Below, one piece after another: positions 1-32,350 of a stretch of 32,350 nt of DNA. The stretch spans positions 1-32,350 of the forward strand of contig JAFXIL010000078.1 of NCBI GenBank assembly GCA_017563185.1. Reading direction: 5' to 3'. The notes under the pieces are model-generated. The model made no database searches and had not been told where the DNA came from. It saw nothing but the letters and a program-made list of their open reading frames with translations. Every line of letters starts with the position of its first letter. The first letter of the stretch is position 1. The DNA comes from Kiritimatiellia bacterium. GTDB taxonomy: Bacteria; Verrucomicrobiota; Kiritimatiellia; RFP12; UBA1067. The position numbers and the translations under genes are program-made.

Positions 1-1343
1 ACGGCGGGAACGGCTTCTCCCTTCCCGGCTGGACAACATCGAACTCCGGCAGACTCGGCCTTGCCAAGGCGAACGGAACATGGGTGACCAAAGGACGCGG
101 GATCGGGAAGTACGCATTGTATCTGCAGACAAAAGGCAACACGGTCGATGCCTCGCAGAACGTCGTAGTGAAGGCGCCGGGCACGTACTATTACCGGTTC
201 ATCTATGCCGCCCGTCCCAAGTTCGCGGGCGCCACCACGGAGCTGCGCCTCATCCACGGCGGCACATCGCAGACGCTGGCGTCCGTCACCACGACGGCCG
301 ATACGTACTCGACATGCGAGGGAACGGTTGAAATCGCCGAGGCCGGCGACTATACGCTGCAGTTCTTCCAGCTCTTGTCGCAGACCGACAAGGCCAACAC
401 CATCGACGAGGTCGTGTTCGCCCGCCTCGACGCGAACGCGACGAGCGGCACCGTCAAGGTGAACGAAGGCGCGACGCTGGAGATGAACGGCAAGTACGAC
501 TTCTTCCAGAACGTCTTCATCCTGAACGGCGGCACGCTCCAGAACGCCACCGGCACGGACATCGGCAGCGGCACCGCGCAGATGAAGTACATGTTCCTCG
601 CGGCGGACTCCACGCTCAACATCCAGAACAGCTACGGCTTCGTCGGCAACGGCTACACGCGTTCCATCCTGGACCTCGGCGGCCACACGCTGACGGTGAA
701 CCTCAACGCTGGCGGTAAGCTCTTCTACCTCTACAACACCGAGGTGAGGAATGGCGTGCTGGACGTGACCGACGGCGGATGGCTCGAGACCGGCAGTGTC
801 GGCGTGACCGCAACGGACGCAACGATCAAGTGCAGGGCGGCCATGCGCGCCAACGGCGCGGTCGACGTGCGCGACTACGTGGCGTACAGGGAGTCCTCCA
901 AGCACAACGAGGGCACGGCGGCGTTCAATGTACGCGGAACGTTCACGCCCGTGACGGACACCTTCTACGGCTGCCAGATGCAGGACGGTTCCACCGTGGA
1001 CCTTTCGGGCCGTGAGACCGCATGGCACACCACCACGGCTCTTGACGACTCGGCAAAAGGCTCCACCACGGTGACCTTCGCGGATAATGCCACCATAACG
1101 GTGAACCTCTACGGACGCGAAGGGCTCTTCGCTCTTACGCGCTCGACGAATCCGTTCGTGGTGACGTGGGACGAGGAGCCGGCCAACCTCGCTGGCCTCA
1201 AGTTCGTGCCTGACGCCAAGTCCAGGAAGATGGGTCTTAGGCTCGTTCCCGACACGAAGATGGTTCCCGCCGAAGAGGGACAGGTCGAAAAGAAGGGCCT
1301 TAGGCTCGTGTATCTCGGCGGCTCCGTGTTCCTCTTGCGGTAG
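1..1343 (+). CDS. Secreted beta-helix surface protein, 3' part only
   Basis: The reading frame is open to the left edge (codons begin at base 3), so the start and signal peptide lie outside the window. The first part (to about base 440) looks like a jelly-roll, carbohydrate-binding-like domain. After it come repeated short beta-strand units with N-E-G-A-T-L, L-N-G-G-T-L and L-D-L-G-G-H-T-L patterns, typical of beta-helix or autotransporter-passenger proteins. The C-terminal half aligns by eye with the C-terminal third of the protein at 20391-24125 (L-D-L-G-G-H-T-L, then D-x-F-Y-G, then A-x-I-T-V-N-L, then G-L-R-L), so the two are paralogues. GLRLV occurs twice near the end, and the protein stops with GGSVFLLR, a tail shared with other secreted proteins here. 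No beta-barrel translocator follows. Role and ligand are unknown; surface display is inferred. Confidence 0.75.
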   Translation, partial: GGNGFSLPGWTTSNSGRLGLAKANGTWVTKGRGIGKYALYLQTKGNTVDASQNVVVKAPGTYYYRFIYAARPKFAGATTELRLIHGGTSQTLASVTTTADTYSTCEGTVEIAEAGDYTLQFFQLLSQTDKANTIDEVVFARLDANATSGTVKVNEGATLEMNGKYDFFQNVFILNGGTLQNATGTDIGSGTAQMKYMFLAADSTLNIQNSYGFVGNGYTRSILDLGGHTLTVNLNAGGKLFYLYNTEVRNGVLDVTDGGWLETGSVGVTATDATIKCRAAMRANGAVDVRDYVAYRESSKHNEGTAAFNVRGTFTPVTDTFYGCQMQDGSTVDLSGRETAWHTTTALDDSAKGSTTVTFADNATITVNLYGREGLFALTRSTNPFVVTWDEEPANLAGLKFVPDAKSRKMGLRLVPDTKMVPAEEGQVEKKGLRLVYLGGSVFLLR

Positions 1344-1410
1344 CCGGCCGCGCATGACGGCAGCCTTGCAGTTCGACGACGGGAATCCCCCGGCGCCGCA
1401 GAATCGGTGT

Positions 1411-1439
1411 TTGCATGCCGTCCGCGCGTTTGGTAAAAT
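1411..1439 (+). promoter_or_regulatory. Promoter of the esterase-like gene
   Basis: TTGCAT (1411-1416), a 17-base spacer, then TAAAAT (1434-1439) with an extended -10 TGG directly before it. The predicted transcription start falls at about 1446, one base before the ATG at 1447, and no Shine-Dalgarno sequence is present, so the mRNA would be leaderless. Confidence 0.55.
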
Positions 1440-1446
1440 AGTCGCC

Positions 1447-3444
1447 ATGAAAACAGCAGTGAAAATTTCCGCCGCGCTTGTGTGCGCGGCCATGGCGGCC
1501 TGCGCCGCCGCGGAAGTGGTAGAAGTGAAGGAAATCACGGCGGCGTTGAAGGAGCGCCTGCTGCCGGCGGATGAGAAGTTCCTTTCACACGACGCGATCC
1601 TGAATGAGGTGGCGGAGGCCGACGTCGCGGCCGACAATGCATGGCGTTCGCTGAAGAGCCGCGAGGAATACGATGCGCATCGCGCGAAGCTGCGCGCGAA
1701 GTACGTCGAGGCGATCGGCGGACTAAGGTTTGAGCGCACTCCCCTCAACGCCAAGGTCACCGAGAAGATCGCGCGCAGCGGATACCGCATCGAGAAGGTG
1801 ATCTTCGAGAGCCGTCCGGGCGTGTTCGTGACGGGGCTCCTGTTCCTTCCTGACGAGGTGAAGTTCAAGCCGCCCTACAAGGGCATCATCCTCGTCTGCG
1901 GCCACAGCGCCGACGGCAAGGGAAGCTCCACCTACCAGCGCGGCGCAGTGCAGGGCGCCCTCGCCGGGTTCGCGGTGCTGGCCTTTGATCCTTTCGCGCA
2001 GGGAGAGCGAGAGCAGGTGCCGGGCGGGCTCTGCTGCGCGCCGCACAACCGCTATGGCGCGCTCGCCGCGCTGCTGGGACAGAGCACCGCGCAGCAGCGC
2101 ATCTGGGACGGCATGCGCGCGATAGACTACCTCCTTTCCCGCGGCGACGTGAGCAGGGAGGGCGTGGGCTGCATGGGCAACTCGGGCGGCGGCACCATGA
2201 CGTCGCTTCTCGAGTCGATCGATCCGCGCATCGTCTCCGCCTGCCCGTCGTGCTACATCAGCTCGCTGCGCGAAGTGTGCCTGCATTGCGGCCCGCAGGA
2301 CGCCGAGCAGAACATATTCGGACAGCTGACGTTCGGCTTCAATCACGCCGGCTACGTGCTGCTGGGCGGAAACGCCGTGAGGATGCACTGCTGCATTGGC
2401 GACTTCTTCCCGATCAAGGGTTCACGCGAGACGTATGCGGTGGTGCAGGATACGGTGAAGAACAGCGGACTCGACGCGGCGCGGTATGGAATGACCGACG
2501 TGCCGGGTCCGCATGGATGGAAGGAATCGACGCGTACTTCGTCCGTGCAGTGGATGCGGCGCTGGCTTGCTCTCGACGAGAATACGCCCCCCGTCGACGT
2601 CGAGGCATGCCGTAAGCTTGATGTTGGCTTCAGCGAGAAGAAGGTGGACTGCGGCCTCGCCGGGGCGGCGAAGAACGTGACGCCGAAAGGCAAGGTGAGG
2701 GAACTGCCTGGCTTCAAGAGCATCTACGAATATCTCAAGGACGATCTTGCCGCAGCCGAGAAGGCAAGGCCCGCGCGCGGCCGGGATGCGCTCGCCGAAG
2801 TCGTGTGCCGCCGCGCGGGAATACGCCCGATCTCCAAGGTGGGCGCATGGGTGAAGGCCGCCGCGGCGCCGGAGAGGCTTTCCAATGGCGTCACGATTCT
2901 GCGCGAGGTGTATTCGTTCGGCGACGGGCAGAAGGTGCCTGCGCTCACGTTCCTGCCGAAGGGGAAGGTGAAGGGCGCGATCATCGTGCTCGACGACCGG
3001 CCGGACCGCGCCATCCACCGCATGCGCGTGCCGCAGGCGCTGGCGGAGGGATGCGCGATCATGGTGGCCGACCTTGCCTGCACCGGCGAGACGGCGGGGC
3101 TCAGGCATTCGTTCTACGGGATGAAGAATTCGGACGAAGGACCGGCCGTGATGCTGTATCTTTTGGGCAGATCGATGGTTGGAATGCGCGCCGAGGAGCT
3201 GATCCCGCTCGCCGAAGTCATGCGTCGCCGCACGGGATTCGCCTGCGAGGTGGTGTCGCACGGAAGACCCTGCATCGCCGCGGCCCACGCCTTTGCCGCG
3301 CGGCGCGATCTCTTCACGCGCGTTCAGTGCCTGCGTTCGCCCGAGAGCTGGGCGGAGTCCGTTCGCAAGAGCTCGATGGTGCCGTTTGCGAACGTCGTCA
3401 ACGGCGCGCTCCTCGACTACGACTGGACGGATCTCGTCAAGTAA
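1447..3444 (+). CDS. Secreted acetylxylan-esterase-like alpha/beta hydrolase
   Basis: 665 residues. The ATG at 1447 is chosen because it opens a good signal peptide (MKTAVKISAALVCAAMAACA) and sits just after a promoter; an upstream in-frame start at 1354 would bury the signal. The first half is an alpha/beta hydrolase of the type annotated as acetylxylan esterase in Planctomycetes and Verrucomicrobia. The nucleophile motif GNSGGG has Ser near residue 246, and the likely catalytic His is in GPHGW near residue 356. The second half (about 500-665) resembles another alpha/beta fold (FLPKGKVKGAIIVLDD) but shows no GxSxG, so it looks like a degenerate second domain. The expected role is de-esterification of plant or host glycans outside the cytoplasm; the exact substrate cannot be read from the sequence. 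Confidence 0.7.
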   Translation: MKTAVKISAALVCAAMAACAAAEVVEVKEITAALKERLLPADEKFLSHDAILNEVAEADVAADNAWRSLKSREEYDAHRAKLRAKYVEAIGGLRFERTPLNAKVTEKIARSGYRIEKVIFESRPGVFVTGLLFLPDEVKFKPPYKGIILVCGHSADGKGSSTYQRGAVQGALAGFAVLAFDPFAQGEREQVPGGLCCAPHNRYGALAALLGQSTAQQRIWDGMRAIDYLLSRGDVSREGVGCMGNSGGGTMTSLLESIDPRIVSACPSCYISSLREVCLHCGPQDAEQNIFGQLTFGFNHAGYVLLGGNAVRMHCCIGDFFPIKGSRETYAVVQDTVKNSGLDAARYGMTDVPGPHGWKESTRTSSVQWMRRWLALDENTPPVDVEACRKLDVGFSEKKVDCGLAGAAKNVTPKGKVRELPGFKSIYEYLKDDLAAAEKARPARGRDALAEVVCRRAGIRPISKVGAWVKAAAAPERLSNGVTILREVYSFGDGQKVPALTFLPKGKVKGAIIVLDDRPDRAIHRMRVPQALAEGCAIMVADLACTGETAGLRHSFYGMKNSDEGPAVMLYLLGRSMVGMRAEELIPLAEVMRRRTGFACEVVSHGRPCIAAAHAFAARRDLFTRVQCLRSPESWAESVRKSSMVPFANVVNGALLDYDWTDLVK

Positions 3445-3447
3445 AGT

Positions 3448-3580
3448 TTATAAGTTTCGAGGTTTCGAAGTTTCGAAGTTTGAATCTCACTCCCCGAAAC
3501 CCGAAACTCCTAAACCTCGAAACCCGAAACCCGAAACCAGAAACCAGAAACTAGAAACTTCGAAACCCGAAACTCGAAAA
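3448..3580. repeat. GTTTC/GAAAC 7-8 nt repeat array
   Basis: The spacer before the kinase gene is almost entirely short degenerate repeats. The left part reads GTTTCGA(G/A) units and the right part reads GAAACC(C/A) or GAAACT units on the same strand, so the two parts are partly complementary. GGTTTCGAAGTTTC (3461-3474) is exactly complementary to GAAACTTCGAAACC (3554-3567), allowing a large stem-loop. Related arrays lie at 17602-17650, 29050-29087 and 29777-29884. Confidence 0.8.
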
Positions 3581-3583
3581 CAA

Positions 3584-4408
3584 ATGAACTGCAAAAGACT
3601 GCTAACGATACAGGACGTCTCGTGCGTGGGGCAGTGCTCGGCCACCGTCGCGCTGCCTGTGATCTCCGCGTGCGGTGTTGAATGCGCCGTGCTGCCGAGC
3701 GCCGTCCTCTCGAACCATACGGGCGGCTTCACGGGATGGACCTTCTGCGACCTCACGCCGGAGATGCCGAAGATCGAGGCCGAGTGGGAACGCCAGCGGC
3801 TGTTCTTCGACGCATTCTACACCGGCTACGTGTGCCCGGCGCAGATCGATCCCATCCTCAGCATAATGGAGCACCGCGCGGCGCCTGGGGCGGTGCGCGT
3901 GGTCGATCCCGTGATGGCCGACAACGGCAAGCTCTATCCCGGCTTTGCGGACGACTTTCCGCGCGAGATGGCGCGCCTCTGCGCAGGCGCCGACTACGTG
4001 CTTCCGAATCTCACCGAGGCCGCGTTCCTCCTGGGCGAGAAGCCGGTCCTGGAAGGATACGACGAGGCGTTCATCGAGCGCCTTGCGGCGGGGCTGCACT
4101 CGCTTGGCGCGCGCCAGGTGGTGCTCACCGGCGTCTCGTTCGAGCCGGGCCTGCTGGGCACGGCCGTTTCGGACGGAGCGGGCGTGAAATACGACTTCAA
4201 CCCCCGCCTCGCGCGCACGTCTCACGGCACGGGCGACGTGTTCGCCAGCGTGTTCGCCGGCGCGGTGATGCGCGGGCTCTCCGCGTTCGACGCGGCGGCG
4301 CTTGCGGCCGACGTGGTGTGCGCCTCGATAGAGGCCACTGACGACTCCCACTGGTACGGCGTCGCCTTCGAGAAGGCGATCCCGATGCTCGTGGAGCGTC
4401 TGGGATGA
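3584..4408 (+). CDS. Pyridoxamine/pyridoxal kinase-like protein (PdxY type)
   Basis: 274 residues, close to the roughly 285 of PdxY. Enzymes of this ribokinase-superfamily type phosphorylate pyridoxal or pyridoxamine to feed the cytosolic PLP pool. The N-terminus (TIQDVSCVGQCSATVALPVI) matches the family's opening strand and the GQCS segment, FYTGYVCPAQ and VVDPVMADNG follow in order, and the anion-hole/catalytic motif HGTGD is near the C-terminus with Asp about residue 218. The ATG at 3584 is chosen because everything upstream in frame is the repeat array; no clear ribosome binding site is visible. It has no promoter of its own that I can see, so read-through from the esterase-like gene across the repeat array is possible. 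Other vitamin or sugar kinases of the superfamily cannot be fully excluded. Confidence 0.82.
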   Translation: MNCKRLLTIQDVSCVGQCSATVALPVISACGVECAVLPSAVLSNHTGGFTGWTFCDLTPEMPKIEAEWERQRLFFDAFYTGYVCPAQIDPILSIMEHRAAPGAVRVVDPVMADNGKLYPGFADDFPREMARLCAGADYVLPNLTEAAFLLGEKPVLEGYDEAFIERLAAGLHSLGARQVVLTGVSFEPGLLGTAVSDGAGVKYDFNPRLARTSHGTGDVFASVFAGAVMRGLSAFDAAALAADVVCASIEATDDSHWYGVAFEKAIPMLVERLG

Positions 4409-4425
4409 CGGGCGATTTTGTGCAT

Positions 4426-4452
4426 TTGCGCATAGCGGAAATGTGCTATAAT
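4426..4452 (+). promoter_or_regulatory. Promoter of the CotH-family gene
   Basis: A perfect TATAAT (4447-4452) preceded by TGC, an extended -10. A TTGCGC -35 lies at 4426-4431 with a short 15-base spacer. The predicted start is about 4459, four bases before the ATG at 4463, with no Shine-Dalgarno sequence. Confidence 0.55.
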
Positions 4453-4462
4453 ATTGTCCACC

Positions 4463-7342
4463 ATGAGATTGCCACTTCATAATGGATTCGTCAAGGTGGT
4501 ATGCGTCTGCCTTGCGATCGGGCTTGCCGCGTGCGCGGCGGCGGAGGAGAGGAACTGGTTCGGCGTGTCCTTTGCGGACTATCAGCCGGGACAGGCGGTT
4601 TCTTCCGCCGGCGCGTCCGGCGGCGCGTGGCGCGCCGGCGGCCCCGTGGCCACAAACGTCTTCGACGGCGTGCGCAACGGCATAGCCATCTCCACGCAGA
4701 TCGGCGAGGAGCTGGCGTTCGAGCCAGTGGCGCCAGAGGGGCGCAATGTGGAGCGCATCGAGTTCTCGATGTGTCCGAACGAGCTGGCCGTTGCGGGCAT
4801 CGGCGACTTCGACGGCGCGGCTGGGCTGCTTCCGTCGCGGCTGAGCACGGGCGAGGACGGCTATCTGGGCTTTACGGCCGCGGGCTGGATCGAGCTGCAC
4901 GGCGAAGGCGTGACGCCCGTCGCGAACGAATGGTTCGACGGCGTGATAGAGCTGAGAACGGTTGAGAACGTGCGGCTCGTGAGTTATCTCGTGAAGAAGG
5001 GCGGCGACTGGGTGCGGCTCGCGAACGCGGCTGGCGCCACGTGGTTCCGCACGTCGGCACCTCGGGCCCAGGGCGGCGTCGAGAGCGTGTCGTTCACGGG
5101 CAACGGACGCTTCGCCGACTTCGAGGGACGCGAGGACAACGGCGAGGCGCTGCGCCTCTACCGCTGGGCGGGCGGCACCTCCGGCGACTGGAACGACGCT
5201 GCCAACTGGACGCTCTCCGGCTCTCCCGCCGAGGCCGCCCCCGCAGCCGACGGCGATCTTGCGCTCGTCGACGGCACCGTCTCCATAACGCGCGGCGAAG
5301 AAAGCGGGCGCACCACCGACCTGATGGTGATGTTTGACGCGGACGGCGTGGACGTGCTGGGCGGCAGCGTGGGAACCGACGTCACTATCGACGTCGCGCG
5401 CCCGCGCGCCGGAAAGGCCCTGAAGGCCGAGTACGGAACGCTCTTCGGCCTTGCGCCAAGTTACACTTTCACCTGGCGGCGCGGCTCCACGGCCAAGTCG
5501 TACGAGTCAAGCCCGGTCAGCAAGAAGTCGTCGTACACGCCTACGGCGGCCGACTACGAGCACTGGTTCAAGTTCACCGCATACGACGGAGCGAGCGCAG
5601 TGCTTGAGAAGGAGTTCTTCTTCTCGAAGCTGCCCGTTCTCTATCTCACCACCGACGACGGCGCCACTCCCTCGGCTGGCAAGGAGACGCACGACGGGCG
5701 CATGTTCGCGCAGGGCAACGACGAATGGAAGTCGCTCTACGACGGCAAGATGACGATAAAGGTGCGCGGAAACTCCACGGCAAGCTACCCGAAGAAGCCG
5801 TGGAAGATCAAGCTCGACAAGAAGACGAAGATGTTCGACATCCCGAAGTCCAAGCACTGGGTGCTTCTGGCGAACTACAACGACCAGTCGATGATGCGCA
5901 ACAAGCTCGCGTACGACTTCGCGAACGACATCGGATCGCTCGGCATGAGATCCACGTGGGTGGAGTGCGTGCTGAACGGCGCATGGCAGGGAACGTACCA
6001 GTTCTGCGAGCACATCCGCATCGCGGAGGACCGCGTGAACGTGCACGACTGGGAGGGCGACGCAGGCGACATCGCTGAGGCGTTCGCCGCGGCGAACGGC
6101 CTCACGGGAGACCAGGAGGACGAGCTCGCCGCGCAGCTTGAGCAGAACTTCTCGTGGGTCACGTCCGATTCGTTCACCTTCTACGACGCAACGAACCGCG
6201 TCACTCTCGCCGGCAGGCCATCGGAGCTCTTCGACGGCTTCACGCAGGACATATCTGGCGGCTACCTCTTCGAGTTCTCCGAGGAGTACGACGAGGTCTC
6301 AAAGTTCACCACCACCTCCGGCGCGCTCGGCGTGAGGACAATGCTCAAGTCTCCCGAGTACCTCTACTCCAACACCGACATGATGAACGCCTGCAAGAAC
6401 TACCTGCAGAAGTACTGGGATTCGTGCACGTCCGTCGACGGCTATTCGGGCGAGGGCCTGCGCACATGCGACTACTGCGACTACGAGTCGATGGTGAGCT
6501 ACTGGCTCGTGATGGAGCTCTTCGGCAACAACGACGCCGTGAAGAAGAGCCGCTATGCCTACAAGGACCAGGGCGCGAAGCTCGTGTTCGGCCCGGTGTG
6601 GGACTTCGACTGGGGCATGGGCAGCCCGCGCGTCTCATCGGACGGCACCGGATGGAAGTGCCAGGAGGCGAGCGGCAAGACGGCCTACTCCTTCTTCAAG
6701 GAATGGGCCGACAACCCCGAGTTCTGCACGCGCCTCTACACGCGCTACTGGCAGGTGCGCGACCGTTTTGAACAGTGCTTCAAGTCCGGCGGGCTGATGG
6801 AACAGTACACCAACTACCTCTACGAGGCGTGCCTGGTGAACTCCGCCAAGTGGAACGTCGACTACAATCAGGGCTCCGGAAACTTCGCGGCCGACGTGAC
6901 GCGCCTGAGGAACTACCTTGTGCAGCGCCTCGCGTGGCTCGACCGGCAGTTCGCGAGCGTGCCCACGCTCATGGCGAGCGTAAAGCAGAGCACGTCCACA
7001 AAACCGTACACGGCCGACGCCGTCACGCTGCCGGTCAAGCTCACGGACACCAACTCCAACGGCATGATCTACACGGGGCGCCCGCTTCGCTCGCGGTTCG
7101 CGGTGGGAGGTTCTTCCGCGCGCACGGTTTCGTGCTTCGTTAACGGAACGCGCGTGGCGGACAAGGTGGCGCTCGTCTCGGGAATGTTCGACGCGACGAT
7201 TCCTGCGTCAGCGTTCACGGCGAAGGTGGGCGAGCCAAATTGCGTATCATTCATCGCGTACGATTCGTCCGGGGCGGTGGTTGCGCGCAACTACGCGCTC
7301 GTCACGCAGGTACAGTCCGGCTCCGTGCTGCTGCTGCGCTGA
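4463..7342 (+). CDS. Secreted CotH-family kinase-like protein
   Basis: 959 residues with an N-terminal signal peptide (MRLPLHNGFVKVVCVCLAIG onward). Residues about 230-260 carry the GDWNDAANW motif that opens beta-strand-repeat modules in other proteins of this window. The CotH domain runs from about 390 to 830: IKVRGNSTASYPKKPWKIKL near 432-452, WVLLANYNDQSMMRNKLAYD near 472, YQFCEHIRI near 512, and the metal-binding-like GPVWDFDWGMGS near 710. CotH of Bacillus is a protein kinase for spore-coat proteins; many Gram-negative relatives are exported and their substrates are unknown. The C-terminal part (about 845-959) is a beta-sandwich-like region ending in SGSVLLLR, nearly identical to the end of the first gene. 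The ATG at 4463 is chosen for the signal peptide and promoter position. Kinase activity is inferred from the family only. Confidence 0.82.
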   Translation: MRLPLHNGFVKVVCVCLAIGLAACAAAEERNWFGVSFADYQPGQAVSSAGASGGAWRAGGPVATNVFDGVRNGIAISTQIGEELAFEPVAPEGRNVERIEFSMCPNELAVAGIGDFDGAAGLLPSRLSTGEDGYLGFTAAGWIELHGEGVTPVANEWFDGVIELRTVENVRLVSYLVKKGGDWVRLANAAGATWFRTSAPRAQGGVESVSFTGNGRFADFEGREDNGEALRLYRWAGGTSGDWNDAANWTLSGSPAEAAPAADGDLALVDGTVSITRGEESGRTTDLMVMFDADGVDVLGGSVGTDVTIDVARPRAGKALKAEYGTLFGLAPSYTFTWRRGSTAKSYESSPVSKKSSYTPTAADYEHWFKFTAYDGASAVLEKEFFFSKLPVLYLTTDDGATPSAGKETHDGRMFAQGNDEWKSLYDGKMTIKVRGNSTASYPKKPWKIKLDKKTKMFDIPKSKHWVLLANYNDQSMMRNKLAYDFANDIGSLGMRSTWVECVLNGAWQGTYQFCEHIRIAEDRVNVHDWEGDAGDIAEAFAAANGLTGDQEDELAAQLEQNFSWVTSDSFTFYDATNRVTLAGRPSELFDGFTQDISGGYLFEFSEEYDEVSKFTTTSGALGVRTMLKSPEYLYSNTDMMNACKNYLQKYWDSCTSVDGYSGEGLRTCDYCDYESMVSYWLVMELFGNNDAVKKSRYAYKDQGAKLVFGPVWDFDWGMGSPRVSSDGTGWKCQEASGKTAYSFFKEWADNPEFCTRLYTRYWQVRDRFEQCFKSGGLMEQYTNYLYEACLVNSAKWNVDYNQGSGNFAADVTRLRNYLVQRLAWLDRQFASVPTLMASVKQSTSTKPYTADAVTLPVKLTDTNSNGMIYTGRPLRSRFAVGGSSARTVSCFVNGTRVADKVALVSGMFDATIPASAFTAKVGEPNCVSFIAYDSSGAVVARNYALVTQVQSGSVLLLR

Positions 7343-7348
7343 CGGCAA

Positions 7349-7377
7349 TGGACGCGCGGCGGCGGTTATGATACAAT
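7349..7377 (+). promoter_or_regulatory. Promoter of the purine/DUF6057 block
   Basis: TGGACG (7349-7354), 17 bases, TACAAT (7372-7377), with an extended -10 TGA just before the hexamer. A leader of about 24 bases follows, with a GAGGAG ribosome binding site before the ATG at 7408. Confidence 0.5.
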
Positions 7378-7407
7378 ATCCGCACCTTTCAACAACCGAG
7401 GAGCATC

Positions 7408-8706
7408 ATGAAAGACCTTAAAGCCGCATACAAGACAATCGAGGCAGACCACTTCGCGCCGCAGATGGAGATTTCGTTCATCGACGGCGACAAGCGCGAG
7501 ACGCTGAGCTACGAGAAGGTGACATGGAACATCGGCGGTGAGGAGAAGGGCCTGCGCTACGGCGAGAACCCCGGCCAGGAGGCCGCCCTCTACAAGCTCG
7601 TGAACGGAAACCTCGTTCTCGGCGACGTGGAGATGATCAAGCCCGGCAACTATCTCGCCTCCACGCCCGAGCTTCTCCAGAGCGGCAAGCACCCCGGCAA
7701 GACGAACGTCACCGACACCGACAACGCCCTCAACATCCTGCGCTACCTCAACGACCGTCCCTGCGCAGTGATCGTGAAGCACAACAACCCCTGCGGCGTC
7801 GCGGTGGCGGACACTCTCGCCGAGGCCTACTTCCGCGCCAACAAGGCCGACCGCCTCGCCGCGTTCGGCGGCGCGATCGCCCTCAACCGCGAGTGCGACG
7901 TCGACACCGCAAGGCTCATCGTGGAGAACTACGCCGAAGTCGTCGTCGCCCCCGAGTTCGCCCCCGGCGTGATGGACCTCTTCGCCGCCAAGAAGAATCT
8001 GCGCGTCTTCCGCATCCGCAACATGGCGCGCCTCACCGACTTCGTGGCGAAGACGGTGGTGGACTTCAAGAGCCTCATCGACGGCGGCCTCGTGGCGCAG
8101 ATGAGCTTCGTCTGCAAGGCCCGCAGGCCCGAAGACTTCATGCCCGCCTACTGCAGCCGCAAGATCACCGACAAGGCGACTGGCGCCGTCACCTTCGAGG
8201 AGCACAAGATCAAGCGCCTCCCCACGGAAAAGGAATACGCCGACCTCGTGTTCGGCTGGCTCGTCGAGGCGGGCGTCACGTCCAATTCAGTGCTCTACGT
8301 GAAGGACGGCGCAACCGTGGGCATCGGCACCGGCGAGCAGGACCGCGTGGGCGTGGCCGAGATCGCGCGCGACAAGGCGTACACCAAGCATGCCGACTGG
8401 ATCAGCTGGGAGAAGTACCAGCTTCCCTACAACGACCTTCGCCTCAAGTTCGGCGAGGCCGACGGCGCGATGAAGCAGGCCGAGATCATGGAGCAGACGC
8501 GCGCCGAGAAGGGCGGCCTTCCCGGATGCGCTATGGTGAGCGACGCGTTCTTCCCGTTCCGCGACGGCGCGGAGGTGGGCATCCGCGAAGGCATCACCTC
8601 AATCGTACAGCCCGGCGGCGCTCTGCGCGACTGGGACGTGATCGACTGCTGCAACGACGCGGGCGTGGCGATGGTCTTCACCGGCCAGCGCAGCTTCCGC
8701 CACTGA
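7408..8706 (+). CDS. AICAR transformylase, stand-alone (PurH C-terminal part)
   Basis: 432 residues. It transfers a formyl group from 10-formyl-tetrahydrofolate to AICAR, the penultimate step of IMP synthesis in the cytoplasm. The family signatures are in order: RYGENPGQEAALY, the catalytic VKHNNPCGVA (Lys about 124, His 125), AFGGAIALN, SNSVLYVKDGATVGIGTGEQ and VSDAFFPF near the end, closing with VFTGQRSFRH, the normal PurH C-terminus. Ordinary PurH is about 510-530 residues because an IMP cyclohydrolase (MGS-like) domain precedes this one. Here the protein starts almost directly at the transformylase domain and the sequence upstream is the previous gene's end, so the cyclohydrolase must be encoded elsewhere or be replaced. 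A good GAGGAG site supports the start. It is followed after 51 bases by purD. Confidence 0.9.
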   Translation: MKDLKAAYKTIEADHFAPQMEISFIDGDKRETLSYEKVTWNIGGEEKGLRYGENPGQEAALYKLVNGNLVLGDVEMIKPGNYLASTPELLQSGKHPGKTNVTDTDNALNILRYLNDRPCAVIVKHNNPCGVAVADTLAEAYFRANKADRLAAFGGAIALNRECDVDTARLIVENYAEVVVAPEFAPGVMDLFAAKKNLRVFRIRNMARLTDFVAKTVVDFKSLIDGGLVAQMSFVCKARRPEDFMPAYCSRKITDKATGAVTFEEHKIKRLPTEKEYADLVFGWLVEAGVTSNSVLYVKDGATVGIGTGEQDRVGVAEIARDKAYTKHADWISWEKYQLPYNDLRLKFGEADGAMKQAEIMEQTRAEKGGLPGCAMVSDAFFPFRDGAEVGIREGITSIVQPGGALRDWDVIDCCNDAGVAMVFTGQRSFRH

Positions 8707-8712
8707 TGGAAC

Positions 8713-8740
8713 GGTAGGGGCGGGCGGCCCGCCCGCCCGA
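8713..8740 (+). repeat. GGTAGGG hairpin element (intergenic)
   Basis: GGTAG followed by an 8-bp stem GGGCGGGC (8718-8725) / GCCCGCCC (8731-8738) with a 5-base loop, then GA. The same plan occurs at 13950-13976 with a different stem sequence. It lies between two genes of one apparent operon, so it is more likely an mRNA structure or dispersed repeat than a full terminator. Confidence 0.6.
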
Positions 8741-8757
8741 ACGGAACGGAGAGGAAA

Positions 8758-10062
8758 ATGAAGATTCTAGTTGTAGGCTCGGGCGGACGCGAACACGCAA
8801 TCACGTGGCGCCTCGCGCAGGACAAGGCGCGCCACGAGCTCTTCTGCGCGCCAGGAAACGCAGGCACCGCTGCGCTGGCCACGAACGTGGCCATCGGCGC
8901 GGAAGATGTGGAGGGCGTGACGGCCTGGGCCGCCGCCAACCGTCCCGATCTCGTGGTTGTGGGCCCTGAGGCACCGCTCGTGAAGGGACTTGTTGACGCA
9001 CTCGACAAGATCGGCGTCGCCGCGTTCGGTCCAGTTGCCGCAGGCGCGCGCATGGAGGGCTCCAAGCGCTTCGCGAAGGAGGTCATGAAGGCGGCAGGCG
9101 TGCCCACTGGCATGGCCGAGACGTTCACCGACGCCGCGGCCGCAAAGGCCGCGCTTCCTGCGTTCGGACTTCCCGTTGTGATCAAGGCGGACGGCCTTGC
9201 GGCCGGCAAGGGCGTGGTAGTGGCCGAGACGGCCGCGCAGGCCGAGGCCGCGATCGACGACATGCTCGTCGCGAACAAGTTCGGCGCCGCCGGCGCGGAG
9301 GTGCTCGTGGAGGAGTTCCTGCACGGCGAGGAGTGCTCCATTCTCGCGCTCGTCGACGGCGAGCGTGCGGTGCTGCTTCCGAGCTCGCAGGACCACAAGC
9401 GCGTTTTCGACGGCGACAAGGGACCCAACACGGGCGGCATGGGCGCATACTCGCCCGCGCCCGTCGTGACGGCCGACAAGCTGCCCGCCATCAAGGAGAA
9501 GATCATCCTTCCCGTCCTGCGCGAACTGAAGAAGCGCGGCATAACGTACCGCGGCATCCTCTACGCCGGGCTGATGGTGAACGACGAGAACTCCAACCCG
9601 CACGGCCCGCTTGCGAAGAGCGGCTCGAGCGTGAACGTGGTCGAGTTCAACGCGCGCTTCGGCGACCCCGAGACGGAGGCAGTGCTGCCGCGAATCGGCG
9701 GCGACTTCGCCACGGCGCTTCTGCACGCGGCAACGGGCTGCCTGCGCGACGAGGACGTGACGGTGAAGGACGAATGCGCCGCCACCGTGATTGTGGCCTC
9801 GGGAGGATATCCGGGCTCGTACGAGAAGGGCAAGGAGATTGCCGGCCTCGAAGGGAATCCCGCGCTCGTCTTCCACTGCGGCACGAAGAGGACGGATGAC
9901 GGCAAGGTATTGACGAGCGGCGGCCGCGTCCTGTCGGTCACCGGCCTTGGTCCCGATCTCCGCTCTGCAGTTGACGCCGCGTATGCCGGCGTGGAGCGCA
10001 TCTCCTTCGAGAATTCGTTCCACCGCAGCGACATCGCGCACCGCGCGTTCGAACGGGGGTAG
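8758..10062 (+). CDS. purD: Phosphoribosylamine-glycine ligase
   Basis: 434 residues, the normal size for PurD (GAR synthetase), an ATP-grasp enzyme joining glycine to phosphoribosylamine early in purine synthesis. It begins with the family signature MKILVVGSGGREHAI, followed by FCAPGNAGTA, VVVGPEAPLVKGLVD, the ATP-grasp segment VIKADGLAAGKGVVVA and the diagnostic GPNTGGMGAYSP. FNARFGDPETEAVLPRI supplies the metal-binding Glu/Asn. A GGAGAGGAAA ribosome binding site precedes the ATG. It is downstream of the AICAR transformylase and only 4 bases ahead of the next ORF, so it is part of the six-gene block transcribed from the promoter near 7349. Confidence 0.96.
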   Translation: MKILVVGSGGREHAITWRLAQDKARHELFCAPGNAGTAALATNVAIGAEDVEGVTAWAAANRPDLVVVGPEAPLVKGLVDALDKIGVAAFGPVAAGARMEGSKRFAKEVMKAAGVPTGMAETFTDAAAAKAALPAFGLPVVIKADGLAAGKGVVVAETAAQAEAAIDDMLVANKFGAAGAEVLVEEFLHGEECSILALVDGERAVLLPSSQDHKRVFDGDKGPNTGGMGAYSPAPVVTADKLPAIKEKIILPVLRELKKRGITYRGILYAGLMVNDENSNPHGPLAKSGSSVNVVEFNARFGDPETEAVLPRIGGDFATALLHAATGCLRDEDVTVKDECAATVIVASGGYPGSYEKGKEIAGLEGNPALVFHCGTKRTDDGKVLTSGGRVLSVTGLGPDLRSAVDAAYAGVERISFENSFHRSDIAHRAFERG

Positions 10063-10066
10063 GCCG

Positions 10067-10378
10067 ATGCTCGCCCACCTGCTTGAGTTCATGATGCTCA
10101 TCCTCTTCGGCGTCTCGTGGCCGTTCGCGATTGCGAAGACCTACAGGGCGAAGAGGGTGGACGGCAAGAGCCCGCTCTTCGAGATCATCGTGATAGCGGG
10201 CTACCTCTGCGGCATCGGCAGCCACTTCGCAAGCGGCCAGGGCATGTGGGTGATCGGCGTGTACGTGGTGGACATACTGCTTGTCTCGACCGATCTCTCA
10301 CTCTACTTCTACTACAGCTTCAAGAACCGCCGCCGCGCGCCAGACGCCGCGCCGCCGAAGGTGGAGGGCGCGCCGTGA
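10067..10378 (+). CDS. Small PQ-loop/SemiSWEET-like membrane protein
   Basis: 103 residues with three predicted membrane helices (about 5-22, 35-54 and 62-84) and a basic tail. The segment SWPFAIAKTYRAKRVDGKSP resembles a PQ-loop repeat, in which Pro-containing helix 1 is followed by K-x-x-R-x-K and G-x-S. Similar uncharacterised small proteins occur in gut Firmicutes. SemiSWEETs are sugar transporters that work as dimers of three-helix units, but transport is only a possibility here. The ATG at 10067 is chosen because it opens directly into the first helix; it lies 4 bases after purD, and the end overlaps the next gene (GTGA). Confidence 0.65.
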   Translation: MLAHLLEFMMLILFGVSWPFAIAKTYRAKRVDGKSPLFEIIVIAGYLCGIGSHFASGQGMWVIGVYVVDILLVSTDLSLYFYYSFKNRRRAPDAAPPKVEGAP

Positions 10379-10743
10379 CGGATGTGTTGAAGAGCATTGC
10401 CAAGCATTTGCTGCGCATCGCGCTCATGGCGTTGGTGTCGCTTGAGGTGATCGGCTCGTCGTTCATCAACCAGTTCATGTTCCATCCGGACTATGCGGGC
10501 AAAACGTACACCGAGCGCACGAAGGGGTTTGTGGACATCGGCACCAACGGCGTGAGAATCGCGGCCGTGGTGCTTGGTCCGGAGCGTGGAAAGAAGTCCT
10601 CGTCGGTCCGCTTCGTGCCGGTAGAGGGGGCGGACCACGGCGAGATCGCGAGCGGAATCGGGATAGACAGGTATCTTGAGATGGTGAGCGGCGCATGCGG
10701 GCGCCGCGAAGGCGCAGGCGAAGACGGAAAAGGGAGGCGCTGA
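10375..10743 (+). pseudogene. Alpha/beta hydrolase remnant with its core deleted
   Basis: 122 codons, starting at a GTG that overlaps the stop of the previous gene. The N-terminal part has a signal-anchor helix and then FMFHPDYAGKTYTERTKGF and a short beta segment ending VVLGPERGKK, which looks like the entry to a membrane-anchored BEM46/YqkD-type hydrolase. Where the oxyanion strand and the GxSxG nucleophile should follow, the sequence jumps to RFVPVEGADHGEIASGIGID, which resembles the end of such an enzyme with its catalytic His (GADHGE). About 150-200 residues including the nucleophile are therefore missing, in frame. A short peptide could still be made, but not a working hydrolase. It sits within the operon, so the frame may be kept for translational coupling. 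Confidence 0.6.
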
Positions 10744-10752
10744 GAAGGCCAG

Positions 10753-12495
10753 ATGAATCGTGAACGCTGCGAGGGGTGGGCGCTCGCGGGCGCGGCGGCG
10801 GTCGTGGCCGGGATGCTTGCGTATTCGCATGGGCCGATCGTCTGGAAACTGGCGCAGCAGACGCTCTTCTACGCCGACTTCGCGGGATTGCGCGAGCTGC
10901 TGGGGCCGTGCTCCGCGCCGGGAGGACTGCTCGACTGGCAGGCGCGCGGGGTGCATGTGACTGCGTTGGGCGGCATGTGGTGGTTCTTCTACGTGATCGC
11001 GGCGGCGGGGACGATTCTCCTTTGGTGGCACGTATTCAAGACCCAGCGGAGAGGTCCGCTTGTGGCGCTTTCGTTTCCGGCGGCGCTTCTCTGCGTGTAT
11101 CCGGCGCTTCTAGCTGGCACGGCGGTGTGGATGCTCGACGATCCGTCCGCCGGCTTCCGCAACACGTTCGGGCTCTGGACCGCGATGGGCGTGTACGTGC
11201 TTGGGCGTTCCACGCGCAGATGGGCGGCGGCAATCGCGGCAGCGTTGCTCTTCCCGTGGTTCGGAATCTATCCGCTCCTTGGCGCGGTGGCGGCGAGCGC
11301 GTGGTGCCTGCCGCTTCTGCTGCTGCCGGCGTGTGCGGCGCCGTTCTACAACGACCTCGCGATTGGCGAACTTTATCTGAGAAGCGGAGCCGTGTTCGAC
11401 AGGCTGCGTTTTTGTCCGCTCAACGCGTGGACGGCCGGCGCGTTCGCATGCTTCTTCCTTGCGGCGGCGGAGGAGAGGTTCCGCTGGGCGGAGAAGGCGA
11501 ATGGCGTGCGCCTTCTCGCGAAGCCGCGCATGAGATACGGTTTTCTCGCGGTCATGCTGGCGGCCGCTGCGGCGGGCGTGTGGGCCAGCAGGCCGCGTCC
11601 CGACCTGCGCGGACAGTTCACGCGCGAGCGCGCCGTGGTGGAGGGCCGCTGGAGGGACGTTCTGGCGGTGCCCCCTTCCAACGGCAACGCCCTCCGGATG
11701 GAGAGCGCGTACCGCATACTCGCCCTCCAGCGCCTCGACATGCTGCCGCTGCATCTCTTCGACGAGCCGCTTTGGAGCACGCACGACTCCACCGACGCGC
11801 AGGAGGATCTGATGGACGGCCATGAGCTGCTCTTCGCGTACGGCCTCCTCCTGCCTGCGCGCCGCTATCTCTTCGAGACCATGGCCACGAAGCGCTGGAT
11901 GCCGCGCCACTTCCAGGTGCTGGGCGACATCGCGCTCCTCTTCGGCGAGAACGCTCTCGCCGAGCGCAACTACAGGCTCATGCTGCGCTGCCCATACTAC
12001 CGCGACGCGGCGAAGGCGCGCCTGGCTCTGCTGAACGCGGAGAAGCCGGCGCTTCCGCCGGACCTGGAGCAGGTGGCGAGCATGGCCCGCACGCTCATGC
12101 AGATGCTCAAGGACGAGAAGGTGGAGTTCTTCGACGTGCAGCAGAACGCCGAGCAGCTGGTGTACAGCCACTTCGTGAGCGTGAAGGACTGCGACGCCCA
12201 GATCGCCCGCTTCTGCATCGCGTGCATGCTGCTGGAGAAGAAGCACGCGATGCTTGCGCTCAACGAGGGGTTGCTGGCGGAGATGTTCGGCTCGGCCGGT
12301 AACGTGCCGGCGAGCGTGCAGCAGGCGCTGATCGTCGCCGGCAAGGAGTCCTCGCTCGTCTCGCCTGCCGTGCGGCAGCAGGCGATGGCGTTCCAGGCGG
12401 ACGCGAGGCGCGTGGCGTCCGGCGCGCTCGCGCAGGACGCGTTCCTCTCAAGATGGTCCACCTCATACTTCTTCTACAATGAATTCGTCAAATGA
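10753..12495 (+). CDS. Multi-pass membrane protein, DUF6057-like
   Basis: 580 residues. The N-terminal half (about 5-285) contains roughly eight hydrophobic segments, including WWFFYVIAAAGTILLWW near 77 and a run of short helices between 105 and 205. The C-terminal half (about 290-580) is soluble and helical with tetratricopeptide-like spacing (YRILALQRLDMLPLHLF, HFQVLGDIALLFGENALAER). The layout, size and immediate coupling to a TolB-like CxxCH protein match DUF6057 proteins known from Bacteroidetes; I recognise this by pattern only. The function is unknown, though a membrane partner for the exported product of the next gene is plausible. Its last 17 bases overlap the start of that gene, implying translational coupling. 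Confidence 0.65.
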   Translation: MNRERCEGWALAGAAAVVAGMLAYSHGPIVWKLAQQTLFYADFAGLRELLGPCSAPGGLLDWQARGVHVTALGGMWWFFYVIAAAGTILLWWHVFKTQRRGPLVALSFPAALLCVYPALLAGTAVWMLDDPSAGFRNTFGLWTAMGVYVLGRSTRRWAAAIAAALLFPWFGIYPLLGAVAASAWCLPLLLLPACAAPFYNDLAIGELYLRSGAVFDRLRFCPLNAWTAGAFACFFLAAAEERFRWAEKANGVRLLAKPRMRYGFLAVMLAAAAAGVWASRPRPDLRGQFTRERAVVEGRWRDVLAVPPSNGNALRMESAYRILALQRLDMLPLHLFDEPLWSTHDSTDAQEDLMDGHELLFAYGLLLPARRYLFETMATKRWMPRHFQVLGDIALLFGENALAERNYRLMLRCPYYRDAAKARLALLNAEKPALPPDLEQVASMARTLMQMLKDEKVEFFDVQQNAEQLVYSHFVSVKDCDAQIARFCIACMLLEKKHAMLALNEGLLAEMFGSAGNVPASVQQALIVAGKESSLVSPAVRQQAMAFQADARRVASGALAQDAFLSRWSTSYFFYNEFVK

Positions 12496-13921
12496 CATCA
12501 TCCGCAGATCGGCCTTCGCCATCGCTCTCGGCGCATGTGCCGCCGTGGGTGCCGCGACGGTTTTCCCCGACTACTTCAACATCGAGATTCCGCCGAACAT
12601 CGCGCCGCTCAACTTCGACGTGGAGGGCGTGGATGGCGCGGTGGCGGTGACGCTGCGCGCGGAAGACGGCGCCACGCTCGCCGCGGAGGGCCCGAAGGTG
12701 CGCTTCCCCGAGCGCGCCTGGCGCCGCTTCATCTCCGCGCACGCCGGCTCGCGCATCACGGGCGAGCTCAAGACGGGCGGCGACACGTACTTCTTCACGA
12801 ACACCGTCTCGCGCCATCCTATATCCTCCCACCTCTCATACAGGCTCATTCCGCCCGGATACACCGGCTTCAACGAGGTGGGCATCTACCAGCGCGACCT
12901 CACCACCTTCGCGGAGCGCCCCCTCTACCGCAACCTGCAGACGAGCCGCCGGCAGTGCGTGAACTGCCACACCTACAATGCATGCGACCCCTCCCAGTAC
13001 CTCTTCCACACGCGCGCCTACAAGGCTGGCACGGTGGTGGTGAGCGCGAAGCACGGCAGGAAGATGATACGCCCTGAGATTCCCGGCGGCTACGCCTACG
13101 GCGTGTACCCCGCATGGCACCCCGGCGGCGACTACATCGCCTTCTCGTGCAACGACACGAGCCAGATATTCTACACGGCCAATCCGGACAAGATCGAGGT
13201 CATGGACTCGCGCAGCGACCTTCTGCTCTACAGCCTCCGGGACGGCAAGGTGACGATGATAGACGAAGACCCCACGCTCTTCGAATGCTATCCCACGTGG
13301 AGCCCCGACGGCAAGTTCCTCGTCACCTCCTCCGCGCGCACCCCGTTCCAGAACCTTCCGCCCGACCGCGACGGACGCGAGGCGCAGATGCGCGACAAGT
13401 ACTCTCAGGTCATGTACGATCTTTCCGTGCGCACCTTCAACGCGTCCAACTGCACCTTCTCGTCCCGGCGCATTCTCGTGAACGCGCTCACCTCGAAGCG
13501 CTCCTTCACTTTCCCGCGCATTTCGCCCGACGGCCGCTGGCTCGTCTTCGCGGTGGGCCCGTACGGCGTGTTCAGCATCTGGCACCGCACGGCCGACCTC
13601 TGGCTGCTCGACCTGCGCAGGAACGAGGCGCGTCCCCTCAACGAGATCAACAGCGCCGCTTCCGAGAGCTACCACTGCTTTTCGAAGAACGGGCGCTGGA
13701 TGGTGTTCTCGTCTCGCAGGATCGACGGCGTTTACACGCGCCCCTACTTCGCGGCGTTCGATCCGGAGAGGGGCGTATTCTCCAAGCCGTTTCTTCTGCC
13801 CGCCGAGGATCCCGCCGAACACGGCCGCAGGCTTCTTTCCTACAACATCCCGGAGCTGAGCGAAGGCCCTGTGCGCGAATCCCCGCGCGAGCTCCGCCGC
13901 CTCGTCGAGAGCGCCGATTGA
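12479..13921 (+). CDS. Exported TolB-like beta-propeller protein with CxxCH motif
   Basis: 480 residues with an N-terminal signal sequence (about 8-30, ending AAVGAAT). Residues 30-125 form a beta domain (F-N-I-E-I-P-P-N-I-A-P-L-N-F), followed by CVNCH at about 160-164, a c-type haem-attachment motif. From 200 on there are at least four WD40-like/PD40 blades: YPAWHPGGDYIAF, YPTWSPDGKFLV, FPRISPDGRWLVF and CFSKNGRWMVFSS. Relatives in Bacteroides are annotated as TolB-like translocation or cytochrome c biogenesis proteins; none has a settled role to my knowledge. The start at 12479 overlaps the DUF6057-like gene by 17 bases. Haem binding is suggested by the single motif and is not proven; the Cys pair could instead bind metal or form a disulfide. 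Confidence 0.75.
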   Translation: MNSSNDIIRRSAFAIALGACAAVGAATVFPDYFNIEIPPNIAPLNFDVEGVDGAVAVTLRAEDGATLAAEGPKVRFPERAWRRFISAHAGSRITGELKTGGDTYFFTNTVSRHPISSHLSYRLIPPGYTGFNEVGIYQRDLTTFAERPLYRNLQTSRRQCVNCHTYNACDPSQYLFHTRAYKAGTVVVSAKHGRKMIRPEIPGGYAYGVYPAWHPGGDYIAFSCNDTSQIFYTANPDKIEVMDSRSDLLLYSLRDGKVTMIDEDPTLFECYPTWSPDGKFLVTSSARTPFQNLPPDRDGREAQMRDKYSQVMYDLSVRTFNASNCTFSSRRILVNALTSKRSFTFPRISPDGRWLVFAVGPYGVFSIWHRTADLWLLDLRRNEARPLNEINSAASESYHCFSKNGRWMVFSSRRIDGVYTRPYFAAFDPERGVFSKPFLLPAEDPAEHGRRLLSYNIPELSEGPVRESPRELRRLVESAD

Positions 13922-13949
13922 CAATCGCCCCTGCCGGGCGCCCCCCCCC

Positions 13950-13976
13950 GGTAGGGCGCGCGCCCCGCGCGCGCCG
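13950..13976 (+). repeat. GGTAGGG hairpin element (intergenic)
   Basis: GGTAGG followed by an 8-bp stem, GGCGCGCG (13955-13962) / CGCGCGCC (13968-13975), with a 5-base loop, then GA. It has the same plan as the element at 8713-8740 but a different stem sequence. A run of nine Cs (13941-13949) precedes it. Confidence 0.6.
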
Positions 13977-13987
13977 AGCGCGCCGCA

Positions 13988-14125
13988 ATGCCGGGCAACA
14001 TGCTCAATCCAGTTGTGCCTTCTGGGTTCAACTTCGGCTCGCATCTCGTTCCCGAGCCCACGAGCGGGCTCTTGATGATGCTGGGCGCCGGGCTTCTGGC
14101 GCTGCGCCGCCGGCGCAGGGCCTAG
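13988..14125 (+). CDS. Orphan PEP-CTERM peptide, 45 residues
   Basis: An ATG at 13988 opens a 45-codon frame whose last part is a textbook PEP-CTERM sorting tag: VPEPTSGLLMMLGAGLLALR followed by further Arg residues and Ala. That gives the PEP motif, a hydrophobic helix and a basic cluster at the extreme C-terminus. Such tags are recognised by exosortase and usually sit at the end of large exported proteins. Here only 18 residues precede the tag and there is no signal peptide. No good ribosome binding site is seen. It is either the surviving 3' end of a lost PEP-CTERM gene or a tag fragment brought in by recombination; a functional micropeptide is less likely. No exosortase gene is in the window. 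Confidence 0.7.
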   Translation: MPGNMLNPVVPSGFNFGSHLVPEPTSGLLMMLGAGLLALRRRRRA

Positions 14126-14161
14126 ACCTTGCAGGGCAGATGCGGGACTGCCAGGGGATAA

Positions 14162-14285
14162 AGAGCGATTTCAAGGGATATCAAGCGATAGCGGACAGGC
14201 GATGCGCGGCTGTAGAGCCACTTCATCCACCTAGCGTCAACAGTGCGTGGCTTTTATCGCTTAAAATCCCTTAATATCCCTTAAT
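14162..14285. repeat. Inverted pair of 10-bp repeat arrays
   Basis: The left array (about 14164-14193) has three 10-bp units of the form AGSGATWTCA. The right array (about 14254-14285) has units CGCTTAAAAT, CCCTTAATAT and CCCTTAATAT, the same unit in the opposite orientation. Over 26 bases the two arrays are complementary at about 21 positions, so they could form one long hairpin. The right array ends about 27 bases before the -35 of the nucleotidase gene. Confidence 0.65.
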
Positions 14286-14311
14286 ATCCCTTCCCCCCCA
14301 AAAAAAAGCCT

Positions 14312-14340
14312 TTGCCCTGCAGCCGCAATAATGATATAAT
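14312..14340 (+). promoter_or_regulatory. Promoter of the nucleotidase fusion gene
   Basis: TTGCCC (14312-14317), 17 bases, perfect TATAAT (14335-14340) preceded by TGA (extended -10). The leader of about 24 bases contains an AAGGGAGAG ribosome binding site before the ATG at 14371. Confidence 0.65.
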
Positions 14341-14370
14341 AGCGGCATTACAGTCATCAAGGGAGAGCAA

Positions 14371-17300
14371 ATGAAGAAGCTATTGACAATGATTGCCATG
14401 GCGGCGATGGCGGCTTTTGGCGCGCCGAAGGTGATCATCGATACCGACATCGGCAGCAGCACGGATGACCTGTTCGCTCTGGAGATCGCGGCGCAATATC
14501 ATAAAGAGGATGTGATTGAGCTCGCCGCCGTGATGCTCGATCGCCCTGGAGCCGACAACTTCGCCTTCACCGACGCGTACCTCCACTACCACGAGCTCGA
14601 CGATGTTCCGATCGGCACCATCGGCGACGAGAAGGACTCTCGCAGGGTGTTCGTGCCGTACGCAACTCTCGTGCACACCAATGATGCCTCGGGGCGCGCA
14701 GTGATGCCGCGCCTTCCGGCGGGGAAGCGTCCCGGCGCGGTTATGGAGGCGGTTCGGCTCTACCGCCGCATCCTCGCCGATGCGCCGGACCGCTCGGTGG
14801 ACGTGTGCGCGATAGGCTTCTTCACGAACCTGATGCGCCTTCTTGACACGCCGCCCGATGCCGTCTCGTCCCTCTCGGGACGCGACCTCGTGGCCCGCAA
14901 GGTGCGCACGCTGCGCATAATGGCCGGATCGTTCGACCGATCTCTCGATCATCCCGAGTACAACGTGTGGGGCGACATCCCCAGCGCGCGGCGGATATTC
15001 TCCGAATGGCCCACGCCGATCGTGTGCACGCCGTACGAAGTGGGCGTGCGCGTGTACTATCCCTGCAAGGAGGTGCGCGAGGACTTCCCCGCGAACCACC
15101 CGATAGCGCTCTCCTACGGTCGCTGGGATCCGGACGGACCGCGCTCCAAATCGCAGCTGATGTGGGATCCGATGACTGTGCTTGCGCTGATCGACGAGGA
15201 GAAGAAGCTCGGCTTCTTCTCCAGTTCGGAGACAGGGCGGGTCGAAGTGGATGGCCAAGGCTACACGGCGTTCCGTCCTGACGCCGACGGGCGCACAACA
15301 GTGCAGGATCTTCCGCTCGGCCGTGCGGTGCGCGTGCGCAGATGGATGCGGCGCTTCGCCTCGGGCGAGAACCGCATGCCCGAGATCGAAGGCGGATGCC
15401 TGCGCGTTGCGGAGATCGCGCCTCAGCCGCGAGAGGGGGCGGCAGGGGAGTTCATCGTGCTCACAAATCTCTCGTCGCAGATAGAGCTTGACCTTTCGGG
15501 CTGTCGCGTGGTATGCTCGCGTCCCGAACTGGAGGTCGCAGTGGAGGCGAAGATACCGCAGGGCGTGAAGCTGGCCCCGCGCGGCGCGATCCGCCTGGAG
15601 AGAAACACGTACTGGCCGGATTCCGAGCTGCCTGCGAAGTCGCTCAACATCCTCATCTACGGCGCCGATGGCGGAGTGAAGAGCGAGGCGTTCGTGGATA
15701 CGCGCTGGTGGAACGGCGAGTGCGACGGCACTGGCAGGTACTTCGTGGCCAAGGCGTGGCGTCCGCTCGTTCTGCGTGCCGACCAGTGGCGTCCATCCGG
15801 CGAGCGCAGGGCGAAGAAGCCGCGCGTGATGATTCTCCACACGAACGACACGCACACGCACATCGACGACGGCAACGTCACCTTCTCGCAGATCGCCACC
15901 GAGAAGGCGCGTCTGCGCGCGGCCGGCGAGAACGTGATTCTTGCCGACGCAGGCGACTATGTGCAGGGTACCGCCTACGGCGGATACGACGAGGGCAGAA
16001 GCGTGATCGACATAATGAACGCCACGGGATATGACGTGGCGACGCTTGGCAACCACGAGTTCGACTATGGCATCGCGGCGATGACGGCGAATGTGGCGAG
16101 ATGCGCGTTTCCCGTGACGAGCTGCAACCTTGTGCGCAGAAACGCGGCGGACGAGCCGGGAGAGCGGGTGCTGCCCGCCTACGTGGTGGTGACGGGAGGG
16201 ACGGCGCGCGTCGCGTTCGTGGGAGTGACAACGCCCACCACGCTCGTCGCCTCGAAGCCGGCTACGTTCCTCTCGGCGAAGGGCGACTACCGCGAGTGGG
16301 ACTTCATCGCGGGCGAGAAGGGCGAGGCGTTCTACGCCGCCGTGCAGAAGGCCGTGGACGAGGCGTCCGCGAAGGCGGACTACGTGGTGGTGCTGGGGCA
16401 TCTGGGCGTCTCGGCCGACTGCGCGCCGTACATGTCCACGGACCTGATCGCCCACACCACGAACTTCGTTGCGCTCATCGACGGCCATTCCCACTCATCT
16501 ATGGAGGGCGCGCGCGTGAAGAACGCCATTGGCCGCGAGGTGATACTCGCGCAGACGGGGTGCTACCTCGGCGCGCTTGGCTGCCTCACGCTCGACGACG
16601 GCGCGTGCGTGGCGGCGTCCACCTTGTTCCCGGCGCGCACCAAGGAGCCTGAGGTGGAGTGGCTCGAGACGCGCCTGATCGGCGCCGTGGAGCGCCAGCT
16701 TGGCGCGCGCCTCGCGATCGTCGATTCGGCGGTTTGCTCGTTTACGCCCGGCACAGGGGTGCGCCTTGCGCGCTCGCAGGGGTGCGCGGCGGGAGACTTC
16801 GCGGCGGACGCGTACTGGTGGTATGTGCGCGAGAAGGCGGGGCTGCGCTGCGACTTCGCGCTCGTGAACGGCGGAAACGTGCGCGCGGACATTCCGAAGG
16901 GCGAGGTGACATTGAAGACGCTGCGCACAGTGCAGCCGTTCGGCGGCGGCGTGGGGCTTGTCGAGGTTGACGGAGCGACGGTGCTCGATGCGCTGGAGTT
17001 CGGCGCGCAGGTGGTGGGCAAGAGCGAGAGCGGCGGGTTCCTTCATGCGGCCGGACTTCGCTACGTGATCGACGCGCGGATTCCATCCAGCGTGAAGGTT
17101 TCTCCTTCGGGCGCATGGACGGGCGGGCCGACCGGCGCGCGCCGTGTGGGCCATGTGCAGGTGTACGACCGCGAGAAGGGCGAATATGTGCCGCTCGATC
17201 CAGCGAAGAAATACTTCGTGGCGGGCAACAGCTTCACGCTGATAGAGGGGGGCGACGGGTTCGAGATGTTCAAGCGCGCACGCTCTGTGAACAAGACGCT

Positions 17301-17463
17301 TGAGACCGACTATGTGGCGCTGGCTGACTATGCAAAGGCGTTTACGAAGGGCAGCAACGGTGTGCCGCGCATAAAATCTGCCAACTCTCCTCTTGCAAAA
17401 CTAAAAAAATATCCACTTGCATACGAAAAACCAGAAGGTTCAGGACGAGTCACCATACGATAG
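14371..17463 (+). CDS. Secreted nucleoside hydrolase / LTD / 5'-nucleotidase fusion
   Basis: 1030 residues with a short signal peptide (MKKLLTMIAMAAMAAFG). Domain 1 (about 20-320) is a nucleoside-hydrolase fold with the metal/ribose motif DTDIGSSTDD at 24-33. Domain 2 (about 345-470) looks like a lamin-tail domain (EFIVLTNLSSQIELDLSGCR). Domain 3 (about 480-720) is a 5'-nucleotidase metallophosphoesterase with LHTNDTHTH near 488, DAGDYVQGT near 527, GNHEFDYG near 560 and GHSHSS near 705. Domain 4 (about 760-1000) is its substrate-binding domain with VNGGNVRADIPKG near 831. In families where the parts occur separately, the nucleotidase makes nucleosides and the hydrolase splits them to base and ribose; one secreted chain could do both. 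The last 30 or so codons switch to AT-rich usage and end GSGRVTIR. Confidence 0.88.
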   Translation: MKKLLTMIAMAAMAAFGAPKVIIDTDIGSSTDDLFALEIAAQYHKEDVIELAAVMLDRPGADNFAFTDAYLHYHELDDVPIGTIGDEKDSRRVFVPYATLVHTNDASGRAVMPRLPAGKRPGAVMEAVRLYRRILADAPDRSVDVCAIGFFTNLMRLLDTPPDAVSSLSGRDLVARKVRTLRIMAGSFDRSLDHPEYNVWGDIPSARRIFSEWPTPIVCTPYEVGVRVYYPCKEVREDFPANHPIALSYGRWDPDGPRSKSQLMWDPMTVLALIDEEKKLGFFSSSETGRVEVDGQGYTAFRPDADGRTTVQDLPLGRAVRVRRWMRRFASGENRMPEIEGGCLRVAEIAPQPREGAAGEFIVLTNLSSQIELDLSGCRVVCSRPELEVAVEAKIPQGVKLAPRGAIRLERNTYWPDSELPAKSLNILIYGADGGVKSEAFVDTRWWNGECDGTGRYFVAKAWRPLVLRADQWRPSGERRAKKPRVMILHTNDTHTHIDDGNVTFSQIATEKARLRAAGENVILADAGDYVQGTAYGGYDEGRSVIDIMNATGYDVATLGNHEFDYGIAAMTANVARCAFPVTSCNLVRRNAADEPGERVLPAYVVVTGGTARVAFVGVTTPTTLVASKPATFLSAKGDYREWDFIAGEKGEAFYAAVQKAVDEASAKADYVVVLGHLGVSADCAPYMSTDLIAHTTNFVALIDGHSHSSMEGARVKNAIGREVILAQTGCYLGALGCLTLDDGACVAASTLFPARTKEPEVEWLETRLIGAVERQLGARLAIVDSAVCSFTPGTGVRLARSQGCAAGDFAADAYWWYVREKAGLRCDFALVNGGNVRADIPKGEVTLKTLRTVQPFGGGVGLVEVDGATVLDALEFGAQVVGKSESGGFLHAAGLRYVIDARIPSSVKVSPSGAWTGGPTGARRVGHVQVYDREKGEYVPLDPAKKYFVAGNSFTLIEGGDGFEMFKRARSVNKTLETDYVALADYAKAFTKGSNGVPRIKSANSPLAKLKKYPLAYEKPEGSGRVTIR

Positions 17464-17464
17464 T

Positions 17465-17484
17465 AAAATTTTTTAAAAAATTTT
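17465..17484. repeat. AT-only 20-bp palindrome
   Basis: A4T6A6T4 forms a perfect 20-bp palindrome starting one base after the stop codon of the nucleotidase fusion. It may act as a weak transcription stop or a protein-binding site; it lacks a GC stem. Confidence 0.5.
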
Positions 17485-17557
17485 GTCATCGGCTGGGGAA
17501 TTAAGCATATATTCAAGTGTTGAGAGCCTGAGACTCTTTCCTCAGTTAACCAAAGAC

Positions 17558-17600
17558 GCCCGAGCCGGATTCCTAGCCGCCTCGGGCGTACGTGTTTTTA
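17558..17600 (+). terminator. Possible Rho-independent terminator
   Basis: The stem GCCCGAG (17558-17564) / CTCGGGC (17581-17587) contains a further inner CGG/CCG pair and is followed after a few bases by TTTTT. It lies about 100 bases after the nucleotidase fusion. The gap before the T run makes it imperfect. Confidence 0.4.
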
Positions 17601-17601
17601 T

Positions 17602-17650
17602 AGGTTTCGAAGTTTCTGGTTTCTGGTTTCGGGGTTTGGGGTTTGGGGGA
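17602..17650. repeat. GTTTC/GTTTG 7-8 nt repeat array
   Basis: Units GGTTTCGA, AGTTTCT, GGTTTCT, GGTTTCG and then GGGTTTG, the same family as the arrays at 3448, 29050 and 29777. It runs directly into the GGGGACTGTCCCC palindromes. Confidence 0.7.
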
Positions 17651-17687
17651 CTGTCCCCAAAGGGGGTTTGGGGGACTGTCCCCAAAG
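17642..17687. repeat. Tandem pair of GGGGACTGTCCCC palindromes
   Basis: Two identical copies (17642-17662 and 17667-17687) of a 21-base unit carrying GGGGACTGTCCCC flanked by TTT and AAAG, with a period of 25 bases. Each copy can fold as a hairpin. Palindromes of this kind occur as dispersed repeats in several bacterial lineages. The rest of the 17464-17880 spacer shows no convincing gene. Confidence 0.7.
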
Positions 17688-17752
17688 TATTCATGGCTGA
17701 TTGCATAATTCCACAATTCCATAATCAACAAGATACTAGATTCGCGGAAGCC

Positions 17753-17781
17753 TAGACAACAATGTTTTGTTGTGATACAAT
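17753..17781 (+). promoter_or_regulatory. Promoter of the small ORF and pectinase-like gene
   Basis: TAGACA (17753-17758), 17 bases, TACAAT (17776-17781) with extended -10 TGA. Transcription would start near 17788 and include the small ORF at 17881. Confidence 0.5.
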
Positions 17782-17880
17782 ACCCGTGAACGCACATGCC
17801 GACCGAAGATGCGCGGAATGCAAGCCATATGGAGCAAGGGCATAATTCGGCTGCAACGGAACAGGAGAAGTGGAAAAAAC

Positions 17881-18006
17881 ATGAGACGCAAAACGCAAAG
17901 TATGAAAGGCGTCATTGCATTGGCTGTAACAGGCGTTGCCGCCGGCTTGCTCGTGGGCGCGGCACGTTGCGATGTTGTGGGATTGTTGAAAGGAGATGTA
18001 AGATGA
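17881..18006 (+). CDS. Small signal-peptide-like ORF coupled to the pectinase gene
   Basis: 41 residues: a basic start (MRRKTQSMKG), a hydrophobic core (VIALAVTGVAAGLLVGAA) and a short tail. Its stop overlaps the next start as ATGA, and the ribosome binding site of the pectinase gene lies inside its end. An AGGAG lies 13 bases upstream of its own ATG, rather far. It could be a leader peptide that couples translation, or the remnant of a secreted-protein gene. I see no homologue by eye. A similar arrangement stands before the GH16 gene at 19491. Confidence 0.4.
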   Translation: MRRKTQSMKGVIALAVTGVAAGLLVGAARCDVVGLLKGDVR

Positions 18007-19253
18007 GAACGACGTTTTTGACTGTCTGCGGCTTGTCCGCAGTATCACTTTTCGCCGTCTTGCCGATTTACGGGGGCATTGACGGTGTTGCCGGAAATGA
18101 CGGAAGGACGTTGACGGGAGAGGCCATCCAGTCGGCAGTTGACGCCGCCGCAGCAGTCGGCGGAGGAGTCGTTTCGCTGGAGCGCGGGAAGACCTACCAT
18201 TCGGGCACGATTCATCTGAAGAGCGGCGTCACGCTTGAGATCCCGGAGGGCACGGTGATCGTCGGGGGCGAAAATCCGGACGACTACGACGACATCGACG
18301 ACCCTCGCATAGACGTCACGCCGGAGAGGTCGAAGAAGGTGTTCATTTCGTGTCTTTTCGCGACGAACGTGACGATCAGGGGCGGCGGCGTGATCGATGG
18401 GCGCGGTCTATGCTTCTACGACGTCAAGAGCAACAACGGGGCCGGACAGTTCGTCAAGCCGCCGCATCCTCGCCCGCGCATGGTGCAGTTCGTCGGCTGC
18501 CGTAACGTGCGCTTCGAGGGCGTGACCTTCAAGGACAGCCCCGGATGGACGTGTTGGATCAGGAACTGCGAGGACGTGGAAATCGAGCGCGTGAAGGTGT
18601 TCGGAGACCAGCGCATGCCCAACAACGACGGTCTGCACATAGATGGATGCCGCCGCGTGCATATACGTGATTGCGATCTCAAGACAGGCGACGACTGCAT
18701 CGTCATGCGGGCGATACGCGGGCCCGGAGGCAAGTCGCTCTGCGAGGACATGACGGTGGAGGATTGCCGGCTCGACAGCACCTGCCAATGCGTGCGTCTG
18801 GGATGTCCGACGGACGGCACGATCCGCCGGGGCGTGTTCCGCAGGCTTGTCATGCGCGGCGCGAACGGTATATTCTGCAACCACCCCGCGCGGTGGATGC
18901 ACCCGGGCGAAAGCGGCGGCTTCGGGATGGAGGACATCTTGTTCGAAGACTGCGACATCGCCGTCCGCCATTACCCGATTTTATATCAGGCCGATCCCGG
19001 CGTGATGCTTGGGTCGCTCGGGAACACCGTCTTCAGGAACATCTCGATCAAGGCGCATGATGCGATACGCCTTCTTGGCACGGGCGATTCCCCGGTCTGC
19101 AACGTAACCTTCGAGAACGTGACGGGAACATTGCGCGACAGCGTCCCATTGCGCATGGAATCCGTCCGCGGCATCACGTTCAAGGATTTCAGCGTTACGG
19201 GCGGCCTCGGCAAGAAACACCCCATGGCCGTCGGCGGCAAGTGTACCTGGTAG
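18003..19253 (+). CDS. Secreted GH28-like pectinase (polygalacturonase family)
   Basis: 416 residues with an N-terminal signal peptide (MRTTFLTVCGLSAVSLFAVL onward). The N-terminal strand set (AIQSAVDAAAAVGGGVVSLE, then TIHLKSGVTLEIPEGTVIVG) is the usual start of a GH28 right-handed beta-helix. The catalytic region NNDGLHIDG has its Asp near 209, and TGDDCI has the Asp pair near 230-231. The GHG/RIK part of classic polygalacturonases is altered (MRGANG, RLG), so it may act on another polyuronide or be a divergent exo-enzyme. The start at 18003 has an AGGAG at 17991-17995; a longer in-frame start at 17796 would put the signal peptide inside the protein. It expectedly cleaves pectin-type backbones outside the cytoplasm. 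No shared C-terminal tail is present. Confidence 0.82.
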   Translation: MRTTFLTVCGLSAVSLFAVLPIYGGIDGVAGNDGRTLTGEAIQSAVDAAAAVGGGVVSLERGKTYHSGTIHLKSGVTLEIPEGTVIVGGENPDDYDDIDDPRIDVTPERSKKVFISCLFATNVTIRGGGVIDGRGLCFYDVKSNNGAGQFVKPPHPRPRMVQFVGCRNVRFEGVTFKDSPGWTCWIRNCEDVEIERVKVFGDQRMPNNDGLHIDGCRRVHIRDCDLKTGDDCIVMRAIRGPGGKSLCEDMTVEDCRLDSTCQCVRLGCPTDGTIRRGVFRRLVMRGANGIFCNHPARWMHPGESGGFGMEDILFEDCDIAVRHYPILYQADPGVMLGSLGNTVFRNISIKAHDAIRLLGTGDSPVCNVTFENVTGTLRDSVPLRMESVRGITFKDFSVTGGLGKKHPMAVGGKCTW

Positions 19254-19258
19254 CGGCT

Positions 19259-19287
19259 TTGCATTTTCGCCTGAAATGGGATATAAT
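19259..19287 (+). promoter_or_regulatory. Promoter before the small ORF and GH16 gene
   Basis: TTGCAT (19259-19264), 17 bases, perfect TATAAT (19282-19287). The ATG at 19294 falls exactly on the predicted transcription start, with no room for a ribosome binding site. Confidence 0.6.
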
Positions 19288-19293
19288 GTCCGC

Positions 19294-19494
19294 ATGCAAA
19301 CATATTTACCGATGAAAACATATTTACCGAGAGTTTCCGATTTGATGATCATTGCTGTGGCCGCGCTTGTGTCGGCTGTCGCGTTCGACGCTGCGGCGGG
19401 CGAGCCGGTCGGCTTCAGGGAGCAGTGCCGGAAGCAGCGCGCCTCTTTGGCCTGTCGTTCGGTCGAACAGAATGAAACACATAACAGACAATGA
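19294..19494 (+). CDS. Small secreted-protein-like ORF coupled to the GH16 gene
   Basis: 66 residues from the ATG at 19294, or 60 from the next ATG at 19312. A 14-16 base sequence around AACATATTTACCGA is repeated in tandem across the two starts, so they duplicate each other (MQTYLP, MKTYLP). A hydrophobic signal-like segment (LMIIAVAALVSAVAFDAAAG) is followed by a polar tail with two Cys. The stop overlaps the GH16 start as ATGA. It could be a leader peptide, a small exported protein, or the 5' end of a gene whose body was replaced by the GH16 gene. No function is recognised. Confidence 0.45.
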   Translation: MQTYLPMKTYLPRVSDLMIIAVAALVSAVAFDAAAGEPVGFREQCRKQRASLACRSVEQNETHNRQ

Positions 19495-20162
19495 ACATGA
19501 GTAAACTGATTACCTTCGCCGCAGTCGCGGCGTGTGCGGCATTCGCCGCGATGGCGGACAAGAAGCAGTTCAGCGCTTTGGACGGCGAAGAGGCGAAGCG
19601 CGTCAAGACGCATAATTTGGATGGCTCGCCCGTCGTCTGCGAGAGCGTCGCGACGGTCGAAGGGCGCGAGGCGTCGCTTCTCCCGAAGGGACGCCAGTTC
19701 AAGCTGGTCTGGAACGACGAGTTCGACGGCGATCGTCTGGACGACTCAAAATGGGGCTGGCGCACCAACTTCTGGGGGCGTCCCGCGCACTGGTTCGCGA
19801 CGCCGGAGGACAATGCGCACGAAGTGAAGGACGGGCTTTTGCATTTGAAGCTCGTCAAGCGTCCGGACGGGCAGTTCGTCTCGCCGCAGCTGCAGACGGG
19901 CGAAATCGTCTGGGACGTGCCGCCTGCGGAGAATTCCAAAAATTTCTGGCCGCTCCCGAAGCGCGGCAAGCCGAAGTTCACGCACCGCTACGGCTACTAC
20001 GAATGCCGCTGCCGCCTGCAGCAGAAGCCGGGATGGTGGTCCGCGTCCTCGATGCCGGGTATGAGGTATGCCTGGATCGTGTTCCAGTGCCTGCCAAGCC
20101 TGTATGGCGGCATTTCAGGGAGATTGGGCCGTTCGTCTTGTGCTTTCATGCCCATAGTATAA
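19491..20162 (+). pseudogene. GH16 beta-glucanase-like gene, 3' truncated
   Basis: 223 codons. It starts with a signal peptide (MNMSKLITFAAVAACAAFAA) and then shows the GH16 jelly-roll entry: FKLVWNDEFDG near 68-78, DDSKWGWRTNFWG, and the strand RYGYYECRCRLQQKPGWWSA near 165-185. In GH16 enzymes this strand is followed by FW and then the catalytic E-x-D-x-x-E on the next strands. Here the frame instead runs into SSMPGMRYAWIVFQCLPSLY and stops, without the catalytic motif, and no continuation is visible in the other frames. The 3' half thus appears to be deleted or replaced. As it stands it could not hydrolyse laminarin, agar or similar beta-glycans. It shares an ATGA overlap with the small ORF before it. 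Confidence 0.7.
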
Positions 20163-20244
20163 CATAAAACTGAATAAAATCAAGACGAAAACAATGAAAT
20201 ATGAGGTTATCCCACACCCCCTCAAAGAAATTGCATTTTTCCCC

Positions 20245-20273
20245 TTGCGCCGGAAGCGCGGATTTGGCATAAT
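20245..20273 (+). promoter_or_regulatory. Promoter of the DUF2341/LamG gene
   Basis: TTGCGC (20245-20250), 17 bases, CATAAT (20268-20273) with extended -10 TGG. A leader of about 110 bases follows, with AGGAG at 20379-20383 seven bases before the ATG at 20391. Nothing else is seen in the 20163-20390 spacer. Confidence 0.5.
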
Positions 20274-20390
20274 GGTTGTGCTGAATCTTTCAGCCGCGCA
20301 GATGTGGTTTTGCGAGTTCCCTCAGGCCGCGGCCTGGCTCGCAGACGGCGCGGAAGAGGGGTTTTGCAACTACCTCATAGGAGAAAATAC

Positions 20391-23300
20391 ATGTCTATAA
20401 CCGAATGTTTCCGTAGGGGGGTAGAAACCCGTAATTATGCGTCGGCGTTCGCGCTGGCGGCAGTATTGACGGCGGCGGCATTAGCGCCGTTTGCCGCATC
20501 GGCGGGGTCGGCTACGCTCAAATGCGCGGGCTACACCGGAACCGAGACGCTGGAGAACTTCCAGGCGCTGATCAAACTGGACGAGGGGCGCTACGGCTTC
20601 AGCTACGCCGATTGCGCCGACCAGGCGGCAGGCACGGACGTGTGGTTTTCGTCCGACGCTGCCGGGGACGCCGTCCTCGAACGCGAGATCGACACATGGA
20701 ACCCAGACGGCTGCTCCTACATCTGGGTGAAGATTCCGTCTCTTGCCGCCGGCACGGAGATTACGATGCACTGGGGCGACGCGTCGAAGGCGCAGGCGGC
20801 GGCGAACACGGCAGTGTGGACCGGCTTTGCCGGCGTGTGGCACATGGGCAAAGCGAGCGGCGCGGAGACAGAGCCGGACGCGACAGGCCACGAACTGGAC
20901 GCGACGCCCCACGCCAGTACACACACCGGCTGTGTCGGCGACACCGATTTGATGATCGCTGAGGCGGACGGCTTAACCGGCGGCTGTCGCACGAACACGG
21001 TTGAGGAAACCAAAGCCAATGCGCTGGTCGTGTCGCCCTACAAAAGCAAACTGACCGATTTCAACACGTTCAGCGTCGGCGGCTGGTTCTACCAGACCGT
21101 GGCCCACAAAAGTGGCGTAGCAGGCGGCTACCGCCTGTTTTGCACCCGCCCCGCCACGCCGAATCCCGGCGGCACCGCCGCAAAATACAACGGCTGGGAG
21201 TTGACGGACGCCGTAGACGGCGATCCAAACAAAGCGGCGAGGATAACCTACGGAAAAACCGCGACACAAGAAATCGCCCCGGTGGCAATAACGGAAAGCA
21301 CACTCAACAGGTGGACCCACTACTGCGTGGTGTTCGACAGCGCGTCGCTGTCGGTGAAGGCGTATGTCGATGGCGTGCAGGTGAACTCGAAGTCGCTGAA
21401 CAGCGCCCAGCTGCCCACGGACGACAACGGCTTCTGGATAGGCAGGTTCGGCAATCGCGCAAACCCGTTCGTCGGCAAGTACGACGAAATACGCATGTAC
21501 AACGGCGCGATGTCCGCCGATCGCGTGAAGGCCGACTACGACACTGTGAAGACGCCGACGATGTTCTTCTGTCTGTCCGAGCCGAAGTCCGTCACGCTCG
21601 AATGCACGGGCTACACCGGGAGCGAGACGCTGGCGAACTTCCAGGCGTTGATCAAGCTGGACGAAGGCCGCTACGGCTTCAGCTACGCCGAGTGCGCCGA
21701 CCAGGCGGCGGGCACGGACGTATGGTTTTCGTCCGACGCTGCGGGGGACGCCGTTCTCGAACGCGAGATCGACACATGGAACCCAGACGGCAGTTCCTAC
21801 ATCTGGGTGAAGATTCCTTCGCTTGCCAAAGGTACGGAGATTACGATGCACTGGGGCGACGCGTCGAAGGCGCAGCCCGCCGCCAACACAGCGGTGTGGA
21901 CGGGCTACGCCGGCGTCTGGCACATGGGCAAGGCGAGCGGCGCGGAGACCGAGCCGGACATGACAGGCCACGAGTTGCACGCAACTCCCCACGCCTCGTC
22001 GTACTCCGGCAGCATAGGCAACACGGCGCTGATGGTCGCCGCCTCGGACGGAGTCGCCGGAGGAAGCCGCGTGCATACGACGGAGGCCAGCATCTGCAAC
22101 GCTTTGAAAGTGCCGAGCTACAAGAACCAACTGGACAACTTCAACACGTTCACCATCGGCGGCTGGTTCTTCCAGACGCTGCGCCATCCGGGCTGGAACC
22201 GCTTCTTCAGTTCGCGAGCCGCTACGCCGAATGGCGGCGTGTCCAACGGCTGGGAGCTGACATCTCCCAATAACGATTCCAACAACAAAGAAATACCCTC
22301 CGGTGTGGATAAAAACGAGTATTTGGACTGCTACGTGGGAAGAGTGTATTCGGGTGGTGCCTCCAAATCGACAAAGTTCCTGCCGACGGCAAAGGTGGAG
22401 AGCGTAGTGGGTAGATGGGTTTACTATTGCGTGGTGTTCGACGACACGTCGATGAAAGCGTATGCCGATGGCGTGCAGGTGAACGCCGGAACGATACCCA
22501 GCGATTGTCTGCCCACGGCAGACAACGGTTTTTGGGTGGGCAGGTATGGCGACCGAGGAAACACGTTCATCGGTAGATACGACGAAATACGCATGTACAA
22601 CGGCGCGATGTCGGCGGATCGCGTGAAGGCCGACTACGACACGGTGAAAGCGCCGGTGGAGTTTTTCGCGCGACCCGACGGCGTGGCGACTGCGGAATGG
22701 ACGGGCGCGGCGGGGAACGGTTCGGTGGCCGACGCCGGGAACTGGCTGTGCAAGGGCGCCGCCGGCAATGTCATCGAAGACGCGCTGCCCACGGTGGATA
22801 CGGCCGTCACGGTTTCGGGCGGCGCGGTCGTCATGCAGGCACCCTCCGGCACTACGCTGCAGTATGCGACCCTTGCGATAAACTGCACGCTGGGAGCGGA
22901 CTGCGACTGGCGTGGGCTCGGGAGCGTGGAAATCGCCGGAACCGTCGCGCTCGGCGGACACACGCTCACGCTTGCGGACACGAAGGGATCCGGCACAATA
23001 ACGGGCGAGGGCAAGCTCGTCGTCGATGTTGCCGAGGGCAAGACGGTGACGAACGGTTCGCTGGCGCTCTCCGGCGCGCTGCAGCTGGAGAAGACGGGCG
23101 AAGGAACGTTCACCGCCTCGAAGACGGGTCAGACATACACTGGCGGCACGACCGTCACCGGCGGCACGTTCATCCCCGGCGCGAACGGCACGAGCCGCAC
23201 GACCGGCGCAAGCGGCTCGCAGATAACCGTCGGCGCAGACGGCGTGTTCAACCTTCATGGTCGCAATGCTTTTCAGGATTACCATTTCGTCCTGGACGGA

Positions 23301-24125
23301 GGATCGCTGAAAAACGACGTGGCCATTGCCAGCGTCCATGAGGTAGTCGGCATAGCGTCCATCACTCTTGTCGCCGACTCCTCATTTATCCTCGATCAAC
23401 ATATCGGACTGTTCAATGCATCCAAAGCGCAAGTCAACTTGGATCTTGGCGGGCATACTCTCACGCTTCACGGCGGTGCGGCTCTTTACATGACGAACGT
23501 CAAAGCGACGCAAGGACGCATCGTCTTGGCCGGAGAAACCTATGCGAGCGGCACCGGCGGCACGCGCATAAACTGCCATACGTCCCCAGCTTCCGATCTG
23601 TCTGCGGCGGAACTGGTGATGAACGGGCATTCAGCCGTGCTCGTGCTCGCGAGCCCGTTCAAAGTCGGCGCATACGAGTGCAATTCGACATACTATGTGG
23701 GAAACGACGGATATAAAGGCCAAATGCATGTTTACGGGAGGTTCGCGCCGAACACCGACCGCTTCTACGGTGCGACGCTCCAGAACGGCGCGATGCTCGA
23801 TTTGAGCGCTCGCACCGGCTGCTTCAACACGAAGGGGAGCGGACACATCCTCGATGCGTATTGTTCGCTCGGTTTCGCGTCTGGCGCGGCGATCACCGTG
23901 AATCTCGCAGGGCGCACGGATCTCGGCGCCATCGCCAAGTCCGCTCTGCCGCTCGTCGTCCAGTGGGCGACGGAGCCGAACGCGACCTTCACCATCGACC
24001 CCGAAACGGCGAAGAGATTCAATCTCGAAAAGTGCACGATAGAAACGACGGACGGCGAAACGACCACCACGGTTCGAGGCCTCCGGCTCAGATACAAGCC
24101 GGGCTTGATTATCACAGTCAGGTAA
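20391..24125 (+). CDS. Secreted DUF2341/LamG repeat protein with beta-helix end
   Basis: 1244 residues. The ATG at 20391 follows an AGGAG and opens a signal peptide (core AFALAAVLTAAALAPFAASA, about 20-40). Two tandem units of about 360 residues follow (41-400 and 402-757). Each has a DUF2341-type domain (ENFQALIKLDEGRYGF, EIDTWNPDG) and a LamG/concanavalin-like domain ending DEIRMYNGAMSADRVKADYD. From 760 the protein changes to beta-strand repeats, opened by EWTGAAGNGSVADAGNW and including GGTTVTGGTF, the autotransporter-associated repeat pattern. Residues about 950-1244 match the first gene of the window. The end is GLRLRYKPGLIITVR, aligning with GLRLVYLGGSVFLLR there. LamG and DUF2341 domains suggest glycan or protein binding at the surface. 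No translocator barrel is encoded. Confidence 0.82.
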   Translation: MSITECFRRGVETRNYASAFALAAVLTAAALAPFAASAGSATLKCAGYTGTETLENFQALIKLDEGRYGFSYADCADQAAGTDVWFSSDAAGDAVLEREIDTWNPDGCSYIWVKIPSLAAGTEITMHWGDASKAQAAANTAVWTGFAGVWHMGKASGAETEPDATGHELDATPHASTHTGCVGDTDLMIAEADGLTGGCRTNTVEETKANALVVSPYKSKLTDFNTFSVGGWFYQTVAHKSGVAGGYRLFCTRPATPNPGGTAAKYNGWELTDAVDGDPNKAARITYGKTATQEIAPVAITESTLNRWTHYCVVFDSASLSVKAYVDGVQVNSKSLNSAQLPTDDNGFWIGRFGNRANPFVGKYDEIRMYNGAMSADRVKADYDTVKTPTMFFCLSEPKSVTLECTGYTGSETLANFQALIKLDEGRYGFSYAECADQAAGTDVWFSSDAAGDAVLEREIDTWNPDGSSYIWVKIPSLAKGTEITMHWGDASKAQPAANTAVWTGYAGVWHMGKASGAETEPDMTGHELHATPHASSYSGSIGNTALMVAASDGVAGGSRVHTTEASICNALKVPSYKNQLDNFNTFTIGGWFFQTLRHPGWNRFFSSRAATPNGGVSNGWELTSPNNDSNNKEIPSGVDKNEYLDCYVGRVYSGGASKSTKFLPTAKVESVVGRWVYYCVVFDDTSMKAYADGVQVNAGTIPSDCLPTADNGFWVGRYGDRGNTFIGRYDEIRMYNGAMSADRVKADYDTVKAPVEFFARPDGVATAEWTGAAGNGSVADAGNWLCKGAAGNVIEDALPTVDTAVTVSGGAVVMQAPSGTTLQYATLAINCTLGADCDWRGLGSVEIAGTVALGGHTLTLADTKGSGTITGEGKLVVDVAEGKTVTNGSLALSGALQLEKTGEGTFTASKTGQTYTGGTTVTGGTFIPGANGTSRTTGASGSQITVGADGVFNLHGRNAFQDYHFVLDGGSLKNDVAIASVHEVVGIASITLVADSSFILDQHIGLFNASKAQVNLDLGGHTLTLHGGAALYMTNVKATQGRIVLAGETYASGTGGTRINCHTSPASDLSAAELVMNGHSAVLVLASPFKVGAYECNSTYYVGNDGYKGQMHVYGRFAPNTDRFYGATLQNGAMLDLSARTGCFNTKGSGHILDAYCSLGFASGAAITVNLAGRTDLGAIAKSALPLVVQWATEPNATFTIDPETAKRFNLEKCTIETTDGETTTTVRGLRLRYKPGLIITVR
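20512..21577 (+). repeat. DUF2341/LamG unit, copy A (DNA-level tandem repeat)
   Basis: The first copy of a roughly 1.08-kb unit. Its start (about 20512-20860) and end (about 21482-21556) are near-identical in DNA to copy B, including silent positions; the middle is diverged. Boundaries are approximate. Confidence 0.75.
21590..22660 (+). repeat. DUF2341/LamG unit, copy B (DNA-level tandem repeat)
   Basis: The second copy of the 1.08-kb unit, immediately following copy A. Both ends are strongly conserved at DNA level, while the central LamG strands carry extra residues (NNDSNNKEIPSG region) not in copy A. Confidence 0.75.
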
Positions 24126-24157
24126 GGCGACGGCACGGGCGGGCCGAGCTCACCCCT

Positions 24158-24190
24158 GCCAAGGCATCCGCTTCGCGGACAACCTTTGGC
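24158..24190. repeat. Stem-loop before the beta-strand-repeat gene
   Basis: GCCAAGG (24158-24164) pairs imperfectly with CCTTTGGC (24183-24190), and the inner TCCGC/GCGGA pair encloses a TTC loop. It lies about 30 bases after the LamG gene and runs into the -35 and the G10 tract. It may be a dispersed repeat or a terminator-like structure; no T run follows directly. Confidence 0.5.
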
Positions 24191-24207
24191 TGGGGGGGGG
24201 GTAAAAT
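24186..24207 (+). promoter_or_regulatory. Promoter with a ten-G spacer (possible phase-variable switch)
   Basis: TTGGCT (24186-24191), a spacer of exactly ten Gs (24192-24201), then TAAAAT (24202-24207). A normal spacer is near 17, so at this tract length the -35/-10 pair would be poorly spaced. The gene has a strong GGAGG ribosome binding site at 24231-24235. The same TTGGCT is used with a 17-base spacer before the SIS-domain gene. Confidence 0.45.
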
Positions 24208-24243
24208 GATATTGTTTTTTTGTTGTCATAGGAGGATTCAACC

Positions 24244-26703
24244 ATGAGTATGCGAAAACTGATGAAATTCGTGATGGTATGCGCTGCTGCGGCGGCCTCG
24301 CCGGTGTGTGCGGATACAGTCGAATGGAATGGCGAAGCCGGAAACGGCAGCCTGAGCGACGGCGGCAACTGGGTTGGCGGCGTTGCGCCCGTTGCGGGCG
24401 ACGCGCTCGACTTCTCTTCCATCGCTTCCGCCACCACGCTCAATGCGGACTTCGGCGATGGCCGCACGTTTGGTGCAGTGACAATGGGCAATGGCGTGAT
24501 CACCTTCATGGGAGCGTTTGCGGTTGCGTCGTTCAGCAATTATGCCAACGTCGCAGTCGGGGCGAATTCCACCGTCACCATCAACAACAACATCTCGTTC
24601 GCCACCGCCCAGCCCCTTTGCAATACGATTGCGGCGGGCGGCAAGCTCCATCTCAAGGGATCGCTCACCCTCACGCATTCTACAGGCGATTTCCTGTTTG
24701 CGAAAAGCAACTGCGACGGCGCCGTCGTGGCCGAGGGCGGCATTGCGATTGCGGGGAAGGGCTGGACGGTGATGAATACGAGGGCGCTTGTCCTTGGGCT
24801 GAAAGGCATATCCTTTAGCAAGGACGTTCCGATCATTTTCACGAACAACGGCACGGTGTATTCGCTTGGCGCAACGACAGTGCTTGGCACGGCGGAGATG
24901 GGATCGTATTGCGGCAGCAAGCCGCTCACGATCTGCACGACGCAGTTCGAGTCGGACCAGCCAGCAACGATCACGTTCGCCGGGAATTTTACAGGCAGGA
25001 AGAATTATTGGGCGGCAGGGGTGGTGACAGGCTGCGGAAAGGTCGTGTTCCCTTCCACTTCAAGCTCAAACCGCGGAATTACGGCCACCGACGGCTCGAC
25101 GCTCGCCATGACCCCCGGCGTCAACATGACGGGGGCGGGCGGCGAGACTCTCGCGGTAAATCCGGGCGCGACGCTTGAAGTCGCCGCTGCGGGTACTGTC
25201 GGAACCCGTGGAAACCTCACGTTTGCGGCCGGCTCCACGCTCGACATCGCCGCCTGCTCCGCCGGATATGCGGTGCTTTCGGTTAGTCAGACGCTGACGC
25301 TTCCGTCGAGCGGCACGGTCAACCTCACATTGAACGGAGGCGCGTTCACACCGGGCGTTTACGTGATTCTCGCGAACAGCGGCGTGACTGCGGCAATGGG
25401 CGAAAAGTTCAGTTTCTCCACAAGCGGAGAAACTGCCGCCTGGAGTGTCGTCGGCAACAGACTTGTCCTGACGGTCGGCTCCGTTCCCGCCAACCGCTGG
25501 ACGGGGGCCGCCGGCGACGGCAACATGTCCAACGGCGCGAATTGGGGCGGCGGCGTTGCCCCTACGGACGGTTCGACGCTTGATTTCTCGGCCGTGGCCA
25601 TCGCCACGACCGTCAATGCCGACATCGCAGACGCCGCTTTCGACGTGCTGACGATGGGCTCCGGCGTGATCACCTTCACGGGGGCGCTCACGGCGTCGGC
25701 GTTCAGCGACTATTCCAGGATAGCGGTCGGGGCGAATTCCTCCGTCACGATAGACAACAGTCTTTCGTTCACCGGCAACAACAAGATCCTTTGCAACGCC
25801 GTCGCGGCGGGCGGCAAACTCCGCGTCACGGGATCGCTCACCATAGCACACGCTTCCGGAGATTTCTATTTCACGCAGAACAATTCCGCCGGCGCCGTCG
25901 CGGTCGATGGCCGAATTACGCTCAACTCCCCCGGTTGGGTGGTGTTAAGCGCGAAGGCGCTCGCCGTCGGCGAAGACGGCATAGCGTTCAGCAGAGAGAA
26001 CTGCAGATTATGTGTTTTCAACAACGCCTCGCTGTATCCGCTTTGCGCGACCGCGTCCATGGGCACGGCCGGATTAAACGCATACAGCGTAAACAACGGA
26101 AGCACGTTCACGATCTGCACGACGCAGTTCGAGTCGGACCAGCCCGCGACTATCACGTTCAGCGGAAGAATCGGCGGCGTGAAAAATTATTGGAACGGGG
26201 TGGCGGTGACAGGCTGCGGAAGAGTCGTCTTCACCTCCGATTCATATACCGACCGCGCGTTGACGGTGAACGACGGGGCGACACTCGCGATGACGCCAGG
26301 CTGCAGCACCACGTCTGCGGGCGACCAGACGTTTACGATCAATTCTGGCGCCACGCTGGAGGTTCCCGCATCCGGCACGACGGCACTCGGCTTTAACAAG
26401 ACCATAATCAACAGCGGCGCGACGCTCGCGTTCAACTTCACGGACAGGATGGCTGCGCCCGTGCTTGCGCTCGGGTCTAACAAGACGAGTTCGCTTCCAG
26501 GGACGGTTGACGTGAAGGTGTCGGCATCCGTCGGAGTAGCGCCGAAGGTCGGAAAGTACGCGCTCACGAGCGGAATGGACTTCACGGGCAAGACTGTCAA
26601 CTTGATCGACAGGCCGAAGTGGGCAAGAGGCGTTTCGGTTGACGAAAACGGGAATCTCATGTTGACCGTGATTTCCAATGGCTTGGTTGTCTTGGTCAAG
26701 TAA
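24244..26703 (+). CDS. Secreted beta-strand-repeat protein with two large repeats
   Basis: 819 residues with a signal peptide (MSMRKLMKFVMVCAAAAASP onward). The body is two copies of a module of about 300-400 residues (about 25-320 and 417-715). Each opens with W-x-G-x-x-G-x-G-x-x-x-x-x-x-N-W (EWNGEAGNGSLSDGGNW, RWTGAAGDGNMSNGANW) and contains VGANSTVTI or VGANSSVTI, ICTTQFESDQPATITF and TLAMTPG. A 37-base stretch is identical in the two copies. This pattern is typical of autotransporter-passenger-like beta-helices in Verrucomicrobia and Planctomycetes. The end, GNLMLTVISNGLVVLVK, fits the hydrophobic-plus-basic tail seen on other secreted proteins here. No barrel domain is present. The exact function is unknown; adhesion or surface coating is a guess. 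Confidence 0.78.
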   Translation: MSMRKLMKFVMVCAAAAASPVCADTVEWNGEAGNGSLSDGGNWVGGVAPVAGDALDFSSIASATTLNADFGDGRTFGAVTMGNGVITFMGAFAVASFSNYANVAVGANSTVTINNNISFATAQPLCNTIAAGGKLHLKGSLTLTHSTGDFLFAKSNCDGAVVAEGGIAIAGKGWTVMNTRALVLGLKGISFSKDVPIIFTNNGTVYSLGATTVLGTAEMGSYCGSKPLTICTTQFESDQPATITFAGNFTGRKNYWAAGVVTGCGKVVFPSTSSSNRGITATDGSTLAMTPGVNMTGAGGETLAVNPGATLEVAAAGTVGTRGNLTFAAGSTLDIAACSAGYAVLSVSQTLTLPSSGTVNLTLNGGAFTPGVYVILANSGVTAAMGEKFSFSTSGETAAWSVVGNRLVLTVGSVPANRWTGAAGDGNMSNGANWGGGVAPTDGSTLDFSAVAIATTVNADIADAAFDVLTMGSGVITFTGALTASAFSDYSRIAVGANSSVTIDNSLSFTGNNKILCNAVAAGGKLRVTGSLTIAHASGDFYFTQNNSAGAVAVDGRITLNSPGWVVLSAKALAVGEDGIAFSRENCRLCVFNNASLYPLCATASMGTAGLNAYSVNNGSTFTICTTQFESDQPATITFSGRIGGVKNYWNGVAVTGCGRVVFTSDSYTDRALTVNDGATLAMTPGCSTTSAGDQTFTINSGATLEVPASGTTALGFNKTIINSGATLAFNFTDRMAAPVLALGSNKTSSLPGTVDVKVSASVGVAPKVGKYALTSGMDFTGKTVNLIDRPKWARGVSVDENGNLMLTVISNGLVVLVK

Positions 26704-26747
26704 CGTCCATGGCGCGTGAAAAGTTTTGCCGTGTCCTCATGGTTCTC

Positions 26748-26783
26748 TTGCGGTAAAGGTGCGTTTTTTTTTTTTGATATACT
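26748..26783 (+). promoter_or_regulatory. Promoter with a twelve-T spacer tract
   Basis: TATACT (26778-26783) with extended -10 TGA. TTGCGG at 26748-26753 is the nearest good -35 but is 24 bases away, the excess coming from twelve Ts (26764-26775). The extended -10 may make the -35 dispensable. Confidence 0.4.
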
Positions 26784-26817
26784 GCTTGCGAGAAAACAGC
26801 TAGAAAAAGAGGATAAA

Positions 26818-29022
26818 ATGTCCATCAAATCAGAAACCGGCAGAAGATGTTTGTTTGAAAAGGCCGCTTGGACCATGACGGCGGCGGCGTTGGCGCTGTC
26901 GTGTACCGCGTTTGCGGCGGATGCGTGTTGCGGCGGCGGCGACTGGCTTCTCGATCCTTCGCGGTACAAGGCGGTCGTGCGCGAGGCCGGCGGCGCGTGG
27001 ATTCTCGAGAACGGGCTTGCGCGGCGTGAGATCGCAGTCAGGCCGGGTGCGGCCACGACGTCGTTCAAGTGTCTCGCCACGGGCGAAGAGCTTGTGCGCG
27101 GCGTGTCGCCGGAGGCGCGCGTGACGTTCGACGGCGTGGAATGCCAGGTGGGCGGCATGACGGGGCAGCCCGTCCTCAACTACATGCTTCCGCAGTGGGT
27201 TGCCGGAATGAAACCGGTGCCGGGGGCGTACGAATTCACCGGCGCGGAGACGGGCGAGATCGCGGAGCGCTTCGCGTGGAAGCCGCGTCCGGAATGGCTT
27301 TCGCGCGAAGTGGCGTGGCCGCCGAAGGGGAAGCACCTCGTCATGCACTACGCGCCGCCGAAGGGCGCGAAGCCGCTGCCGCTGGTCGACGTCCACTACG
27401 AGATCTACGACGGCGCGCCGCTCGTCTCCAAGTGGATCGCGGTGTCGAACAGCACGGGCCGCGCCGTGCGGATAGACTCCTTCACGGCGGACGAGCTTCG
27501 TCTCGCGGAGTCTTCTGGAATGCAGGACTTCGAGCGCTTCCCCGTGCCGTACAACCTGCACGTGGAGAGCAACTACGGCTACGAGGGCAACCTCGGATGG
27601 CGCGGGGAAAAGGCGCCCGCCGTGCATTACGTGACGGACAAGGCGTACCGCACGCAGGAAAACTACCTGTACGAAGGGCGGCACACCCTGAAGTGCAGCC
27701 CCGAAAGCGGTCCGGGCGAGGTGCTGCAGCCCGGCGGCACGTTCGAGAGCTTCCGCGTGTGGGAGCTTCTTTTCGACGGCACCGACCGCGAGCGGCGCGG
27801 CCTCGCCATGCGCAGGATGTACCGCCTCGTTGCGCCGTGGACGTGCGAGAACCCGCTCATGTTCCACAAAACCACGTCGAAGCCCGCGGACATCCGCGCC
27901 GCGATCGAGCAGTGCCGCGAGACCGGTTTCGAGCTCGTGATCATGAGCTTCGGCTCCCGGTTCAACCTCGAATCAAAGGACCCCGCCTACCGCGCCCTCT
28001 ACAAGGGGCTCGCCGACGAGGCGCGCGCCGCCGGAATCGCGCTGGGCGGCTATTCGCTCATGTCGTCGCGTTCGGCCGGCGTCAAGGCGGACAACGTCCA
28101 CAACCCCAAGCCCGTCTTCGGCGTCGCGCCGTGCCTCTGCTCGCGCTGGGGGCGCGACTACCTCGACACGCTCGCCTCGTTCATGGCGGAGGCCGGGTTC
28201 GGCGTGTTCGAGAACGACGGGCCGTTCCCTGGCGACTTCTGCGCCGCCACCAACCATCCTTATCACGCGGGGAAGGCCGATTCCGTGTGGAAGCAGTGGC
28301 GCGCGCAGAGCGACCTGTACCGGTTCTGCCGCGCGCACGGCATATACGTGAACCAGCCGGACGGCTATTTCCTCGAGGGCGGCAACAAGACCGGCGGCGG
28401 CTACCGCGAGACGAACTGGTCGCTGCCGCGCAGGTACCAGGTGCTCATCGAGCGGCAGAACGTCTATGACAACAACTGGACGCGCAACACGTCGATGCAC
28501 TGGATGTTCGTGCCGCTTTCGCAGTACCACGGCGGCGGCGCGGCGGCGACGATCGAGCCGCTTTCGGAGCATCTCGACCACTACTCGGCCCGCTTCGCCA
28601 ACCTGCTCGGCGCCGGCATACAGGCCTGCTGGCGCGGTCCGCGCCTGTACGACACGCCCGAGACGCTTGCAATGGTGAAGAAGTGGGTGGGTTTCTACAA
28701 GCGCAACCGGCGCGTGCTGGACGGCGACATGATCCACCTCCGCCGTCCGGACGGGCGCGACTGGGACGGATGGATCATGGTCGATCCAACGCCCGGCAAA
28801 GGCATGCGCGCGATTGCCTCGCTTTTCAATCCGCTCGACGAGCCGATCCGTCGGCGCGTCGTGCTGCCGCTGTACTACGCGGGGCTTTCGGGGAAGGCTG
28901 AGATCGCCGTCGGCGACGGTGCGGCGTTCGTCCCCGTGGCGCTTGACGCGCGCTGCCGTGCCGAAGTGGAGGTCTTGATTCCGGCGAACGGGAACATCCG
29001 CGTGTACGCAAAGTCCAGCTGA
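26818..29022 (+). CDS. Secreted clan GH-D-like glycosidase (alpha-galactosidase type)
   Basis: 734 residues. The ATG at 26818 follows AGAGGA and opens a signal peptide (core AAWTMTAAALALSCTAFAAD). The N-terminal half (about 45-345) is a beta-sandwich of the kind found before GH36/GH27-type barrels. From about 347 a TIM-barrel follows: ADIRAAIEQCRETGFELVIM, then LYKGLADEARAAGIALGGYS, then GFGVFENDGPFPGDF near 460-474, where the Asp after the strand is the likely nucleophile, then HGIYVNQPDGYF. A C-terminal beta domain (about 640-734) ends the protein. I place it with clan GH-D by layout; it is divergent and substrate specificity cannot be read. No shared C-terminal tail is present (ends YAKSS). 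Confidence 0.6.
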   Translation: MSIKSETGRRCLFEKAAWTMTAAALALSCTAFAADACCGGGDWLLDPSRYKAVVREAGGAWILENGLARREIAVRPGAATTSFKCLATGEELVRGVSPEARVTFDGVECQVGGMTGQPVLNYMLPQWVAGMKPVPGAYEFTGAETGEIAERFAWKPRPEWLSREVAWPPKGKHLVMHYAPPKGAKPLPLVDVHYEIYDGAPLVSKWIAVSNSTGRAVRIDSFTADELRLAESSGMQDFERFPVPYNLHVESNYGYEGNLGWRGEKAPAVHYVTDKAYRTQENYLYEGRHTLKCSPESGPGEVLQPGGTFESFRVWELLFDGTDRERRGLAMRRMYRLVAPWTCENPLMFHKTTSKPADIRAAIEQCRETGFELVIMSFGSRFNLESKDPAYRALYKGLADEARAAGIALGGYSLMSSRSAGVKADNVHNPKPVFGVAPCLCSRWGRDYLDTLASFMAEAGFGVFENDGPFPGDFCAATNHPYHAGKADSVWKQWRAQSDLYRFCRAHGIYVNQPDGYFLEGGNKTGGGYRETNWSLPRRYQVLIERQNVYDNNWTRNTSMHWMFVPLSQYHGGGAAATIEPLSEHLDHYSARFANLLGAGIQACWRGPRLYDTPETLAMVKKWVGFYKRNRRVLDGDMIHLRRPDGRDWDGWIMVDPTPGKGMRAIASLFNPLDEPIRRRVVLPLYYAGLSGKAEIAVGDGAAFVPVALDARCRAEVEVLIPANGNIRVYAKSS

Positions 29023-29049
29023 ATAGCTTAATGGGTACAGCCCCCGTCT

Positions 29050-29087
29050 GACCAGAAACCAGAAACCAGAAACTAGAAACCAGAAAC
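29050..29087. repeat. CCAGAAA heptamer array
   Basis: Five consecutive 7-mers, CCAGAAA (four) and CTAGAAA (one), then CACTTTCA-like repeats that run into the 3' end of the DedA gene. It is the same GAAAC/GTTTC family as the other arrays and lies between convergent genes. Confidence 0.75.
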
Positions 29088-29089
29088 AC

Positions 29090-29776
29090 TCACACTTTCA
29101 CACTTTCACGCTTTTGTTTACGCATGACAACTTTCGAGATGGCGATATATCCGCCGGCGAGGGCTGCGCCGCCGAGAATGACCCATACGAGGTTCGCGTC
29201 GATCATGTCTTTGCCCTTATGAACGAGCTCAAGGTAGGTGATGTCGCGGGATGTCATTCCGAGGCCATATCCTGCCGTTGCGAGAATGATGGTCCAGACT
29301 CCCGCACCGAGGCCTGTGAAGAGCGCAAAGCGTCCGATTGGCATCTTGGCGAGTCCGGCGGGAATCGAGATGAGCTGGCGGATGACGGGGATCAGGCGGC
29401 AGATGAAAGTGGTGGCCGCGCCGTAGCGGTTGAACACTTCGCATGCGCGGTCTAGGGCTTCCGGCTTCACGAAGAACCATTTCCCGTAGCGCCGCAGGAA
29501 GGGCTCGCCGAGGCGGACGGAGAGATAATAGTTGAAGAAAGCGCCCGCGAGCGATCCGGCGAGACCCGCCACGCAGGCCAGCACGAGGTCCGGAACGGGT
29601 GCGTGAAGCGAGAGTTCGCCGCGGGCGGCGAGGAAGCCGGCTGGTATCATCACGATTTCGCTGGGAAACGGGATGAACGAGCTTTCCACGGCCATGAAGA
29701 GGAAAATGAGAGCGTAGCCCCACACGGGTGCGAGTGCTGCCATGGTATCGAGATGAGATGCGAGTTGATCTAGCAT
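29090..29776 (-). CDS. DedA family membrane protein
   Basis: 228 residues with about five hydrophobic segments. DedA (SNARE-associated/VTT) proteins handle lipid flipping, including undecaprenyl phosphate and phospholipid movement, in the inner membrane. The key features are present: FMAVESSFIPFPSEIVMIPA near 27-46 with the family's Glu residues, a GSLAGAFFNYYLSVRLGEPF segment, the amphipathic FNRYGAATTFICRLIPVIRQ with the conserved Arg pair, and a glycine-rich last membrane region. The final residues (RESVKV) are encoded within the short-repeat region, so the C-terminus may vary. It converges with the glycosidase gene. Its own 5' leader contains the octamer array at 29777-29884. Confidence 0.9.
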   Translation of the reverse strand: MLDQLASHLDTMAALAPVWGYALIFLFMAVESSFIPFPSEIVMIPAGFLAARGELSLHAPVPDLVLACVAGLAGSLAGAFFNYYLSVRLGEPFLRRYGKWFFVKPEALDRACEVFNRYGAATTFICRLIPVIRQLISIPAGLAKMPIGRFALFTGLGAGVWTIILATAGYGLGMTSRDITYLELVHKGKDMIDANLVWVILGGAALAGGYIAISKVVMRKQKRESVKV

Positions 29777-29884
29777 GGTTTGAAGGTTTGAAGGTTTGAA
29801 TGTTTGAAGGTTTGCGAGTTTGAGGGTTTGGGGGTGTGAAGGTTTGAAAGTTTGAGGGTTTGGGGGGTTGGGGGTTTGGGGGGC
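29777..29884. repeat. GGTTTGAA octamer array in the dedA leader
   Basis: About twelve 7-9 base units such as GGTTTGAA, GTTTGAG and GGTTTGGG directly upstream of the DedA start codon. On the coding strand of dedA they read TTCAAACC. They would be transcribed as most of its 5' untranslated region. Confidence 0.8.
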
Positions 29885-29913
29885 TGTTGGGTGAGATAGG
29901 TGGGATTGTTGGG

Positions 29914-29941
29914 ATAATATTCAGCCGACTGCCATTTGCAA
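29914..29941 (-). promoter_or_regulatory. Promoter of the DedA gene
   Basis: On the minus strand, TTGCAA (29941-29936), 16 bases, TATTAT (29919-29914). Transcription would cross the whole octamer array before reaching the start codon. Confidence 0.45.
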
Positions 29942-29962
29942 TTTGATTCGCACCACGTCAGC

Positions 29963-30961
29963 TCACAGTATCTGCAGTGCCAAAAACGGTTCCCTTGCGT
30001 ATGGCCGTGGCACTGTGCGTTCGGTTTGAACGCCGTTGGCGACCACTTTCACGGTGATGTCGCCCTGGAACTGGTCGTAGCGGCTCCAGGCGCAGACGAT
30101 GGCTGCGGCGAGATCGAGGTCGGCGGGAGAGGTGACTACGGGGAGGATGGCGGTGGGGCCTGGAACCGAGACGGGGGCGACGAGCGTATCGGATGGGGCG
30201 AGGCGTTCCTGGAGGGTGCGGTTCTCCTTGGCGTCGCGGCCGAGGATCACGCCTGTGCCGCCTGGCAGGCGGAAGCGGCGGGCGATGTTTAGCAGTTCCA
30301 CGAGGCGGCGTTCGCGAAGGCCCTCGTGGTCGAGAAGGTCCTTGAGGCGGCGGCCGAATCCTTTTTCGGTGAGCTTGCAGCCACCGGCGGGGGAGGGGTA
30401 GTCCACCAGGCCGAACTGCGCGGCGAGGGCCATCTGCGGCTCGCGGCGGCGACCGGATAGGGCGAGCAGCTTCGAGCGGTCGATCAGGCCTTCCTGTTCG
30501 GGGATGGTGGGTTCGAGAAGCTGGGCGCAGAGCGGACGCAGCAGGCGGCCTTTGAGCCCGGAGCATTTCTCCACCACGCCAAGGGACTGTTTGTTCTGCG
30601 ACATCGGGCGCTGGTTAAGGACTTCGCCGGTGGAGACGAAGTCGAATCCGAGCGATGTCATCATCTCGCCCGCGCGCGCTATCATGCGCGCGTGGCAGTC
30701 TATGCAGGGATTCATTGCGCCGCCGAAGCCGTGCGGTGGATTTTCGACGAGGGCGATTTCGTCGTCCGTGAAGTCCACCACGTGGAGTGGCAGATCGAGC
30801 GCGGCGGCGGCCTTCTTCGCGCTGTCGGGCTGGAAGAAGGGGGTGGCGAACGTCACGCCCTCCACGTATGCGCCGGCGGCGCGCAGCACGCACACTGCTA
30901 GCTGCGAGTCGAGTCCGCCGCTCAGCAGGCTGAGACCTTTGGCCGTTTTTTCCGTTGTCAT
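29963..30961 (-). CDS. PP-loop tRNA-thiolation-like protein with NFACT-R-like end
   Basis: 332 residues. The PP-loop motif LLSGGLDSQLAV (about 11-22) binds ATP in enzymes that adenylate tRNA uridine before sulfur transfer. NPCIDCHARMIARA (about 85-98) supplies a Cys pair, and GEVLNQRPMSQNK (about 114-126) is typical of a MnmA/ThiI-related subfamily. The last 130 residues, beginning GGCKLTEKGFGRRL, match by pattern the NFACT-R_2 type domain found on such proteins; NFACT domains are linked to RNA binding. The exact position modified (2-thiouridine or 4-thiouridine) cannot be assigned. The start at 30961 overlaps the stop of the upstream SIS-domain gene as ATGA; the longer in-frame start upstream lies wholly inside that gene and is rejected. 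Confidence 0.75.
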   Translation of the reverse strand: MTTEKTAKGLSLLSGGLDSQLAVCVLRAAGAYVEGVTFATPFFQPDSAKKAAAALDLPLHVVDFTDDEIALVENPPHGFGGAMNPCIDCHARMIARAGEMMTSLGFDFVSTGEVLNQRPMSQNKQSLGVVEKCSGLKGRLLRPLCAQLLEPTIPEQEGLIDRSKLLALSGRRREPQMALAAQFGLVDYPSPAGGCKLTEKGFGRRLKDLLDHEGLRERRLVELLNIARRFRLPGGTGVILGRDAKENRTLQERLAPSDTLVAPVSVPGPTAILPVVTSPADLDLAAAIVCAWSRYDQFQGDITVKVVANGVQTERTVPRPYAREPFLALQIL

Positions 30962-31710
30962 AGGCACTTCACAAGGGGCTTGTACTTTGCGAGGTAGGCG
31001 GCGTTCTTCTCGTCGCCGCCTGGAGCGTTGGCGGAGTTCCACACGGGGGGAGTGATGCCGCGCTCCACGCACTGGCGGCAAGTCTCGATCTCGAGGAGGT
31101 GGGCGATGGTGAAGTCCACGACGTTCGATATGGGGGCGATGGGGGTGGACATTCCGGGAACGGTGACTACGGCGTCGCCTACGGGGTTGTAGTCGTCGAT
31201 GCAGACGTCGGCGTAGTCGAAGAGGTTCTTGCCGTTCGGGTGGCGGATGAAGTGGTCTTTGGGCATTTCGTTCTGCCAGTGGGACGAGGCGACGGCGATG
31301 ATCTTTGCGCCGCGCTTCTTGCATTCCTCGGCGGCGTCGATGGTGGCGGGGTTGATGCCGATGTTGTGGAAGAAGATCACAACGTCGTCCTTCTTGATGT
31401 CGTAGTACTTGATGATCGAGGCGCCGAAGTTGACGGTGCGCTCTAGCTCGAGGTACTTGAGGGCCTGGTTGAATACGGAGAGGGCGGTCTCCATGAGTGG
31501 GTTTATGTTGGCGAGGCCGCCGGCGCGGAAGAACATCTCGCCCATTGCGAGGGTGGTGTGTCCGCCGCCCGCATAGACGTTGATGAGCCTGTCGGCGGCG
31601 ATGGCGTCCGCCATAAGCGCGGCGGCGGCCTTGATGTTGGCCTCCTGTTTTTCGGCGACGGCCTTGATGTTGGCGATCGCCTTGTCTATGTATCCGAAAT
31701 CGTTTAACAT
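30958..31710 (-). CDS. SIS-domain sugar-phosphate-binding protein (UPF0309-like)
   Basis: 250 residues, the usual size of UPF0309. SIS domains bind phosphosugars and occur in isomerases and in regulators of amino-sugar metabolism. The phosphosugar site INVYAGGGHTTLAMGEMFFR (about 43-62) is followed by AGGLANINP, a strong family signature, and by KKDDVVIFFHNIGINPATID and AKIIAVASSHWQ, the second Rossmann-like strand region. It is cytosolic, with no signal peptide. It is transcribed leftward from the promoter at 31748-31776, has an AAAGGAA site before the ATG, and is coupled to the thiolation-like gene. The link between these two genes is not obvious. Confidence 0.85.
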   Translation of the reverse strand: MLNDFGYIDKAIANIKAVAEKQEANIKAAAALMADAIAADRLINVYAGGGHTTLAMGEMFFRAGGLANINPLMETALSVFNQALKYLELERTVNFGASIIKYYDIKKDDVVIFFHNIGINPATIDAAEECKKRGAKIIAVASSHWQNEMPKDHFIRHPNGKNLFDYADVCIDDYNPVGDAVVTVPGMSTPIAPISNVVDFTIAHLLEIETCRQCVERGITPPVWNSANAPGGDEKNAAYLAKYKPLVKCL

Positions 31711-31747
31711 CGACCTGTTCCTTTATGCGTTTTTACCAGACGTCATT

Positions 31748-31776
31748 ATTGTAGCGAATCGCGCGCTGAAAGCCAA
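31748..31776 (-). promoter_or_regulatory. Promoter of the SIS/thiolation gene pair
   Basis: On the minus strand, TTGGCT (31776-31771), 17 bases, TACAAT (31753-31748), about 37 bases before the start codon. Confidence 0.6.
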
Positions 31777-31815
31777 TGGAAAAGTGAGAGAAAAGTCGAG
31801 CCAATTTCAAAACCT

Positions 31816-31835
31816 GGCCGACACGGAGGTCGGCC
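31816..31835. repeat. GGCCGAC hairpin element
   Basis: GGCCGAC (31816-31822) / GTCGGCC (31829-31835) with a six-base loop ACGGAG. On the minus strand it reads GGGAGGGCCGAC and CTCCGT, then GTCGGCC, close in plan to the GGTAGGG hairpins at 8713 and 13950. The surrounding spacer (31711-32188) holds no gene that I can support. Confidence 0.55.
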
Positions 31836-32016
31836 CTCCCATAATGATGTGTGTTCAACTTATTGTTGCGCAGCCACTAAGGAAAATGCATTTTCTGGCT
31901 TGCGTGGCGGTGGAATTTATGATACATTCCTCTCCGTAAATCCTCGATCGTGTTTCTGCTGTCATGCGGTTTCTTCAGGCTGTGAGGCCTCGATCGCAGG
32001 CGCCGCTCATTACCGA

Positions 32017-32112
32017 TTTCAACGCAGAGCCGCAGAGCCGCGGAGTGCGCAGAGAGAGTTTTTGGGCGGCAATCCTCCGCGTTCTCTGCGTCTTCGCGTC
32101 TCTGCGTTGAAA
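32017..32112. repeat. CGCAGAG inverted-repeat element (MITE-like)
   Basis: Perfect 13-bp terminal inverted repeats, TTTCAACGCAGAG (32017-32029) and CTCTGCGTTGAAA (32100-32112), bound a 96-bp element. Inside, both arms are made of 8-9 base units such as CGCAGAGC and, inverted, TCTCTGCG. Repeats built from CGCAGAG are widespread in bacterial genomes as dispersed non-coding elements. No transposase is nearby. Confidence 0.75.
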
Positions 32113-32152
32113 AAAACCTTTTTTACTTTCGCCGGCGGGCGGTTCGGAGTTT

Positions 32153-32182
32153 TGGAGACTGAGATGAAACTTGTGGTATAAT
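32153..32182 (+). promoter_or_regulatory. Promoter of the right-edge gene
   Basis: Perfect TATAAT (32177-32182) preceded by TGG (extended -10); the -35 is poor (TGGAGA at 32153). The ATG at 32189 falls on the predicted transcription start, and no ribosome binding site is possible. Confidence 0.5.
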
Positions 32183-32188
32183 ATTCCC

Positions 32189-32350
32189 ATGCAGTTTTTG
32201 CAGACACTTTTCGCGTGGGCGGCGTGCGGCACGCTGGCCGCGCTTCTTCTGCTGTGCCTCGCGGGGCGGCTGAAGGCGCATCCGCCGTCGCCGCGCGCGA
32301 TGCGCGGCGTGCCGCCGGCCGCGCTCGTGGCGCTTCTCGCGCTTGCGGCC
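32189..32350 (+). CDS. N-terminus of a membrane or secreted protein (3' cut by the window)
   Basis: 54 codons to the window edge. Two hydrophobic segments are visible (LFAWAACGTLAALLLLCLAG at about 7-26 and PPAALVALLALAA at about 42-54) separated by a basic, proline-rich linker. The start is fixed by the TATAAT six bases upstream. The family cannot be recognised from this fragment. Confidence 0.5.
   Translation, partial: MQFLQTLFAWAACGTLAALLLLCLAGRLKAHPPSPRAMRGVPPAALVALLALAA

Follow-up and report, generated by a model that had tools for sequence, protein, structure and literature searches.

Architecture of the fused protein

Can a single exported protein carry out two consecutive steps of nucleotide breakdown? 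The question is raised by a gene in the middle of the window (the whole stretch of DNA that was analysed, 32,350 nucleotides in length), for which an earlier note, made from the sequence, had described a nucleoside hydrolase (NH), a lamin-tail domain (LTD) and a 5'-nucleotidase fused in one exported chain of 1030 residues, and had proposed that the combination would turn extracellular nucleoside monophosphates (NMPs) into free base and ribose. The gene is a single ORF that runs from ATG to stop with zero internal stops (Table 1), and a Pfam domain search of its product finds IU_nuc_hydro, Metallophos and 5_nucleotid_C in the one chain. All three exceed the curated Pfam cut-offs (65.4 bits against 34.2 for IU_nuc_hydro, PF01156, which was matched at the DNA level also), and Metallophos precedes 5_nucleotid_C as expected. 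The motifs quoted in the earlier note (DTDIGSSTDD, LHTNDTHTH, GNHEFDYG and VNGGNVRADIP) are all present in the sequence. The E-values rule out a chance match, as does the existence of full-length orthologues, 95% and 89% identical, in two independent genomes. Structure prediction for the whole protein, conducted with 7 sequences, returned a mean pLDDT of 41, too low for the model to be used.

The protein is probably exported, in keeping with the earlier description, since its N-terminus, when read by eye, has the features of a signal peptide, namely a basic start, a hydrophobic stretch and then small residues ahead of P19. A promoter-like site, identified by a consensus scan, is located just upstream of the gene.

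Table 1. Location of features of the fused gene and of related NH-containing proteins. Coordinates refer to the window unless a contig is named.
Feature	Residues	Coordinates	Strand	Basis or remark
Promoter-like site, TTGCCC-17-TATAAT, extended -10 TG		14312..14340	+	Consensus scan, 10/12 matches; consensus match only
Fused gene, complete	1030 aa	14371..17463	+	Orthologues L044 (95%), L045/L065 (89%)
Probable Sec signal peptide, MKKLLTMIAMAAMAAFGA	1-18	14371..14424	+	Read by eye
Nucleoside-hydrolase domain, IU_nuc_hydro	21-309	14431..15297	+	Pfam PF01156, E 9.1e-18
NH aspartate fingerprint, DTDIGSSTDD	24-33	14440..14469	+	DxDxxxxxDD, two-residue insertion
NH motif E196-Y-N198, counterpart of E-F/Y-N in known NHs	196-198	14956..14976	+	Invariant in alignment A1; aligned with solved NHs
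NH C-terminal motif W265-D266, calcium-ligand Asp after Trp	265-266	15157..15171	+	Invariant in alignment A1
Lamin-tail-domain-like segment	~343-476	15397..15798	+	Homologous to Pfam LTD segments of L077, L094 and P0002
Short variable linker	~477-486	15799..15828	+	Lowest identity of the protein
Metallophosphoesterase domain	488-709	15832..16497	+	Pfam PF00149, E 4.7e-9, and alignments
5'-nucleotidase C-terminal substrate-binding domain	798-969	16762..17277	+	Pfam PF02872, E 5.2e-30
NH-DUF6807-PL11 protein	1200-1300 aa	L064 3932-7867	-	G009
NH-DUF6807-PL11 protein	1200-1300 aa	L038 6821-10464	+	G016
GH36 alpha-galactosidase C-terminal piece-NH-LTD		L046 3-1823 = L034 8257-10077	+ (L046), - (L034)	G001; one open frame, cut by contig end

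The 5'-nucleotidase half

The Metallophos domain contains the motifs LHTNDTHTH (489-497), DAGD (526-529), GNHEFDYG (560-567), GHLG (676-679) and DGHSHS (704-709), with D493, H495, D529, N561, H562, H677, H706 and H708 as key residues, and the C-terminal domain contains VNGGNVR (832-838), GGFLHAAG (888-895) and EGGDGF (959-964). Both the dinuclear-metal motifs (NDxH, GD, GNHE, H and GHSH) and the C-terminal NGGxxR and GGDGF are thereby represented. The best solved relatives of this half are the CD73, venom and Thermus 5'-nucleotidases, and the family profile spans the whole nucleotidase domain in the Thermus, venom and human (CD73) enzymes (E to 5e-52). When compared with UshA and CD73/ecto-5'-nucleotidase (PF00149 plus PF02872), the C-terminal half can be aligned end to end and shares the metal- and substrate-binding motifs, whereas the fused protein has an additional N-terminal NH-LTD half of 480 residues; the NCBIfam equivalog cut-offs for 5'-nucleotidase are not reached by the fused protein. 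Judged from these motifs and alignments, the C-terminal half is very likely a working 5'-nucleotidase that removes phosphate from NMPs.

The nucleoside-hydrolase domain

The hallmark of characterised NHs is the motif DxDxxxDD (PMC8910321, PMC3608555). The stretch that the earlier note took to be the NH motif does retain all four aspartates of this fingerprint, but is two residues longer than the classic form, and the five solved NHs shown in the alignments are all gapped at the insertion. An Asp motif altered in a different manner, DxxxDxDD, goes together with the absence of detectable NH activity in HopQ1, a plant-pathogen effector (PMC3608555). D24, D26, D32 and D33, together with E196-Y-N198 and W265-D266, are invariant across 14 aligned sequences (alignment A1), and a check for lost catalytic residues found the metal-binding and catalytic residues retained in both enzyme domains of the fused protein.

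The residue that precedes the last calcium-binding Asp is His in group I NHs, Trp in group II and Cys in group III, Trp at this position being a leaving-group feature of the group II (IAG), purine-specific enzymes (PMC8910321). The Trp-Asp pair of the fused protein is group-II-like, which suggests a preference for purine nucleosides. Near residue 152, at the position that provides a calcium-binding carbonyl, Thr, Val and Ser occur across the three species that carry the fusion; since this position contributes its backbone carbonyl only (PMC8910321), the variation was not counted against activity. The nearest solved NH relatives are distant (best E 1.6e-10, with profile), and no close solved or characterised relative of the domain was found. 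In relation to the PF01156 NHs of groups I and II, then, the domain is alike in fold family (by profile), in its calcium-binding aspartates and E-Y-N motif and, with regard to group II, in the Trp before the last Asp, and differs in the fingerprint insertion, in its distance from these enzymes and in being situated within a multidomain secreted protein.

The lamin-tail-like segment

Pfam gives no PF00932 (LTD) match within the window protein. Residues ~343-476 do, however, share 25-50% identity with segments elsewhere that are scored as LTD, namely those of an NH-LTD protein of genome G510 (L094, E 5e-8), of L077 (3e-6) and of P0002, a protein of genome G261 (4e-4), all three matches falling below the curated cut-off of 34.3 bits. 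The list of parts given in the earlier note is therefore right, with the LTD call supported, if weaker than the others. Outside the fusion, some of the closest relatives of its LTD are segments of CotH-kinase proteins; one CotH-kinase protein is encoded in the window (4454-7342, +), related ones are present at L075, L079 and L080, and CotH occurs with LTD and Fn3-associated domains in related large proteins.

The LTD, which has an Ig fold, forms part of the NH unit and may buttress the NH domain or act as a binding domain for a polymer, for example nucleic acid. LTDs occur on extracellular nucleases, for which DNA binding by the domain has been suggested (PMC4486849, PMC6085458), and a DNA-binding LTD would suit a nucleic-acid scavenger. 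The fused protein resembles the LTD exoenzymes (ExeM-type nucleases and LTD DNases) in that an LTD is borne by an extracellular enzyme that degrades nucleic acids (PMC6085458, PMC4486849), but it has other enzyme domains and its LTD is positioned between two enzymes.

Distribution, conservation and origin of the fusion

The complete fusion is present in 3 of the 346 genomes of the class, namely the window genome (100%), G011 (95%) and G013 (89%), which represent three species of one Kiritimatiellae genus; G011 and G013 correspond to a metaWRAP MAG and to Kiritimatiellae bacterium isolate RGIG4394, the latter recovered from roe deer omasum. The possibility of an assembly chimera was rejected since three independent MAGs share the fusion, and no frameshift that would split the domains is evident in the two close relatives. 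The fusion was not found in plasmid records, in a 388-genome sample of the phylum (the window's own aside) or among 299 sampled genomes from the phylum of Sutcliffiella. Scoring in the large samples covered the two or three best candidates of each genome, such that divergent cases could be missed. Nor was a described NH/5'-nucleotidase fusion found in the open-access literature. Within these genome samples and this literature, on which the term 'rare' rests, the combination is indeed as unusual as the earlier note had supposed: the parts belong to known families, and their fusion is recent, conserved and rare.

Selection on the fused gene was assessed by pairwise comparison among the three species. 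Values of dN/dS are 0.10-0.15 for the NH domain, 0.04-0.10 for the LTD, in which dN is the lowest of all domains, 0.08-0.10 for Metallophos and 0.12-0.15 for 5_nucleotid_C, and the fusion is free of stops and frameshifts throughout. Variation is tolerated in the short linker only, identity to the G013 protein being 65% across residues 470-486. The low dN/dS in every domain indicates that both enzyme halves and the LTD are being kept.

The nucleotidase half exists as a stand-alone protein of ~590 residues, mostly 61-65% identical, in ~20 other genomes, several of them of the same genus. In the window genome, which is 97% complete, the fused gene is the only match to 5_nucleotid_C, indicating that the fusion fills the place of the separate gene. 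With respect to the N-terminal half, the fused proteins form one clade of the NH tree (96 SH-aLRT) with the GH36-NH-LTD protein of G001, the NH-LTD protein of G510 and P0002 of G261. An LTD lies directly behind the NH domain in 6/6 members of this clade, and NH-LTD is therefore regarded as the older unit; it occurs outside the class also, in G510, a genome of the same phylum, without a nucleotidase. The nucleotidase parts of the three fused proteins likewise form a single clade (97/89), apart from the separate genes, with long branches in the tree.

P0002 (L072 4852-6909, -; 685 aa), which belongs to another genus, arranges NH, LTD and Metallophos as the fusion does, is more divergent, and is without 5_nucleotid_C and the NH E-Y-N stretch; it is possibly decaying, or has turned to another role. 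Its nucleotidase part pairs with the other nucleotidase of the same genome (96/97), which suggests a second, separate joining, although the tree test does not reject one common origin (p-AU 0.078). G261 also encodes a 5'-nucleotidase with a long C-terminal extension (L071 1586-5960, +), in which a BACON-like domain and, by eye, a caspase-like-looking stretch are present.

The fused gene would thus have arisen when the older NH-LTD unit became joined to a 5'-nucleotidase gene that relatives keep separate, replacing that gene. Fusion by the joining of neighbouring genes is not supported, the separate 5'-nucleotidase genes having unrelated neighbours. The NH-LTD genes of G001 and G510 show no adjacent nucleotidase within the contigs shown, which are short and make for weak evidence.

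Function of the fused protein

On balance, and with modest confidence, the motifs favour an exported bifunctional nucleotide-scavenging enzyme that would take NMPs to nucleosides and these to base and ribose. The C-terminal half, a 5'-nucleotidase of the CD73/UshA type, would remove phosphate from nucleoside 5'-monophosphates, and the N-terminal NH-fold half would then cleave the N-ribosidic bond of the released nucleoside. We infer from the fusion to a 5'-nucleotidase that the two activities are coupled in a shared substrate chain, and the NH-LTD-Metallophos order of the more distant P0002, in another genus, lends further support. Other bacteria are known to feed on nucleic acids by means of exported nucleotidases and extracellular nucleases that bear an LTD (PMC8289736). 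Of the conversion envisaged in the earlier note, the nucleotidase step, with its full motif set, is very likely; hydrolysis by the NH half of the nucleoside that it receives is likely but less firm, with the altered fingerprint, distant solved relatives and absent close characterised relative, the glycan-type contexts described below, the losses in P0002 and the GH28 neighbour all counting against it. A more far-reaching version of this scheme, in which the NH-LTD unit has been joined at least twice to 5'-nucleotidase domains in separate lineages, substrate is handed over between the sites and the protein is the first natural bifunctional enzyme of its kind, is rather doubtful.

Catalysis might instead be confined to the nucleotidase half, with the NH domain and LTD together binding ribose or another furanose without catalysis, a role that has been proposed for Sde_0182, and tethering the nucleotidase to nucleic acid or plant polysaccharide. 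Bacterial NH modules that are part of multidomain proteins can lack activity and may act as furanose binders; Sde_0182 itself is inactive on nucleosides, its dimer interface being occupied by a beta-sandwich that prevents oligomerisation (PMC8910321). The LTD is also a beta-sandwich and is always attached in this NH clade, such that a Sde_0182-like arrangement is conceivable here, and the alteration of the NH fingerprint points in the same direction. As described, the multidomain polysaccharide-binding proteins of the Sde_0182 type likewise combine an NH fold with a beta-sandwich (PMC8910321), whereas in the fused protein the sandwich resembles an LTD and follows the NH domain in the chain, and a second, classical enzyme is attached. 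Conversely, the 14 aligned sequences retain, without variation, all calcium ligands, E-Y-N and the Trp that precedes the final Asp, while XopQ, an inactive member, is described as being without leaving-group residues (PMC8910321). Additionally, the NH domain has dN/dS values as low as those of the nucleotidase half, and a purely binding role is considered unlikely.

The NH domain could, alternatively, be an active glycosidase whose substrates are plant glycans or glycosides that contain furanose, such as the side chains of pectin, in which case two unrelated hydrolytic activities would be paired for use on plant material. Two genomes of the same bacterial family encode NH domains fused to DUF6807 and the rhamnogalacturonan lyase PL11 (Table 1), which hints at a part for certain NH-like domains in the degradation of pectin, although the NH domains concerned occupy a different branch of the NH tree. 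Within the clade of the fused proteins, the NH-LTD unit is preceded by a GH36 C-terminal piece in G001 and adjoins a GH38-like gene (named from sequence) in G510, and a GH28 gene is situated directly downstream of the fusion in the window; in three species of the window's genus, however, it is a nucleotidase to which the unit is joined. We know of no NH-fold furanosidase that acts on glycans, and such an activity is held to be decidedly unlikely. It is highly improbable, finally, that the fusion is a functionless accident, a relic with one half decaying. Its rarity, at 3 complete cases in 346 genomes, and the loss of parts of both enzymes from the G261 relative would fit with this, but every domain is under purifying selection in three species, stops and frameshifts are absent, and the motifs are intact.

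Should both halves of the proposed scavenging enzyme be active, one secreted protein could degrade extracellular nucleotides as far as phosphate, base and ribose in the rumen, an environment rich in nucleic acid released by lysed microbes. The fusion also provides a handle on a group of secreted NH-like domains that have the DxDxxxxxDD fingerprint; unlike the pectin-lyase fusions, the partner enzyme here names a likely substrate, and the role of these domains is therefore directly testable.

Genomic neighbourhood

The surroundings of the fused gene vary among the three species. In G011 (L066 581-5274), ~4.7 kb with two further ORFs separates a PD40 gene from the fusion, a stretch that is absent from the corresponding interval of the window (13921-14371); in G013 the neighbourhood is wholly different. 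A few genes upstream of the fusion in the window are two genes of purine synthesis, a purH-like gene (AICARFT_IMPCHas) and purD (7408-10062, +). An ORF at 19491-20162 (+) resembles the beginning of a GH16 glucanase before passing into unrelated sequence; it has no Pfam match, and is possibly truncated or frameshifted.
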